Positions 1-64,000 of a stretch of DNA of 64,000 bases are shown here, piece by piece. Every line of letters starts with the position of its first letter. The stretch's first letter is position 1. The position numbers and the translations under genes are program-made. The notes under the pieces were generated by a model that was given only the letters and a program-made list of their open reading frames with translations, was not told the origin of the DNA and ran no database searches. Source of the stretch: Methylobacterium tardum (GTDB lineage Bacteria; Pseudomonadota; Alphaproteobacteria; Rhizobiales; Beijerinckiaceae); assembly GCF_023546765.1 (NCBI RefSeq), contig NZ_CP097484.1:4124001-4188000 (forward strand). The letters are read 5' to 3'.

Positions 1-974
1 TTCTGGTGGTCGACCTCCTCGACATCGGCGCCAAGCCCGAGAGCCAGTGGGGCTTCAACGGCTTCTTCTCCAAGAAGAACGGCGGCGGCTTCCTCACCGA
101 GCACTTCCCGCAGGCCCAGAAGTCGATCTGGGACTTCGAGGGCATGTTCACCAAGTCCCGCCACGTCCCGGGCGTGCGCTTCCCGGGCCTGATCCATCCC
201 GGCCTGATCGGCTGCCTGCCCGATCCCAAGATGCTGGAGACCTGGAACACCCGCGAGAAGGCGCTCTACGACACCAACCCGGAGCGCGTGCCGGCGCTCG
301 CCACCCTGCCCTTCGGCCCGACCGCCCATATGGGGCGGCTCAAGGGCGACGCGAAGGACGCGGCCGCCGCCACCGGCGCCCGCACCGTCCCGCCCCGCGA
401 GCACGGCGGCAATTGCGACATCAAGGATCTGTCGCGCGGCTCGAAGATCTACTTCCCGGTCTACGTGCCCGGCGCCGGCCTCTCCATGGGCGACCTGCAC
501 TTCAGCCAGGGCGACGGCGAGATCACCTTCTGCGGCGCCATCGAGATGGCCGGCTGGGTGCACCTCAAGGTCGAGCTGATCAAGGACGGCATGGCCAAGT
601 ACGGGATCAAGAACCCGATCTTCAAGCCGTCGCCGATCACGCCGAAATACGACGATCACCTGATCTTCGAGGGCATCTCGGTCGACGAGAGCGGCGGCCA
701 GCACTACCTCGACGTCCACATCGCCTACCGGCAGGCCTGCCTGAACGCGATCGAGTATCTCAAGAAGTTCGGCTACTCGGGCGCGCAGGCCTACTCGATC
801 CTCGGCACGGCGCCGGTCCAGGGCCACATCTCGGGCGTCGCCGACATCCCGAATGCCTGCGCGACGCTCTGGATACCGACCAAGATCTTCGAGTTCGACA
901 TCAATCCCGGCGCCGACGGACCGACCAAGTTCCTCGACGGCTCGATCCAGATGCCGCTCTCGCCGGACCTCTGA
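1..974 (+). CDS. fmdA: Formamidase/acetamidase FmdA, 5' end outside window
   Basis: Hydrolyses formamide (and possibly short amides) to ammonia and the acid in the cytoplasm. The frame is open from base 3, so the N-terminus lies before the window; 322 residues are visible from the first possible start at 6, against roughly 400 in the family. Recognisable features are a central HGGN-containing stretch (EHGGNCDI), the VPGAGLSMGDLHFSQGDGE segment typical of the acetamidase/formamidase family, and the conserved C-terminal end. It is followed on the same strand by an fmdB-like gene and the amidase amiE, so an amide-nitrogen operon is likely. The identification is firm; only the start is missing. 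Confidence 0.93.
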   Translation, partial: LVVDLLDIGAKPESQWGFNGFFSKKNGGGFLTEHFPQAQKSIWDFEGMFTKSRHVPGVRFPGLIHPGLIGCLPDPKMLETWNTREKALYDTNPERVPALATLPFGPTAHMGRLKGDAKDAAAATGARTVPPREHGGNCDIKDLSRGSKIYFPVYVPGAGLSMGDLHFSQGDGEITFCGAIEMAGWVHLKVELIKDGMAKYGIKNPIFKPSPITPKYDDHLIFEGISVDESGGQHYLDVHIAYRQACLNAIEYLKKFGYSGAQAYSILGTAPVQGHISGVADIPNACATLWIPTKIFEFDINPGADGPTKFLDGSIQMPLSPDL

Positions 975-1072
975 TCTTCCGGTCGTCCGGTGGGTATTTC
1001 GGTCTCACCGGACGCGACCTGCCCCCTCTCCCGTGCGGGCTACGATGTTCGCACTTCGCGAGCCGGGGCGCT

Positions 1073-1181
1073 CTCTCCCCCCTTGCGGGGAGGAGTTGGA
1101 GGTGGGGGTGGTTCAGGATCGGGCGTTGCGGTGCCTCCTGCTCCACCCCCACCCCTGGCCCCTCCCCGCAAGGGGGAGGGG
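1073..1181 (+). repeat. GC-rich intergenic repeat, copy 1 (family B)
   Basis: A ~110-bp element with complementary ends (CCCCCTTGCGGGGAGG on the left, CCTCCCCGCAAGGGGGAGG on the right) and a core containing GGTGGGGGTGG and CCACCCCCACCCC. The copy at 1587-1695 is its reverse complement. The pair brackets the fmdB-like gene. It is non-coding; the ORFs across it are low-complexity shadows. Confidence 0.8.
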
Positions 1182-1238
1182 ACCCGCGATCCTTCGGCAC
1201 CGTTCGCATTTCTCAAGACCCTGCTGGGAGCACACCCC

Positions 1239-1556
1239 ATGCCCGTCTACGACTACGCCTGCGAGGCCTGCGGCCCGTTCACGGTGATGCGGCCGATGGC
1301 CGAGTTCCGCGATCCGCACGCCTGCCCCGATTGCGGCGGGACGAGTCAGCGGGCTTTCCTCACCGCGCCGCGCATCGCCGGCATGGATGCGGGCCTCAGA
1401 ACCGCCCACGCCACCAACGAGCGCAGCCGCCACGCGCCCAAGCGCTCGGGCAGTCACGGGTCGGGCTGCGGCTGCTGCTCACCCAAGAAGGTGACCACCG
1501 CCCCGGCCGCCGCCAAGAGCTTCCCGAAGGCGCGGCCCTGGATGATCAGCCACTGA
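1239..1556 (+). CDS. fmdB: FmdB-family zinc-ribbon protein
   Basis: A 105-residue small protein. The N-terminus carries a four-cysteine zinc ribbon (C8, C11, C29, C32: CEAC and CPDC), the mark of the FmdB/CxxC_CxxC_SSSS family, which was first named as a putative regulator next to formamidase genes. A second Cys cluster, CGCC, lies near residue 80 before a Lys/Pro-rich tail ending in RPWMISH. The ATG at 1239 is chosen because MPVYDYAC is the family's usual beginning and GGGAG lies 8 bases upstream; the frame is open further upstream only through repeat DNA. It sits between fmdA and amiE. Its molecular role is not established. Confidence 0.88.
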   Translation: MPVYDYACEACGPFTVMRPMAEFRDPHACPDCGGTSQRAFLTAPRIAGMDAGLRTAHATNERSRHAPKRSGSHGSGCGCCSPKKVTTAPAAAKSFPKARPWMISH

Positions 1557-1586
1557 GCCGGACAGGCGGACTGCGCGCACCATCGT

Positions 1587-1695
1587 TCCCCTCCCCCTGT
1601 GGGGAGGGGCCAGGGGTGGGGGTGGTGCAGAAGGCACCGCAGCGCTCGATCCTGCTCAACCCCCACCTCCAACTCCTCCCCACAAGGGGGAGGAG
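1587..1695 (-). repeat. GC-rich intergenic repeat, copy 2 (family B, inverted)
   Basis: Reverse complement of the element at 1073-1181, with about 90% identity by eye. It begins CCCCTCCCCCTGTGGGGAGG and ends CTCCTCCCCACAAGGGGGAG. It lies between fmdB and the ribosome-binding site of amiE. Confidence 0.8.
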
Positions 1696-1739
1696 AGCGC
1701 GTCAGCGCTGGAAATCCACGGTCAGGAGGACATCACGCC

Positions 1740-2795
1740 ATGATGCACGGAGACATCTCGTCCAGCCAGGACAGCGTCGGCGTCGCCGTCGTGAACTACA
1801 AGATGCCGCGCCTGCACACCCGCGCGGAGGTGCTGGAGAACGCCAAGGCGATCGGCAAGATGATCGTCGGGATGAAGACCGGCCTGCCCGGCCTCGACCT
1901 CGTGATCTTCCCCGAATACTCAACCCACGGCATCATGTACGACGCCGCCGAGATGTACGAGACCGCCTCGACGGTCCCGGGCGCGGAGACCGAGGTGTTC
2001 GCGGCGGCCTGCCGGGAGGCCAAGGTCTGGGGCGTGTTCTCCCTCACCGGCGAGCGCCACGAGGAGCACCCGCACAAGGCGCCCTACAACACCCTGATCC
2101 TGATGAACGACCAGGGCGAGATCGTCCAGAAGTACCGCAAGATCATGCCCTGGACGCCGATCGAGGGCTGGTATCCGGGCGACCGCACCTACGTGTCGGA
2201 CGGGCCGAAGGGGCTGAAGATCAGCCTGATCATCTGCGACGACGGCAATTATCCCGAGATCTGGCGCGACTGCGCGATGCGGGGCGCCGAGCTGATCATC
2301 CGCTGCCAGGGCTACATGTACCCGGCCAAGGAGCAGCAGGTCGTCATCTCGAAGGCGATGGCGTTCGCCAACAACACCTACGTGGCGGTGGCCAACGCGG
2401 CGGGCTTCGACGGCGTCTACACGTATTTCGGCCACTCGGCGATCATCGGCTTCGACGGTCGGACGCTCGGCGAGTGCGGCGAGGAGGAGATGGGCATCCA
2501 GTACGCCGCCCTCTCCAAGTTCCTGATCCGGGATTTCCGCGCCCACGGCCAATCGGAGAACCACCTCTTCAAGCTCCTGCACCGCGGATACACGGGCATG
2601 ATCAACTCGAAGGAGAACCGGCACGGGATGTCGGAATGCCCCTACGACTTCTACCGGCGCTGGATCGAGGATCCCGACGGAACCCGCGACGCCGTCCGGG
2701 CCATTACCCGTCAGAGCGTCGGCACGGAGGAATGCCCGATCGAGGGCATCCCGTTCGTGGGCAAGGGCCAGGGTGCGCCCGACCCGGCGCGCTGA
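1740..2795 (+). CDS. amiE: Aliphatic amidase AmiE
   Basis: Cytoplasmic nitrilase-superfamily enzyme that hydrolyses short aliphatic amides such as acetamide and propionamide to the acid and ammonia. It is 351 residues long and collinear with Pseudomonas AmiE, including the start MMHGDISSS. The catalytic triad is in register: E59 (FPEYS), K134 (KYRK) and C166 (IICDDGN). The start at 1740 is supported by AGGAGG at 1724-1729; a second ATG follows directly. Downstream of formamidase and fmdB, it points to an operon that extracts ammonia from amides. H. pylori AmiF is the alternative family member, but the HHEEHP-type region and the C-terminus fit AmiE better. Confidence 0.95.
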
Positions 2796-2852
2796 TCGCC
2801 GGGCAGGCGCCGCGGGGGGCGGCCCTGGGCCGGACATTGGACCAGGAGACCC

Positions 2853-3421
2853 ATGGACACGACTCCCTCGGCCCCACCGCCTTCCGGGCCCCCGCGGTGC
2901 TGCTCTCCGGCCCGGTCGACTACGACATGTACAAGGATTTCCGCCGCCAGCTCGGCGCGGCGGCGGACCGCGAGATCGTCGTGATCGAGCTGACGACGCT
3001 CGGCGGCGATCCGGAGGTCGCCCGGATGATGGGCGAGGATATCCGCTTCAACAGCGCGATGGACCCGAACCGGCGGTTCGTGTTCCTCGGCAAGGCGGCG
3101 ATCTACTCGGCCGGCACGACCTTCATGAGCTTCTTCGCCCGGCAGAACCGCTACCTGACCTGCGGCACGCGCCTGATGATCCACGAGCGCAAGATGAACA
3201 AGCAGCTCCAGGTCGAGGGGCCGCTCACCACCTGCATCGCCTCCGTGAAGGCGACGCTCAACGAGATCCTGTGCTCGATCGAGATCCAGAACGAGGGTTT
3301 CGCCAACCTCGTCGCGGGCTCGGACGTCACCCTCGACGAGGTGCTCGAGAAGGCACCGTCGAACTGGTACCTTGAGGCCGAGGAGGCCAAGCGGCGCGGC
3401 CTGATCGAGGCGGTCATCTGA
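2853..3421 (+). CDS. Clp-fold serine protease-like protein (possible N-terminal frameshift)
   Basis: Resembles the ClpP/S14 family. The body reads LSGPVDYDMYKDF, then TTLGGDPEVARMMGEDI, a nucleophile-like elbow IYSAGTTFM and LMIHER, matching the ClpP serine and histidine regions. The likely start is the ATG at 2853 (AGGAG at 2844-2848), but that frame (MDTTPSAPPPSG) leaves the conserved frame at the GGGCCCCC run 2886-2893. Adding one base there gives one continuous 189-residue protein. If the sequence is correct, the conserved frame must start at TTG 2837 or GTG 2897. It follows amiE by 57 bases. The role in an amide operon is unknown, and it has no ATPase partner nearby. Confidence 0.75.
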
Positions 3422-3432
3422 GCCTGAGCCGC

Positions 3433-3523
3433 GCCCTTGCGAACGCAGTGAAGCAAACCGGGGCAGCGCGACACCGGCGAGCGTGGCGCTGCTGGATTGT
3501 TTCGCCTTGCTCGCAAAGACGGC
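3433..3523 (+). repeat. Intergenic palindromic repeat family A, copy 1
   Basis: A ~90-bp element with complementary ends: CCTTGCGAACGCAGTGAAGC on the left, GTTTCGCCTTGCTCGCAAAG on the right. It lies between convergent genes, and five more copies occur in the window (11269, 19759, 34628, 53151, 56973). Confidence 0.75.
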
Positions 3524-3529
3524 AAGCCC

Positions 3530-4378
3530 TCACGTCTCCGGGTAATCGGCCCCGAGGCTGGTCTCGCGCCATGCCTCGATCTCGGCGAGACGCTGCTTCA
3601 GCCGGCTCGTGACTGCGTCGTAGCCCCAGGCGCCGAGGACGAGGTGGCGCGGTGGGTTCTCCATCTCGGTCACCCGGATCATCGCCTCGCCGGCCCGCAC
3701 CGGATCGCCCGCCTGGGTGCCGCTCTTCTCCGACGTCGCCTTGAGTCGCGCGCCGGCGGTCTCGGCGTAGTCGGCGATCGCGTTCGGCGTCTGGATCAGG
3801 GAGCGCCCGGCCCAGTCGGTGCGGAACGGGCCCGGCTCGATGCAGGTCACGCGGATCCCGAGCGGTGCCACCTCGGCGGCGAGGGAATCCGAGAACCCTT
3901 CGACGGCGTGCTTGGTCGCCGCGTAGTAGCCCGAGGCCGGGAAGCCGACGAAACCCGCCACCGAGGTGATGTTGAGGATGTGGCCGGAGCGCTGCGCCCG
4001 CATGACCGGCAGCACGGCCCGGGTCAGCGCGAACAGGCCGAAGACGTTGGCGTCGAACTGGGCGCGGATCTTGTCCTCCTCGCCCTCCTCGATGGAGGAT
4101 TGATATCCATAGCCGGCGTTGTTCACCAGTACGTCGACCCGGCCGAACCTGTCCTGCGCGGCGCGGAGGGATGCGGCGATCTGATCGGCTTCGGTCACGT
4201 CGAGGGATAGGGCCAGAACCCGGTCCTCGGCGCCCTCAGCCAGGTCGGCAACCTTGGTGCGGTCGCGCGCCGTCACGACCGCCCGCCAGCCGCGCCCGAT
4301 GACAAGCCGGGCGAGCTCCCGGCCGAAGCCGGTGGAGCAGCCGGTGATGAACCAGACCGGATTGCTGTTCTGCGTCAT
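3530..4378 (-). CDS. Short-chain dehydrogenase/reductase (SDR)
   Basis: A 282-residue classical SDR, NAD(P)-dependent and cytoplasmic. The Rossmann motif TGCSTGFG is at 12-19, NNAG at 86-89, and the catalytic S139, Y152 and K156 (YAATK) are present. The family is close to oxidoreductases that carry an extended C-terminus ending in an H-LVLG-type segment; the substrate cannot be read from sequence. It is transcribed after the di-haem cytochrome gene with a 27-base gap and could share its transcript. Confidence 0.88.
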   Translation of the reverse strand: MTQNSNPVWFITGCSTGFGRELARLVIGRGWRAVVTARDRTKVADLAEGAEDRVLALSLDVTEADQIAASLRAAQDRFGRVDVLVNNAGYGYQSSIEEGEEDKIRAQFDANVFGLFALTRAVLPVMRAQRSGHILNITSVAGFVGFPASGYYAATKHAVEGFSDSLAAEVAPLGIRVTCIEPGPFRTDWAGRSLIQTPNAIADYAETAGARLKATSEKSGTQAGDPVRAGEAMIRVTEMENPPRHLVLGAWGYDAVTSRLKQRLAEIEAWRETSLGADYPET

Positions 4379-4405
4379 GGGAGATCCTGAACTCGGGCGG
4401 CGGGG

Positions 4406-6367
4406 TCAAGGCGTCGCGGCCGGCTCGGTCAGGCGATCGACCGAGAGAAGGTAGGCGATCAGCGCCGTCTGCTCCTCCGGGGAGACGCCCGAGCCCGCAT
4501 CCGCCCAGAAGGCGTGCCCTCTGCCGGTAACGCGGGCGGTGCACGCTGTATCCGAGGCCGCGTTGGTGGCGATGACCTTCGCCCGCAGGTCCCGGTCGAC
4601 AAGGGCGCGCAGGCTGTTGGCGGGATCCGGTGCGATGCCCTTGTACAGGGTGCCGGGCACGCCGAGCTGCGTATCCGCGTCGCGACCGACCGCCACGCCG
4701 GAATCGTGCAGATAGGGTGCCGTCCAGGCGAGGCCCACGAGGTTCGGCACCTTGTAGCCGCCCTCCGTGCCGCCCTGTCCCCAGGCGAGTTGCACCTGCG
4801 CGAGGGCGTCGCCCGCGAGCGGCACCGGGACGATCACCGGATCGGTCGGCACCGGGAACGGGGTGTCGGTGGCGAATATCGTCGGTGGCGACAGACGCGC
4901 CTCCATCTTGGCGCCCGCCCGCGCCCGGGTCGGCTCGGTGCCGATCTCGGCCTCCGGGACGACCCGATGGTTGGTGAGCGCCGGCCCGGAATGGCAGGTG
5001 CCGCAACCGGCCTTCTCGAACACCGCACGCCCGGCTGTCGCTCTGTCGGCATCCTGCCCGGCCGCAGGCGGGTGCAGCAGGTTCTGAAAGGCCGACATGG
5101 CGTTGTTGGCGTGGTTGACCGGCTCGCCGGGGACCGAGGTGAACAGGCCGTTGTCGGTGACGTAGTTGGTCGCCGGGTCGGTCGGCAGGACCGCGTAGCT
5201 GTTGAGGCCCGGCGAGGCCGGCGTCGGATCGACGCTGTCCAGCACTGCGGACGGGCTCCGGCCGGCATCCGGCTTGTAGCGGAACGCCTCCGTGGCCGCA
5301 CCGCGCAGGACAATGCCGAGATACGTTTCCGGATTCATGCCGAACAGCCACGGCGCAGCGGCGGCGAGCTGGGTCGTGTCGGAATTGGCGGCGTGGACGT
5401 TGTTGTTGAGGGAGGACAGGCCAGCGAAGGGCCCGATCGCCTCGCGCCCACTCCAGCTGTAGGGCTCGCCGTGGGCGGAAAAGCTCGACGGGATCGAGGT
5501 CGGGTTGGTGACCCGGTCGGCGGACGAGTCGAAGCTGCCCGGGGGCCAGCTCGCGACCTGCACCTTGGTGGCCGCCTCGACGGAAGCGGCGTCCGGCAGG
5601 GCCGGTCCCGTGGTGGTCGAACCGGTATGCTGCGGGTCGGCGGAGGGCCGGGCATCGGCCTCCGGCACGCTGGCGTGCATGAAGTAGGCCGAGGAATTCT
5701 TGGCGAGGGCCAGCAGCAGCCCGGCATTGAGGTCGGTGTTCGGCGCGCCTTCCACGACCTTGCCGGTGCCGGGATCGACCGCGGCGTGGCACAAGGCGCA
5801 GGTGATCCCCATGCGCAGGTGCCCGCGGTCGGAGAAGGTCTTGATCCCGATGATGAAGGATCCGCCCTTCGGCACGTCGAGACCGGTCGGGACCAGCTCG
5901 CCCGTCCGGTAGAGGCGGTCGCCGACGCGCACATCCTTGGCCATGGCGACCTGCAGGTTGCCGGTGCCCTGCCCGCCGAGCTTCGCCACCGCCAGGGCCA
6001 CCGCGGTGGGCGTGAGCCCCCCGTCGAGCATGCCCATCACGTCGGTCAGGAAGACCTCGTTGCCGAACGTCTCCTGGTAGAAGGCCTGCCGGCCGCGTTC
6101 GACCATAGCGGGATCGATCGCCACGCTACCGCTGGTCGGCGCGAGCGCCTTCCGCCCGGCCTCGGTGCTGATCAGTCGGTCGGACTCCGCGCGCGAGACC
6201 CGGCGGCCGAGGACGTCGAAGGCGGTCTGGATCGGGTAGCGGTCCGGGTTGAGCAGGTCCGCCCGGTCGGGCATCGGCGCGTAGCTGAAGCGGCCGAGGC
6301 TCAGGGTCACGCCCGCCGCGACGGTCACGAACCCGGCGGCGGTCAGGATGCGGCGCGGCCAACCCAT
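4406..6367 (-). CDS. Di-haem cytochrome c peroxidase-like electron-transfer protein
   Basis: A 653-residue exported protein. An N-terminal hydrophobic segment (residues 8-24) looks like a signal anchor. Two haem c sites are present: CALCH at 190-194 and CGTCH at 455-459. The C-terminal half resembles the MauG/CcpA di-haem peroxidase family (KVPNLVGLAWTAPYLHDSGV), but the protein is about twice the usual length because of a large insert between the haems. It probably acts in the periplasm; the substrate is unknown. No mau or methanol-oxidation genes lie nearby. The 5' neighbour beyond a 139-base gap is an SDR on the same strand. Confidence 0.82.
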   Translation of the reverse strand: MGWPRRILTAAGFVTVAAGVTLSLGRFSYAPMPDRADLLNPDRYPIQTAFDVLGRRVSRAESDRLISTEAGRKALAPTSGSVAIDPAMVERGRQAFYQETFGNEVFLTDVMGMLDGGLTPTAVALAVAKLGGQGTGNLQVAMAKDVRVGDRLYRTGELVPTGLDVPKGGSFIIGIKTFSDRGHLRMGITCALCHAAVDPGTGKVVEGAPNTDLNAGLLLALAKNSSAYFMHASVPEADARPSADPQHTGSTTTGPALPDAASVEAATKVQVASWPPGSFDSSADRVTNPTSIPSSFSAHGEPYSWSGREAIGPFAGLSSLNNNVHAANSDTTQLAAAAPWLFGMNPETYLGIVLRGAATEAFRYKPDAGRSPSAVLDSVDPTPASPGLNSYAVLPTDPATNYVTDNGLFTSVPGEPVNHANNAMSAFQNLLHPPAAGQDADRATAGRAVFEKAGCGTCHSGPALTNHRVVPEAEIGTEPTRARAGAKMEARLSPPTIFATDTPFPVPTDPVIVPVPLAGDALAQVQLAWGQGGTEGGYKVPNLVGLAWTAPYLHDSGVAVGRDADTQLGVPGTLYKGIAPDPANSLRALVDRDLRAKVIATNAASDTACTARVTGRGHAFWADAGSGVSPEEQTALIAYLLSVDRLTEPAATP

Positions 6368-6506
6368 GAACCCTGATCGTCCTTCCCGGCGCCGGCCCGC
6401 GGATATGCGAGGATCGAGGGCCGGGCCCTTAACCGCGGGATACGGCCAGGGTTCATGCCGGCGGCCGGGACGGGGTGTCGCGTCCCGCCCAGCCGGACTT
6501 CAACCG

Positions 6507-7259
6507 TCAGATCTGGATCTGCCCGCCGTCGGCGAACAATTCCACGCCGTTGACGAAGCTCGCCGCGTCCGAGGCCAGGAACAGCACCGCCTCGGCGATC
6601 TCCTCCGGCTGGCCGACGCGCCCGGCCGGGATCTGGCCGGCGAGGTAGTCCTTGGTGGCCGCCGCCTGATCACCGCCGCCGAACAGGTCGTTGAGACCGG
6701 CGGTCTCGGTCACGCCCGGGCTGATCGTGTTGACCCGGATGCGGCGGTCCTTGAGGTCGAGGATCCAGTTCCGCGCGAAGCTCCGTATCGCCGCCTTGGT
6801 GGCTCCGTAGACGCTGAAGGCGGGCGTGCCCGAGCTGCCGGCGGTCGATCCGGTGAGCACGATCACGGCCCCGTCGCGCAGGAGAGGCAGGGCCTTCTGG
6901 ACGGTGAACAGCACGCCCTTCACGTTGGTGTCGAAGGTGCTCTGGTAGTGGGCTTCCGAGATCGCGCCGAGCGGTGCGAATTCACCGCCGCCGGCATTGG
7001 CGTAGACCACGTCGATCTGTGCGTGCTTCTGCTGGACCGCATCGTAGAGGCGGTCGATGTCGGCGAGGTTCGCCATGTCACCCCGCACGCCGGTGATCCG
7101 GCCGCCGATCTGCCTCACCGCTGCGTCGAGCGCCTCCTGTCGGCGCCCGGTGATGAACACCGAGGCGCCCTCGGTGGCGAAGGCCTTGGCGGCGGCGAGC
7201 CCGATACCGCTGGTGCCGCCGGTCACCACCACGACCTTGTCCTGAAACCTGCCGGTCAT
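6507..7259 (-). CDS. Short-chain dehydrogenase, divergent from LysR regulator
   Basis: A 250-residue classical SDR with TGGTSGIG at 13-20, NAGG at 88-91, and S138, Y151, K155 (YGATK). The start is set at 7259 because GGAG stands 6 bases upstream of that ATG; two further in-frame ATGs (7265, 7271) lack a convincing Shine-Dalgarno. The C-terminus ends in NGVELFADGGQIQI, as is typical for FabG-like oxidoreductases. It is divergent from the LysR gene at 7370, the usual arrangement for a regulator and its target. Confidence 0.9.
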   Translation of the reverse strand: MTGRFQDKVVVVTGGTSGIGLAAAKAFATEGASVFITGRRQEALDAAVRQIGGRITGVRGDMANLADIDRLYDAVQQKHAQIDVVYANAGGGEFAPLGAISEAHYQSTFDTNVKGVLFTVQKALPLLRDGAVIVLTGSTAGSSGTPAFSVYGATKAAIRSFARNWILDLKDRRIRVNTISPGVTETAGLNDLFGGGDQAAATKDYLAGQIPAGRVGQPEEIAEAVLFLASDAASFVNGVELFADGGQIQI

Positions 7260-7312
7260 CGTCATCTCCATCGATCGGCGTCGACTGCGCCGCTGCCGAG
7301 AGAGATGCTGAT

Positions 7313-7357
7313 GGAACGATGGTGCCGGTAGACGATAATTTTGGTACTCAGCGTTCC
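7313..7357. promoter_or_regulatory. Candidate operator between SDR and LysR genes
   Basis: GGAACG (7313-7318) and CGTTCC (7352-7357) form an inverted pair in the 110-base divergent gap, around an AT-rich centre (ATAATTTTGG). It could hold the LysR binding site and the two promoters. This is weak evidence: the arms are short and widely spaced. Confidence 0.3.
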
Positions 7358-7369
7358 GTTGGAGGAACG

Positions 7370-8263
7370 ATGAACCGCGCCGACCTCAACGACTACGTCT
7401 ACTTTGCCGAGGTCGTCGCCCATGGCGGCTTCGCTCCTGCGGGCCGCGCGCTCCGTGAGCCCAAATCGAAGCTCAGCCGGCGGGTGGTCGGACTGGAATC
7501 ACGTCTGGGCGTCCGCTTGATCGAGCGGTCGAGCCGGCGCTTCCGGGTCACAGAGGTCGGCCAGAGCTTCTATGAGTGCTGCCGGGCGATCATGCTGGAG
7601 GCCGAGCGGGCCGAGGCGCTGGTCGCCGAGGCCCAGACCGAGCCGCACGGGCTGATCCGCATGAGCTGCCCGACCGGTCTGACCGAGGTCGTCGCCGCGA
7701 CCGTCCGGGGCTTCCTCGCCCGCTATCCGAAGGTGCGGCTGCAGCTGCTGGCCACCGACCGACCTGTGGACCTGATCGAGGAGCGGGTCGACGTGGCGCT
7801 GCGGGTCCGGCGGGAATTGACGAGCGACGCCTCCCTGACCATGCGCTCGCTCGGCCTGTCGCGCTGGATCCTGGTGGCGAGTCCGGCGGTGGCGAGCCGG
7901 ATCGGGCCGGACATCGACGGGCTCGCCGGCGTCCCGACGCTTAGCACGCGCGACGATCCAGGCCCGGTGGAATGGCGGCTCGAACGGGACGACGGGGCGA
8001 CCTACACGCTCCGTCACGAGCCGCGCCTGACCTGCAGCGATTTCGCGGTGCTCTGCGATGCGGCGGCCGTCGGTCTCGGGGTCGGTTTCCTGCCCGACCA
8101 CGCCTGCGCCGATCACATCGCATCCGGGCGGCTGGTCCCCGTCTATCCCGACTGGCGCGGTCAGGCCGGCATCGTCCATCTCGTGTTCACGACGCGGCGC
8201 GGCCTGCCGCCGGCGGTGCGCGTCCTGATCGACCACCTCGCGGCGGCCTTTCCGAAGCTGTGA
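7370..8263 (+). CDS. LysR-family transcriptional regulator
   Basis: A 297-residue regulator with an N-terminal winged helix-turn-helix (about 4-62: DLNDYVYFAEVVAHGGFA, then SRRVVGLESRLGVRLIERS) and a periplasmic-binding-like effector domain (about 90-295). The ATG at 7370 has GGAGG four bases upstream; the longer frame from 7319 lacks one. It is divergent from the SDR at 6507-7259 and probably controls it. The profile resembles the quinone/electrophile-responsive DsdC/QorR-type branch, but the ligand is not predictable. Confidence 0.9.
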   Translation: MNRADLNDYVYFAEVVAHGGFAPAGRALREPKSKLSRRVVGLESRLGVRLIERSSRRFRVTEVGQSFYECCRAIMLEAERAEALVAEAQTEPHGLIRMSCPTGLTEVVAATVRGFLARYPKVRLQLLATDRPVDLIEERVDVALRVRRELTSDASLTMRSLGLSRWILVASPAVASRIGPDIDGLAGVPTLSTRDDPGPVEWRLERDDGATYTLRHEPRLTCSDFAVLCDAAAVGLGVGFLPDHACADHIASGRLVPVYPDWRGQAGIVHLVFTTRRGLPPAVRVLIDHLAAAFPKL

Positions 8264-8284
8264 CCCCGATGCCGGGCGTCCGGC

Positions 8285-9226
8285 CTAGTAGCCCCGCGCC
8301 GCGTCGACTCCGCTGGGCGGCCGTCCGGTCCGGCGATACGCCCGGATATTGGTCGCGACGGTGGCGGCGGCCGAATCCATGTCGGTCGGGCCGGACACGT
8401 GCGGCAGCACGGTCACCCCGGGATGCCCCCACAGAGCGGACTCCGCCGGCAGCGGCTCGACGTCGAACACGTCGAGCACCGCGTGCGCGAGCTGGCCGCT
8501 GTCGAGCGCCGCGACCAGGTCCTCGGTCACGACGATTGGCCCGCGGGCGAAATTGATCAGCGCCGCACCGGGCTTCAGCGCCGCGAGCCGCGCGGCGTTC
8601 ACGAGGCCGCGCGTCTCGGCCGTCAGGGGCACGAGGCAGACGAGGATATCGGACCGACCCAGCATCGCCGTGAGCCCGTCCGCCCCATGGACCGTGTCGA
8701 GGCCCGCGACCGCCTTCGGCGTCCGGCTCCAGCCGACGACCCGGAAACCCGCGCCGACGAGCCTGTCGGCCGCCGCGGTGCCGAGCGCTCCGAGCCCGAG
8801 CAGGCCGACCGTCGTGTCGGACGGCTTGCGATAGGCGTGCGGGCGCCAGACGCGGTCGCGCTGCTGACGCGCATAGGCCGGCATGTCGCGCTGGAGATAG
8901 TAGGTCCAGGCGAGGACCGCCTCCGCCATGGTCCGCGCCATTTCCCGGTCGGCGAGGCGGACGATCGGCAGCGGCCGGTCGAAGGCGCCGACGAGCTTCT
9001 CGACACCGGCCCACAGGCTCTGCACCCAGACCAGGCCCGGCAGGGCCGCGACCTCGGCGGGATCGGGGTTCGCCACCACGGCGATCCGCGCGGCCGTCCG
9101 CTCCGCGGGTCCCATCGTCCGGAACGGCGCGAGGTGTTCCTCGGGCATCGCCGCCGACAGGATGTGCAGATATTCCGCCTCCTGCGCCGGGCTCTTGCAC
9201 CCGACAAGGGCGATCGTTTCCGACAT
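8285..9226 (-). CDS. 2-Hydroxyacid dehydrogenase, GhrA-like
   Basis: A 313-residue D-isomer-specific 2-hydroxyacid dehydrogenase, likely a glyoxylate/hydroxypyruvate reductase. The NAD(P)-binding motif GLGALG is at 144-149, and the catalytic R228 (NFARGP), E257 (DVEPLP) and H276 (LPHVSG) are present. The start MSETIALVG at 9226 is preferred over the 11-residue extension to 9259. It is convergent with the LysR gene. Hydroxypyruvate reduction matters in serine-cycle methylotrophs, but this GhrA-type enzyme is distinct from HprA, so a role there is only a possibility. Confidence 0.87.
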   Translation of the reverse strand: MSETIALVGCKSPAQEAEYLHILSAAMPEEHLAPFRTMGPAERTAARIAVVANPDPAEVAALPGLVWVQSLWAGVEKLVGAFDRPLPIVRLADREMARTMAEAVLAWTYYLQRDMPAYARQQRDRVWRPHAYRKPSDTTVGLLGLGALGTAAADRLVGAGFRVVGWSRTPKAVAGLDTVHGADGLTAMLGRSDILVCLVPLTAETRGLVNAARLAALKPGAALINFARGPIVVTEDLVAALDSGQLAHAVLDVFDVEPLPAESALWGHPGVTVLPHVSGPTDMDSAAATVATNIRAYRRTGRPPSGVDAARGY

Positions 9227-9326
9227 CCGCGAACTCCGTACCGACCTCGAGCCTATCATCGGCGCGGGACGAAGCAGGCGCTGTGCCTAAATGGCCCGGA
9301 ATCGCCAAGCCTGAAACGCCGCTCGG

Positions 9327-9617
9327 TCAGCGCGCTTCGATCAACGCCGGGTAGACGAGGCGCACGTTGCGGCGCTCCGCCGGGATGGCGGTCTCGGCCC
9401 GCTTGCGGATGCTGCCCGTCGTGCTCGCGAGTGCCGGCTCGGTCGGCCGCAGGCGCCACCGATCGGCGGCCGGCATCTGCACGCGGGGCTTCGGCCGTTC
9501 GAGATGGACATCCGCCCCTTCCGTCGGGACGATCGCCAGCCCCGCGAACGTCATCGTCGCGAGCATGACGAGGCGGATCAAGGGTTGCGGCTGGAAACGG
9601 GCAGGTCGGGAGGGCAT
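9327..9617 (-). CDS. Small hypothetical protein, probable secreted or anchored
   Basis: A 96-residue protein not recognised as any family. From the ATG at 9617 it has a basic N-terminus and a hydrophobic segment (LIRLVMLATMTFAGLAIV, about 13-30), suggesting a signal peptide, followed by a Pro/Arg-rich mature part ending in VRLVYPALIEAR. A longer frame reaches 9692 but adds nothing plausible. It stands alone between the hydroxyacid dehydrogenase and the MFS gene. Codon use is normal for the region. Confidence 0.5.
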   Translation of the reverse strand: MPSRPARFQPQPLIRLVMLATMTFAGLAIVPTEGADVHLERPKPRVQMPAADRWRLRPTEPALASTTGSIRKRAETAIPAERRNVRLVYPALIEAR

Positions 9618-9775
9618 GAGGGGGCACCGCGTGAACGCCCCCTGTTCTGCGCGTCGCAAGTGAAGACCGGATCGAACCGAATCGATTCCCAAGTCGTTGC
9701 CAACACCTGCCTGCAGTCGCGGTAAATGCCGGCTGTTCAGGTACGGTAAACGACAGTTCGGGAGGGTTTGCGCGG

Positions 9776-11247
9776 ATGGCGAGCAAGGTCGAGGGAGGCT
9801 CCGGGACCCCGGAGCGGGCGGAGATCGGCCGGGTGATCGACACCGACATCTCTGCTCGGCTCGACCGACTGCCCTGGGGCCGCTTCCATGTCCTCGTCAT
9901 CGTGGCGCTCGGCATCACCTGGGTGCTCGACGGCCTGGAAGTGACGCTGGCGGGCTCGCTCGTCGGCGCCCTGCGCAAGCCGCCGATGTCGTTCTCCGAG
10001 TTCGATGTGGGGCTGGCCGCCTCCTGCTACCTCGTGGGCGCCGTCACCGGGGCGCTCGGCTTCGGCTGGCTCACCGACCGGATCGGCCGCAAGAAGCTGT
10101 TCTTCATCACGCTGGCCCTCTACCTGGTCGCCACGGCGGCCACCGGCCTGTCCTGGAACGTCTGGAGTTTCTGCCTCTTCCGCTTCTTCACCGGCGCGGG
10201 AATCGGCGGCGAATACACGGCGATCAACTCCACCATCCAGGAACTCGTCCCGGCCCGGGTCCGGGGCTGGACCAACTTGGTCATCAACGGCTCGTTCTGG
10301 ATCGGCGCCGCGCTCGGCTCGTTCATGTCGATCGTGCTGCTGAAGCCCGAGGTGATCGATCCAGCCTGGGGCTGGCGTGTGGCCTTCTTCACGGGTGGTG
10401 CCATCGGCCTCGTGATCCTGCTCCTGCGAACCTGGATCCCCGAGAGCCCGCGCTGGCTCGCCACCCACGGCTACGCCGCGGAAGCCGACCGGGTCGTCAC
10501 CGGCATCGAGAAGCGCTTCAAGGACGAGGGCGTCACGTTGCCGCCCGTGGACGAGAGCAAGCGCATGAAGGTGCGCACCCGCGATCACACCCCCTGTCGG
10601 AGGTGTTCAAGGCGCTGTTCGTTACGAGCCGCAAGGAGACCATGGTCGGCCTCGCGCTGATGATCGCGCAGGCGTTCTTCTACAACGCGCTGTTCTTCAC
10701 CTACGCGCTGGTGCTGGAGCGCTTCTACGAGGTGCCCGGCAACCATGTCGGCTGGTACCTGCTGCCCTTCGCGCTCGGCTCATTCCTCGGGCCGCTGCTG
10801 CTCGGCCGCCTGTTCGACACGATCGGCCGGCGCAAGATGATCGCCTTCACCTACGGGATTTCGGCGCTGCTGCTCGCCGGCGTCGGCCTGCTGTTCCGCC
10901 TCGACGTGCTCGGGCCGGTCGGCCAGACGGGGGCCTGGATGGTGGTGTTCTTCTTCGCCTCGGCGGCGGCGAGCTCGGCCTACCTGACCGTCTCCGAAAC
11001 CTTCCCGCTGGAGATCCGGGCGCTCGCGATCGCGGCCTTCTACGCGGTCGGCACCGGCATCGGCGGCGTCTCGGGCCCGCTCCTGTTCGGCACCCTGGTG
11101 GAGACCGGCTCCCGGGACTGGGTGTTGTTCGGCTACGGGATCGGGGCCGTGCTGATGCTGGTCGCCGCGGTGGTCGGCGGCATCTGGGGCACGGCCGCGG
11201 AGGGCAAGTCGTTGGAGGAGGTGTCGAAGCCCCTGGCGGCGGCCTGA
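9776..11247 (+). pseudogene. MFS transporter, apparent frameshift
   Basis: A major facilitator superfamily carrier of the sugar/aromatic-acid porter type, about 490 residues if restored. The first frame (9776 to ~10590) holds TM1-6 with LTDRIGRKK between TM2 and TM3 and PESPRWLATHGYAAEADR in the central loop. The second frame (~10595 to 11247) resumes with LSEVFKALF and TM7-12, including RLFDTIGRRKM. The frames meet at a C5 run, 10590-10594 (ACCCCCTG); one more C restores TPLSEVF. It is either a sequencing deletion or a recent single-base mutation, as both halves are otherwise intact. The substrate is unknown. Confidence 0.85.
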
Positions 11248-11268
11248 GCGCCTGTCCGCATCAGCCTT

Positions 11269-11360
11269 CGTCTTTGCGAGCGGAGCGAAGCAATCCGAAG
11301 CGCGCTACGCCGGTCGGCGTCGCGCTGCCCCGGGTTGCTTCACCGCGCGCCACGACGGGC
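11269..11360 (+). repeat. Intergenic palindromic repeat family A, copy 2
   Basis: Begins CGTCTTTGCGAGCGGAGCGA and carries AGCAATCC, then a GTCGGCGTCGCGCTGCC core, ending in GGGTTGCTTCACCGCGCGCC. It lies between the convergent MFS and glucokinase genes. Confidence 0.75.
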
Positions 11361-11369
11361 AAGAGGCGG

Positions 11370-12376
11370 TCACATAGCCTTCCGCCACACCTGCCCATGA
11401 TAGACGAACTTGCCGCCCTCGTTCGCCAGGGCGGCAAGGCCCCGGAAGGCCGGATCCTGGACGGTGATCACGCTCGTCGGGATCTTGCGCATCATCTCGG
11501 CAAAGGGAGCCTTCCGCTCGAACGCCGTGCGGAACCCGCTCTCCTGCAGCACCTTGAGGATCCGGGGCGCAATGCCGCCGCCGATATAGACGCCGCTCGT
11601 CGCCAGGAAGGTCAGCGCGAGGTCGCCGCAGACGCGGCCGAGCAGCCGGCCGAACAGTTCCAGGGTCTCGGCGGCGTGCGGGTCGGAGGCATTGAGACCC
11701 GCCTCGGTCACGGCCGCAGGATCGATCTTCTCGTGCGGCTTGCCGGTGCGAACATGGGCCACGGCCGCGTGGAGCCGCGCCAGACCCGGCCCCGACAGGA
11801 CCGTCTCCACGGTGATGCGATCTTCGACCCGCTCGAGGACGTGCCAGACTTTCTCCTCGAATTCGTCGGCGGGGCCGAAATCGGTGTGGCCGATCTCGGT
11901 CGAGACGATCGCGAGATGGGCAGCGTAAGGCACCAGGGCGGCAGCGCCGAAGCCAGTCCCGGGCCCAAGCACGACGCGGGCGCCCCCGGCACCGGGGGAC
12001 AGGGTCCGACCGGCGAAAGGTCGTGCGGCTCGATATCGGCGGCGCCGGCCGCGACCGGCACGTAATCGTTCACCACGACCGCGGAGGAGAGACCAAAATC
12101 CTCGGCGATGCGCTGACCGGCGATCTTCCAATGGGCGTTGGTCAGCTGGATCTCCGGCCCGTCGACCCGGCCGGCGATGGCCAGGATCGCCGAACGCGGT
12201 CGGGGTGCGCGGTCCCCGTCCTTGGCCAAGGATGCCTTGATGGCGCTCGACGGATCGGCGTGGTCGGCGGTGGCCTCATGCGAGAGAGGCCGGGGCTGAT
12301 CACCCTTCGTCTCGATGAGGCCGAAGCGGGCATTCGTGCCGCCGATGTCGCCGACCAGAACCGGAAACTCGAACAT
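11370..12376 (-). pseudogene. glk: Glucokinase, apparent frameshift
   Basis: ATP-dependent glucokinase (ROK-distinct Glk family), phosphorylating glucose in the cytoplasm. The first part, from ATG 12376, reads MFEFPVLVGDIGGTNARFG (phosphate-binding loop) and VVNDYVPVAAG. The second, in another frame, reads RVVLGPGTGFGAA, then EIGHTDFGP and YIGGGIAPRIL to 11370. The frames meet at C5 11983-11987 (G5 on the coding strand); one more G gives VPGGARVVLGPGTG, exactly the family sequence. The restored protein is about 335 residues, the usual length. A base-calling deletion is more likely than loss of the gene, as all motifs are conserved. Confidence 0.9.
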
Positions 12377-12499
12377 CGAAAGGCTACCTCTCGTTTCTGG
12401 CCCGCCCCAGGCGAGATACGGGCCTGCCGACAGCGTGGATGACTCCATCCGACGCTCGGGTCCAGGCGCTCAGGCCCGGTGCGAGGACGGCCGCACCCA

Positions 12500-12901
12500 T
12501 CAGGATGTCGTCACGTTCTCACGGCTCCGGCCGACCGCGCCAAGATGCGTATCGCCGAAACCGCTTCCGTATTTAAGGCCGTAGCCGAGCATGCGGTCCA
12601 GACCGATATGGGCGAGCCAGATCAGCGCCACGCCGGCGAGGCCCGGTTGATGCAGGCTTGCCGCCAAGCCTAGGGCGATCAGCGGCCCGGCGAGCGTATG
12701 GACCGCATTGTACAGCACGGCGCCGGAGCGGGCGCCGGTCACGTAGCCGAGCATGCTGAGATCGGGCGCGAGGATCAGCACGGCGAACGTCCACCAGGGC
12801 TGCCCGAGCCAGGCATACGCTCCGACGGCACTGCCGAGGATGCCGGCGCCCTCGATCCGCAGCAGCACGCGCGGGACGCCGCGCACAAAACCGTCCGGCA
12901 T
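12500..12901 (-). CDS. DUF4260 family membrane protein
   Basis: A 133-residue integral membrane protein with about four hydrophobic segments. It ends in GYGLKYGSGFGDTHLGAVGR, the hallmark of the DUF4260 family (PF14079), whose function is unknown. The start MPDGFVRGVPRVLL at 12901 matches the family's N-terminal region (VLLRIEGAGILG). It is monocistronic between glk and otsB on the same strand. Confidence 0.82.
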   Translation of the reverse strand: MPDGFVRGVPRVLLRIEGAGILGSAVGAYAWLGQPWWTFAVLILAPDLSMLGYVTGARSGAVLYNAVHTLAGPLIALGLAASLHQPGLAGVALIWLAHIGLDRMLGYGLKYGSGFGDTHLGAVGRSRENVTTS

Positions 12902-13020
12902 CGTGATCCTCGTCGAATGCGCGGGGCGAAGCGCGGGCCAGCCGTCCTCACGCGCATGCCGAGAGGCCTCGCGTGGACTTGGCACATCATGGACTTGGCA
13001 AATACGGGGCCGCTCCTGCC

Positions 13021-13764
13021 TCAGGCCGGCGGCAGCGCCGCCGGATCGATGGCGCCGCCCTCGGCCCAGTCCCGCAGCAGCGCGCGGACGGCGGCCGGAT
13101 CCGGCAGGCGCCGGCCCGCCACGGTGTCGCCGTCGCCGACCCGGACCGCGATGCCGCCATCCTCGTTGACCGAGGCGAAGGCGATCTCGTCGGTGCGGTC
13201 GTCGCCGAAGAAGACCGGCCTGCGCCCCGCGTAGGGCGCCTGCTCCAGGAAGGCGCGGATCGCGTGCGCCTTGGTGGCCTGCGCCGGGACGAGCTCGCCG
13301 ACCGCCTTGCCGAGCTGGAGCCTGTAAACGCCGCCCAGGGCATTGGCGGCCGCCTTGACCAGAGCTTCGGCCCGGGCGGCATCCTCGGGATCGGCGAGGC
13401 GCCAGTGCACCGCCACCGAGGCACCCTTGTCCTCGATCAGCACGTTGGCCAGCGCCGCGCTCTCTGCCTGAAGGCGCTCGACCTGCCGGCGCAGATCCGG
13501 GTGATCCTCCGGCCGTCCGCCCGCGAGGCGCCCGTCGACGCGGCGCTCGACCCCATGGAGTCCGGCCGCATCGAGGCGGGCCGGCGCCAGGAAATCGTCG
13601 ATCACCGAGACCGGGCGCCCGGTCACGATCGCGAGGGCGCCGCCGAGGCGCTCCCGCAGCCGTTCCAGGGTGTCCACCAGGCCGGGCGCGACCTGCACGG
13701 CGTCGGGCCGCGGCGCGATCTCGGCGAGGGTGCCGTCGAAGTCGAGGAAGAGGGCGATGTCCAT
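13021..13764 (-). CDS. otsB: Trehalose-6-phosphate phosphatase OtsB
   Basis: A 247-residue HAD-superfamily phosphatase that removes phosphate from trehalose 6-phosphate, the last step of the OtsAB osmoprotectant pathway, in the cytoplasm. Catalytic DFDGT is at 8-12, TGR at 48-50 and the metal-binding GDDRTDE at 187-193. The start at 13764 gives MDIALFLDFDGT, the normal N-terminal spacing; the frame extends upstream but without homology. The synthase otsA is not adjacent. The gene is divergent from the DUF427 gene. Confidence 0.93.
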   Translation of the reverse strand: MDIALFLDFDGTLAEIAPRPDAVQVAPGLVDTLERLRERLGGALAIVTGRPVSVIDDFLAPARLDAAGLHGVERRVDGRLAGGRPEDHPDLRRQVERLQAESAALANVLIEDKGASVAVHWRLADPEDAARAEALVKAAANALGGVYRLQLGKAVGELVPAQATKAHAIRAFLEQAPYAGRRPVFFGDDRTDEIAFASVNEDGGIAVRVGDGDTVAGRRLPDPAAVRALLRDWAEGGAIDPAALPPA

Positions 13765-13884
13765 CGCGGGCGATCCCGGGGCTTGAGCGTCGGCCCCGGG
13801 GCTAGCACGGCCCGGCCCACCGACAAATGACGGCCGTGGTGCCCTATGTGGGTCCACGAGCGATTGGCACGAGGTCCCGATGAG

Positions 13885-14403
13885 ATGCTGCCCATGACTG
13901 GCCCGGCGAGGCGACCCGTTCCGGACCCGGTTGGGCCGGGCGCGGAAAGCGTCTGGGACTACCCGCGCCCGCCGCGGCTCGAGCCGGTGCGGGAACGGCT
14001 GCGCGTGGTGCTCGGCGGCGCCGTGATCGCCGAGACCGAAGCGGGCTTTCGCGTTCTCGAGACCTCGCACCCGCCGACCTACTACCTGCCGCCGGACGCC
14101 ATCGTGGCCGGGGCGCTCGCGAACCCGCGGCGCGGCGGGATCTGCGAATGGAAGGGGCAGGCGCGGCTGTTCGACGTGCGCGGCGGTGACCGCGTCGCGC
14201 CGGGCGCCGCCTGGACCTATCCCGCCCCGACCCCGGACTTCACCCGGATCGCCGGCTACGTCGCCTTCTACGCCGGCCCGATGGATGCCTGCTTCGTCGG
14301 CACGGAACGGGTGACGCCGCAGCCCGGCAGCTTCTACGGCGGCTGGATCACGCCCGGGATCGTCGGCCCGTTCAAGGGCGGCCCCGGCACGATGGGCTGG
14401 TGA
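13885..14403 (+). CDS. DUF427 family protein
   Basis: A protein of about 172 residues. The body (ESVWDYPRPPRLEPV, then AETEAGFRVLETSHPPTYYLP and RGGICEWKGQARLFDV) is the DUF427 fold (PF04248), a small beta-rich domain of unknown function. It ends with the family-typical GGWITPGIVGPFKGGPGT. The start is uncertain: ATG 13885, ATG 13894 or ATG 13846 are in frame and none has a strong Shine-Dalgarno. It is followed 53 bases later by the serine hydrolase on the same strand, so co-transcription is possible. Confidence 0.83.
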   Translation: MLPMTGPARRPVPDPVGPGAESVWDYPRPPRLEPVRERLRVVLGGAVIAETEAGFRVLETSHPPTYYLPPDAIVAGALANPRRGGICEWKGQARLFDVRGGDRVAPGAAWTYPAPTPDFTRIAGYVAFYAGPMDACFVGTERVTPQPGSFYGGWITPGIVGPFKGGPGTMGW

Positions 14404-14456
14404 TTTTTCGGGTCCCGGCCCTTACGACGTCGGACAGACGAGGCGAGGACGACCGC

Positions 14457-15680
14457 ATGAGCGCGCTGACCGAGACCGATCCGCAAGGGGCCGGCTTCAG
14501 CCCGGAGGGGCTCGCCCGGATCGCGCCGTGGATGGACCGCCTCGTCGCCGAGGGGCGGCTCGCCGGCCTGTCGGTGACGGTCAACCGGCGCGGCCGCACC
14601 GCCTTCGCGCGCGCCTCCGGGCAGGCCGACCTCGCCCGCGCGACGCCGTTCACCCTCGACACGGTGACGCGGATCTACTCGATGACCAAGCCGCTCACCT
14701 CGGTCGCAGTGATGCAGCTCTACGAGCAGGGCCTGTTCCAGCTCGACGATCCGGTGTCCCGGGTCCTGCCCGAATTCGCCGCGATGCGCGTCGCGGTCGG
14801 CGGCAACCGGGCGAAGCTCGAGACCGAGCCGGCGCGCCGGCCGATCACGGTGCGCGACCTCCTCACCCACACGGCGGGGCTGACCTACGGCTTCATGGAG
14901 GCGACGCTCGTCGACGCGCAGTACCGCGAGCGCGGCGTCGATTTCCTGGCCCGGGAAGGGACCCTCGCCGAAATGACCGCCCGCGTAGCGGCGCTGCCGC
15001 TGCTGGCGCAGCCCGGCACGGCCTGGAACTACAGCGTTGCCACCGACGTGCTCGGCCATTACGTGGCCACGCTCAGCGGCCGGCCCTTCGCGGACTATCT
15101 GCGGGACGAAGTCATCGCCCCGCTCGGCATGGTCGATACCGACTTCCATGTCCGGCCCGACCTGATGCCGCGCTTCTGCGCGACCTACGCGTATGACCGC
15201 GAGCGCCGGCTCAGGCCGTTCGGCGATTCGGTGGACACGGTCTTCGCGCACCCGCCCGCGATCGCGTCGGGCGGCGGCGGCCTCGTCTCGACGGCCACCG
15301 ATTACCAGCGCTTCTGCCGGATGATCCTCAATCGCGGCACGCTGGACGGCCGGCGGCTGCTCGGCCGCAAGACCGTTGATCTGATGCTGGCGAACCACCT
15401 GTCCGGCGACCTCGCCGCGATGGGCACGCCGCGCTTCGCCGAGACCTCCTACACCGGGATCGGCTTCGGCCTCGGCTTCTCGGTGATGCTCGACCCGGCT
15501 CGCGCCCAGATCCTCGGCACGCCCGGCGAAGTCGCCTGGGGCGGCCTCGCCTCGACGGCGTTCTGGATCGACCCGGCCGAGGATCTCTCGGTCGTGCTCA
15601 TGACGCAGCTCGTGCCGTCCTCGGCGCTGCCGATCCGGCGGGAGCTGCGCGTCCTGACCTACGCGGCGCTGGACAGCTGA
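14457..15680 (+). CDS. Serine hydrolase, class C beta-lactamase/EstB fold
   Basis: A 407-residue protein of the beta-lactamase-related (PF00144) family; members are esterases, D-aminopeptidases or lactonases. The catalytic SxxK is SMTK at 75-78 and the tyrosine triad YSV is at 192-194 (YSV rather than YxN, as in EstB-type esterases). No signal peptide is visible, so it is probably cytoplasmic, which argues against a true beta-lactamase. The start is ATG 14457, after GGCGAGGACGACCGC. The C-terminus contains WGGLASTAFWIDP, in place of the KTG motif region. Confidence 0.9.
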   Translation: MSALTETDPQGAGFSPEGLARIAPWMDRLVAEGRLAGLSVTVNRRGRTAFARASGQADLARATPFTLDTVTRIYSMTKPLTSVAVMQLYEQGLFQLDDPVSRVLPEFAAMRVAVGGNRAKLETEPARRPITVRDLLTHTAGLTYGFMEATLVDAQYRERGVDFLAREGTLAEMTARVAALPLLAQPGTAWNYSVATDVLGHYVATLSGRPFADYLRDEVIAPLGMVDTDFHVRPDLMPRFCATYAYDRERRLRPFGDSVDTVFAHPPAIASGGGGLVSTATDYQRFCRMILNRGTLDGRRLLGRKTVDLMLANHLSGDLAAMGTPRFAETSYTGIGFGLGFSVMLDPARAQILGTPGEVAWGGLASTAFWIDPAEDLSVVLMTQLVPSSALPIRRELRVLTYAALDS

Positions 15681-15693
15681 GGCGCAGCGCGCC

Positions 15694-16305
15694 TCACTCC
15701 TGCGCGGGCGCGCCGGCAGGGGCGGTTTTCGCCGCCGGCTTCGGAGCTGCCTTGGCCGTCGGCTTGGCGGCGCCGGCGTATTCGGGGTCGCTGCGCGGGC
15801 CGTTCGGGCCGTTGGTCGGGCCGGGGAGCTGGCCGGGGGCGAGGTCGGTGACCTTGTTCCAGGTCTGCGACTTGCACAGGAACGCGATCAGGCAGCCGCG
15901 CACCGTCAGCTCGCCGGGTGCGTCCGTCCAGATCGTGACGTCGTACGACTTGCCGTCCTCCGAATTGTAGATCTTGCCCTCGTAATGGGCATCGGCATTC
16001 GGCTTCAGGCCCATGATCAGCTGGTGGCCCAGGGACGGACGCGCCTGCTTCTTGGGATCAGGGTTCTTGAAGTCGACCCGCGGCTCGCCCTTGTCGTTGA
16101 GCGGAACCTTCAGCCAGACCACGTAGCCGCACAGCCGATCGTTGGCGGCCCCGCACTTCTCGAGGCGCACGCGGGCGCGGCCATCCTCGGTGAGATAGGT
16201 GCCGCTCGGATCGGTCGGGGTCGCCGCATGCGCTTGGCCCGCCAGCGCCGAGAGCGCCAGGATCGCAAGCGGCGCGATCCGGCGGCTGATCGAAGTAAAC
16301 CTCAT
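15694..16305 (-). CDS. DUF2147 periplasmic protein
   Basis: A 203-residue exported protein. A clear Sec signal peptide (MRFTSISRRIAPLAILALSA, cleavage after AHA, about residue 27) is followed by a DUF2147 domain (PF09917): GTYLTEDGRARVRLEKCG, WLKVP and GKIYNSEDGKSYD. The C-terminal 40 residues are an Ala/Lys/Pro-rich linker (AAKPTAKAAPKPAAKTAP), possibly cell-wall or envelope interacting. Two Cys pairs may form periplasmic disulfides. The function is unknown; it is convergent with the serine hydrolase 14 bases away. Confidence 0.87.
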   Translation of the reverse strand: MRFTSISRRIAPLAILALSALAGQAHAATPTDPSGTYLTEDGRARVRLEKCGAANDRLCGYVVWLKVPLNDKGEPRVDFKNPDPKKQARPSLGHQLIMGLKPNADAHYEGKIYNSEDGKSYDVTIWTDAPGELTVRGCLIAFLCKSQTWNKVTDLAPGQLPGPTNGPNGPRSDPEYAGAAKPTAKAAPKPAAKTAPAGAPAQE

Positions 16306-16535
16306 ACCCGAACTCCCATACCTCGCGAGCCGTGTCGAAGACCCGACCGCCCACGCGTAAACCGCTTGCGCGCGCGGAAAGCCCCCTTCCCTCGCGACAT
16401 CGCGCTCTCGCCGGGCCGAGCCCCGGGCGGCACGCGCTTCCTGCCCGCCCTGTCCCGCGCGAAGTTGTCCGCATCATGACAACGCAGCTTAGGGCTGAAG
16501 ATGCAGACCTGCTCCCGTGCGGCGCGGATCCGGGT

Positions 16536-17066
16536 TCAGACGCGGGTCGGCGGCGCCGTCCGGGCGGCGGCGAGCGGGCGCTGCATCAGGGTGACGTCGA
16601 GCCAGCGCCCGTGCTTGTAGCCGACCCCGGACAAGGTCCCGACCGGGGTGAAGCCGAGCCCGGCATGCAGCGCGACGGAAGCGGGAGAGCCGCTCTCGGC
16701 GATGACGGCGACCATCGTCCGGAAGTCGATCCGTTCGCATTCCGTGATCAGGGCCGCGAGCAGGCGGCGGCCGATCCCGCCGCCGCGGCACGCCTGCGCG
16801 ACGTAGATCGAGTCCTCGACCGTCGAGCGGTAGGCGGCGCGTTGATGGTAGGGGCCGGCATAGGCATAGCCGGCGACGGAACCGTCCCGCACGGCCACCA
16901 GATAAGGGAAGCCGCCCGCGCGCAGGATTGTGAAGCGCCGCGTCATCTCATCGAGGCTCGGCGGCTCCGTCTCGAAGCTGGCCGTGCTGGTGCTGACGGC
17001 GTTCCCGTAGATCGCCGTGATAGCCGTCAGATCGTCCTCGGTGGCCGGGCGTATTTCGTCTGTCAC
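16536..17066 (-). CDS. GNAT acetyltransferase, phosphinothricin-type
   Basis: A 176-residue N-acetyltransferase, cytoplasmic, using acetyl-CoA. It matches the Pat/Bar/MddA branch: IRPATEDDLTAITAIYGNAV at the N-terminus, SIYVAQACRGGGIGRRLL as acetyl-CoA-binding motif A (about 87-102), and LHAGLGFTPVGTLSGVGYKH near the end. The GTG at 17066 is the natural start; the frame runs upstream without homology. The substrate could be L-phosphinothricin, methionine sulfoximine or a related amino-acid analogue. Single gene. Confidence 0.88.
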   Translation of the reverse strand: MTDEIRPATEDDLTAITAIYGNAVSTSTASFETEPPSLDEMTRRFTILRAGGFPYLVAVRDGSVAGYAYAGPYHQRAAYRSTVEDSIYVAQACRGGGIGRRLLAALITECERIDFRTMVAVIAESGSPASVALHAGLGFTPVGTLSGVGYKHGRWLDVTLMQRPLAAARTAPPTRV

Positions 17067-17215
17067 GACGGCAGAATAAGCGGGCGATGGCGAGGCCGGC
17101 AACGGCCCCGCGCGTGCAGCCCTGTCGTCAGAGGCGCGGCGCAAGCGGGGCGCCGTGCGATGATGCGCGGGGCGGCGCCGGGCACCGCACCCGTCGGGCG
17201 CTCCGGAGAGGCCGC

Positions 17216-17425
17216 TTACTCGGCCGCCGACATCTCTGCGGTGAAGTGGCCGCACCAATCCTTGGACGCGACCACCGGCCAGAGGCCCTTGGACTCCGGG
17301 GCGGGCTGGCTGACCGGCGGATTGAACCGGCAGAGACCCTCGTCGCCCTGCGCGCTGGCGCCGTTGAGCTTGTGATCGTCGAAGAAGCGGCAGCTCTCGC
17401 AAGCGGCGTTCGCGGTACCGGCCAT
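17216..17425 (-). CDS. Small four-cysteine protein
   Basis: A 69-residue hypothetical protein with four cysteines in the pattern ACESCRFF - LCRFNPP - WCGHF, suggesting a bound metal or iron-sulfur centre. The order CxxC, C(R)FNPP, WCG is like small alphaproteobacterial proteins that I recall as conserved but unnamed. The start at 17425 gives MAGTANAACESC; a longer frame to 17482 would begin inside the upstream palindrome region. A promoter-like palindrome lies at 17484-17498. Cytoplasmic, no signal peptide. Confidence 0.7.
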   Translation of the reverse strand: MAGTANAACESCRFFDDHKLNGASAQGDEGLCRFNPPVSQPAPESKGLWPVVASKDWCGHFTAEMSAAE

Positions 17426-17483
17426 CGGGTCTCTCCATCGTGAATCGCGGTGGCGCGACCAAGTTCGCGGCGCGCCCTGCACA

Positions 17484-17498
17484 GTTCTTAATTAGAAC
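17484..17498. promoter_or_regulatory. Perfect palindrome upstream of the four-cysteine gene
   Basis: GTTCT-TAATT-AGAAC, an inverted repeat with five-base arms in an AT-rich patch 59 bases before the start codon at 17425. This is a likely promoter/operator. It is not the alphaproteobacterial LexA box, which is a direct GTTC-N7-GTTC repeat. The rest of 17426-17742 holds no gene that I can support. Confidence 0.4.
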
Positions 17499-17742
17499 AG
17501 GTATAAAGAGCGGTCAACGTTGAGGCTTGGCTGAGGCTTGCGATCGGTGGCTTTCCGCAGGCCATTCCGAACAGGGTCGGCGCGCGGTCATCTGCACGGG
17601 ATCGGGCGAATGCGGCGCGACCGACTTGGTCCGCAAACCCAGAGAAGCCGGACCCTGGATCAGGGCCCGGCTTCGGAGCGGTCGCGGGGTCGATCCGGGT
17701 CCCGCACGCGCAGAACCCGGTCTGTTTCAGGTGCGGATCGGC

Positions 17743-17943
17743 TCAGCCCTGCTTGGCCTTCTTGTTGGCGTTGTGGTGCCCGATGGCGCAGCCCGCGGCC
17801 GCCCCCATCTTGCCGTGGCCGGCCACGTGACCGGCGACGCCGCCCACCACCGCACCTTTGAGGCAGCCCTTCGCCTCGGCCGGCGCACCGGCGAGAAGGG
17901 CGCCGATGGCCAGGGCGGAGGCGAGCGCGATACGATTCGTCAT
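17743..17943 (-). CDS. Small exported glycine-rich protein
   Basis: A 66-residue protein. A Sec signal peptide (IALASALAIGALLAGAPAEA, cleaved after about residue 24) precedes a glycine-zipper-like stretch, CLKGAVVGGVAGHVAGHGKM, then GCAIGHHNANKKAKQG. Two cysteines and several His could bind metal or form a disulfide. Similar small proteins are widespread in Hyphomicrobiales with no assigned role. It is transcribed after the LuxR gene (107-base gap). Confidence 0.72.
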   Translation of the reverse strand: MTNRIALASALAIGALLAGAPAEAKGCLKGAVVGGVAGHVAGHGKMGAAAGCAIGHHNANKKAKQG

Positions 17944-18049
17944 CAGAGGGTCTCCAGTCGTTGAGGTTCGTTCTGTCGTCCCCTGTCAAACGGTGCCGCG
18001 AGCTGACCCGTTCCGCCATCCGGGCCGGACGGCCCGGCGCGGCGGCTGG

Positions 18050-19153
18050 TCAGCGCGCGAGACCGGCGATCAGCCGGACGAGGTCCGACTGACGCGTCGC
18101 GCCGGTCTTGGCGAAGATCGCCTTCAGCTGCGAGCGGGCAGTCGCGGCCGTGATTGCGAAGCGGGCCGCCGCTTCCGCCAGCGAAGCGCCGCCGGAGACG
18201 GCCTGCGCCAGACGCGCCTCCGCAGGCGTGAGCCGGTAGGCGGCCTGAAGGATGGCCGAGGTCGGCACCGGCGCGGCCTCGGGGACGCTTCCCAGGAGCA
18301 AGGTGCATCCGCCCGCGAACAGTCCGCGGCTGGGCCCGACGAGCGGGACGACGTGGATCACGACCGGCGACGCGTCCTCGCGGGCCACGACCACGGCGGA
18401 GATCGGCGGCCGGCCGGCCGGGCGTCCTAACGCCTCCAATTGCCGGGCGGCCTCGGGCTCCGCGGCGGTGAGGCGTCCGCCCGCGAGCTTCAGGTCGCGG
18501 CCGAGCAGCGCGCCGAAGGCGGCGTTCCAGCACACCGCGCGTCCCGTGGAATCGAGGATCAGCGCCGCGCGCTCGATGACGTCGAAGGCCTGATTCATCC
18601 CGGCCAGCCGGGCCTTCTCGACCATCGCGGTGAGCAGGCCGGCTCGCCGGAGAAGGGGCGACAGGGCAGCCAGGCGCGTCTGCTCGTGCGGCTCGTAGGG
18701 CCCCTGCGCGATCGTCCGCTGCAGCGACAGGCACCAGAGCTGGCCCTTCACCTCGAACCCGATCCCCGCAAACCAGCGCAGGCCACGGGAGGCGAGCAGG
18801 TCCTGGTAGAACGGAAGCCGCGCGAATTCCTCGGGCGAGGTGAAGTCCTGATCGACCGCGATGCCGCGCTGGCGCATCAGCGGAATGCCGCGCAGCCGGT
18901 GGTCTTCGCGGTGCCAGCCCTCATCGAAGTAGCGGCGCGAGGCATCCGCCAGGGACGGCGTGCAGAGCGCATCGAGCGCGGTGCGGTCCGAACGCAGGAG
19001 CAGGGCGCCTTCGCTGCCGGACGCCCGCGAGGCCCGGTCGATCAGGTCGGGCCAGCGTGCGGCGTCGATCACCGCCTCCTCGAGATCCTCCCGGAAACGG
19101 GCCTCGAGGTCGTCCTGCAGGCGGATCCAGGGATCGTGGCTCACGCCGGCCAT
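18050..19153 (-). CDS. LuxR-type helix-turn-helix regulator with sensory domain
   Basis: A 367-residue transcription regulator. The C-terminal ~65 residues form a LuxR/GerE HTH (YRLTPAEARLAQAVSGGASL, then ITAATARSQLKAIFAKTGATRQSDLVRLI). The N-terminal part (20-170) is unassigned, and the middle (about 190-290, FDVIERAALILDSTGRAVCWN) resembles a PAS domain. No phosphoacceptor receiver domain is present, so activation by ligand or redox change is more likely than phosphorelay. It is followed by the small exported glycine-rich gene. The target is unknown. Confidence 0.85.
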   Translation of the reverse strand: MAGVSHDPWIRLQDDLEARFREDLEEAVIDAARWPDLIDRASRASGSEGALLLRSDRTALDALCTPSLADASRRYFDEGWHREDHRLRGIPLMRQRGIAVDQDFTSPEEFARLPFYQDLLASRGLRWFAGIGFEVKGQLWCLSLQRTIAQGPYEPHEQTRLAALSPLLRRAGLLTAMVEKARLAGMNQAFDVIERAALILDSTGRAVCWNAAFGALLGRDLKLAGGRLTAAEPEAARQLEALGRPAGRPPISAVVVAREDASPVVIHVVPLVGPSRGLFAGGCTLLLGSVPEAAPVPTSAILQAAYRLTPAEARLAQAVSGGASLAEAAARFAITAATARSQLKAIFAKTGATRQSDLVRLIAGLAR

Positions 19154-19514
19154 CGGACCCGTCCGCAGAGTCCAGGGGGTATCGATTCAGTCTTGATCTG
19201 TTCGAACGTCATCCCGATGGCAGACATCAGCCAAGCAACCATAATTCTGCCCGGTCCCGCAAGGCAATCGCTCGGTTTTTTACATTTTTGAATGCGGAAA
19301 TCTGACCGAACGATTGACCTTCGCGGTTATCGGGCCAGCCAACTGCGCCGGCATGGCCGTATCCGCTGATTTCGACTCACGAGGTACGTCCAAACAGTTG
19401 CGCCCGATTCGAACGGCCGCAACCGGCCCCGCTCCCGTGCGGGACCGGGGCGACGCTATCTGGAAGATCCGTCTTCGCGCAGATGTTCGGCGAACGGTGA
19501 GCCGCGCCGTCAGA

Positions 19515-19649
19515 CCCGGGCCGCGCAGCAGAGCCCGGACCCGGAGGGGCACGCCGGAGGCGGGCGATCCAGATCCGCTATCAGTACAGGATCCTGGCGC
19601 GTCGGCGGCTCTGGATTCCGGGTTCGCCTGCGGCGACCCGGAATGACGG
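19515..19649 (+). repeat. Intergenic repeat family C, degenerate copy
   Basis: The right part (ATCCTGGCGCGTCGGCGGCT, then CTGGATTCCGGGTTCGCCTG, ending CGGAATGACGG) matches the right arm of the repeat at 40447-40560. The left arm (GGGCCGCGCAGCAGAGCCCG) is partly preserved. Confidence 0.7.
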
Positions 19650-19758
19650 GGTCGGGGGTTTGCGATGTGGCGCTAGATGAAAGGATCGAGCGGTCCGCGC
19701 GAAGGCGCAATCGGAAACGCCTCCGTCGTCGCGGGTTCGGATGATGATCTCGGCCCCG

Positions 19759-19850
19759 CCGTCTTTGCGAGCGGAGCGAGGTAATCCAGCCGGCGCCACG
19801 ATCTGAGAAGTCGCGCCGCCCTGGGTCACTTCGCTGTGCTCGTGATGACG
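19759..19850 (+). repeat. Intergenic palindromic repeat family A, copy 3
   Basis: Begins CCGTCTTTGCGAGCGGAGCG and ends CACTTCGCTGTGCTCGTGAT-GACG. The core has CCAGCCGGCGCC and CGCCGCCCTGGGTC. Just downstream of the MFS stop. Confidence 0.78.
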
Positions 19851-19881
19851 GAGAGGGACACCTCACTCCCCGTGCCGCAGC

Positions 19882-21195
19882 TCATCCGGCCGCGTGCAGG
19901 CCGTCCACGAGCGGGCCCGCCGGGACCTCGTCGACGATCGGATCCTGGATCAGCGTCCAGTAGCCGAGGGCCGCGATCAGCGCGATCACCGCGCCCGTGA
20001 TGAACGCCATCGAGAAATGCCCCGTCCCGCCGACGATGAAGCCGGTCACAGTCGGGGCCAGGGCGCCGCCGATATAGCCGCCGAAATTCTGCATCGCGCC
20101 GAGCGAGGCCGTGCAATTGGCAGGCGCCGCCACGGAGGCCATCGCCCAGGCGGAGGACGAGCTCAGATAGACCAGGAACAGTGAGGCCGAGATGCACGCG
20201 ATGGCCAGCGTGTCGCTCGGCGTCAGGGCCGCCACCACGGTGAAACCCGCGGTCGCCACCAGGGAGGCGACCATCGGGATCTTGCGGCTGCGGATCGGAT
20301 CGACGCCGCGCCGGACCAGCATGTCCACGACCCGGCCGCCCAGGATGCCGCCCATCACCCCGAAGGCGAAGGGGATCGAGCCGATGAGGCCGGTCTTCTG
20401 CAGGGTGAAGTGCCGCTCGATCTCCAGGTAGCTCGGCAGCCACGCGGTGTAGAGCCACGTCATGTAGATGCAGCCGAAATAGCCGACGATCATGCCCCAG
20501 CTGGTGCGGAAGCCGAATAGCCGCCGCCACGCACTCCAGGTCACCGGCCGGCTGGCATTCGGCGCGTCGCCCTCTTCCAGGAAGGCGCGCTCCGCCGGGG
20601 TCAGATCGGTCTCGCGCGGGTTGCGGAACACGAGGTAGACGATGGCGGCGAGCACCAGCCCGGCCGCGCCCATGATCACGAACATCGCGCGCCAGCCGAA
20701 GCTCACCATCAGGAATGTGAGCAGCGGCAGGGCCAGGAAGGTGCCGAGGGAGGAGGCGCAGTTCCAGATGCCCGTGGCGGTGCCGCGCTGGCGGATGTTG
20801 AACCAGTCGCGGGAGACGCGGGCGCAGGTGGGAAAATGCGGCGCCTCGCCGATGCCGAGGACGATGCGCGCACTCACGAACTGCCAGAACGACGTCACGG
20901 CGCCGCCCAGCATCTGGCCGAGGGACCAGCAGGACAGGCCGAGGGTGAGCGTCAGCCGCGGCCCGAGCCGGTCGGCCAGCGCACCGGCCGGAAGCTGGGC
21001 GAAGGCGTAGGCCCAGAGGAACGCCGAGAGCAGCAGGCCCATGTCGGGGATGGAGAGGCCGAGATCCTCCCGGATCAGCGGGTTGGCCACCGCCAGGGTG
21101 GCGCGGTCGACGTAGTTGACGACGCCCGCGGTCACGAGGAGGGCGAGTGAGATCGTCTGGATGCGCCTCACGCGCGGCGTTGCGGCCAGGGCCAT
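19882..21195 (-). CDS. MFS transporter, anion:cation symporter family
   Basis: A 437-residue, 12-TM inner-membrane carrier of the ACS family (hexuronate, tartrate, phthalate or related organic anions). TM1 reads LLVTAGVVNYVDRATLAVAN, with the family's NYxDR signature, and the TM2-3 loop has AGALADRLGPR. The start at 21195 is preceded by GGAGGAGAAATCG, a good ribosome-binding site. No catabolic genes adjoin, so the substrate is open. It is divergent from the DHH phosphoesterase. Confidence 0.9.
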   Translation of the reverse strand: MALAATPRVRRIQTISLALLVTAGVVNYVDRATLAVANPLIREDLGLSIPDMGLLLSAFLWAYAFAQLPAGALADRLGPRLTLTLGLSCWSLGQMLGGAVTSFWQFVSARIVLGIGEAPHFPTCARVSRDWFNIRQRGTATGIWNCASSLGTFLALPLLTFLMVSFGWRAMFVIMGAAGLVLAAIVYLVFRNPRETDLTPAERAFLEEGDAPNASRPVTWSAWRRLFGFRTSWGMIVGYFGCIYMTWLYTAWLPSYLEIERHFTLQKTGLIGSIPFAFGVMGGILGGRVVDMLVRRGVDPIRSRKIPMVASLVATAGFTVVAALTPSDTLAIACISASLFLVYLSSSSAWAMASVAAPANCTASLGAMQNFGGYIGGALAPTVTGFIVGGTGHFSMAFITGAVIALIAALGYWTLIQDPIVDEVPAGPLVDGLHAAG

Positions 21196-21383
21196 CGATT
21201 TCTCCTCCCGGGATGACGGGCACCGTTGGGGTGCTCCGGGTCCGACCGGCCGTTGCTCGACTCGTGACGTCCCGCCCGCATTCTGCACCGATTGCGGGCG
21301 ACGGGAAGAGCCCGCCGCCCCTCGCCTCCCGGCGCCCGACGTCGTAGACCGCCCTCCTCCCTCATCCTCCGAGACCGCTCCGC

Positions 21384-22535
21384 GTGCGCCTGACCCAGAT
21401 CACCCACCACGACCTCGACGGCTACGGTGCCTCCACGGTGGCCGCCGCCTGCGCGACGGTCGAGCGCGTCGTCCACGTGCCGCGCTACAGCGATGTCGGC
21501 CCGGTCTTCGAGGACGAGATCAAGCGCCTCGGCCGCGCCGCCGAGAGCGAGATCCTCCTGATGACCGACCTCGGCCTGGAGGAGCAGACCATCGCCGGGC
21601 TGAAGAAGTTCGCCGCGATGAACCGCCGCCGCGACGAGGGCCGGACGCACCGCCTCGTGGTTCTCGACCACCACGCCTCGTCTCTCGACCAGTTGCGCCG
21701 CCTCGGGCTGGAGCCGGCCGCGGATCCGGAGCGGCCCGGCCTGAACCGGATCGATCTCGGCGATCCCGGGATCGCCGTGCTGATCGAGGAGGATCTCTGC
21801 GCCACGCGGATGACCTTCGATCATCGCGCCCTGTTCGCCAGCCACGAGCCCGAGACCGACCTGTCGAGCCTGCTCGCCGCGGTCGACGCCCTCGACCTCT
21901 GGCGCAAGGAGAGCCCCGCCTTCCGGGGCGGCCTGGCGCTGGACGAGCTGTTCTGGGATGTGGTGTCGAGCTTCGTGCCGGTCGGGCATCCCTGGCACGA
22001 CCGGTTCGTGTCCGACATCCTGCTCGGCGCCGCTGCGGCGCTGCGGGACGGCGCGGTGGCGGCGGAGCTGGAACGGCGCGCAGTCGCCATCCGAGGCGAC
22101 GTGGTCGACGCCCTGCTGCGCGACGCGCCGGACGACGATCCGGCGCTCACCACGCGGATGCGGCTTGCCCGGGCGCTCGCCCGCTCGGACGCCCTGTTCC
22201 GGCCGCTGAAGGACGGCACGCTCCTGTCCTTCGCCCTCGACTCGGGCACATTCCAGCGGGTCTCGGACCTGATCATGGATGCGGGCCGGGCGAAGCGCGT
22301 CGTCAACGTCCAGCGGATGGGGAACCTGTCGTTCCGCTCCAATGACGGCACGGCGCTCGACGGCGCCCGTCTGTTCCGCGGCGGCGGCCACCGGGACGCG
22401 GCTGGTGGCCGGCTTCAGAGCGGCTCAGCCTTCTCGATGGCGGACGCGATCGCCCAGGTGGAGCCGGTGCTGAACCCCGAGAAGCCCGCGGGCTCGGACA
22501 GTCCGTTCGCGGCGCTGAAGAACTGGAAGGGGTGA
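21384..22535 (+). CDS. DHH-family phosphoesterase
   Basis: A 383-residue cytoplasmic protein with a DHH domain (HHDLDGYGAS at 8-17; VLDHHAS with DHH at 95-97) and a DHHA1 domain ending in GGGHRDAAGG at 333-342. Related enzymes degrade nanoRNA, cyclic dinucleotides or pAp with Mn2+. It differs from RecJ in lacking the OB fold, and the HHDLDG start differs from NrnA. The start is GTG at 21384. The extra C-terminal tail (residues 343-383) is not conserved in NrnA. The precise substrate is unknown. Confidence 0.87.
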   Translation: MRLTQITHHDLDGYGASTVAAACATVERVVHVPRYSDVGPVFEDEIKRLGRAAESEILLMTDLGLEEQTIAGLKKFAAMNRRRDEGRTHRLVVLDHHASSLDQLRRLGLEPAADPERPGLNRIDLGDPGIAVLIEEDLCATRMTFDHRALFASHEPETDLSSLLAAVDALDLWRKESPAFRGGLALDELFWDVVSSFVPVGHPWHDRFVSDILLGAAAALRDGAVAAELERRAVAIRGDVVDALLRDAPDDDPALTTRMRLARALARSDALFRPLKDGTLLSFALDSGTFQRVSDLIMDAGRAKRVVNVQRMGNLSFRSNDGTALDGARLFRGGGHRDAAGGRLQSGSAFSMADAIAQVEPVLNPEKPAGSDSPFAALKNWKG

Positions 22536-22646
22536 GGCCGTCGGGCTCGCCCGTTCTCGCGCGCGCAGCGGAGCGGCTCAGGGTCGCACGCCATCGACTG
22601 TCGTGGGGGCTCTGGATCGCGTCGCTGCGCGCGGACGATGAACGGC

Positions 22647-23498
22647 CTAGAGCCGGAAATCCTCACCCAGATACAGCCGCCGCGCCTCGGGGTTCGCCAC
22701 GATCTCCTCCGGCGTACCCTCGGTGAGGATGCGGCCGGAATGGGCGATGTAGGCGCGGTCGATCAGGCCCAGCGTTTCGCGGACGTTGTGGTCAGTGATC
22801 AGCACGCCGATGCCGCGCTGCTTCAGGTGCTTCACCAGATCCTGGATGTCGCCCACCGCGATTGGGTCGATGCCCGCGAAGGGCTCGTCGAGGAGCATGA
22901 AGGTCGGCGAGGAGGCGAGCGCCCGCGCGATCTCGCAGCGCCGCCGCTCGCCGCCCGAGAGGGCGATCGAGGGCGACTTGCGCAGGCGCGCGATGTCGAA
23001 CTCCTCCAGCAGGGAATCCAGCTTGTGAGCGCGGGCCTTGCGGTCGGGCTCGACCACCTCCAGCACCGCGCGGATGTTGTCCTCGACGCTCAGCCCCCGG
23101 AAGATCGAGGCCTCCTGCGGCAGGTAGCCGATCCCGAGCCGCGCCCGCTGGTACATGGGCAGGTGCGTGATCGGCAGGCCATCGAGGGTGATATGGCCGC
23201 GGTCGGCCGCCACCAGCCCGGTGATCATGTAGAAGATCGTGGTCTTGCCGGCGCCGTTCGGCCCGAGCAGCCCCACGGCCTCGCCGGTGCGGACCGTCAG
23301 CCCAGCCTCGTGCACGACCGTGCGGGCCCCGTAGCTCTTGCGCAGGCCGCGCACGCTGAGGATGCCGAGACCGCCCTCCTCGGCCGCGGACCAGCCGTCG
23401 GACCCGGCAGCCTCCGGCGGCCGCGCGCGCCGGCCGAACAGCCGGCCGAGCCAGCCCGTATGGCCCGGCGCATCCTGCGGGCCAGCCTGAAATGCCAC
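22647..23498 (-). CDS. lptB: LPS export ABC transporter ATP-binding protein LptB
   Basis: A 283-residue ATPase that powers lipopolysaccharide extraction with LptFGC. Walker A is GPNGAGKTT (79-87), the signature is SIALSGGERRR and Walker B is FMLLDEPFAGIDP. The C-terminal part has the LptB-typical HNVRETL. The GTG at 23498, eight bases after the lptA stop, is the likely start; it adds a ~45-residue N-terminal extension with a Trp/Arg-rich segment (GWLGRLFGRRARP) before the domain start GILSVRGLRKSYG. It is the last gene of lptC-lptA-lptB. The rpoN that usually follows in Hyphomicrobiales is absent here. Confidence 0.93.
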   Translation of the reverse strand: MAFQAGPQDAPGHTGWLGRLFGRRARPPEAAGSDGWSAAEEGGLGILSVRGLRKSYGARTVVHEAGLTVRTGEAVGLLGPNGAGKTTIFYMITGLVAADRGHITLDGLPITHLPMYQRARLGIGYLPQEASIFRGLSVEDNIRAVLEVVEPDRKARAHKLDSLLEEFDIARLRKSPSIALSGGERRRCEIARALASSPTFMLLDEPFAGIDPIAVGDIQDLVKHLKQRGIGVLITDHNVRETLGLIDRAYIAHSGRILTEGTPEEIVANPEARRLYLGEDFRL

Positions 23499-23506
23499 GG
23501 CGCCGC

Positions 23507-24170
23507 TCAATCGACCTGCGCCTTCGGCTTGGGCGGCGGCTGCGTGCAGCCCTTCGCCTTGCCGTCCTTGGCGTCCGTCTTCTCGCCGGGGACGAACAGG
23601 GCCGAGACCCGGCCGCCCGCCACCGGATCCATGTTGGCCCGGCCGGTATTCATGTCGTAGACCAGCCGCTGCCCGCGGGTGACGTTCTGGCACTGGCTCA
23701 GCACCACGTTGCCGGTGAGCACGATCCGCTTGGCATCCTGGTCAAACACCGCGTGGTCGCCGGTGGCGACCTGATCCTTCTGCACGACCGTCACCGGGCC
23801 GGCGCAATCGACCTTCTGGATGCCGTTCTCGGCGGGGTTGCGGGGCGCCGCCTCGGCGCCCTCGTCCTTCGGCTCGGCCTTGGCGCCTTTGGCGGGCGCG
23901 TCCTTGCCGCGCTTGTAGGTGACCGTCATGGTCGAGCACCGGATGGTGCTGTCGCCCTGCACGGCCACGACGTTGCCGGCGAAAACCGCCTTGTTCTCCC
24001 GGTCGAACACGTCGAGCCGGTCGGCGTCGATCTTGATCGGATCCTTGCCGCTGCCGCCGATATTGCCGAAGGGCGAGATCCTTGCGCGCCGCGGGCTTCT
24101 CGGCCAGCGCGGGACCGGCCAGGAGCAGCCCGGCCGTCAGGGCGGCGCAGAGGCGGCGAGCGGCCCTCAT
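23507..24170 (-). pseudogene. lptA: LPS transport periplasmic protein LptA, apparent frameshift
   Basis: LptA forms the periplasmic bridge for LPS. The first frame (from ATG 24170) gives a Sec signal peptide (LCAALTAGLLLAGPALA) and then KPAARKDLA. The second frame (to 23507) gives FGNIGGSGKDPIKI, then ADRLDVFDRENKAVFAGNVV, GDSTIRC and VVLSQCQN, the OstA/LptA beta-jellyroll repeats, and a Lys/Pro-rich tail. They join near 24071, where one base too many (GCCC for GCC) breaks ...KDLA-FGN. The two frames make a full 221-residue protein. LptA is essential in most Gram-negatives, so an indel error is much more likely than a null allele. ATGA overlap with lptC. Confidence 0.88.
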
Positions 24171-24886
24171 CGGCCGACGCCCCCGGCCTCGGCATCCGAG
24201 GTCAGGATGCGGGCAGGCGGCTTCTCGGCCTGATCCTCGTTGACGATGACCACGTGGACGTTGCCCACGAAGGAGATCCGCTTGCCGCTCTCGGCGACGT
24301 CGAGGGTGTCGGCGTTCACCGTGGCCCGCGGGCTCGACACGGTGACGGGCTCCTGCGAGCTGATCGCCCCGGTCTTGAACGTCACGGCGGCCGAGCGCAG
24401 GCGCGCCTCCTCGCCCTTGTCGGTCCAGATCCGGATGTCGTCCTTCAGGTCGAGGGCTTCGCGGGCGGTGTCGAACAGGCCCGAGGCCGCCGAGAGCCGG
24501 GCGACGCCGCCTTGGTCGTCGGTGGCGATGTGGCCGCGCATCTGCTGCAACTCGATCTGGCTGGGCTTGCGCACATCCTGCAGGGCGGCATCCGCCGTCA
24601 CCTCGTAGCCGCGCGTGCCCTGGCGGAATCCCGAGAGCCGCGGGTTCTCCATGCGGACCTTCGAGCCCGCCAGCGTCACCGGGCCGACCGACACGCCCGG
24701 GAGCTTGGCGGCGAACGGATTGAACAGGTAGGCGAGCAACAGCGCCACCGAGCCACCGGCCGCCACGGGGATCAGGCGGCGCATCGTGCGCACGCGGTCG
24801 CTGTGGCGGTAAGCCCGGGCGTGGGCCCGAGTCCGCGCTGCCGCGACCGCCTGTCCGTTGCCGGCTTCAGCCTCGACCGGGTTCAT
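24167..24886 (-). CDS. lptC: LPS export protein LptC
   Basis: A 239-residue inner-membrane-anchored protein linking LptBFG to LptA. A single TM segment (LIPVAAGGSVALLLAYLFNP) follows a basic N-terminus; then comes the LptC domain (RLSGFRQGTRGYEVTADAAL, LRSAAVTFKTG, ATVNADTLDVAESGKRISFVGNVHV). The start MNPVEAEAG at 24886 is chosen over the longer frame to 24967, which has no homology. Its stop overlaps the lptA start (ATGA), as expected for translational coupling. Confidence 0.88.
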   Translation of the reverse strand: MNPVEAEAGNGQAVAAARTRAHARAYRHSDRVRTMRRLIPVAAGGSVALLLAYLFNPFAAKLPGVSVGPVTLAGSKVRMENPRLSGFRQGTRGYEVTADAALQDVRKPSQIELQQMRGHIATDDQGGVARLSAASGLFDTAREALDLKDDIRIWTDKGEEARLRSAAVTFKTGAISSQEPVTVSSPRATVNADTLDVAESGKRISFVGNVHVVIVNEDQAEKPPARILTSDAEAGGVGR

Positions 24887-25055
24887 GCAGCGTCCGTGAG
24901 GCGCATGTGAAGCGCGCGCGAGAGGGATCGGCTCAGACGCCTGCGGCCCCCACCGCGCCCGCGCCATCGGCCGGGCAATGATCCCGACCGGTGGCGAAGT
25001 TATGGCTTGACCATTTCCGAATGATCAACCGAACCCGCAAATGTCGGGCTCGAAT

Positions 25056-25071
25056 GTGTGTGGAGACACAC
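25056..25071. terminator. Small hairpin between htpG and lptC
   Basis: GTGTGT-GGAG-ACACAC, a six-base-pair stem with a four-base loop in the 231-base gap. There is no U-run on either strand, so it is only a candidate terminator or processing site for htpG. The lptC promoter must also lie in this gap. Confidence 0.3.
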
Positions 25072-25117
25072 GCCGCGCGCAGCCTCACGGCGACGCGGGG
25101 CGCGTCTCTCCGTAGTT

Positions 25118-26950
25118 TTACGCGCCGCGCGCCGCGGCCAGGGCCGCCGCCACCGTCCGCGCGAACGCGGCCGGGTCGCGGGGGCTGTCGCCGTCCTGGA
25201 TCCGGGCGAGGTCGAGGAGCGTGCCGGCAGCCTGCGGCACCTCGGATTCGGGCGAGGCGGCGAGCGCCCGAATCAGCGGGTGACGCGGATTGATCTCCAG
25301 CACCGGCTGGCCTCCGCCGGCCCGTCCGGCGCGGCGCATGAGGCGCTGCATCTGGAGGTCGGGGCCACCGGTGCCGGCCGAGAGCACCACAGCCGAATCG
25401 ACCAGCCGGTCGGTGGTGCGCACATCGGAGACTTCGGCGCCGAGCGCCGTCTTCACGGCGGCCACGAAGGCGTCGATGCCCTCCGGCGCTTCGGGCTGCT
25501 CACCGTCGAGGGCGAACTTCGACAGGTCGAGACCGCCCTTGGTGATCGAGCGCAGCGGCTTCTCCTCGAACGTGCCGAGCTGGTCCGGCCAGAAGGCATC
25601 GACGTGGTCGGAGAGGAGTAGAACTTCGAGGCCGCGGGCCTTGAAGCCCTCGAGCTGGGGCGACGATTTCAGCGCCTCGGCATCGTCGGCGACGAGATAG
25701 TAGATCGCCTCCTGCCCGTCCTTCATTCGGGACATGTAGTCGGGCAGCGAGGTCCAGCCCTCGACCGCCGAGGACCGGAAGCGCAGGAGCGGCGCGATCT
25801 CGCCCCGGCGCTCGAAATCCTCGTAGATGCCCTCCTTGAGGACCGCGCCGAAATTCTCCCAGAACGCCGTGTAGCTCTCCGCGTCCTTGGCGCGCGTCGT
25901 CAGCTCGGACACGACCCGGCCGGTCACGGCGCGGCGGATCCGCGCCAGGGCCGGCGTCGATTGGAGCATCTCGCGGGAGACGTTGAGCGGCAGGTCCTCG
26001 GTGTCGGCGACGCCCTGGACGAAACGCAGCCACGGCGGCAGCAACTCGGCCTCGTCGGTGATGAACATCCGCCGCACGTGCAGACGGACCTTGCTCTGCC
26101 GCTCGTTGTCGAGGGCCTGGAACGGCTTCGAGCCCGGCACGAACAGCAGCGCCGAGAATTCGAGTTGTCCCTCGGCGCGCCAGTGCAGCGTCGCCCAGGG
26201 CTTGTCGAAGTTCATGCCGATGGAGCGGTAGAATTCCTCGTACTGCTCCTCGGTGACCTCCGATTTCGGCTTGCGCCAGAGCGCGGTGCCCTGGTTAGCC
26301 GACTCGTCCTTCCCGTCGCGCACGACGGCGATCGGCACGGTGATGAAGTCGGCCCACTTCCGCACGAGATGGTCGAGGCGGTAGGGCTCGAGGTACTCGT
26401 CGGCATCCTCCTTGAGGTGCAGGACGATGTCGGTGCCGGGCTCGGCACGCGTGGCCGGCTCCAGCGTGTAGCTGCCCTGCCCCTGCGAGGCCCAGGTCCA
26501 GGCCTCGTCGCTGCCGGCGCGGCGCGACGTGACGGTGACCCGGTCGGCGACCATGAAGGCCGAGTAGAAGCCGACGCCGAACTGGCCGATCAGGCTCGGC
26601 CGGTCCTCGGCCTTGGCGGATTCCAGCGTCTGCGAGAAGGCCCGCGTGCCGGAGCGCGCGATGGTGCCGAGATTGGTGGCGAGATCCTCCTTGGTCATGC
26701 CGATACCGGCATCGGAGACGGTCAGGGTGCGCGCCTCCTTGTCGGGCGCGATGCGGACCTTGGCGTCCGGCGGCAGGGCGCTCGCCGCTGAGGTCAGCGC
26801 CTCGAACCGGCGCCGATCCATGGCGTCGGCAGCGTTGGCGACGAGCTCGCGCAGGAAGATCTCGCGGTCGGAGTAGAGCGCGTGCACGACGAGGTCGAGG
26901 AGCCGGCCAACCTCCGCCCCGAACTCGTGCCGCTCGATCGTCTCGCTCAC
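25118..26950 (-). CDS. htpG: Molecular chaperone HtpG (Hsp90)
   Basis: A 610-residue cytoplasmic ATP-dependent chaperone. The N-terminal GHKL ATPase has [37 protein letters not shown] and [15 protein letters not shown]; the middle domain has [11 protein letters not shown] and the C-terminal dimerisation domain ends ALAAARGA. The GTG at 26950 gives [14 protein letters not shown], the family start; no ATG fits. Heat-shock-like promoter elements lie at 26988-27015. It is transcribed in the same direction as kup upstream, 119 bases away. Confidence 0.95.
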
Positions 26951-26987
26951 GGGTGATGCCTCCGCTGTGGGGAAAAACGCGGTGGCG

Positions 26988-27015
26988 ATATGCTTGCGAA
27001 CGCGGCCGTTTTCAA
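26988..27015 (-). promoter_or_regulatory. htpG: Candidate heat-shock (RpoH) promoter of htpG
   Basis: On the minus strand TTGAAA (27010-27015) is followed after 17 bases by CATAT (26988-26992), similar to the alphaproteobacterial RpoH pattern CTTGAA-N-CATAT. It lies about 40 bases before the GTG start. The match is imperfect (no C before TTGAAA). Confidence 0.35.
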
Positions 27016-27069
27016 TGCGCATGCCGGCCGGCTTCGGCCTCCGATGCGCGGCTCGCGCGCCGCGGCCGG

Positions 27070-29058
27070 TCAGATCTCGATCTCGGTCCCCACCTCCACG
27101 ATCTGCCGGGTTGGCAGACCGAAATGGGCGCCGGTCCGCTCGGCGTTGCGCTTCATGAAGGCGAACAGGCCCTCCCGCCAGGGCGCCATGCCGGGATGGG
27201 TCGGCGACGGGATCACCACCTCGTGGCCGACGAAGTAGGTCATGTCCTCCAGATATTCCGGCGGCAGCAGGCCGCTCGCCACGGCGCATTGCAGGCCCTC
27301 GGGAATCGAGGCGGTCTGCATGAAGCCGTAGTGCAGGACCACGCGCTCCATGCCGGGCGTGTACTTGGAAATGGCCTTGCGGATGCCCTGGGCCACGAGC
27401 GTCACCTCCGCCCGCTCGGTAGCGGGAATGACCGGCTCCTCCTCGTAGATCACGGTGATCAGGAGGAGCCGCTCGTGCAGGCAGCGGCTGCGCTCCAGCA
27501 GGCGGCCGAGCGCCATCGGGATGCCCTCCGTGGCGGCCGTCAGGAAGGCTGCGGTTCCCGGCAGCGTCACCGGTGGGTGCGAGGCCAGGCGGGCGAGGAA
27601 GGTCGCCTCGGACATGCGCATGGTCTGGCGGACGGATTCAAGGACGTGGTTGCCCTTCATCCAGGTCAGCATCAGGAATGCGACCGCGCCCGCCAGCAGC
27701 AGCGGAAACCAGCCGCCTTCCAGGAGCTTCACGCTGTTGGCGGCGAAGAAGACGCTGTCGATGGCGAGGAAGAAGCCGTTCACCGCGACGACCAGGATCA
27801 GATTGTAGCCCCACCGAAGCGCGATCAGGGCCGCCAGCAGCGTGGTGATGCCCATCAGCGCCGAAACCGCGATCCCGTAGGCGCCGGCCAGCGCGTCGGA
27901 CGACCCGAACACCACGACGGCGGTGAGCGTCGCGACGGCGAGCATCCAGTTCACCCCGGGCACGTAGATCTGCCCGCGCTCGTCCCGGTCGGTGTGCACG
28001 ACGCGCATCGCCGGGAGGAAGCCGAGCTGGATGGATTGCTGGGTCAGCGAATAGACGCCCGAGATCACCGCCTGCGAGGCGATGACCGTCGCCATCGTGG
28101 CGAGACCGACCAGGGGATAATGCGCCCAGTCCGGAGCCAGCAGGTAGAACGGGTTCTCGATCGCCTCGTGATTCGCGAGGATGAGGGCTCCCTGGCCGCA
28201 ATAATGAATCAGCAGGGCGGGCAGGACGAGGACGAACCACGCGGCGCGGATGGCCGGGGCGCCGAAATGGCCGAGGTCGGCGTACATCGCCTCGCCGCCG
28301 GTCACCGCCAGGAAGGCCGCGCCGAGCATCAGGAAGCTGACGTGCCAGCCCGCATGGATCAGGAAGTCCAGGGCCCGCCAGGGATTGGCCGCCGCCAGGA
28401 TCTCCGGGGCTCGAAGGATGCTCGGGACCGCGAGCAGGACCAGCACGACGAACCAGACCAGCATGACGGGCCCGAACACCCGGCCGATGGCGGCCACGCC
28501 CTTGTGCTGGACCAGGAACAGCCCGACCAGGATCACCAGCGTGATCGGCACCACGAACGGCCCGAGCGCCGGCGCGTCGACCTTCAGGCCCTCGATCGCC
28601 GACAGCACCGAGATCGCCGGCGTGATCGCCCCGTCGCCGTAGAGCAAAGCCGCGCCCACGAGCCCGACCACCAGAAGCAGCGCCTTCCACGTCCCCGGCC
28701 GCGCCTGCCGCGCGCCCAGCAGCGCCAGCATGGCGACGATGCCGCCCTCGCCGCGGTTGTCGGCGCGCAGGATCAGAACCGCGTATTTCAGCGACACGAT
28801 CAGGATCAGCGACCACAGGATCAGCGACACCGCACCCGTGGCCGCCGCCGGCACCGACGCGCCGCCGGCCGTCGCCGCCTTCACCGCCTCCTTGAACGCG
28901 TAGAGCGGGCTCGTGCCGATGTCGCCGTAGACCACACCCAGCGCGCCGAGCATCAGCGCCGGCCCGGGACCGTGCCGGACGGCGCCGGGCTTGCGCACGA
29001 CCGGTGCGTTGGGGAGACCGACTGCCGGTGCTGCCGCAGGGTTGAGGGCTTGGCTCAC
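27070..29058 (-). CDS. kup: Low-affinity potassium transporter Kup
   Basis: A 662-residue inner-membrane K+ uptake system, a proton symporter of the KUP/HAK family. The hallmark [15 protein letters not shown] is at about 40-54, with some 12 TM segments over residues 30-470 ([23 protein letters not shown] segment read here as [19 protein letters not shown]) and a cytoplasmic C-terminal domain ending VEVGTEIEI. The start [11 protein letters not shown] at 29058 fits the family length. It is the gene upstream of htpG; a shared transcript is possible but htpG has its own promoter-like sequence. Confidence 0.95.
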
Positions 29059-29286
29059 GGGCAGGTCCGGTCGATGGCGTCGCTATCGGCGCGACTTTAG
29101 CAAGTCGAGGGCGCCGCGGAAGACTGTCTGATAGCCCGAAGGAACTACGATGAAGGCTTGTCACCGTCCGTGATGACGATCGCGTGAAACCGGCGCGTCA
29201 GAGCACGGCCTCACGGTCCCGCCGGAGTTCCGCGACGAAGGCCATCGACGCGAAGGCTGGTCCGATGGGGACCCGCCCGCACCGTG

Positions 29287-29994
29287 TCAGCGCACCGGCG
29301 GTTTGCTGAGGACCACGACGGACTGACCGAGCATGGTGCCCGACGGCCAAGGGGCGGCGGGCCCGTCGACGAACTGCGCGATTTCGAACCCGAGATGACC
29401 GGCCCAGATCTCCCAGACGCTCCGCTCAATGAACGTGTTGAGGTGAGGCACCGAACTGGTGCGTTGCTCGCCCACGGTCGTCGTGAAGATGCCCCAATGC
29501 GAGGGGGTGCTGAATTCGAGAAAGGACGCAACGACGCGCCCGCCCGGACGCAGCGCGCGATACATCTCCTCAAGATAGATGTAGCACTCGGTGTGCAGCA
29601 GATGCGTGAAGATGCTGAAGGCCGCAAACAGATCGACGCTGTCGTCTGCAACGGGCAGAGATAGCTGGTTGTTCTTCACGAAACGATAGCTGTTCGGACA
29701 TTTGGTTTTCGCGTAGTTCAGCAGATCCTGAACGACGTCGAGACCCAGATAAGTGATCCGGGTTTCTTTCGCGAGATTGACCGCCAGGCGGCCGGACCCG
29801 CGCCCGAAATCGGCGACCGAATCCCCGTCCTTCAATCCGAAATGCTTCAGGATCTCGCACTCAACCGCGCCGATGCGATCATAGTCGCCGCCGACGGCCC
29901 GGCTCATGGCCTCGTCGAGAGGCAAGTCGCGCATCAGCTGGCGGACGAACTGCTCGTAGTCTTCGGCGAAGTGAAACTTCGCCATCCGGGCCAC
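29287..29994 (-). CDS. Class I SAM-dependent methyltransferase
   Basis: A 235-residue enzyme with the SAM-binding motif VADFGRGSGRLA (about 60-71; GRGSG replaces the usual GxGxG), an acidic YLGLDVVQDLL loop, and SVDLFAAFSIFTHLLHTECY as motif II. The substrate is not determinable; LRPGGRVVASF is the usual post-II motif. Two starts are possible, ATG 29994 and ATG 29985. It stands alone between kup and nadC, with lower GC and different codon use than its neighbours, which suggests a gene acquired by transfer. Confidence 0.8.
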   Translation of the reverse strand: MARMAKFHFAEDYEQFVRQLMRDLPLDEAMSRAVGGDYDRIGAVECEILKHFGLKDGDSVADFGRGSGRLAVNLAKETRITYLGLDVVQDLLNYAKTKCPNSYRFVKNNQLSLPVADDSVDLFAAFSIFTHLLHTECYIYLEEMYRALRPGGRVVASFLEFSTPSHWGIFTTTVGEQRTSSVPHLNTFIERSVWEIWAGHLGFEIAQFVDGPAAPWPSGTMLGQSVVVLSKPPVR

Positions 29995-30189
29995 CTCGAT
30001 CGATGGGTTAGTGACGAGGCTCCGGCTTTCTGGCCCCGCGGTCGAGCGGGGAAAAGCCTGCGCGACGCGAACGTCGTTGTGTCAGCTTTCCCGCGGTCGC
30101 GATAGCAGCAACACCGAGGCGCGGGATGAGACGCCCGGGCGCCGGTGTGCTGCCCCGGCTTCAGCTCCGCAGGTCGGGACAGCGCCGCC

Positions 30190-31062
30190 TCAAGCGGCGT
30201 CGAGGCCGAGGTCGATGATCGCGGCCGAGTGGGTGATCCAGCCGCAGGAGATCAGATCGACCCCGGACGCCGCGACCGCGCCCACTGTCTCGCGGGTGAT
30301 CCGGCCCGAGGCCTCGGAGAGCGCCCGGCCGTCGATCATCGCCACCGCGCGGGTGAGCTGGTCGGGGTTCATGTTGTCGAGGAGCACGGCGTCGACCCCG
30401 ACCGAGAGCGCCTCCTCCAGCTGCTCCAGGCTGTCGACTTCGCACTCGATCTTCACGAGATGACCGGCCCGGGACCGGGCGCGCTCGATCGCCGGGACGA
30501 TGCCGCCGGCCACCGCCACGTGGTTGTCCTTGATCAGCACCGCGTCGCCGAGGCCGAAGCGGTGGTTCGAGCCGCCGCCGGCCCGGACCGCGTGCTTCTC
30601 CAGGGCGCGCAGGCCCGGCGTGGTCTTGCGGGTGCAGACGATCGAAGCCTTGCCGTGCGGGCGCGCTGCCGCGACAAGGCCGTGTGTGGCGGTCGCGACG
30701 CCCGACATGCGGCAGAGCAGGTTGAGGGCGACGCGCTCGGCGGTGAGGATCGCCCGCGCCGGCCCGTCCAGGCGCAGGACCACGTCGCCCGGCGCGACGC
30801 GGGTGCCGTCGCCGCGCTCGACCGTGACGGTCACGGCCGGGTCGACCAGCGCGAACGCGATGGCGGCGGCGTCGGTGCCGGAGATCACGCCATCCTGGCG
30901 GGAGGCGATCACGCCGCGCATCCGCTCGCCCGGGGGCACGATGGCGTCGGTGGTGATGTCGCCGGCCCGGCCGAGATCCTCCAGCAGGGCGGCGCGCACC
31001 ACCGGCTCGACCAGGAGTCGCGGCAGGGGCAGGATCTCCTCGGAGAGCACCGATCGGGTCAT
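30190..31062 (-). CDS. nadC: Quinolinate phosphoribosyltransferase (decarboxylating) NadC
   Basis: A 290-residue cytoplasmic enzyme that converts quinolinate and PRPP to nicotinate mononucleotide, CO2 and PPi, the third step of de novo NAD synthesis. The PRTase active site has CTRKTTPGLRALEKHAVRAG and HRFGLGDAVLIKDNHV, and the C-terminal barrel has VDAVLLDNMNPDQL. Its ATG overlaps the nadB stop (ATGA), so the two are translationally coupled. It is the last gene of nadA-nadB-nadC. Confidence 0.96.
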   Translation of the reverse strand: MTRSVLSEEILPLPRLLVEPVVRAALLEDLGRAGDITTDAIVPPGERMRGVIASRQDGVISGTDAAAIAFALVDPAVTVTVERGDGTRVAPGDVVLRLDGPARAILTAERVALNLLCRMSGVATATHGLVAAARPHGKASIVCTRKTTPGLRALEKHAVRAGGGSNHRFGLGDAVLIKDNHVAVAGGIVPAIERARSRAGHLVKIECEVDSLEQLEEALSVGVDAVLLDNMNPDQLTRAVAMIDGRALSEASGRITRETVGAVAASGVDLISCGWITHSAAIIDLGLDAA

Positions 31063-32582
31063 GGCGTCAGGGCCTCCTTGGCGGTCTCACGACCGCTCTG
31101 CGCGGCCCGGAGTTCGGTCAGCGCGGTCTCGGTGTGAACCGGGGCTGCGAGATGCGGATAGTCGCTCCGCCAATGGGCACCGCGGCTCTCCTGGCGTTCC
31201 AGCGCGCCGCGGGCGATCAGCAGCGCCACCAGCGCCGCGTCGCAGGATTCCGCCTCGGGCGTCAGCGCGGCCACCGCCCCAGCAAGACCGGCAGCGTCGC
31301 GCACGACCCCGACCTGGCGGTCCATCAGGGTGCGGATCGCCGGCAGGTCGCCGGAGGTCCGGACGGTCACGGCTTGCGGCACGATGGCCGCCGGCGGCGG
31401 CGCGTCGAGCCCGTCGGCGATGAAGCGCGCATAGGCGAGCCCCTCCAGCAGCGAGTTGCTGGCGAGCCGGTTGGCGCCGTGCAGGCCCGTGGAGGAGACC
31501 TCGCCGCAGGCATAGAGGCCCGCCACCGAGGTGGCGCCGTGCGCGTCTACCTTCACGCCGCCCATGTGGTAGTGCGCCGCCGGGCGGACCGGGATCGGCT
31601 GCACCGCGGGGTCGATGCCGGCAGCGGCGCAGAGGCCCGCCACCGTCGGAAAGCGCGTCGGCATCGCGGCGCCGAGCGTTCCGCGGGCGTCGAGATAGAC
31701 CGTGCGGCCCCGCTGCAGCGCCTGAAAGATGCCGCGGGCGACCACGTCGCGAGGGGCGAGATCGCCGCCCGCGACGCCGGCCATCACGGGAGCGCCGGTC
31801 TCATCGATCAGACGGGCGCCCTCACCGCGCAGAGCCTCGGTGGCGAGCGGCATCGGATCGGAACCGGTCGCGATGGCGGTCGGGTGGAACTGCACGAATT
31901 CCATATCGCGCATCACCGCTCCGGCGCGGGCGGCGAGCGCCAGCCCGCGTCCGACCGCGCCCGGCGGGTTGGTGGTGGCCGCGTACAGGGCTCCGACGCC
32001 GCCGGTGGCCAGCACCACGGCGCGGGCCGGGATGCGGAACAGGGCGCCGTCGCGCTCGGCGACGATCCCAGCCACGGCCCCGTTCGTATCCCGGAGCAGG
32101 TCGCAGGCGCGCGCCGTGACGACCTCGATGGAGGGTGTCGCCAGCACGGCCCGGACAAGCCCTTCGAGGACGCGCGCGCCGGTGGCATCGCCGCCGGAGC
32201 GGACGATCCGGCGGCGGCCGTGCGCGGCCTCCAGCCCGAGGGCGAGCGCCCCATCGCCGGTCCGGTCGAACGGTACGCCGATCCGCACCAGCCAGTCGAT
32301 CAGTGCCGGCCCTTCCTGCGCGACGCGGAGCGCGACGTCGGGCTCGGTCAGCCCGGCGCCGGCCGCTTCCGTGTCGGCGGCGTGCAGCGCGGCCGCATCG
32401 TCGGCGCCGACCGCGGCGGCGATGCCGCCCTGCGCCCAGCCGGTGGCCGTGCCGAGACCGAGGGGCGAGGCGCTGAGAAGCGTCACCGGGCGGGGCGCGA
32501 GGCGCAGCGCGACGCTCAGCCCCGCGACGCCGCCGCCGACCACGACGACGCGGTCGGCGGCGTTGGGCGAGATCGCGTTCAT
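31059..32582 (-). CDS. nadB: L-aspartate oxidase NadB
   Basis: A 507-residue FAD enzyme that oxidises L-aspartate to iminoaspartate for NadA. The N-terminal FAD motif is [27 protein letters not shown] and [13 protein letters not shown] (with His and Thr at the active site) and [13 protein letters not shown] follow; a C-terminal helical domain ends KEALTP. The ATG at 32582 overlaps the nadA stop (ATGA). Both junctions are four-base overlaps, typical of a tight operon. Confidence 0.96.
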
Positions 32583-33595
32583 CGCGTGCGCACCTGGAGC
32601 ATGCGCTCCACCGCCGCCCGGGCGCGGTCGGCCAGCGCCGGATCGACCGTGACCTCGTGGGTCATCGTCTCGAGCGACCGACGGATGTTCGCCAAGCTCA
32701 TCCGCTTCATGTGCGGGCACATGTTGCAGGGCTTGATGAACTCGATGTCCGGGTTCTGTGCCGCGATGTTGTCGGCCATCGAGCACTCGGTGACGAGCAC
32801 CACCTGCTTCGGCCGCTTCTCGGCGACGAAGTCCATCATCATCGCGGTCGAGCCGGAAAAGTCCGACTCGGCCACCACGTCCGGCGGGCATTCCGGGTGC
32901 GCGATGACGGTGACACCGGGATAGCTGTCGCGGACGTCGCGGATGTCGGCCGGCGTGAAGCGCTCGTGCACCTCGCAATGGCCGGCCCAGGTCAAGATCT
33001 CGACCTCGGGGATCTCGGCCTGGACGTTCTGCGCCAGGAACTCGTCCGGGATCATCAGAACTCGCGGGGCGTTCAGCGACTTCACCACCGCGACCGCGTT
33101 GCCGGAGGTGCAGCACAGGTCCGACTCGGCCTTCACGGCCGCCGAGGTGTTCACGTAGGTGACGATCGGAACGCCCGGGTACTTGGCGCGCAGGCCGCGC
33201 ACGTCCGCGGCGGTGATCGAATCGGCCAGCGAGCAGCCCGCACCCATGTCGGGGATCAGCACGGTCTTGCTCGGGTTCAGGAGCTTGGCCGTCTCGGCCA
33301 TGAAGTGGACGCCCGCCAGCACGATCACGTCGGCGTCGACGTTCACCGCCTCGCGGGCGAGCGCGAGGCTGTCGCCGACGATGTCGGCCACCGTGTGGAA
33401 GATCTCGGGCGCTTGATAGTTGTGCGCCAGGATCACGGCGTTGCGCTCCCGCTTCAGGCGCAGGATCGCCTCGATGTCCGGAGCCAGCGCCGGCCACTCG
33501 ATTGCCGGAACGTGCCGGCTGACACGGGCGTAGAGATCCGGAAGCGGCAGGCCCGGGATGGGCGTGCGGGAGACGGGTGCAACGGTCGCCGCCAT
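32579..33595 (-). CDS. nadA: Quinolinate synthase NadA
   Basis: A 338-residue [4Fe-4S] enzyme that condenses iminoaspartate with dihydroxyacetone phosphate to quinolinate. Motifs: [59 protein letters not shown], and [15 protein letters not shown] with cluster cysteines. The start at 33595 ([15 protein letters not shown]) is preferred because GGAGG stands five bases upstream; the ATGs at 33607 and 33625 would lie in or before this site and within the operator. First gene of nadABC. Confidence 0.95.
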
Positions 33596-33608
33596 GGCGT
33601 CCTCCATT

Positions 33609-33625
33609 ATGCTCAGTTTGAGCAT
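33609..33625. promoter_or_regulatory. Palindromic operator 1 of nadABC
   Basis: ATGCTCA-GTT-TGAGCAT, a perfect seven-base inverted repeat, overlapping the 5' end of the nadA transcript just before the ribosome-binding site. A second, related site lies at 33668-33684, centres 59 bases apart. The likely ligand-responsive repressor is NadQ (an alphaproteobacterial NAD-biosynthesis regulator); I infer this from position and not from a motif comparison. Confidence 0.7.
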
Positions 33626-33635
33626 TGTGCCGTCT

Positions 33636-33664
33636 AACTTATGGGGGCCGGAGGCGCCTGTCCA
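33636..33664 (-). promoter_or_regulatory. Candidate nadABC promoter
   Basis: On the minus strand TGGACA (33659-33664) and TAAGTT (33636-33641) are separated by 17 bases. The -35 is five of six to TTGACA; the -10 is weaker. The promoter lies between the two operators: one just upstream of the -35, one downstream of the start point. Confidence 0.45.
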
Positions 33665-33667
33665 GAT

Positions 33668-33684
33668 ATGCTAGCTGTGAGCAT
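33668..33684. promoter_or_regulatory. Palindromic operator 2 of nadABC
   Basis: ATGCT-AGCTGTG-AGCAT, 17 bases like operator 1, with the right half TGAGCAT identical and the left half matching in ATGCT. It lies upstream of the predicted -35. The pair suggests cooperative binding or looping by one dimeric repressor. Confidence 0.6.
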
Positions 33685-33732
33685 AAATCTTTTGCGGCGC
33701 GATGTTATGCTGCGCCGCCGAAGACCGAAGGG

Positions 33733-34557
33733 TCAGCAGAAGGTGGCGGGGTCGGGTCCGATCCGGCCGTCGGGCCGATCCACGGCCGCGATCTTCTCCA
33801 TCTCGTCGGCCGCGAGTTCGAAATCGGACAGCGCGATGTTCTCGAGGATGCGCTCGGGCCGAGCGGTCTTCGGGATGGCCACGCAGCCGATCTGAATTTG
33901 CCAGCGCAGCACCACCTGGGCGGGGCTCTTCCCGTGGGCTTTCGCGATCGCCACGATGACCGGGTCGTTCAGCTCCTTGCCCTGTCCCAGTGGGCTCCAG
34001 GATTCGGTCACGATCCCGCGACTGGAATCGTCGGCCCGCGGCGCCTTGCGCTGGAAGTGCGGGTGCAGCTCGATCTGATTCACCGCGGGCGCGACGCCCG
34101 TTTCGCCGATCAGTGTGGCGATGTGCTCGGGCGTGAAGTTCGAGACACCGATCGACTTTGCGCGCCCCTCTTCACGGAGCTGGATCAGGGTCTTCCACGT
34201 CTCGACGAACAGGCGCCGCTGTGGGCACGGCCAGTGGATCAGGTAGAGATCGACATAGGACAGGCCGAGTCGCTGCAGGCTCTCGCCGAAGGCACGCCGC
34301 GTCTCGTCGCGACCCTGGCGGTCGTTCCAGAGCTTGGTGGTCAGGACGATCTCGTCCCGGGGCACTTGCGCGTCGCGGACAGCGCGGCCGACGCCGGCCT
34401 CGTTGCCGTAGATGGCGGCGGTGTCGATCAGGCGATAGCCGGCCTGGAGAGCCCGGCCGACGAGGTCCGGCGCCTGCGCGTCCGAGAGCTGCCAGCAGCC
34501 GTAGCCGATCTGCGGGATGCGGCGCCCGTCGTTGAGCGGCAGGGTCGGGACGGCCAT
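33733..34557 (-). CDS. Aldo/keto reductase
   Basis: A 274-residue NADPH-dependent (beta/alpha)8 reductase. The catalytic tetrad is D45, Y50, K75 and H108 (DTAAIYGNE, LTTKLWN, DLYLIHWP), and the NADPH region has SIGVSNF and AIPKTARPERILENI. It is closest in type to 2,5-diketo-D-gluconate reductase DkgA/methylglyoxal reductases. The start at 34557 gives MAVPTLPLNDGRRIPQIGYG, as expected. It is transcribed toward nadA, with the nad promoter region in between. Confidence 0.92.
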   Translation of the reverse strand: MAVPTLPLNDGRRIPQIGYGCWQLSDAQAPDLVGRALQAGYRLIDTAAIYGNEAGVGRAVRDAQVPRDEIVLTTKLWNDRQGRDETRRAFGESLQRLGLSYVDLYLIHWPCPQRRLFVETWKTLIQLREEGRAKSIGVSNFTPEHIATLIGETGVAPAVNQIELHPHFQRKAPRADDSSRGIVTESWSPLGQGKELNDPVIVAIAKAHGKSPAQVVLRWQIQIGCVAIPKTARPERILENIALSDFELAADEMEKIAAVDRPDGRIGPDPATFC

Positions 34558-34627
34558 GGGGCGAGACTCCGGTGTCGTTGTCCGATCAACCCAAATGCTG
34601 CCAGCGGGACGCGTTCCAAGGCGCCAC

Positions 34628-34717
34628 CGCCTTCGCGAGCAACGCGAAGCAATCCGGCGGCGCTACGGTCACCGATGTCGCCCTGCCCTGGGTCGCTTCG
34701 CTGTGCTCGCGAGGACG
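34628..34717 (+). repeat. Intergenic palindromic repeat family A, copy 4
   Basis: Begins CGCCTTCGCGAGCAACGCGA, contains AGCAATCCGGCGGCGC and CCCTGGGTCGCTTCGCTGTG, ends CTCGCGAGGACG. It is in the gap between the divergent aldo/keto reductase and paoA. Confidence 0.75.
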
Positions 34718-34772
34718 AACTGCCGGAGTCCAGCACGCGACGCCGTGCAGCCGCGAAGCCGCGGTGAACGGG

Positions 34773-34834
34773 CGCAGTCTGGACCGGATCTAATCCGGCG
34801 AGCTGGGCGTTGGCACACCGGATTCCAGACTGCG
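34773..34834. promoter_or_regulatory. Nested inverted repeats upstream of paoA
   Basis: Outer arms CGCAGTCTGG (34773-34782) and CCAGACTGCG (34825-34834) are perfectly complementary. Inside them CCGGAT-CTA-ATCCGG (34784-34798) is a perfect palindrome. The set ends 38 bases before the paoA start and may be a leader structure or regulator site for paoABC. The remainder of 34558-34872 has no supported gene. Confidence 0.5.
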
Positions 34835-34872
34835 TCGCGCCGTGATGCGTTGCGCACGGGCGGGATAACAGC

Positions 34873-35523
34873 ATGACAGACGCGACTTCGAAGAAGCCGT
34901 TCGCCTTGACGCGGCGGGCCGTGGTGGAGGGCTGCGCCGCGGCCGGGGCGCTCGGCGCCCTCGGTCTCCGGCCTGCGCCCGCAGCGGCGGCGCCGGGCGA
35001 TCCAGCCCCGCAGACCATCCCGGTGCGGCTCACGATCAACGGTCAGCCGCGGGACCTCGTCCTCGACACGCGCACGACGCTGCTCGATGCCCTGCGCGAG
35101 CATCTGGCGCTCACCGGCACCAAGAAGGGCTGCGACCACGGCCAGTGCGGCGCCTGCACGGTGCTGGTGGATGGTCGGCGGATCAATTCCTGCTTGACCC
35201 TCGCGGCGATGCACGAGGGCGATCAGGTCACCACGATCGAGGGGCTCGCCACCGGCGACCAGCTCCACCCGATGCAGGCGGCCTTTCTGGAGCATGATGG
35301 CTTCCAGTGCGGCTACTGCACGCCGGGCCAGATCTGCTCGTCGGTCGGCATGCTGAGCGAGGCCAAGGCCGGCTGGCCGAGCCACGTCACCGAGGACGTC
35401 GCGTCAACGCCGACGCTCAGCGATGCCGAGATCCGCGAGCGCATGAGCGGCAACATCTGCCGCTGCAGCGCCTACCCGAACATCGTCGCGGCGATCCGCG
35501 ACACCGCCGCCAGCAACCTCTGA
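34873..35523 (+). CDS. paoA: Aldehyde dehydrogenase [2Fe-2S] subunit, PaoA-like
   Basis: A 216-residue small subunit of a periplasmic molybdenum aldehyde oxidoreductase. The N-terminus is a Tat signal ([20 protein letters not shown]). The plant-type [2Fe-2S] cluster uses C87, C92, C95 and C107 (CDHGQCGAC ... SC); the second, helical cluster uses C146, C149, C196 and C198 (CGYC ... CRC). It is the first of three genes in PaoABC order with 9- and 21-base gaps. The preceding leader has nested inverted repeats. The E. coli homologue oxidises aromatic and aliphatic aldehydes to acids. Confidence 0.93.
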
Positions 35524-35532
35524 GGGGCGGAC

Positions 35533-36504
35533 ATGAAGGCTTTCACGTACGAGCGTCCGGCCACGGTTCAGGACGCCGCGAAGCTCGCGGCCGAGCGGCC
35601 GAACGCCAAGTTCATCGCCGGCGGCACCAACCTCCTCGACCTGATGAAGCTCCAGATCGAGACCCCGGCGACGCTGATCGACGTCAACCGGCTGCCGCTC
35701 GACAAGGTCGAGGCCACGCAGGAGGGCGGCCTGCGCGTCGGCGCGCTGGTGCGCAACTCCGACCTCGCCGCCGACCCGCGGGTGCGGAAGGACTACGCCG
35801 TTCTGGCGAAGGCGCTGCTGGCCGGCGCGTCGGGGCAGCTGCGCAACAAGGCGACCACCGCCGGCAATCTGCTCCAGCGGACGCGCTGCTACTACTTCTA
35901 CGACACCGCCATGCCCTGCAATAAGCGCGAGCCCGGCTCCGGCTGCTCGGCGATCGGCGGGTTCAACCGGATCATGGCGGTCGTCGGCGCGAGCGAGGCC
36001 TGCATCGCCACCAACCCGTCCGACATGGCGGTCGCCATGCGGGCGCTCGACGCCACCGTGGAGACGATGAACCCGGACGGGCAATCGCGAAAAATCCCGA
36101 TCGCCGACTTCCACAAGCTGCCCGGCGACACCCCGCAGATCGAGACCGAGCTGCGCAAGGGCGAGATCATCACCGCCGTCACGCTGCCGAAGCCTGTGGC
36201 CGGCACGCACATCTACCGCAAGGTCCGCGACCGGGCGTCCTACGCGTTCGCCACCGTGTCGGTGGCCGCGGTGATCGCCGGTGAAGGCGGTAAGCCGGCA
36301 GCCGCGCGCCTCGCCTTCGGCGGGCTGGCGCACAAGCCCTGGCGGGTCGCCGAAGCCGAGACCGCCCTGGTCCAGACCGGATCCGCCGACGCCGCCGCCG
36401 ACGCGGTGCTCAAGGGCGCCCGCGGCTACGGCAGCAACGACTTCAAGATCCCGCTGACCCGGCGGACCCTGCGCGCCGTCGTGGCGCAGGCGACCCGCGC
36501 GTAG
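35533..36504 (+). CDS. paoB: Aldehyde dehydrogenase FAD-binding subunit, PaoB-like
   Basis: A 323-residue FAD subunit of the xanthine dehydrogenase family. The FAD segment is [16 protein letters not shown] and the following [21 protein letters not shown] contains a Cys that belongs, with C129, C138 and C157, to an extra [4Fe-4S] cluster known in PaoB. No signal peptide is present, consistent with export bound to the Tat-tagged small subunit. It lies between paoA and paoC with short gaps, so one operon. Confidence 0.93.
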
Positions 36505-36525
36505 ACTCCGGCAAGGACCGTTCCC

Positions 36526-38748
36526 ATGGAGATGAACCAGCCGATCGGCCGGACGCCCCTCGACGACCGGCCCGACGGGCTCGTCGGCAAGCCGCTGAAC
36601 CGGGTCGAAGGCAAGCTCAAGGTCACGGGCCGCGCGCCCTACGCCTACGAGACCCGGGCGCTCGAGAACCCCGCCTACGGCTTCATCGTGCCGGCGACGA
36701 TCGCCTCCGGCACGATCCGCTCGATCGACGCGGAGGCCGCCCGCAAGGCGCCGGGCACGATCCTGGTCCTGACCCATGAGAACGTGCCCGAGCAGGGCGA
36801 GAAGAAGGAGCAGGTCTGGCCGCAGCTCCAGGGAACCGAGGTCAGGTTCTACGGGCAGCCCGTCGCCTTCGTGGTGGCCGAGACCTTCGAGCAGGCCCGC
36901 GCCGCAGCGATGCTGGTCAAGGTCCGGTACGACGCGGCCAAGCCCAAGGGGCTGCTCAAGGACAGCTTGGCGGCCGCCTACGAGCCGAAGCCGGTCAACT
37001 CGCCGCCCGATTCCAAGCTCGGTGATTTCGACGCGGCCTTCGCAGCCGCACCGGTGAAGCTCGACGTGGAATACGTCACGCCGAACCAGATCCACGCGCA
37101 GATGGAGCCGCATGCCACCATCGCTGCCTGGGACGGCGACGGCGTCGTGCTGCACACGTCGAACCAGATGCCGAACCGGGGCCAGAAGGCGCTCGGCTCG
37201 GTGCTGAAGCTGCCGCCCGAGAAGGTGCGGATCGTGAGCCCCTATATCGGCGGCGGCTTCGGCGCGAAGCTCCAGGTCCAGCCGGAAGCCACGCTCGCGA
37301 TCCTGGCTTCGAAGGTCATCCAACGGCCCGTGAAGGTGGCGCTGACCCGGCAGCAGGAATTCCACGTCGCGACCCACCGCACCGACACGATCCAGCGGAT
37401 TCGGCTCGGTGCCGACACGGAGGGGCGCCTCTCGGCGATCAGCCACGAATCCTGGTCCGACACCGCCGAGGGTGACGGCTTCTTCGAGACCTCCGCCAAC
37501 GTCACCCGCTCGCTCTACGCGGCGCAGAACCGCGTGACGCGTCACCGACTCGTGAACCTCAACATGCCCATCGCCTCGTCGATGCGTGCCCCCGGCGAGG
37601 CCGTGGGCCAGCTCGCCTTCGAGTGCGCCATGGACGAGCTGGCCGAGCAGCTGAAGGTCGATCCGATCGAGCTGCGGGTGCGCAACGAGCCGGCCGAGGA
37701 TCCCGAGAAGAGGGTGCCGTTCTCCACGCGCCAGCTCGTGCCCTGCATGCGCGAGGGCGCCCGCCTGTTCGGCTGGGACAAGCGGCAGACGGCGGGCAGC
37801 CGGCGCGAGGGCAACTGGCTCGTCGGCATGGGCATGTCGGCCGCCGCCCGCCTCAACCCGCTGATGCCGTCCGCCGCCAAGGTGCGGCTCGGGCCGGACG
37901 GCGTGCTGGTGGTGCGGATGGCGATGACCGATCCCGGCACCGGCACCTACACGATCCTCACCCAGATCGCCGGCGAGATGCTGGGGCTGCCGCCCGAGCG
38001 CGTGCGGGTCGAGATGGGGGATACCGATTTTCCCTTCGCCTCCGGGTCCGGCGGCTCGTTCGGCGCCGCCTCGGCCGGCTCGGCCCTGTACGTGGCCTGC
38101 GACAACCTCCGTCTGGCCCTGCTCAAGGCCGGGGACCTCAACCCGGACGGGGCGACGTTCCGCGACGGCGCGGTCACGTCGGGCAACCGCACGGAGGCGC
38201 TCACCGACCTCGCCGGCTCGGGGCTGGAAGCGGCGGGTGAGATCAAGCCCGGCGAGATGAAGCAGAAGTTCTCGCAGTATTCCTACGGCGCCCACTTCGC
38301 CGAGGTCGGTGTCGACGTCGATACCGGCGAGATCCGGCTGCGGCGGATGCTCGGCGTCTTCACCGGCGGGCGCATCCTCAACGCCAAGACCGCGCGCAGC
38401 CAGGCAATCGGCGGCATGACCTTCGGGGTCGGCGCGGCGCTGATGGAGGATGCGGTGGTCGATCCGCGCTACAGCTACTTCGTCAACCACGACATGGCCG
38501 AGTACCACGTGCCCGTGCACGCCGATCTGCCGGAAATCGACGCGGTGTTCCTGCCCGAGCTCGGCGACAAGGCGAACCCGCTGAAGAGCAAGGGCCTCGG
38601 CGAACTCGGCATCTGCGGCGCCGGCGCATCGCTCGCCAACGCCATCTACAACGCCACCGGGATCCGGGTCCGGGAGTACCCGCTGACCCTCGACAAGATG
38701 CTCAAGGGCTTCGAGGAGCAGGAGGGACAGGCGCAGCGGCGGACGTGA
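36526..38748 (+). CDS. paoC: Aldehyde dehydrogenase molybdenum subunit, PaoC-like
   Basis: A 740-residue molybdopterin (MCD) catalytic subunit. Conserved regions include FYGQPVAFVVAETFEQARAA, PHATIAAWDGDGVVLHTSNQ, IGGGFGAKLQVQPEA, RAPGEAVGQLAFECAMDELA, SGSGGSFGAASAGSA and, near the C-terminus, KGLGELGICGAGASLANAIY, where the Glu is the catalytic base. No own signal peptide. The C-terminus is close to the E. coli PaoC end. PaoD (the chaperone) is not in the window. The next gene, 95 bases on, is an acyl-CoA ligase. Confidence 0.94.
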   Translation: MEMNQPIGRTPLDDRPDGLVGKPLNRVEGKLKVTGRAPYAYETRALENPAYGFIVPATIASGTIRSIDAEAARKAPGTILVLTHENVPEQGEKKEQVWPQLQGTEVRFYGQPVAFVVAETFEQARAAAMLVKVRYDAAKPKGLLKDSLAAAYEPKPVNSPPDSKLGDFDAAFAAAPVKLDVEYVTPNQIHAQMEPHATIAAWDGDGVVLHTSNQMPNRGQKALGSVLKLPPEKVRIVSPYIGGGFGAKLQVQPEATLAILASKVIQRPVKVALTRQQEFHVATHRTDTIQRIRLGADTEGRLSAISHESWSDTAEGDGFFETSANVTRSLYAAQNRVTRHRLVNLNMPIASSMRAPGEAVGQLAFECAMDELAEQLKVDPIELRVRNEPAEDPEKRVPFSTRQLVPCMREGARLFGWDKRQTAGSRREGNWLVGMGMSAAARLNPLMPSAAKVRLGPDGVLVVRMAMTDPGTGTYTILTQIAGEMLGLPPERVRVEMGDTDFPFASGSGGSFGAASAGSALYVACDNLRLALLKAGDLNPDGATFRDGAVTSGNRTEALTDLAGSGLEAAGEIKPGEMKQKFSQYSYGAHFAEVGVDVDTGEIRLRRMLGVFTGGRILNAKTARSQAIGGMTFGVGAALMEDAVVDPRYSYFVNHDMAEYHVPVHADLPEIDAVFLPELGDKANPLKSKGLGELGICGAGASLANAIYNATGIRVREYPLTLDKMLKGFEEQEGQAQRRT

Positions 38749-38843
38749 TCCGGAGCTGCTGCGCGCGGCACCCCGCCGAAGGTTGACGGACAGGCGCCCA
38801 GGCAGGACACCCGGCCAAAAGCCCGAATGCGGGGGAGTGCCCG

Positions 38844-40387
38844 GTGCCCGAGAGCCTGTCCAACGACCGCCAGCCGCCCGCGCGGTTCAACGCCGCGCGG
38901 TACTGCCTCGCCGAGAACGCGCGCCTGCGCGCCGACAAGACCGCCCTCGTTCTGGTCGGGGACGGGACGGCCGACCGCCTCAGCTTCGGCGCGGTGGAGC
39001 GTTCGGCGCGCGCGATCGCGGCGGGCCTCCTCGGTCTGGGGCTCAAGCCCGGCGACCGGGTGATGATCCGGATGGGCAACGAGGCCGATTACGTCCTCGT
39101 CTATTTCGGCGCGCTGGCGGCCGGCCTCGTCGCCCTGCCCTCCTCGCCGCAGCTCACCGAGGCCGAGGCGGCGTTCCTGATGGAGAATTCCGCCGCCGCC
39201 GCCGTTGTGGTCGGCAGCGGCTGCACGGTCGCACCCGAAGCCCTGGGCGACCGCATCCTGCTCGACGCCGCCGCCATCGCGCGGATGAAGGCGGGGCCGC
39301 CCCTGCCCGACTACACCGACACCGCCGCCGACGATCCGGCGATGCTGATCTACACCTCCGGCACCACCAGCCGGCCCAAGGGCGTGCTTCACGCCCACCG
39401 CGCCGCCTACGGCCGCCGGCCGATGCTCGACCACTGGCTCGGACTCTCCGAGTCCGACGTGATGCTGCACATGCCGGCACCATGAACTGGACCTACACGC
39501 TGGGCGTGGGCCTCAGCGATCCGTGGTCGGTGGGCGCCACCGCGGTGCTCTACAACGGACCGCGCGATCCCGCGGTCTGGCCGCGCCTGATCGCGCAGTA
39601 CGGCGCCACCCTGTTCGCCGCCGTCCCGACGCTCTACCGCCAGATCCTCAAGTACGGCGATCTCGGCGCGCACGACTTGTCGAGCCTGCGCCATGGCTGC
39701 ACTGCGGGGGAGCCGCTCCCGGTCGAGTTGCTCGACGCCTGGACGCGCGCGACGGGCAAGCCCCTCTACGAAGCGCTCGGGATGAGCGAGATCTCGACCT
39801 ACATCTCCAGCGGCCCGACGATCCCGGTGCGGCCCGGCTCGCCCGGCAAGCCGCAACCCGGCCGGCGGGTGGCGATCCTCCCAACGGAGGGCGATGCCGT
39901 TCCTCTGCCGGCGGGCGAAACCGGCCTGCTCGCCGTCCATCGGTCCGAGCCGGCGCTGATGCTGGGCTACTGGAACCGCCCCGACGAGGAGGCCGAGGTG
40001 ATGCGCGGCGAGTGGTTCGTCGGCGGCGACCTCGCGCGGCTCGACGCGGACGGCTACCTCTGGTTCGAGGGCCGCAACAACGATCTGATGAAGGCGATGG
40101 GCTACCGGGTCTCGCCCAACGAGGTCGAGGTGGTGCTCTCCGCCCATCCCGCGGTGGCCGAGGTCGGCGTAGCCGAGTTGCCGGTGCGGGCCGACGTCTC
40201 GGTGATCTGCGGTTTCGTGGTACTCCAGCCCGACGCCGAGCCCGACGCCGCGGCCCTGCTCGCGTGGTGCGCCGAGCGGCTTGCCGCGTACAAGCGCCCG
40301 CGCGAGATCCGCTTCCTCGACGCCCTGCCGCGTACGGCGAACGGGAAAGTTCAGAGGAAGCGCTTGGCCGAGACCGTGTCACGGTGA
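38844..40387 (+). pseudogene. AMP-forming acyl/aryl-CoA ligase, apparent frameshift
   Basis: Adenylate-forming ligase of the benzoate-CoA ligase type, 514 residues if restored. The first frame (ATG 38844 to ~39473) holds IYTSGTTSRPKGVLHAHRAA, the AMP-binding P-loop motif; the second (~39474 to 40387) holds MNWTYTLGVGLSDPW, YEALGMSEISTYIS, GYWNRPDEE, WFVGGDLARLDADGYL and PRTANGKVQRKRL with the catalytic Lys. The break at CACATGCCGGCACCATG (about 39468-39484) stops the first frame at TGA; one extra base restores it. It follows paoC, so it could activate acids made by PaoABC. Confidence 0.88.
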
Positions 40388-40446
40388 GGAGCCCGGTACG
40401 GGTGCGATCCGCGGCTCCGGTTCGCCGCCTCGCAGCCGTTCCATCC

Positions 40447-40560
40447 CGTCATCCCGGGGCCGCGCAGCGGAGCCCGGAATCCAGAGCCTCTGCCGCTGCA
40501 CGATCCTGGCGCGTCGGTGCGTCTGGATTCCGGGCTCGCCTGCGGCGCCCCGGAATGACG
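40447..40560. repeat. Intergenic repeat family C, full palindromic copy
   Basis: Left arm CGTCATCCCGGGGCCGCGCA plus GCGGAGCCCGGAATCCAGA; right arm TCTGGATTCCGGGCTCGCCT plus GCGGCGCCCCGGAATGACG, largely complementary. A core with TGCACGATCCTGGCGCGTCG separates them. It lies between the convergent CoA ligase and mgtE and could form a long hairpin acting as a bidirectional terminator. Confidence 0.78.
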
Positions 40561-40607
40561 GCGCGGGTTCACGAGCCACAGAGGGGCCGCGCCCGGCGTA
40601 GACGCCC

Positions 40608-41978
40608 CTACAGCAGCGTCCCGCGCAGGATCAGCAGCGCCACCGAGAAGTAGATGACGAGTCCGGTCACATCGACCAGGGTCGCCACGAACGGCGCCGA
40701 GGCGGTGGCCGGATCGAAGCCGATCCGCTGGAGCAGGAACGGCAGCATCGAGCCGGACAGCGACCCGAACGTCACGATCCCGACGAGCGCCGCGCCGACC
40801 GTGGCGGCGACCAGCGGCCAGTGCTCGCCGTAATCGTAGAGGCCGAGCTTCTGCCAGGCCACGATCCGGATCACCGCGATGATGCCGAGGATCGCTCCGA
40901 GGAAGATCCCGGTCGGCAATTCGCGCAAGGCCACCCGCCACCAGTCGCGCAGGCGGATCTGGTGCAGCGCCAGCGCCCGGATCAGCAGCGAGGTCGCCTG
41001 CGAGCCGGAATTGCCGCCCGAGCTCATGATCAGCGGGATGAACAGCGTCAGGACGATCGCCTTCTCCAGCTCGCCCTCGAAGCCCTGCATGGCCGAGGCG
41101 GTCAGCATCTCCGACAGGAACAGCGCGCACAGCCAGCCGGCCCGCTTCCGGATCATCGTGAAGAAGCCGATATCCATGTAGGGCTCGGGGAGCGCCTCCA
41201 TGCCGCCGAAGCGCTGCACGTCCTGCGTCTGCTTCTCGATCATCGCGTCGATCATGTCGCCGACCGTGACGATGCCGATCACGTGGCCGACCGCATCGAC
41301 CACCGGTAGCGCCAGCAGGTCGTACTTGGAGATCAGCCGGGCCGCCTCCTCGCGGCTCGCCGTCGGCGAGACGGCGAGCGGCCGCCGCCCGGGCGCGACG
41401 CTCAGCACGTTGTCGTTCGGGTCCCCCGAGATCAGCCGGCGCAGGGGCACCGCCTTGGTGAGGGCGCGGGTTCGGGGATCGAGCACGAAGATCGCGTAGA
41501 TGGTCTCGCGGGTCTTCTCGACGTGGCGGATGTGCTCCAGGGTCTGGCCGACCGTCCAGGTGCCCGGCACGGTGACGAACTCGGTGGTCATCAGCGAGCC
41601 GACCGTCTCCTCGCCGTAGGCCGAGAGCCGGTCCACGGCGCCCCGGGTCTCGGCATCGAGGCGGGCGCGCAGGTCGGAGCGGCCCGGCTCCTCGATCTCG
41701 CGGAACACGTCGGTCACCCGGTCGGCCGACATGCCCGACAGGTAGCCCGCGACCCGGTCGCGCGGCAGCATCTCGATGATGTCGGCGACGCAGTCGAGCT
41801 CCGGCTGGTCGAGCACCTCGATCGCCCGCTCCATCGGCAGGCCCAGCAGGATGGCGGCGGCGACCTCGGGAGCCTCGTCGTTGAGCTTCTCGGCGATGTC
41901 GGGGGCGCGCTCATCCGAGAGCCGCGCGGCCAGCACGGACGGGTCAACGCGCGTGTCGAAGAGGGCGATCTCGTTCAT
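40608..41978 (-). CDS. mgtE: Magnesium transporter MgtE
   Basis: A 456-residue Mg2+ channel. An N-terminal superhelical domain (residues 1-120, with LGLPMERAIEVLDQ, EMLPRDRVAGYLSGM) precedes two CBS domains (about 130-250, VGSLMTTEFVTVPGTWTVGQ, VVDAVGHVIGIVTVGDM), then five TM segments with the pore-lining IMSSGGNSGSQATSLLIR. The start MNEIALFDTRV at 41978 is preferred over the longer frame. The gene is divergent from pqqA1, leaving 438 bases in between. Confidence 0.94.
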   Translation of the reverse strand: MNEIALFDTRVDPSVLAARLSDERAPDIAEKLNDEAPEVAAAILLGLPMERAIEVLDQPELDCVADIIEMLPRDRVAGYLSGMSADRVTDVFREIEEPGRSDLRARLDAETRGAVDRLSAYGEETVGSLMTTEFVTVPGTWTVGQTLEHIRHVEKTRETIYAIFVLDPRTRALTKAVPLRRLISGDPNDNVLSVAPGRRPLAVSPTASREEAARLISKYDLLALPVVDAVGHVIGIVTVGDMIDAMIEKQTQDVQRFGGMEALPEPYMDIGFFTMIRKRAGWLCALFLSEMLTASAMQGFEGELEKAIVLTLFIPLIMSSGGNSGSQATSLLIRALALHQIRLRDWWRVALRELPTGIFLGAILGIIAVIRIVAWQKLGLYDYGEHWPLVAATVGAALVGIVTFGSLSGSMLPFLLQRIGFDPATASAPFVATLVDVTGLVIYFSVALLILRGTLL

Positions 41979-42416
41979 GGCCTCGCCTCGTGGGTTACGA
42001 GACGACGCGTCGCCGGTCATCCTGGGTCAGGGCCGTGGCCGGCAGCCGCGCCGGTCGCCCCGCGGCCAGGCCTCTCAGCGGCTCAGGCGGGACGACGGCA
42101 CGGGGCCGGGCACGGCAGGCACGATCGGTCGGGCACGTCGCTTCGCGGGTCGCTGCTGAATGGGAGCACGGCGTCGCCGGAGACGATGTCGCGCGGCTGC
42201 GTCGTGCGCCCGCGCGGAAAGCCCGTCAAGCCGAAACCGTTCCCGATTCCGCGCCTTCCGACCATCCGCCTCACTCCGCGCGCGGGTGTCACACCGCGGC
42301 ACCAGCGTGCGCCCCGATCAGGGCCGCGTCCCTATGAGAAATATAAGTGTTGCGCTCGCTTGTATTGCGTCCAAGATATTGCCTATATGCACTCAGCAAC
42401 AGCGAGGAGAAACGCC
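41979..42416. promoter_or_regulatory. 438-base region between mgtE and pqqA1, with candidate pqqA promoter
   Basis: The mgtE side is GC-rich, with ORFs I cannot support. From about 42330 the sequence becomes AT-rich (ATGAGAAATATAAGTGTTGC). A candidate -35 TTGTAT (42360-42365) and -10 TATATG (42384-42389) 18 bases apart would start transcription about 20 bases before the pqqA1 ribosome-binding site (GCGAGGAG, 42401-42408). The exact promoter is uncertain. Confidence 0.4.
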
Positions 42417-42506
42417 ATGGCCTGGTCCGCCCCGATCGTGTCCGAGATCTGCGTCGGCATGGAAGTCACCAGCTACGAGTCGGCTGAGATCGACACCTTC
42501 AACTAA
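42417..42506 (+). CDS. pqqA: PQQ precursor peptide PqqA, copy 1
   Basis: A 29-residue peptide, too short for most gene callers. Residues 16 and 20 are the Glu and Tyr (EVTSY) that PqqE crosslinks to form pyrroloquinoline quinone; SEICVGMEVTSYESAEIDTF is the typical core. It is preceded by GAGGAG seven to nine bases before the ATG. Compared with the M. extorquens peptide as I remember it, residues 2 and 4 are Ala and Ser. Copy 2 lies 80 bases downstream and encodes the same peptide, with three synonymous differences, all in the first 25 bases. No other pqq gene is in the window. Confidence 0.95.
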   Translation: MAWSAPIVSEICVGMEVTSYESAEIDTFN

Positions 42507-42517
42507 GTCTCTGCGGT

Positions 42518-42538
42518 CCGAGGCGGATCGTGCCTCGG
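42518..42538 (+). terminator. Hairpin between the two pqqA copies
   Basis: CCGAGGC-GGATCGT-GCCTCGG, a perfect seven-base-pair stem with a seven-base loop, 11 bases after the pqqA1 stop. It has no U-run, so it may be a partial attenuator or an RNA-stabilising/processing structure that sets the ratio of the two cistrons, and not a full terminator. Confidence 0.5.
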
Positions 42539-42586
42539 TCATCGCGGTCTCCAACTAAAATTCCCGAATCTCGTCAGGAGGAAAAC

Positions 42587-42676
42587 ATGGCTTGGTCTGC
42601 CCCGATCGTTTCCGAGATCTGCGTCGGCATGGAAGTCACCAGCTACGAGTCGGCTGAGATCGACACCTTCAACTAA
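42587..42676 (+). CDS. pqqA: PQQ precursor peptide PqqA, copy 2
   Basis: A 29-residue peptide identical to copy 1. The ribosome-binding site is stronger (CAGGAGGAAAAC, AGGAGG at 42577-42582, five bases of spacing). The DNA from residue 9 to the end is identical to copy 1, and the first part differs only at codons 2, 4 and 8, silently. This looks like a recent duplication, or two copies kept alike by gene conversion. A strong terminator follows, so the pair forms a short transcript without pqqB. Confidence 0.95.
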   Translation: MAWSAPIVSEICVGMEVTSYESAEIDTFN

Positions 42677-42696
42677 GTCGGCGACAGCACGGTTTG

Positions 42697-42730
42697 AGCG
42701 CCGCTTCATTCGAAGCGGCGCTTTTCGTTT
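42697..42730 (+). terminator. Strong intrinsic terminator of the pqqA pair
   Basis: AGCGCCGCTTC (42697-42707), loop ATTC, GAAGCGGCGCT (42712-42722), an 11-base-pair perfect stem followed by TTTTCGTTT. It ends the pqqA transcript before the convergent nucleoside transporter gene. Confidence 0.92.
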
Positions 42731-42897
42731 GTGCAGTGTCGTGACCGGCGCATCTAGCGCGTCAGACCTTCCGGCAAGCGACCGTGGGTGCCGCAAACTC
42801 CGGATTGTCGTGCCGGCTGCGCCTACGAGACGCCCAGCCGAACCGGAACGGTTGTTGGATGCCGGCCCCCAAGGACGCTGGGGCCGCCGAGGCCGAA

Positions 42898-44144
42898 TCA
42901 GCTCACGAAGAGCCCCGCGATGGCCGCGCTCGTGAGATTCGAGAGGGACCCCGCCAGGATCGCCCGGAGCCCGTAGCGCGCGACCTCGGAGCGGCGCTCG
43001 GGGACGAGGCTCGAGAAGCTCGCGAGCTGGATCGCGATCGACGCGAAATTCGCGAAGCCGCACAGGGCGAAGCAGACGATGGCCTGCGAGCGCGGGTCGA
43101 GCGTGCCGGCCTTCAGGGTCGGTGACAGGTTGGCGTAGGCGAAGAATTCGTTGAAGGCGAGCTTCTGGCCGATCGCGCCGCCGACCAGCGCCGCGTGCTC
43201 CCACGGCACACCGAGAAGCCACGCCAGGGGGCTCAGCACCCAGCCGAGCACGCCCTCGAACGAGGCGCCGGGATAGCCGAGCCAGCTCCCCGCGGTGCCG
43301 AGAAGCCCGTCCGCCAGCGCGATCAGCCCCACGAAGGCGATCAGCATGGCGCCGACCGAGACGGCCACCGCCAGCCCCTCTGCGTGCCGTCCGCCGCCGC
43401 CTCGATGATGTTGGCGGCACGGGTTTCGCCGAACTCCACCCGGGTGGTGGCGATCCGGGTCGGCTCGGTCGAGGGCATGAGGATCTTGGCGTAGAGCAGG
43501 CCGCCGGGGATCGCCATCACCGAGGCGGCGAGCAGGTAGGTCATCGGGACACCGAGGGCGGCGTAGCCGGCCAGGATCGAGCCCGCCGTCGGCGAGGCGC
43601 CGCTCGACATGACCGCGAACAGCTCGGCCCCGGTCAGGAGCGCGAGGAACGGGCGCAGAGCCACCGCGATCTCGCTCTGGCCGATGGCGATCGTGATGAC
43701 GGCGGCGAAGGACTCGATCGGCGCGGTGCCGAGGATCCGCTGGAGGACCGCACCGAGGCCGCGGGCCAGGGCCTGCATCAGGCCGACATGATAGAGCACC
43801 GCGATCAGGGCCGAGACGTAGAGGATCTGCGGCAGCACGCGCAGCGCCAGGATGAAGCCCGAGCCCCCGAACAGCTCGAACATCTTCGGCTCGGCGAGGC
43901 CGCCGAACAGGAAGGCCGTGCCGCGGTCGCCGTAGGACAGCACCGTCACCACCACGTCGGCGGCCGCAACCAGCGCGGCCTGTCCGGCGGGCAGGAACAG
44001 GACCAGCGCCCCGAGACCCACCTGCAGCGCGAGGGCCGTCAGCACGACCCGCGGGCGGATCGCCCGGCGGTTGGTGGAGAACAGGGCCGCGACGGCGAGC
44101 AGCAGCAGGAGGCTGAGGCTGGCATGGGTCAGGCGGTCGAGCAT
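42898..44144 (-). pseudogene. NupC-family nucleoside transporter, apparent frameshift
   Basis: Concentrative nucleoside:cation symporter (CNT family), about 415 residues if restored. The first frame (44144 to ~43390) has GLGALVLFLPAG, GGSGFILALRVLPQILYVSALIAVLYH and GQSEIAVALRPFL, the CNT signature. The second (~43380 to 42898) has GQKLAFNEFFAYANL, CFALCGFANFASIAIQ and RAILAGSLSNLTSAAIAGLF. They meet near 43385, where GGCACGCAGAG should be GGCACGGCAGAG (one G restored gives DGTAEGLAVAV). Intact motifs on both sides argue for an indel error. It converges on the pqqA terminator. Confidence 0.88.
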
Positions 44145-44201
44145 CGCGTCCTTCGGGTCCGAGCTTGGCCGGCGCTTATGGAAGGTTCGGGCCAGCGACC
44201 G

Positions 44202-44843
44202 TCAATCCGGGCGATCCGGCGCGAGATAGGGGGTGAACAGGTCGCGGACCTGGGCGAAGCCCCAGTCGAGATCGGCCTCGGTCAGCGCGGTACCACCCTG
44301 GGGGCGATGGCTCATCCAGTGGCTGGACACGATCCAGGCATTGTCGATGAGGCGCCCGAGGGCGTCGGGGCCGATCCGGAGCCGCCCGGCTCGCGCCGCC
44401 GCCTCGAAGACGCCGCGGGCCAGTTCCTGGGTCCGCGCCCGCAGCGCATGGACACGCGGGCGCAGGGCCGGCGCGATCTCCACCATGGCGATCCCGTCCC
44501 GGTAGACGCAGCGGTAGCGCCAGATCAGGTCGAACCACGCTCGCTGGTAGGCGAGCAGCGCCTCCGGTGCCGCGGGATCCGCCGGCATTTGGCCGGCGAC
44601 CGCCACGGCCTCCGCCTCGAAGCCCGCGAACATCGCCTCCACGAGGCCACTCTTGCGCGGGAAATGATATTGCAGGTTGCCCTCGCGGATCCCCGTGGCC
44701 GCGGCGATCTCCGCGGTCGTCACCCGGCCCAGGCCGCGGGCGTTGAACAGCGCCAGGCTCACCGCCAGGATCCGGTCGCGCGTGCTCGGCGCGGCCAGGG
44801 CCGGCGCCCGCTCCTCCTTCAGTGATGCTCGGCCCCGCGCCAT
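44202..44843 (-). CDS. TetR-family repressor
   Basis: A 213-residue regulator. The N-terminal HTH (about 20-66) reads STRDRILAVSLALFNARGLG, then TTAEIAAATGIREGNLQYHF, the TetR recognition helix. The C-terminal ligand domain has RYRCVYRDGIAMVEIAPALR and NAWIVSSHWMSHR; it resembles the TetR_C / AcrR-type with a C-terminal Phe/Tyr cap. The gene is divergent from the SDR-esterase-BVMO operon, with a perfect palindrome (44857-44878) in the gap, so it very probably represses that operon and itself. Confidence 0.9.
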   Translation of the reverse strand: MARGRASLKEERAPALAAPSTRDRILAVSLALFNARGLGRVTTAEIAAATGIREGNLQYHFPRKSGLVEAMFAGFEAEAVAVAGQMPADPAAPEALLAYQRAWFDLIWRYRCVYRDGIAMVEIAPALRPRVHALRARTQELARGVFEAAARAGRLRIGPDALGRLIDNAWIVSSHWMSHRPQGGTALTEADLDWGFAQVRDLFTPYLAPDRPD

Positions 44844-44856
44844 CGTCCATCGTCTC

Positions 44857-44878
44857 GTCTAGGGTGTTCACCCTAGAC
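44857..44878. promoter_or_regulatory. Palindromic operator of the TetR gene and BVMO operon
   Basis: GTCTAGGGTG and its exact reverse complement CACCCTAGAC, separated by TT, 14 bases upstream of the tetR start. The 22-base size suits a TetR dimer (one or two dimers), and the position suggests it covers both divergent promoters. Confidence 0.8.
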
Positions 44879-44944
44879 AACCTCCGGAGCGGAGGCTATC
44901 CCTCGTTCAAGGCCCGGACCAACCGGCACGACGGGAGGCACAGC

Positions 44945-45796
44945 TTGGCTCAGCGGTTTCAGCTCGCAGGCGCGGTCGCGCTGATCACCGGCGCGGCGAG
45001 CGGCATCGGAGCCGCCCTGGCGGCGGGTCTGGCCGCCAAGGGCTGCAGCCTGCTGCTGGTGGACCGGGATCCGGTCGGCCTCGAGGACGTCGCCGGGCAG
45101 ATCCGGGCGCGCGGCGCCACGGTCGAGACCCGGATCGTCGATCTCGTGGATGCGGACGCGATCCGCGCGCTGCCAGACTGGGCCCAGGACCGGTTCGGGC
45201 GCCTCGACATCCTGATCAACAATGCCGGCGTGGCGCTCGGCGGCCGGTTCGACGAGACGCATCTCGAAGATTTCGAGTGGCTGATGGACATCAACCTGCG
45301 CGCGGTCGTGCGGATGTGCCACGCCTTCCTGCCGATGCTGCGCGCCCGCCCGGCGGCGCAGATCGTCAACCTGTCGAGCCTGTTCGGGCTGATCGCGCCG
45401 CCTGGCCAAGTCGCCTACTGCACCAGCAAGTTCGGGGTCCGGGGTTTCTCCGAGGCCCTGCGCCATGAATACGAGGGCACCGGGCTCGGGATCACGGTCG
45501 TCCATCCGGGCGGCGTCGCCACCGCCATCTCCCGCAACGCCCGCGGCCGGCGGCCGCCCTCCGATCCCGAGGCGGCCAAGCGTGCGGCGGTCGAAGACGA
45601 GAAGGGGCGCGAGGCCTTCGGCAAGCTCCTGACGCTGCCCCCCGCCGACGCCGCGGACGCGATCATCCGCGGCATCGAGGCCCGGGCGCCGCGCATCGTC
45701 ATCGGCAAGGATGCCCGGAACGCGGCGCTGATCCAGCGGCTGATGCCGGTCGGCTACTGGAAGACGATCGTGCGGCTGTCGGGCGGGAACCTCTGA
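44945..45796 (+). CDS. Short-chain dehydrogenase of the BVMO operon
   Basis: A 283-residue SDR, NAD(P)-dependent. TGAASGIG is at 15-22, NNAG at 92-95, and the catalytic S145, Y158 and K162 (YCTSK) are present. The TTG at 44945 is the start: it has GGGAGG at 44933-44938, six bases upstream, and gives LAQRFQLAG before the dinucleotide fold; upstream ATGs fall in the operator region. The 3' end runs into the esterase with one intervening base. In such clusters the SDR commonly oxidises a secondary alcohol to the ketone that the monooxygenase accepts. Confidence 0.92.
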   Translation: MAQRFQLAGAVALITGAASGIGAALAAGLAAKGCSLLLVDRDPVGLEDVAGQIRARGATVETRIVDLVDADAIRALPDWAQDRFGRLDILINNAGVALGGRFDETHLEDFEWLMDINLRAVVRMCHAFLPMLRARPAAQIVNLSSLFGLIAPPGQVAYCTSKFGVRGFSEALRHEYEGTGLGITVVHPGGVATAISRNARGRRPPSDPEAAKRAAVEDEKGREAFGKLLTLPPADAADAIIRGIEARAPRIVIGKDARNAALIQRLMPVGYWKTIVRLSGGNL

Positions 45797-45797
45797 G

Positions 45798-46706
45798 ATG
45801 GCGAGCCTGCGCGCCTATATCGGCGCCTACATGATCCGCAGCCGGATCCGCGGGCCGCTGGCCCGGGCGCGGGACGCCGCCGCCTTCCGCCGCATCTTCG
45901 AGGCGCCCGCCTTCCCCGATCCCAAGGGCGTGACCTACGAGCCCGGGACCGTCGGCGGCGTCCGGGGCGAGTGGGTGCGGCCGAAATCCGGGCCCGGCCA
46001 GCGGATGCTCTACATCCACGGCGGTGGCTTCATCGCCTGCTCGCCGCGCACGCATCGCCCCGTGACCGGCGCGCTGGCGCTGCGCGGCTTCACGATCTTC
46101 GCTCCGGATTACCGCCTCGCCCCCGAGCACCCGTTCCCCGCCGCCGTCGAGGACGTCGTGGCGGTGTGGCGGGCCTTCAGCGCCGAGGGAGCGGCCTGCT
46201 TGGCCGGCGAATCGGCCGGCGGCAACCTCGCCCTGGTCCTGATGGGCGAGGCTCGCGACCGTGGCCTGCCGATGCCCTGGGCCGCCGCCCTGTTCTCCCC
46301 CGCCACCGACTTCGTCTCCGAGGACGGCTCGCGGGTGACGAATGCCTGGCGCGACGCGATGTTCGACCCGCAGGCGCTCGCGGCGATCCGGCCGATGTAT
46401 CTCGGCAAGGCCGACCCCGCCGACCCGCGGATCTCGCCGATCTACGGCGACCCGACCGGCCTCCCGCCGCTGCTGTTCCACGTGGGCGACCGCGAGATCC
46501 TGCGCGACGATTCCGTGCGCATGGCGGAGCGGGCCCGGGCGGCCGGGGTCGAGGCGGAATTGACGGTCTTCCCCGTCGTCTCCCATGCCTGGCAGTTCGC
46601 CGCCCATATCCTGCCGGAGGCGCGCATCTCCCTCGACGCGGCCGCCGCCTTCCTGAAGGCCCGCGCGCCGAAAGCCCACGCCAGCTCCGGGAGCCTCGTG
46701 CCATGA
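45798..46706 (+). CDS. Alpha/beta hydrolase, HSL-type esterase
   Basis: A 302-residue esterase of the hormone-sensitive-lipase family. The oxyanion motif HGGG is at 74-77 (YIHGGGFIAC); the nucleophile elbow GESAG at 137-141 holds S139; Asp and His follow in HVGDREILRDD and PVVSHAWQF. No signal peptide. It lies one base after the SDR stop and overlaps the BVMO start by ATGA, so the three genes are translationally coupled. Expected role: opening or hydrolysing the ester or lactone product of the monooxygenase. Confidence 0.93.
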   Translation: MASLRAYIGAYMIRSRIRGPLARARDAAAFRRIFEAPAFPDPKGVTYEPGTVGGVRGEWVRPKSGPGQRMLYIHGGGFIACSPRTHRPVTGALALRGFTIFAPDYRLAPEHPFPAAVEDVVAVWRAFSAEGAACLAGESAGGNLALVLMGEARDRGLPMPWAAALFSPATDFVSEDGSRVTNAWRDAMFDPQALAAIRPMYLGKADPADPRISPIYGDPTGLPPLLFHVGDREILRDDSVRMAERARAAGVEAELTVFPVVSHAWQFAAHILPEARISLDAAAAFLKARAPKAHASSGSLVP

Positions 46707-48181
46707 CCGATCCTGCGCGCGGAACCGCCCCTGAACCGCTGGCGGTCCTCATCGTCGGCGCCGGATTCTCCGGCCTTGCCATGGCGATCCGCTGCCGGCA
46801 GGCGGGGATCGGGCCGCTGCGGGTGATCGAGAAGAGCGGCGGCCTCGGCGGCACGTGGCACGACAACACCTATCCGGGCGCGGCCTGCGACGTGCCCTCG
46901 CATCTCTACTCCCTCTCCTTCGCCCCGAAGGCCGACTGGAGCCGGATGTACGCCCCGCAGCCGGAGATCCTCGCCTATCTGCGCGAGACCGCCGAGCGCC
47001 ACGGGCTGATGCCGCTGATCCAGCTCCGGACCACCTTCCAGGGCGCGACCTGGGACGAGGCGCGCGCCCTCTGGCACGTCGAGACAGACCGGGGGCCGGT
47101 CACCGCGCGGGCGATCGTCTCCGGCATGGGCGGCCTGCACCACCCGGCCTATCCGGACATTCCCGGCCGCGAGTCCTTCGCAGGCCCCGCCTTCCACACG
47201 GCGGCGTGGGATCATGCCGTCGACCTCGCCGGAAAGCGCGTCGGGGTGATCGGCACGGGGGCGAGCGCGGTCCAAGTGGTGCCGGAACTCGCCGCAATCG
47301 CCAGCCACTTGACCCTGTTCCAGCGCACACCGCCCTGGATCATGCCCAAGAACGACCATGCCATCGCGGAGCGCGCCAAGGATCGGTACCGGAAGATCCC
47401 GTTCGCCCGGCAGCTGGAGCGGGCGCGGCTGTTCTGGCTCCACGAGGTCCGCGCCCTTTTGGGCTTCACCAAGGTCTCGAAGCTGACCGGCCAGGCCGAA
47501 GGCTTGGCGCGCCGGCACCTCGCCAAGGCGATCCGGGACCCGGACCTGCGTGCGAAGCTGACGCCGAACTATCGGCTCGGCTGCAAGCGGGTGCTGATCT
47601 CCGACGATTACTACCCGGCCCTCCAGCGCCCGAACGTCACCCTGGAAACGGGCTCGATCGCGCGGATCACGCCGACCGGCCTCGTCACGGAAGACGGCCA
47701 CACGCTCGACCTGGACGTGATCGTCTACGCCACCGGCTTCGACGTCACCGCGACCTTCGCGCGGATGAACCTCGTGGGGCGCGGCGGCCTGCGGCTGACC
47801 GAGGCCTGGGCGGGCGGCATGGGCGCCTACCAGGGCATCACCGTCGCGGGCTTTCCCAACTACTTCATGCTGCTCGGGCCGAATACCGGGCTCGGCCACA
47901 ACTCGGTCGTGTCGATGATCGAGGTCCAGGTGCAGCACGTGCTCGACTGCCTGAAGGCCCTGCGCCGGGGCGCCCGGGCCATCGAGGTCCGCCCGGAGGC
48001 GCAGGCGCGCTTCCTCGACCGGATCCGCACCCGGATGGCCGACAGCATCTGGCAGGCCGGCGGCTGCAAAAGCTGGTATCTCGACGCGCAGGGTCGGAAC
48101 ACGACCCTGTGGCCGGACTCGGTGATGGCCTACCGCCGCAGCGCCCGCCGGGCCCGGATGGCCGATTACCGGTTGGGCTGA
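46703..48181 (+). CDS. Flavin-containing (Baeyer-Villiger type I) monooxygenase
   Basis: A 492-residue FAD/NADPH monooxygenase. The FAD motif GAGFSG is at 19-24 and the NADPH motif GTGASA at 184-189; between them FAGPAFHTAAWD (159-170) is the type I BVMO fingerprint FxGxxxHxxxW(P/D). It oxidises ketones to esters or lactones with O2. It sits in an SDR-esterase-BVMO operon under a TetR gene, a typical alcohol-ketone-ester degradation module; the substrate is unknown. The C-terminus (MADYRLG) follows the family. Confidence 0.94.
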   Translation: MTDPARGTAPEPLAVLIVGAGFSGLAMAIRCRQAGIGPLRVIEKSGGLGGTWHDNTYPGAACDVPSHLYSLSFAPKADWSRMYAPQPEILAYLRETAERHGLMPLIQLRTTFQGATWDEARALWHVETDRGPVTARAIVSGMGGLHHPAYPDIPGRESFAGPAFHTAAWDHAVDLAGKRVGVIGTGASAVQVVPELAAIASHLTLFQRTPPWIMPKNDHAIAERAKDRYRKIPFARQLERARLFWLHEVRALLGFTKVSKLTGQAEGLARRHLAKAIRDPDLRAKLTPNYRLGCKRVLISDDYYPALQRPNVTLETGSIARITPTGLVTEDGHTLDLDVIVYATGFDVTATFARMNLVGRGGLRLTEAWAGGMGAYQGITVAGFPNYFMLLGPNTGLGHNSVVSMIEVQVQHVLDCLKALRRGARAIEVRPEAQARFLDRIRTRMADSIWQAGGCKSWYLDAQGRNTTLWPDSVMAYRRSARRARMADYRLG

Positions 48182-48196
48182 CGTCCCGTCAGGCGC

Positions 48197-48850
48197 TCAG
48201 AACGCGAAGCCGGCCTCTTCCGCGAAGGCGTCGAGGCCGGGGAGCGAGGCGTCGAACAGCGGACGTGCCCCGAACGCGTCGCCGGCGCGGACGAACAGCG
48301 TCACCTTCGCGTTGCGGTGCGGGCCCATCACGCAGACGAGGCGGCCATCGTCCTTCAGCTGCTCCAGCAGCGCCTGCGGACGCACCTCGACGCGGCCGTT
48401 GACCAGGATCACGTCGAACGGCGCCTGCTTGGGCGCGCCGGCGCCGATCGGGCCCTCGACCACCTGGACGGCGGTGCCGAGCCGGCTGCGCGCCTCGGCG
48501 GCGAGTTCGGGAACCGATTCCAGCGCGGTCACCTGGGCGCCGAGATGCGCCATGACCGACGCGGCGTAGCCGTAGCCGCTGGCGACATCGAGAGCGGTGA
48601 CGCCCGGCCGGATCCGCAGGGCCTGGATCATCCGCGCCAGCACCATCGGCGCCGGCATGCAGCGGCTCTCGCCGCCGGCCGGACCGATATGCAAGGTCTG
48701 GTCGATATACGCGAAGGGCTCGCGGTCCTTGGGAACGAAGGTCTCGCGCGCCACGGTGTCGAACGCGTCGAGCACCGTGTTTTCGTTCACGTCGAAGGTC
48801 CGCAACTGGCAGTCGACCATCATCCGCCGCGCCTGCGCGTAATCGATCAT
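48197..48850 (-). CDS. Protein-L-isoaspartate O-methyltransferase-like protein
   Basis: A 217-residue SAM-dependent enzyme of the PCMT family, which repairs isoaspartyl residues. SAM motif I is TALDVASGYGYAASVM; the N-terminal MIDYAQARRMMVDCQLRTFD is typical of the alphaproteobacterial branch, often found next to tolC. GESRCMPAPMVLARMI replaces the usual TISQPYIVA stretch, and the motif around VILVNGRVEVRP replaces the catalytic IVVTAA segment, so activity should be treated as unproven. Convergent with the BVMO operon. Confidence 0.85.
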   Translation of the reverse strand: MIDYAQARRMMVDCQLRTFDVNENTVLDAFDTVARETFVPKDREPFAYIDQTLHIGPAGGESRCMPAPMVLARMIQALRIRPGVTALDVASGYGYAASVMAHLGAQVTALESVPELAAEARSRLGTAVQVVEGPIGAGAPKQAPFDVILVNGRVEVRPQALLEQLKDDGRLVCVMGPHRNAKVTLFVRAGDAFGARPLFDASLPGLDAFAEEAGFAF

Positions 48851-49146
48851 CGAACCCTGTCCTCGAACCGGATCGGAACGCCGCGTCGGCCGGCCCCGGC
48901 GGCCGGCCGGCGCCCCGGCCAAGCCTAAGCTTCCCGGATGGGGGGCGTTTTCGGAGATCGTTGCCCAAAACGCAAGGTGAGCGCGTGCGCAGCCGTCCGC
49001 GCGTGCCCAGGCCCGCTCCGGTCTGGTCGCTGACGGAAATTTGTAACGCTGGCGTTTAGAATGCCGTCGACATGGAGCGCACGCGCGACGCTTAATCCGC
49101 TCCATGGCCCTGAGGGCCTCAGAAAGAAGGCATTCGGGGGTCAGGG

Positions 49147-51123
49147 ATGTTTGTCCGCGCCGTGCGCTTGCGTGCCTGCGTCGCTGCCCTATGCCTCGCG
49201 GTGCCGGCCGCCACGCCGGCCACGGCCCGGATCGTGGGCCTCGACATCACTGCCGTCGAGCCGTTTGCAGGCGGTGCGAGCTTCGGAGAGACCGGCGCCT
49301 ACGAGCGGGTGACAGGCTTCGCCCGCGGCGAGATCGACCCGGCGGACCCCGCCAATGCCGGCATTGCGGACATCGTGCTGGCGCCGCGCAACGCGCGCGG
49401 TCTCGCCGAGTACCGCACGGACCTGTTCATCCTCCGCCCCAAGGACCCGGCACGCGGCAGCGGCACGCTGCTCTACGAGGTGCTCAACCGCGGCCGGAAG
49501 TTCCTGTTCAACTGGGTGCTCGACGCGCCCGCCCAGGCCGCACAGGCGGTCAACGACCCGCGCGAAGCCCGGGATGCGGGCACGGCCCTGGTCCTGAACC
49601 GCGGCGACACGATCGTCTGGTCGGGCTGGGAGGCGGACGCCCTGCGCCAGAACGGCGGCATGGCGATCGACGTGCCGGTGGCCACCCGCGACGGCAAGCC
49701 GATCGTCGGCACCGTGCGCGACGAACTGGTGAGCGGAACGCGCGGCCCGACGGAGGCGCCGTTCTACCTGACCTTCGCGGCTGCCGGCACGGACCAGCCC
49801 GGCGCCACCCTGACGGTCCGGCGCCGAGAGGCCGACCCGCCTCTGCCGGTGCCGCGCGAGGCCTGGACCTTCGCGGGGCCGCGCCAGCTCATGCTGCTGC
49901 CCGCGGGCACGAAGCCCCAGCCCGGCTCGCTCTACGAGTTCACCTACGAGGCCGTCGGCCCGAAGGTTCTGGGCCTCGGCTTCGCGGCGACGCGGGATGT
50001 GGTCGCCTATCTCCGCAGGAGCGCCGCGGACAACCCGGCCGGCGGCAAGATGCAGCGCGCCTTGGCGCTCGGCATCTCGCAGAGCGGCCGCTTCCTGCGG
50101 GACTTCGTCCATCTCGGCTTCAACCGGGATGAGGCCGGCGCCCGCGTGTTCGACGGGGTGCTGGCCCATATCTCCGGGGTCGGCGGTGTCTTCCTCAACG
50201 CGCGCTTCGCCCAGCCCTCCCGGACCAACACCCAGCACGAGGATCACCTCTACCCCGAGAACGCCTTCCCGTTCTCGCCGGCCGCCCAGCACGATCCGGT
50301 GACGGGGCAGCGCGGCGCGCTTCTGCGCGGCGACGGCTTCGACCCGCTCTGGATGGAAGTGAACACCGAGACCGAGTACTGGCAGAAAGGGGCCTCCCTC
50401 CTGACCACGGATCCCCTCGGCCGCGCCGACGTGGACCTGCCGGACACGGCGCGGGCCTACCTGATCGCGGGCGGCTTCCACTACGGCCGCTCGGGCCTCG
50501 TCTCGGACAAGGGGCCGTGCGCCAATCCGCGCAACACGCTCAACCCCGGCCCGGCCCTACGCGCGCTGCTGGTCGATCTCGAGGAATGGGTGCGCGACGG
50601 CCGGGCGCCGCCGGCGAGCCGGGTGCCGCGCCGATCGGACGGGACCCTGGTCGAGCCGACCGCCACGGGCTTCCCGTACGTGCCGGGTCTCGCCGTCGCG
50701 ACGTTCACCAACGCCATCGCGCGGTTTCCGACCTACGTCGATCCGCATCCCGAAGCGGGGCCGCAATACCGGCCCCTGGTTCCGCGGGTCGATGCGGACG
50801 GGCAGGCCATCGCGGGTATCCGCCTGCCCGAGGTCGCCGTGCCGCGCGGCACCTATACCGGCTGGAACCTCTACGCCGAGCCCTTCCCGGCCGGCGCGCT
50901 GTGCGATCGAGAGGGCAGCCTGCTGCCCTTCGCGGCGACGAAGGCCGAGCGCGAGGCCAAGGGCGACCCGCGGCTCTCGCTCGCCGAGCGTTACCCGGAT
51001 CAGGCCGCCTATGCTGACGCCGTCGCCCGCGCCGTCGACGGGCTCGTTGCGGAGCGGCTGCTCCTGCGTGAAGATGGCGAAAGGTACGTGGAACGCGCCC
51101 GCACGGGCGCGCAGCGCCCCTAA
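49147..51123 (+). CDS. Secreted alpha/beta hydrolase-domain protein (Abhydrolase_10)
   Basis: A 658-residue protein. A signal peptide (RACVAALCLAVPAATPATA) precedes a long domain with beta-rich N-terminal half and an alpha/beta-hydrolase half whose nucleophile elbow is ALGISQSGRFL. It matches the alpha/beta hydrolase domain family PF20091, common in proteobacteria and of unclear substrate; the TVRRREADPPLPVPREAWTF segment and LNARFAQPSRTNTQHEDHLY are family landmarks. It starts at ATG 49147 after AGGGATG-like spacing. The dehydrogenase and cytochrome genes follow at 51259. Confidence 0.82.
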   Translation: MFVRAVRLRACVAALCLAVPAATPATARIVGLDITAVEPFAGGASFGETGAYERVTGFARGEIDPADPANAGIADIVLAPRNARGLAEYRTDLFILRPKDPARGSGTLLYEVLNRGRKFLFNWVLDAPAQAAQAVNDPREARDAGTALVLNRGDTIVWSGWEADALRQNGGMAIDVPVATRDGKPIVGTVRDELVSGTRGPTEAPFYLTFAAAGTDQPGATLTVRRREADPPLPVPREAWTFAGPRQLMLLPAGTKPQPGSLYEFTYEAVGPKVLGLGFAATRDVVAYLRRSAADNPAGGKMQRALALGISQSGRFLRDFVHLGFNRDEAGARVFDGVLAHISGVGGVFLNARFAQPSRTNTQHEDHLYPENAFPFSPAAQHDPVTGQRGALLRGDGFDPLWMEVNTETEYWQKGASLLTTDPLGRADVDLPDTARAYLIAGGFHYGRSGLVSDKGPCANPRNTLNPGPALRALLVDLEEWVRDGRAPPASRVPRRSDGTLVEPTATGFPYVPGLAVATFTNAIARFPTYVDPHPEAGPQYRPLVPRVDADGQAIAGIRLPEVAVPRGTYTGWNLYAEPFPAGALCDREGSLLPFAATKAEREAKGDPRLSLAERYPDQAAYADAVARAVDGLVAERLLLREDGERYVERARTGAQRP

Positions 51124-51258
51124 TCCGGGCGGGAGTTACGTCGCCATCGCGCTGTCGCGCCCAGGCTTGCCCGGCGGGTCGCGTCGTCGGACAGTTCGTT
51201 GAATAATGAGTGCAGAACAAGTGGGCCGGCCGGAGCGCCGCCCGCATCGGGAGACACC

Positions 51259-52530
51259 ATGACGCCGAACCGCAAGCCGCTCCTCACCCGCTCCCTCGCC
51301 GCCGCCCTCACCTGCCTGGGCGCCATTGGCTCCCAGGCCGCGCGCGCGCAGGAGACGCCCGCCTCCGCAGCCCCGCCGGCGAGCGTGAAGGCCGTCGAAC
51401 GCGGTGATGCGCTGTACGGTCGGCCTGAGGGCGGCGCGGCCGCGAAGCTCGCCCCCGTCGCGGGGCCGCCGCTCGCCACCCCGGTGGCCAAGCTGCCCCT
51501 GGACCAGTTGAAGGTGCCGGACGGCTTCAAGATCGAGGTCTACGCGAGCGGCCTCGCCAATGCCCGCGAGATGACCCAGGCACCGGACGGCACCCTGTTC
51601 GTCGGCACCCGCACGGTCGGGAAGGTCTACGCCGTGCTGCCGCAGGCGGGCCAGGACGGGAAGCGCGAGGTCAAGACCATCGCGTCGGGCCTGCACCGGC
51701 CGAACGGCGTCGCGTATCACGACGGCGCGCTCTACGTCGCCGAGCTCTCGAAGATCTGGCGCTACGACGACATCGCGCAGCATCTTGACGGCGCGGCCAA
51801 GCCCACCCTCGTCTACGACGACCTGCCGAAGGACGAGGCGCATGGCTGGAAGTTCATCGCCATCGGCCCGGACAACAAGCTCTACGTGCCGATCGGCGCG
51901 CCGGGCAACATCCTGATGCCGCCGGACACGCACGCGCAGATCCGCCGGATCGATCTCGACGGCAAGAACGCCGAGGTCATCGCCCGCGGCGTGCGCAACA
52001 CGGTCGGCTTCGACTGGAACCCCAAGACCAAGCAGCTCTGGTTCACCGATAACGGCCGCGACTGGGTCTCGGAGGACATCCCGAACGACGAGCTGAATGT
52101 CATCTCCGAGCCGGGCAAGCAGCATTTCGGCTACCCGTTCTGCCATCAGGGCACGTTCACCGATCCCGAGTACGGCTGGGGACATTCCTGCTCGGAATTC
52201 ACCGCGCCGGCCGCTCTGCTCGGGCCGCACACGGCCTCGCTCGGCATGCGGTTCTACACCGGGACGCAGTTCCCCGAGGCGTATCGCGACGCGATCTTCA
52301 TCGCCCGACACGGCTCCTGGAACCGCACCAAGAAGCTCGGCGGCGACGTGGTGATGGCCAAGGCCGGCGCCGACGGCAAGATCACCGCGGTGGAGCCGTT
52401 CCTGACCGGCTTCCTGCAAGACAACAAGTATGTCGGACGTCCGGCCGATGTCCTCGTCGCGAAGGACGGCTCGCTCCTCGTCGCGGACGATTACAACGGC
52501 GCGATCTACCGCGTCAGCTACGGCAAGTGA
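51259..52530 (+). CDS. PQQ-type sorbosone/glucose dehydrogenase-like protein
   Basis: A 423-residue exported six-bladed beta-propeller. A signal peptide (LLTRSLAAALTCLGAIGSQA) is followed by LKVPDGFKIEVYASGLANAR, LFVGTRTVGKVYAV, RPNGVAYHDGALYVAE, YVPIGAPGNILMPPDTHAQI and TDNGRDWVSEDIPNDELNVI, the soluble PQQ dehydrogenase/sorbosone dehydrogenase family (GSDH). The His and Asp region LHRPNGVAYHDG suits the PQQ site, but some family members have no proven cofactor. It is coupled to a di-haem cytochrome c by a one-base overlap. The tandem pqqA genes at 42.4 kb could supply cofactor. Confidence 0.86.
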   Translation: MTPNRKPLLTRSLAAALTCLGAIGSQAARAQETPASAAPPASVKAVERGDALYGRPEGGAAAKLAPVAGPPLATPVAKLPLDQLKVPDGFKIEVYASGLANAREMTQAPDGTLFVGTRTVGKVYAVLPQAGQDGKREVKTIASGLHRPNGVAYHDGALYVAELSKIWRYDDIAQHLDGAAKPTLVYDDLPKDEAHGWKFIAIGPDNKLYVPIGAPGNILMPPDTHAQIRRIDLDGKNAEVIARGVRNTVGFDWNPKTKQLWFTDNGRDWVSEDIPNDELNVISEPGKQHFGYPFCHQGTFTDPEYGWGHSCSEFTAPAALLGPHTASLGMRFYTGTQFPEAYRDAIFIARHGSWNRTKKLGGDVVMAKAGADGKITAVEPFLTGFLQDNKYVGRPADVLVAKDGSLLVADDYNGAIYRVSYGK

Positions 52531-53123
52531 TGGCGCCTGTGACGCGGATGCGCATCCTCCGAGGGCTGGGACCGGCCCTTGGCGCGATGCTGGCCGGCGC
52601 GGCACTCGCGGCGCCGGATGCCGCGATGCAGGAGCGCCTCGCGCCCTGCATCGGCTGCCACGGGGCGGGTACCTCGGAGACCGAGGGGGTGCCCTCGCTC
52701 GGCGGGCAGCTCCCGGACTACGTGGTCACGCAGCTGTTCCAGTTCCGGGAGAAGCAGCGCGAGGCGCCCCCCATGAACGACGTCGCCGCCGGGTTCTCCG
52801 ACGACGACCTGCGCGCCTATGCCGACGCGGTGGCGACCCTGCCGCCGCCGAGCCGGTCCGGCCCGCCCGCCGACCCGGCCCTGACGGAGCGGGGGCAGGC
52901 CCTCGTCGCCAAGCACCAGTGCAATTCCTGCCACGGCCCCGACCTCGCGGGCCGCGACGCGATCCCGCGGATCCGGGCTCAGCGGGAAGATTACTTGGCC
53001 AAGGCACTGACCGGCTACAAGTCGAACAGCCGGCCCGGCTACGATCCCGCGATGAACGAGGTCGCGCAGGGCCTGAGCGAGGCCGAGATCAAGGATCTGG
53101 CGGCCTACGTGTCGCGCCTCTGA
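52530..53123 (+). CDS. Di-haem cytochrome c (c4-type)
   Basis: A 197-residue exported cytochrome. A signal peptide (ILRGLGPALGAMLAGAALAA) is followed by two c-type haem sites: CIGCH (near residue 40) and CNSCH (near 130), each with a downstream Met axial candidate (PPMNDVAAGF, PAMNEVAQGL). The symmetric two-domain layout is that of cytochrome c4. The ATG at 52530 overlaps the last base of the dehydrogenase stop (TGATG), so it is coupled and probably the electron acceptor of that enzyme. Confidence 0.92.
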   Translation: MAPVTRMRILRGLGPALGAMLAGAALAAPDAAMQERLAPCIGCHGAGTSETEGVPSLGGQLPDYVVTQLFQFREKQREAPPMNDVAAGFSDDDLRAYADAVATLPPPSRSGPPADPALTERGQALVAKHQCNSCHGPDLAGRDAIPRIRAQREDYLAKALTGYKSNSRPGYDPAMNEVAQGLSEAEIKDLAAYVSRL

Positions 53124-53150
53124 CACGCTGTCCCTTCGACCGCGCCGATC

Positions 53151-53242
53151 CGTCATCACGAGCGCAGCGAAGTGACCCAGGGCGGCGCGCGGCTTGTCGG
53201 CGTGGCGCCGACTGGATTGCTTCGCTGCGCTCGCAAGGACGA
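53151..53242 (+). repeat. Intergenic palindromic repeat family A, copy 5
   Basis: Begins CGTCATCACGAGCGCAGCGA, contains GTGACCCAGGGCGGCGCG, ends TTGCTTCGCTGCGCTCGCAA-GGACGA. It lies between convergent cytochrome c and MOSC genes. Confidence 0.78.
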
Positions 53243-53268
53243 CAGCGTCGGATCGAAGGAATCGCGCG

Positions 53269-54039
53269 TCAGCCCACCGGCCGCAGCGCGTCACCCTTCG
53301 CGAGCGCCCCACCGGCGATCACCTCGGCGTAGACGCCGAGGTCGCGGTGGCCAAGCCGCGCGTCGAGGGTCCACGGGATGTCGCAATCGCGGATGCCGCT
53401 CGCCGGATCGACATTGGTGGCCGCGCAGCGCACCGTCCGCTTGGTGATCTTGAGGCGCAGCCCGCTCGGCGCCTCGATCACCCGGCCGACCATCTCCAGC
53501 TCGGCGAAGGGCGCGAGCCCGTCGACCAGCAGGTTGCCGCGGAAGCGGAGGGGATCGACCGGCGCGCCGATGTAATCCTCCACCGCCGCCACGCTCGCGC
53601 GGTTGATCAGCGACACGTAGCCGATGGGCGAGTCCGTGAAGCGGTATTGCGGCGGGGCCGCGAGCACCTTCGGCTCGCCCCGCAGGCTCTCGGGGATGAA
53701 GCGGCGCATCAGGTCGGCGAGCCCGTCCCGCCCGGCCTCGGTGTCGAGCCGGAAGGCCTGCCTCTCGCCGCAGCCCTCGATGGTCAGCGTCGCCGTGGCG
53801 TCGTCGTAGCGGGTGCGCAGGCGGGCCAGCGCCTCGTCGCGCATCAGCATCAGGTACTTGGTCTTGGGCTGATGCCGGGGCGCGACTGCGTTGAAGCCCG
53901 AGGGGCCGTTCTCGATGGCGTAGAGCCGGTCGCCGGGGAAGAATCCGCTCGTCGCGAGCTCCGCCCGCTCGATGGGTTCGGGGCTCAGGCCCTTCACCGG
54001 ATAGCGATACAGGGCGCTGACATGAATCAATGCGGTCAT
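53269..54039 (-). CDS. MOSC-domain protein
   Basis: A 256-residue protein. The N-terminal MOSC_N beta-barrel (ALYRYPVKGLSPEPIERAEL) precedes a MOSC domain with VDPLRFRGNLLVDGL and the conserved cysteine in RTVRCAATNVDP, at which members bind the Moco sulfur. It resembles the bacterial YcbX/mARC branch, which carries Moco and reduces N-hydroxylated compounds, though YcbX's ferredoxin domain is absent. The start MTALIHVSALYRYP at 54039 is favoured over the frame extension to 54075. Confidence 0.87.
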   Translation of the reverse strand: MTALIHVSALYRYPVKGLSPEPIERAELATSGFFPGDRLYAIENGPSGFNAVAPRHQPKTKYLMLMRDEALARLRTRYDDATATLTIEGCGERQAFRLDTEAGRDGLADLMRRFIPESLRGEPKVLAAPPQYRFTDSPIGYVSLINRASVAAVEDYIGAPVDPLRFRGNLLVDGLAPFAELEMVGRVIEAPSGLRLKITKRTVRCAATNVDPASGIRDCDIPWTLDARLGHRDLGVYAEVIAGGALAKGDALRPVG

Positions 54040-54091
54040 GCGCGGAGCGTGGCCCTGAAATGATCCGCCGCGCAAGAGCTTCGCCGCCCCT

Positions 54092-54116
54092 TGTGGTGCT
54101 CAATTGCAACACCACA
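54092..54116. promoter_or_regulatory. Inverted repeat upstream of clpB
   Basis: TGTGGTG (54092-54098) and CACCACA (54110-54116), perfect seven-base arms with an 11-base AT-containing spacer, about 120 bases before clpB. An overlapping CTTGTG resembles the -35 of an RpoH promoter. This could be the clpB promoter/operator or a site for the divergent MOSC gene. Confidence 0.4.
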
Positions 54117-54237
54117 TCCGGTCTACCGGCGGCCATCACGGCGCCGGGGCCCTCGCGCGGCGGATAGCCGGAGGGCGACGTTTCGGTGGCGCCGCGCCTC
54201 TCATCGGGCGGCGGATGCCGGTACGGGAGGGTTGTGC

Positions 54238-56862
<2,625 letters not shown>

Positions 56863-56875
56863 TCGACCGACACGG

Positions 56876-56916
56876 AAAGGGGCGGCGCGCCACTACGGGG
56901 TGCGCTGCCCCTTTTT
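56876..56916 (+). terminator. clpB: Intrinsic terminator of clpB
   Basis: AAAGGGGC-g-GCGC on the left pairs with GCGC-t-GCCCCTTT on the right, followed by TT. The stem has one mismatch and a loop around CGCCACTACGGGGT. It lies 14 bases past the stop. Confidence 0.82.
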
Positions 56917-56972
56917 CTGCAAGTTTGGCGTGCGCGGCTGCCGGTCGAACCCCTCGGATGCGGATGCCCGAA

Positions 56973-57062
56973 ATCATCACGAGCGAAGCGACGTGACCCA
57001 GGGCAGCGCGATCTCGGTGAGCGTGGCGCACCTGGATTGCTTCGCTCCGCTCGCAAAGACGG
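56973..57062 (+). repeat. Intergenic palindromic repeat family A, copy 6
   Basis: Begins ATCATCACGAGCGAAGCGAC, contains GTGACCCAGGGCAGCGCG, ends TTGCTTCGCTCCGCTCGCAA-AGACGG. It lies in the 312-base gap after clpB; nothing else supportable is in the gap besides the terminator. Confidence 0.78.
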
Positions 57063-57174
57063 TGGCGGCAAAATCACGGACCGGGAACGCTGTCGAGCGG
57101 CCGCGCTTCCCCGCCCCTGCGGCGGCCATCATGGCGCACCAGCGCCGCGATGAAGGGGACGGTGAGACCTCGGC

Positions 57175-58101
57175 CTAGCCGCCTTCTGCCGAGCCGGTCA
57201 CCGGCTCGGCACGGCGGATCGCCTGCGCAAGGTCGGCCGCCTGATCCCGGTTGCGGCAGACCATCCAGAGGTCGTCATGGGCTGACAGGCCCGCATCGAA
57301 CAGATCGACGAAGGCGGCCGGCGGCGGCGTGAGATCGGGCCAGTGGAACAGGCCGAAGCCCAGCGCCTCGAACAGCGGCAGGATCGGCGCCAGATCCCAC
57401 AGCCGGTTGTTGCTGAGCGTCGCGTCGAGGCGCCCGGTCGCCAGGAGCGCGGCGTCGGAGATCGTGCCGCCCTCGCTCCAGGGGAACCAGCCGCGCCCGT
57501 AATCCAGGGTAAATTTCTGGGCGGTCACCGAGAGCCAGCCGACATGGCCGGTCCGGCGCCCGGGCCGCTCCAGCGGCCGCAGGGCCTCGGCCCGGATACC
57601 GCCCTGCGTGGGCGCCCAAAACGCTTGGCCGTCGCAGGCCGCGAGCAGGATGCCGCGCGCCGCCTCGGCCGGATCGATGCGGGCCGGGCCGGCGCGGTCC
57701 TCCGCCCAGACGGGCAGGTTCATCACGCAGGCGCGGGGCCAGCCCGCGCGGCAGGCGGCCACCATCACACCCCAGCCCGTCAGGCCGCCCGCGAAGGGGC
57801 GGGTGCCGTCGATCGGGTCGCCCACGAAGGTCCAGGCGTCCCGGGCGAGCAGCGCCGCCGCGGCCGCGTGGCTCAGGTCGTCCGCCGTCTCCTCCTCGAT
57901 CAGGTCGGGGCCGAATCGGGCGTGCAGCAGCCGGCTCACTGCGAGATCGGCCTCGGTGAGGGCCTGACCCAGATCCGGGCCCTTGTTGGTCATGTCCAGC
58001 CCGGCCGCGCGCATCCGCAGGGCGAGCGGGGCCGCCTCCTCGGCGAAAGCGAGCATGCGGGCGAGGACATCCTGCGCGGGCGCGTCGGGCGGAAGAGTCA
58101 T
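57175..58101 (-). CDS. Inositol monophosphatase-family protein
   Basis: A 308-residue Mg2+-dependent phosphatase of the IMPase superfamily. The metal site EE (70-71) and DPIDGT (95-100) are present; NNRLWDLAPILPLFEALG replaces the usual WDxAAG motif, with the Trp and Asp kept. Substrate candidates are inositol phosphate, histidinol phosphate (HisN-like) or PAP; HisN resemblance is possible from the EE and WD pattern. The ATG start at 58101 overlaps the NUDIX stop (ATGA), so the two are coupled. Confidence 0.87.
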   Translation of the reverse strand: MTLPPDAPAQDVLARMLAFAEEAAPLALRMRAAGLDMTNKGPDLGQALTEADLAVSRLLHARFGPDLIEEETADDLSHAAAAALLARDAWTFVGDPIDGTRPFAGGLTGWGVMVAACRAGWPRACVMNLPVWAEDRAGPARIDPAEAARGILLAACDGQAFWAPTQGGIRAEALRPLERPGRRTGHVGWLSVTAQKFTLDYGRGWFPWSEGGTISDAALLATGRLDATLSNNRLWDLAPILPLFEALGFGLFHWPDLTPPPAAFVDLFDAGLSAHDDLWMVCRNRDQAADLAQAIRRAEPVTGSAEGG

Positions 58102-58673
58102 GCGGCGAACAACTCGGGTCTGCGGAGCATCAGCGCCTGGACGAGCACCAGGGTCTTGAGGTCGGGAAACCGGCCCGAGCGGGCCGCTTCCGCCAGCGTC
58201 GCCAGGGGCACCTCGACGGGAACCACCTGCTCGCCCTCCGCGTGCAGACCGCCGCCGGCGGCGACCTTGTCGGCCTCACCGTAGGGCGCGAGGTAGAGCC
58301 AGAGGCGCTCCGAGGACACGCTCGGCATGCTGTAGGCATGCGCCACGCAGTCGAGCTGCCGGAGACGGACGCCCGCCTCCTCCATGGCCTCGCGGATCGC
58401 GGTCGCCTCCGGCTCGCCGCCGTCGAGGCCCCCCGCCGGCGCCTCGTCGAGATCGGCCGGCTCGCCCCAGAAGGCCGGCCCGACCCGGGCCTGCCGGACG
58501 AGTAGCGCCACGCGCCGCTCGGGATCGTAGGGCAGGACGCAGGCGGCTTGGCCGTGGTCCTCCAGGGCCCGCGGCACGGTGCTGCCGTCCGGCAGCGTCA
58601 GCGTGGCGATCCCGAAGGTGTTCCACCCGCGATGGAGCACCTTCAGCGGCAGCGCGGCCGGCGTTCCGCTCAT
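58098..58673 (-). CDS. NUDIX hydrolase, NudK/ADP-ribose pyrophosphatase-like
   Basis: A 191-residue hydrolase of nucleoside diphosphates linked to sugars. The Nudix box GGLDGGEPEATAIREAMEEAG (81-101) has the NudK spacing. GGLHAEGEQVVPVEVPL and GRFPDLKTLVLVQALML are also typical of NudK (GDP-mannose hydrolase). The start at 58673 gives MSGTPAALPLKVLHRGWNTF. Its position next to a small phosphatase fits a sugar-nucleotide clean-up pair, but the true substrate is undetermined. Confidence 0.88.
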   Translation of the reverse strand: MSGTPAALPLKVLHRGWNTFGIATLTLPDGSTVPRALEDHGQAACVLPYDPERRVALLVRQARVGPAFWGEPADLDEAPAGGLDGGEPEATAIREAMEEAGVRLRQLDCVAHAYSMPSVSSERLWLYLAPYGEADKVAAGGGLHAEGEQVVPVEVPLATLAEAARSGRFPDLKTLVLVQALMLRRPELFAA

Positions 58674-58682
58674 CGGGACGGA

Positions 58683-59390
58683 TCAGCGCTTGGTGCTGGC
58701 GGCCGTCTGGCCGAACATCACCTTCTTGGCGTCCTCGCTCATGGTCTTCCCGAAATCCGGGTTGACCTCCGGGGCCCGGGCGTAGGCCGCCTTCGTCGCG
58801 GGCCGCTCCGCAATCGCCGTGAACCAGCGCTTCAAATTCGGGTGCTCGCCGAGGTTCTGGCCCTGCTTCTCCCACGGCACGATCCAGGGATAGCAGGCCA
58901 TGTCGGCGATGGAGTAGTCCGCTCCGGCGACGAAGGCGCGGTCGGCCAAGCGCCGATCAAGCACGCCGTAGAGCCGGTTGGTCTCGTTGACGTAGCGCTT
59001 GATCGCGTAGTCGATCTTCTCGGGCGCGTATTGCGAGAAATGGTGGTTCTGGCCGAGCATCGGGCCGAGGCCGCCCATCTGCCAGAACAGCCATTGCAGC
59101 ACCTCGGCGCGGCCGCGCAGGTCGCCCGGGATGAAGCGGCCGGTCTTCTCGGCGAGGTAGAGGAGAATCGCACCCGACTCGAACAGCGAGACCGGCGCGC
59201 CGCCGCCCGCCGGCTCGTCGTCGACGATCGCCGGCATGCGGTTGTTGGGAGCAATCTTCAGAAAATCCGGATTGAATTGCTCACCCTTACCAATATTGAC
59301 CGCGTGAATGCGGTATGGAACGCCCGCTTCTTCGAGGAACATCGTGATCTTATGGCCGTTCGGCGTCGGCCAGTAGTAGAGATCGATCAT
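58683..59390 (-). CDS. Glutathione S-transferase, YfcG/YghU-type
   Basis: A 235-residue cytoplasmic GST. The thioredoxin-like domain starts IDLYYWPTPNGHKITMFLEE; NNRMPAIVDDE holds the cis-Pro region; the C-terminal helical domain has FAGADYSIADMACYPWI, the GST_C N-capping box. The NGHKITMF pattern with Asn is that of the disulfide-bond oxidoreductase type. The start at 59390 gives MIDLYYWP. The adjacent NUDIX starts nine bases downstream, so a common transcript is likely. Confidence 0.92.
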   Translation of the reverse strand: MIDLYYWPTPNGHKITMFLEEAGVPYRIHAVNIGKGEQFNPDFLKIAPNNRMPAIVDDEPAGGGAPVSLFESGAILLYLAEKTGRFIPGDLRGRAEVLQWLFWQMGGLGPMLGQNHHFSQYAPEKIDYAIKRYVNETNRLYGVLDRRLADRAFVAGADYSIADMACYPWIVPWEKQGQNLGEHPNLKRWFTAIAERPATKAAYARAPEVNPDFGKTMSEDAKKVMFGQTAASTKR

Positions 59391-59490
59391 CGGCTGGTGT
59401 CCCGCTATGCCCCCGGCGGACGGGAAGTGGGTCGGCACGGCGCTCCGGTCAAGCACGGCTCCAGATCCGTGCCGCACCGCGGTGGAAGGC

Positions 59491-60429
59491 TCATCCCCCG
59501 GCGCAACCCTGCACGTCGACATAGAGGGCGTAGAGGGACTGGCTCGCGGCCATGAACAGCCGATTGCGGTGGCGCCCACCGAAGCAGAGGTTGGCGCAGC
59601 GCTCCGGCAGACGGATCCGGCCGATCAGCCGGCCGTCGGGGTTGAACACCATCACGCCGTCCAGGGCATCGTCGCCCATGCCCCATCCGCACCAGAGATT
59701 GCCGTCGACGTCGCAGCGGATCCCGTCGGGCGTCCCCGGCCCGGCATCGATCAGCACCCGCCTGTCGCGCAGGGCGCGGCCGCCGACCACGTCGTAGGCG
59801 ACGATCCGCCGGGTCGGCTGTCCGCGGGATTCCACCAGGTAGAGCCGGCTTTCGTCAGGGGAGAAGCACAGGCCGTTGGGACCGGCGATGCCGCTCGCCA
59901 CCACCTCCAGCACGCCCGTCTCCGGATCGATCCTGTAGACGTTCTGGGACAATTCGGGCTCGGCCCGCTCGCCCTCGTAGAAACCCGCGATCCCGAAGGG
60001 TGGATCGGTGAACCAGACCGCCCCGTCAGAGGCCACGACGACATCGTTCGGGGAATTCAGCCGCCTGCCGTCGAACGCGTCGGCCAGCACCGTGATCGTC
60101 CCGTCATATTCCGTCCGGGTGACCCGACGTCCGCCATGCTCGCAGGTGACGAGGCGCCCCTGCCGGTCGCGCGTGTTGCCGTTGGCGAAGCGCGACGGTT
60201 TGCGGAAGGTGCCGATCGCCCCGCTCTCCTCGTCCCAGCGCAGGATGCGGTCGTTGGGGATGTCGCTCCACAGGAGGTACCGCCCGTCCCCGAACCAGAC
60301 CGGCCCCTCGCACCAGCGGAAGCCGGTGGCGAGGCGCTCGACCGCGGCGCTGAACACCCGATAGCGGGCGAAGGAGGCATCGATGATCTCGATCGCCGGG
60401 TCGGGGTAGCGCGTGCTCGGTGTCCACAC
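59491..60429 (-). CDS. SMP-30/gluconolactonase
   Basis: A 312-residue six-bladed beta-propeller lactonase that hydrolyses sugar lactones with a divalent metal. The ligand residues are in WCEGPVWFGDG (Glu), RLNSPNDVVVASDG (Asn) and DAGPGTPDGIRCDVDGN (Asp). Without a signal peptide it is cytoplasmic. The start at 60429 gives MWTPSTRYPDPAIEIID. It is the upstream member of the minus-strand gene row that continues with GST, NUDIX and IMPase. Confidence 0.92.
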   Translation of the reverse strand: MWTPSTRYPDPAIEIIDASFARYRVFSAAVERLATGFRWCEGPVWFGDGRYLLWSDIPNDRILRWDEESGAIGTFRKPSRFANGNTRDRQGRLVTCEHGGRRVTRTEYDGTITVLADAFDGRRLNSPNDVVVASDGAVWFTDPPFGIAGFYEGERAEPELSQNVYRIDPETGVLEVVASGIAGPNGLCFSPDESRLYLVESRGQPTRRIVAYDVVGGRALRDRRVLIDAGPGTPDGIRCDVDGNLWCGWGMGDDALDGVMVFNPDGRLIGRIRLPERCANLCFGGRHRNRLFMAASQSLYALYVDVQGCAGG

Positions 60430-60540
60430 GGTGTCGATCTTCTCGCGTCCGGACCACCGTTACGGTTTCCGGGTCGCGGAGCAAGACGCGAGAGCGCGAG
60501 CGAGGCCTTTCCAGGCTCGGACCTTCAGCCGAGGGGTCGG

Positions 60541-60759
60541 TCAACGTGCGGCGTGCCGCACCCGGGGCGACGGCCTGCGCCGGCGCTCCAGCGCGATCCA
60601 AGCCTGATACAGGACGAGCGACAGCACAGCCGCGCCGAGCACGAGCCCGGCGACGAGGCACAACACGGCGATATTGAGCGCCTCCCACACGGACATGTCG
60701 GCAAAACGGTCCCGCTTGCCAAAGCTCGGGAGAAAGTCAGCGGCCTCGTGGGTCTTCAT
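60541..60759 (-). CDS. Small single-pass membrane protein
   Basis: A 72-residue hypothetical protein: MKTHEAADFLPSFGKRDRFA at the N-terminus, a TM helix (ALNIAVLCLVAGLVLGAAVL, about 31-53) and a basic C-terminal tail (ERRRRPSPRVRHAAR) that would face the cytoplasm. The start at 60759 has GGAG ten bases upstream; an upstream extension to 60852 is less likely. No family recognised. Confidence 0.6.
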   Translation of the reverse strand: MKTHEAADFLPSFGKRDRFADMSVWEALNIAVLCLVAGLVLGAAVLSLVLYQAWIALERRRRPSPRVRHAAR

Positions 60760-60912
60760 GAGGATTGACTCCGCATTGCCCCAGGCTTGTTGACGTCCGG
60801 GCGTTGTTATCCCGGGATGCGGCACAACAGCCGCCGAAGCGGCGACGTCCACCCGTCGCGCCGGGCGATCCCGGTCCGATTGCCACCGGTTCGCCCACGT
60901 CCTACCGAATCG

Positions 60913-61629
60913 TCAGCAGACCCCGTCGGCGCAGGCGAAGTCCTTGAGGTCGGCCAGCCGCTCGATCAGCACGATGTCGCGTCCGACCGTCCTGATGTGT
61001 CCCGCCTTCTTGAGCTTGGCGAGGGAGCGGCAGACGGTCTCGACGGTCAGGCCCAGATAGTCCGCGATGTCGAGGCGCGACATCGGCATCCGGACCTCGA
61101 CCTTGCCGGCCGATCTGCGTTCGCCCCTGGGGACCAACTCCAGGATAAAGCTCGCGACACGCTCCTCGGCGCTCTTCTGGCTCAGGTTCAGGACGAGCGA
61201 CTGCGTCCTCGACACTTCGGCGCAGAGCTCGGAGATGAACTCCTCCCGCAGCACCAAGCTGTCGGCAAGCAGCGTATTCAGCTTCTCCCGCGGCAGAGCG
61301 TATATATAGCAGTTCGTGACGGCCTCAGCTGAGTAGATGTGTCTCGTACGCGCCGATAGCCCCATGATGTCTCCAGGAAAGACAAATCCTATGACACCAC
61401 GCCGGCCATCCATGAGGAACCGCGAGATCCTCAAGACACCGTCAGCCACAAGAAAGATGGAGTTAGCCTGATCGTCCTCCCAGAAAATGCGCTGTCCCGC
61501 AGGATACAGGATGGTGGGCCGATGAGAAAATTCTGATCTCAAGCTCGCTGTACGAAAATTTTTATCGGCCAACGCCGTCCGGATCGGAGAACGTGAGGTG
61601 AGCGAAGCGAGGCATTCCACGGCAGGCAC
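60913..61629 (-). CDS. Crp/Fnr-family regulator, FixK-like
   Basis: A 238-residue regulator. The cNMP-binding-like barrel (LYPAGQRIFWEDDQANSIFL, VIGFVFPGDIMGLS) precedes a winged HTH (MSRLDIADYLGLTVETVCRS, with the E-xx-CR recognition helix as in FixK/Fnr). The four N-terminal cysteines of Fnr are absent, so it is not an oxygen sensor of that type; FixK-like is the best guess. A 7-base inverted repeat sits just upstream (61637-61657). No TTGAT-N4-ATCAA box was found nearby. Confidence 0.87.
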   Translation of the reverse strand: MPAVECLASLTSRSPIRTALADKNFRTASLRSEFSHRPTILYPAGQRIFWEDDQANSIFLVADGVLRISRFLMDGRRGVIGFVFPGDIMGLSARTRHIYSAEAVTNCYIYALPREKLNTLLADSLVLREEFISELCAEVSRTQSLVLNLSQKSAEERVASFILELVPRGERRSAGKVEVRMPMSRLDIADYLGLTVETVCRSLAKLKKAGHIRTVGRDIVLIERLADLKDFACADGVC

Positions 61630-61999
61630 CTCTAGACTGTTAAAAAATCCTTAACAGCTTAGGCAGGCGATGCCACACACGTATAACTGCTGTGTCCCCA
61701 ATTGTCACGAGATTCGATATTTGGTTACAGATGATCGACAGAATGTAACAATGCCGCTTTTCCGACCCACTCTCTGCATATTGCCCGGGCAGAATATGCT
61801 TCCATCTTGCTCGGACACCGTATTTTCACGCGAATTACAACGTGTTAGCGTGTGACATAGGGTACTCACTACGCAGCCCCGTCACGCTATGCATTTTGTG
61901 GACAAGTGGGTCGTCCAAACGGGCGAAAGATTGATATTTCCAAACATCGCTCGATGCAACCTGTGTTAGCCGGTCGTCACTTCGTCACGGGAGCGCTGA
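61630..61999. other. 370-base AT-richer intergenic region
   Basis: It separates the Crp/Fnr gene and the epimerase and should hold both divergent promoters. It contains CTGTTAA-N7-TTAACAG (61637-61657) and GTTACA (61724-61729) with TGTAAC (61744-61749), plus AT-rich stretches. The 61-residue ORF at 61670-61855 has no homology and is not counted. GC is clearly below the flanks, as in regulatory or acquired DNA. Confidence 0.6.
61637..61657. promoter_or_regulatory. Inverted repeat at the 5' end of the Crp/Fnr gene
   Basis: CTGTTAA-AAAATCC-TTAACAG, perfect seven-base arms, seven-base spacer, eight bases from the start codon at 61629. It may be an autoregulatory operator or a leader hairpin that covers the translation start. 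Confidence 0.5.
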
Positions 62000-63010
62000 A
62001 TGAAAGCTGTCTTGTTGACCGGCGCCGCCGGTTTCATCGGATACCATGTCGCCAAGCGCTATCTGGATGCCGGTCGCACCGTCATCGGCGTCGGCGACCT
62101 CAACGACTATTACGAGGTCGCGCTCAAGGAGAGCCGCCTCAGCAATCTCTCGTCTTACAGCAACTTCGCCTTCAGGAAAATCGATCTGGCCGATCGTTCG
62201 GCTATGGAAGATGTCTTCAGGGCGCAGGCCTACGACACCGTCATCCATCTCGGCGCCCAAGCAGGCGTGCGTTACTCGCTGGAAAACCCGCACGTCTACG
62301 TGAAGAGCAACGTCGAAGGCTTCCTCCATGTCCTCGAAGGCTGCCGGCACAATCCGGTGGCGCATCTCCTCTACGCGTCATCCAGTTCGGTCTACGGCGC
62401 GGTGACGCAGATGCCGTTCTCCGTCCATCAGAATGTCGATCATCCGGTCAGCCTGTACGCGGCCACCAAGAAGTCGAACGAGCTGCTCGCCCACTGCTAC
62501 AGCCATCTCTACCGGATCCCGTGCAGCGGCCTGCGCTTCTTCACGGTCTACGGGCCGTGGGGACGGCCCGACATGGCGCTGTTCCTGTTCACGCGGGCGA
62601 TCCTGGCGGGCGAGCCGATCAAGGTCTTCGCCAACGGTCAGATGATGCGCGATTTCACCTATATCGGCGACGTGGTCGAGGGCATCGTGCGGCTTGCCGA
62701 GCAGCCGGCCCGGAGCAACCCGGGCTGGGATTCGGATGTGCCCGACCCGGGCACCAGCAACGCGCCCTACCGGGTCTACAACATCGGCAATCACCAGCCG
62801 GTGCAGCTGCTGCACCTGATCGAGGTGCTGGAGACCTGTCTGGGCCGCAAGGCCCAGAAGGAGTTCCTGCCGCTCCAACCCGGCGATGTGCCGGCCACGT
62901 ATGCGGATGTCGAAGACCTCTCGGCAGCCACCGGCTACGCGCCGAGCACGCCCATCGAGGTCGGCGTGGAGCGTTTCGTGCGCTGGTACCGGGACTATTA
63001 TCGCGTCTGA
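62000..63010 (+). CDS. NAD-dependent sugar epimerase, UDP-glucuronate 4-epimerase-like
   Basis: A 336-residue extended SDR. The Rossmann motif GAAGFIG is at 8-14; the active site has ASSSSVYG and YAATKKSNE (Tyr, Lys); RFFTVYGPWGRPDMALFLF is characteristic of UDP-glucuronate 4-epimerases (LpsL/CapI type) that supply UDP-galacturonate for LPS or capsule. GGGAG lies about eight bases before the ATG at 62000. It stands at the border of an AT-rich region with a methyltransferase to the right, possibly the edge of a polysaccharide locus. Confidence 0.92.
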   Translation: MKAVLLTGAAGFIGYHVAKRYLDAGRTVIGVGDLNDYYEVALKESRLSNLSSYSNFAFRKIDLADRSAMEDVFRAQAYDTVIHLGAQAGVRYSLENPHVYVKSNVEGFLHVLEGCRHNPVAHLLYASSSSVYGAVTQMPFSVHQNVDHPVSLYAATKKSNELLAHCYSHLYRIPCSGLRFFTVYGPWGRPDMALFLFTRAILAGEPIKVFANGQMMRDFTYIGDVVEGIVRLAEQPARSNPGWDSDVPDPGTSNAPYRVYNIGNHQPVQLLHLIEVLETCLGRKAQKEFLPLQPGDVPATYADVEDLSAATGYAPSTPIEVGVERFVRWYRDYYRV

Positions 63011-63070
63011 TGCGGCTGCCGGCGGTCGCGCATCGCCGGCTCCTCGTGCGCGCGCCCGCTCGGATCGTCA

Positions 63071-63095
63071 CGCGCCGGGCGTGAGGCCCGGCGCG
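63071..63095. terminator. Hairpin between convergent epimerase and methyltransferase
   Basis: CGCGCCGGGC (63071-63080), loop GTGAG, GCCCGGCGCG (63086-63095), a perfect ten-base-pair stem between two convergent genes. No U-run, so it may work bidirectionally with Rho or only as an insulator. Confidence 0.55.
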
Positions 63096-63102
63096 GCAAA
63101 CC

Positions 63103-64000
63103 TCACCGCTGGTGACCGAGATAGATGTCCTGCGGGTGCAGACTGGCGGTCGAGGCAGGGACCTGGGCCGGCTTGCGTCCCAGGAAATAGACGCCGTTCG
63201 CGCTGTCGACCTGTCGCGCCTCGGGAAGACGGTGGTCGAGGAAGGCCAGCGGCAGGAACGGCAGGGAGAGCAGCCCCCCGAGCTTCCGGGAGCGGGTCAG
63301 ATCCCGCATCAGCGCGCGGATCGCCCAGTAGGCGGACAGGCCCGTGCCGCCGAGGGACCCCCGCGCCATGGGCTCGAAGGCGCGGAACAGCAGGCGGTGC
63401 CCGCTCTCCGTGAACCGCCAGAAATCGTACGGCCCCTCATGCACGTGCTGCAGGAACGGCGTCTCGGCGTAGACGTGCCCGCCGTGCTTGAGCACGCGCT
63501 CGATCTCCGCGACGATCCGGGCCGGATCGGCGACGTGCTCCAGCACCGCCTGCACCACCACCGCGTCCACCGAGGCGTCCGCGAGGGGAATGGCGTGTCC
63601 ATCGGCGATGAAGGAAAGGTCCGTGCTCGGGTAGACGTCGAAGGCGATGACCTTCAGGCCCGGATCTGCGTAGAGGTCGCGGGAGCCTTCCCCGCGCGTC
63701 CCGCCGCCCACAACGACCACGATCGGATCGTCGGCCGAGGCCTTGGCGGCCGCGATCAGGGCGCTGAAATTGGCGCGGCTGCGCTTGGTCGAGGGAAACA
63801 GCGCCTTGGCGATCTGGCGCAGGCCGGAATGCGGCTTGCGGTCGATGAGCGGCGCGAGCCCCTCCTCGCCGAGATCGGCGCGCCGGACGACGCTCCGCTC
63901 GAAGTCGATGAGCACTGGCTGACCGTGCACCACAGGAAAGGCGGAGAGCGCGGAGGCGGCGCGGACCGCGCCGGCCTTGCCGGGTGTGATCACCACGCGC
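63103..64000 (-). CDS. SAM-dependent methyltransferase, 5' end probably outside window
   Basis: A class I methyltransferase (Methyltransf_11 type); 297 residues are visible from GTG 63996, but the frame stays open to the edge. Conserved parts: IVVVVGGGTRGEGSRDL (motif I-like), SVDAVVVQAVLEHVADPARI (motif II) and RVLKHGGHVYAETPFLQHVH (post-II). The C-terminus YFLGRKPAQVPAS is not conserved. It faces the epimerase gene; sugar or polyketide methylation for an envelope polysaccharide is one possibility, not shown by sequence. Confidence 0.82.
   Translation of the reverse strand, partial: RVVITPGKAGAVRAASALSAFPVVHGQPVLIDFERSVVRRADLGEEGLAPLIDRKPHSGLRQIAKALFPSTKRSRANFSALIAAAKASADDPIVVVVGGGTRGEGSRDLYADPGLKVIAFDVYPSTDLSFIADGHAIPLADASVDAVVVQAVLEHVADPARIVAEIERVLKHGGHVYAETPFLQHVHEGPYDFWRFTESGHRLLFRAFEPMARGSLGGTGLSAYWAIRALMRDLTRSRKLGGLLSLPFLPLAFLDHRLPEARQVDSANGVYFLGRKPAQVPASTASLHPQDIYLGHQR

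Follow-up and report, generated by a model that had tools for sequence, protein, structure and literature searches.

PQQ is required by both the Ca- and the lanthanide-dependent methanol dehydrogenases. Each PQQ that is formed consumes one molecule of the peptide PqqA, with PqqB-E acting as catalysts, and PqqE joins residues Glu16 and Tyr20 of the peptide. More than one pqqA copy is found in several described systems, of which the Methylophilaceae and Methylovorus are distantly related to the group of the locus described here.

The closest described system is that of Methylorubrum extorquens AM1, which belongs to the same bacterial group and contains, besides the pqqABC/DE operon, two pqqA genes with adjacent numbers. 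These orphan copies, named pqqA2 and pqqA3, changed fourfold between Nd sources, the direction of the change being stated differently in the results and in the discussion of the paper (PMC11317620). With La, the AM1 pqqA genes META1p4628 and META1p4629 showed log2 changes of -3.7 and -3.4, compared to -1.7 to -2.0 for pqqB, pqqCD and pqqE (PMC6414531), and since the operon pqqA is META1_1751 (PMC9320726), these two are taken to be orphans; presumably they are the same genes as pqqA2/pqqA3 and as MEXAM1_RS21885/RS21890 of PMC6520949. Why PQQ genes fall when the lanthanide enzymes rise is called unknown in PMC6414531. PQQ is still formed in a pqqA mutant of AM1 (Toyama and Lidstrom 1998, via PMC6520949), for which two extra pqqA homologues have been proposed as the reason (PMC6520949), and it has been suggested that PqqA might take part in an alternative route of Ln uptake (PMC11317620).

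In strain CM4, two consecutive pqqA paralogs were higher on chloromethane than on methanol (PMC5585157), while in M. aquaticum 22A pqqA is duplicated as well and, going by the name PqqA1A2BCDE, the pair heads the operon, with pqqA1A2 and pqqBCDE responding differently (PMC4392154, PMC5784242). Further away, 3 to 12 pqqA genes accompany a single set of the other pqq genes in Methylophilaceae and Methylovorus MP688 (PMC4109929), and the MP688 copies respond differently (Ge et al. 2015, cited in PMC6520949). The published responses of pqqA copies differ between studies.

The window (the whole 64,000-nucleotide stretch of the Methylobacterium tardum chromosome that was analysed) contains two adjacent pqqA genes apart from pqqB, an arrangement like that of the AM1 orphans and, unlike that of 22A, without pqqB directly 3' of the pair. 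Orphan pqqA genes of this group are already in print; what is apparently new is the control element upstream of them. No description of its dyad promoter, or of the covarying spacer hairpin of the locus, was found in the main text of openly licensed papers, a search in which inverted repeats were barely queried and hairpins were not.

Results

The features of the locus are listed in Table 1. The sequence-only reading of this DNA had claimed two 29-residue PqqA frames with the same protein, separated by 80 bases, with three silent differences and about 65 shared 3' coding bases, all of which agrees with the present data: both frames translate to MAWSAPIVSEICVGMEVTSYESAEIDTFN, the spacer runs from 42507 to 42586, the copies differ at codon 2 (GCC/GCT), codon 4 (TCC/TCT) and codon 8 (GTG/GTT), i.e. 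3 of 90 nt, and the final 66 coding bases are the same. In a profile search, both score 34.6 bits against Pfam PqqA (PF08042; cut-off 21.1), which had no match in any of 14 control genomes. Both carry Glu16 and Tyr20, residues that are also named in PMC10906245. The ribosome-binding site of copy 2, claimed to be the stronger one, is indeed somewhat stronger in the window (duplex of -10.3 versus -8.7 kcal/mol), but this does not hold as a rule, being stronger in 11, equal in 4 and weaker in 22 of 37 genomes.

Table 1. Features of the orphan pqqA locus (positions within the window)
Feature	Position	Strand	Basis
Promoter block conserved before the orphan pair, TATGAGAAATATAAGTG...CTATAT	42333..42388	+	Alignment, 32 genomes
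27-bp dyad AATATAAGTG-TTGCGCT-CGCTTGTATT, predicted operator	42340..42366	.	8/10 arm positions complementary
Possible core promoter TTGTAT, 18 bp, TATATG	42360..42389	+	Suggested by sequence and alignment
pqqA copy 1 (ATG to stop), 29 aa, with Glu16 and Tyr20	42417..42506	+	Sequence (direct read), Pfam PqqA match
Intercistronic hairpin (7-bp core 42518-42538)	42511..42547	+	Fold, covariation in 23 aligned spacers
pqqA copy 2 (ATG to stop), 29 aa, same protein as copy 1	42587..42676	+	Sequence (direct read), Pfam PqqA match
Intrinsic terminator, 11-bp stem and T-rich tail	42697..42730	+	Fold, shuffles

The assembly of the window (6.94 Mb, 2 contigs) contains three PqqA copies, namely the pair at 4.166 Mb and one at 2,886,749, 1.28 Mb away on the same chromosome. 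This third copy lies 33 bp upstream of pqqB (the only strong pqqB match genome-wide), with pqqE at 2,889,273 (584.9 bits), so that the search for further pqq genes proposed by the sequence-only reading located what looks like an ordinary pqq operon, with a promoter that differs from that of the pair. Because the third pqqA heads pqqB and pqqE elsewhere, the pair is an orphan, and would be an additional supply unit rather than the sole source of PqqA. Each orphan copy differs from the operon copy at 9 of 90 nt and encodes Ser where the operon copy has Ala, next to the leader Trp. The possibility of pqqB lying downstream of the pair was rejected, as the pair is followed by the terminator and then by a nucleoside-transporter gene on the opposite strand. 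This transporter gene (window 42898-44144, minus strand) is split into two frames by a frameshift, while its homologues form a single frame (434 residues between stops) in all four relatives examined; it is either a pseudogene or the product of a sequencing error.

In what follows, the genus is Methylobacterium in the wide sense, Methylorubrum included, and close examination covered 37 genus genomes (that of the window included) out of 61, with G037, a member of another family, excluded. Comparison across the genus, which had been suggested from the sequence, showed a tandem pqqA in all 37, with two copies in 33 and three in 4. Since the tandem recurs in all of these genomes, some of which consist of 1-4 contigs, an assembly duplication was rejected. 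The tandem is separate from pqqB in 32 genomes, whereas in the other five (G012, G015, G020, G024 and G036) it lies 18-41 bp before pqqB; these fused genomes make up one side of a pqqB-tree branch with a support of 99/98. An operon pqqA is also present in 31 of the 32 genomes with a separate pair, the contig of the remaining one (G028) stopping 103 bp before pqqB. The first two copies differ in nucleotides in all compared genomes except two, which also speaks against an assembly duplication; in several genomes the differences amount to 0-3 nt. In a gene-conversion test, copies of the window's clade differed by a mean of 3.2 within genomes, only slightly less than the 4.3-4.9 between genomes, and those of the Methylorubrum-type clade by 3.8 within genomes versus 2.6-2.8 for same-copy comparisons, which does not establish strict gene conversion.

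The core with E16 and Y20 is intact in all orphan (68/68), operon (31/31) and fused (10/10) peptides, and GMEVT[SA]YES is unchanged in all 68 orphan copies. The residue after the leader Trp is Ser or Thr in every orphan peptide (68/68, one with a shifted start being read in register), whereas all 31 operon peptides have Ala there; of the 10 fused ones, 8 have Ser and 2 have Ala.

PqqA was found in all 99 genus genomes of a wider draw, and a single match only in G075, G102, G113 and G122. Of these four, G113 carries another, diverged frame upstream of pqqB, the contig of G122 stops within the first copy (3' of the dyad), and G102 (110 contigs) shows only the copy of the pqq operon and no pair, from which it follows that the orphan pair may be dispensable. 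Contigs often stop inside or beside the tandem (G101 contig C96, with four pqqA copies at a 159-bp spacing, L142, L144, L161 and L176), and draft genomes may therefore miscount pqqA.

A further, single orphan pqqA occurs in eight genomes (L105-L112, in G019, G022, G030, G006, G003, G008, G004 and G034). Their upstream sequences are different ones, which in G030 and G006 include the block variant TAAGAGGAATATAAGT, and terminator-like hairpins can be made out by eye; G019 also holds a pqqA copy with an altered C-terminal end.

Upstream of position 42417, where the sequence-only reading began, lies the most striking feature of the locus, a conserved block of 56 bp that is absent from that reading. 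It starts 84 bp before the ATG in the window, and its consensus, TATGA[GA]AAATATAAGT...CRCTTGTATTGCG.CCAA....CTATAT, is found upstream of all 32 separate pairs, the right half being less strict (e.g. CTTGAATT in some pairs) and the 16-nt start having at most one mismatch in any of them. The mean major-base frequency over the 32 genomes is 0.89 in the block versus 0.38-0.46 in the 80 bp upstream, and while anchoring of the rows on the first 16 nt favours that part, the unanchored right arm still reaches 0.95. A sigma-70 consensus scan of the locus detected no promoter. The 16-nt element was found within 4 mismatches in none of 30 operon promoters (one at 5; G028, for the contig end mentioned above, and G035, not located, being dropped from the 32), nor in the five fused loci or ten further ones.

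Within the block lies a dyad with the consensus AATATAAGTG-N7-CRCTTRTATT, of which 7-9 of 10 arm positions are complementary. The genome of the window holds a single site at up to 3 mismatches, i.e. no second site that would point to a wider regulon at that threshold. Across the wider draw, exactly one site (up to 2 mismatches) is present in 81 of 99 genomes, compared to 3 of 99 for a reversed control pattern, its position before the pair being confirmed by direct inspection in 32 of the 81. The 18 genomes without a site comprise 15 fused loci, two with shortened spacing (G106 and G117) and the one without a pair (G102). In G106 and G117 the block is present with one base fewer between the dyad arms, which fits poorly with a rigid dimer site. 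The 15 fused tandems have pqqB within ~60 bp and a TCTTA-type repeat in place of the dyad block, and it is these block-less loci that 22A, by the name of its operon, resembles, whereas the pair of the window stands apart.

In a collection of species genomes, the exact IUPAC pattern of the block start occurs in at least 69 stretches, one site each, among contigs of up to 5 Mb (in G002, G005 and others the site lies on longer ones). Among the matches listed, all have Methylobacterium or Methylorubrum in the title, the exceptions being L180 (Methylobacteriaceae bacterium) and L187 (Beijerinckiaceae bacterium), by which the absence of the block elsewhere is only indicated. Two or three pqqA copies lie within 900 bp of the block in 63 of the 69, and a single copy in three, of which L132 and L144 are on contigs that stop within 340 bp and L154, with 6.9 kb left, is truly single; the contigs of the last three stop within 210 bp, either ahead of the first gene or partway through it. 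These named loci mostly repeat species of the numbered genomes and are not an independent sample. At up to one mismatch, the block is present in 7 of 10 genus members and in 1 of 189 others in a family-wide set of 199 genomes. MgtE is encoded within ~3 kb of the pair in 24 of the 32 genomes with separate pairs and not in the other 8; in three of these 8, the flanking genes that were identified encode a seryl-tRNA synthetase (G005), an enoyl-CoA hydratase (G018) and, in G033, a transporter of the ArsB/citrate type. Since the neighbours change while the block stays, the block travels with the pqqA genes.

The 11-bp intrinsic terminator proposed from the sequence is well supported, with a stem at 42697-42722 followed by TTT CG TTT and a z-score of -4.33 (0/200 shuffles as good). 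A terminator-like hairpin (defined as a hairpin with a T-run, one mismatch allowed, some being weak, e.g. in G006) follows the last copy in all 32 separate pairs and in 59 of 61 named loci, these being the ones among the 69 with two or more copies and 130 bp of sequence downstream. It is absent after all five fused tandems tested, the loci likened to 22A, while it was found in 33 of 620 shuffles (from 31 of the 32 loci, the downstream stretch of G028 being short) and in 1 of 41 spacers, which are shorter. With E up to 1, Rfam gave nothing useful for the window stretch, its one match, isrG on the terminator, being at chance level (15.6 bits versus a gathering score of 100).

As claimed before, the spacer contains a 7-bp hairpin at 42518-42538, to which the fold adds a lower stem. 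Taken alone, the whole spacer is unremarkable (z of -1.89, 11 of 200 shuffles folding equally well), but its first 48 nt have a z-score of about -3. Over the 24 distinct spacers of the window's clade (from 28 loci, duplicates counted once), the start has a mean z of -2.67 (range -0.52 to -5.29), compared to values mostly near or above 0 for the second part, and the fold is retained while the sequence varies widely. In the 23 that were aligned (L171, with a 93-nt spacer, being left out), 88.2% of cells pair, and 15 cells are changed on both sides versus a shuffled mean of 4.6 (0/500 as high). The covariation score is 0.381 versus a shuffled mean of 0.242 (0/500 as high) and at most 0.158 for slid versions, a control that leans in favour of the tested structure, which was derived from the same alignment. 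Two other counts, namely pairs with a double change (4; 53/500 shuffles) and further pair types (10; 210/500), did not go beyond the shuffles. In the window's clade, the spacer hairpin is, as judged from this alignment, a conserved covarying structure. The signal is weaker in the other separate pairs (mean z of -1.25, -1.08 and -0.91), including Methylorubrum-type genomes, while in the fused clade a hairpin follows copy 1 in five loci (mean z of -2.43). A role of the spacer hairpin as a terminator is unsupported, as only the one spacer mentioned above is terminator-like.

The orphan pairs of Methylorubrum-type loci (L148; G005, G009, G016, G018, G027 and G029) have an insertion of ~80 nt in the 5' leader, the predicted fold of which is a long hairpin, GAACACGAGGG...CCTTCGTATTC (z-scores of -1.25 to -3.29 in six leaders). 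In six such genomes the block starts 165-169 bp before the ATG, compared to 84 bp in the window. The 17 aligned sequences vary too little for covariation to show, and no Rfam family was found at gathering score in two of these loci. The insertion may represent a leader RNA; it occurs in the clade in which orphan pqqA genes respond to lanthanides.

Discussion

The reading that we favour, with a probability of roughly three in four, is that the locus is an autonomous, separately regulated transcription unit that makes only PqqA and whose supply would be controlled through the dyad. A peptide-only unit had already been proposed, and this fits with pqqA-pqqB-pqqE lying elsewhere, with the unit's own conserved promoter block and with the terminator-like hairpins of all separate pairs. 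The private promoter and terminator, together with the published expression in relatives, support a separately regulated unit for substrate supply. A regulator would probably bind the 27-bp dyad, which overlaps the -35 region or lies immediately before it, and one short mRNA with two PqqA cistrons would be made, ending at the terminator, on which the spacer hairpin would probably protect or space the two cistrons. If both are translated, the product would be a ribosomal peptide that is fed to PqqE and whose Glu16 and Tyr20 become PQQ. Because PqqA is consumed with each PQQ, while PqqB-E are catalytic, a separate, multi-copy and regulated source of PqqA could move the PQQ supply up or down without altering enzyme levels. 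An extra dose of precursor seems the likeliest role of the pair, which would imply that PqqA supply limits PQQ here.

Whether the pair serves a regulatory purpose of its own can be doubted, since the orphan and operon peptides are near-identical and the copies may homogenise, as the 0-3 nt differences in several genomes suggest. It could go back to an old duplication that has persisted through drift or because it backs up the operon pqqA, and the proposal that homologues account for the PQQ of the AM1 mutant (PMC6520949) agrees with this. However, selection on separate control is suggested by the private promoter, which is far more conserved than the flank upstream of it, and by the terminator-like hairpins of all 32 pairs, and the peptides have kept distinct marks (Ser/Thr after the Trp in all orphans versus Ala in all operon copies), so that simple redundancy appears unlikely. 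The same Ser/Thr substitution, along with the response of the AM1 copies to La and Nd and the suggestion of a role in Ln uptake (PMC11317620), might instead point to peptides with another end than that of an ordinary PQQ precursor: they could bind lanthanides or take part in their uptake, or else act in signalling or be directed at plants. Given that the crosslinked residues and the surrounding core are unchanged in all 68 orphan copies, that no enzyme gene is included in the unit of the window, and that one clade has the tandem directly before pqqB, such an end is very improbable.

A last alternative, which is compatible with separately regulated PqqA supply, concerns the spacer hairpin, which might attenuate or process the mRNA to give a set ratio of the two cistrons. 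The double-changed cells in the window's clade and the similar hairpins after copy 1 in the five fused loci would be expected from such a function, but the signal is weak in other separate pairs, hardly any spacer is terminator-like, and a ratio between two identical peptides is of no obvious use. We therefore consider it rather unlikely.

Going beyond separately regulated supply, a dedicated regulator of PQQ need, responding to methanol, lanthanide state or PQQ, could have the dyad as its only high-affinity target, retained in most of the genus, with the Ser/Thr orphans forming a distinct, regulated class of PqqA and flux being set by synthesis of the substrate peptide. This is put forward tentatively, and the odds are against it. 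If true, it would help to account for the dispensability of pqqA in AM1 and for shifts in PQQ output at unchanged enzyme levels. In any case, a separately controlled precursor source with a defined, conserved DNA element offers a concrete handle on the regulator and on PQQ limitation, while pqqA knock-outs that overlook orphan copies are not simply interpretable.

The tandem of the 15 fused loci is preceded, ~43-65 bp before the ATG, by a repeat of the TCTTA-N6-TCTTA type, which is also seen before most operon pqqA genes (by eye, uncounted). It is a candidate response-regulator site, as the gene upstream of the operon pqqA in the genome of the window reads like a response regulator, by analogy perhaps mxbM.
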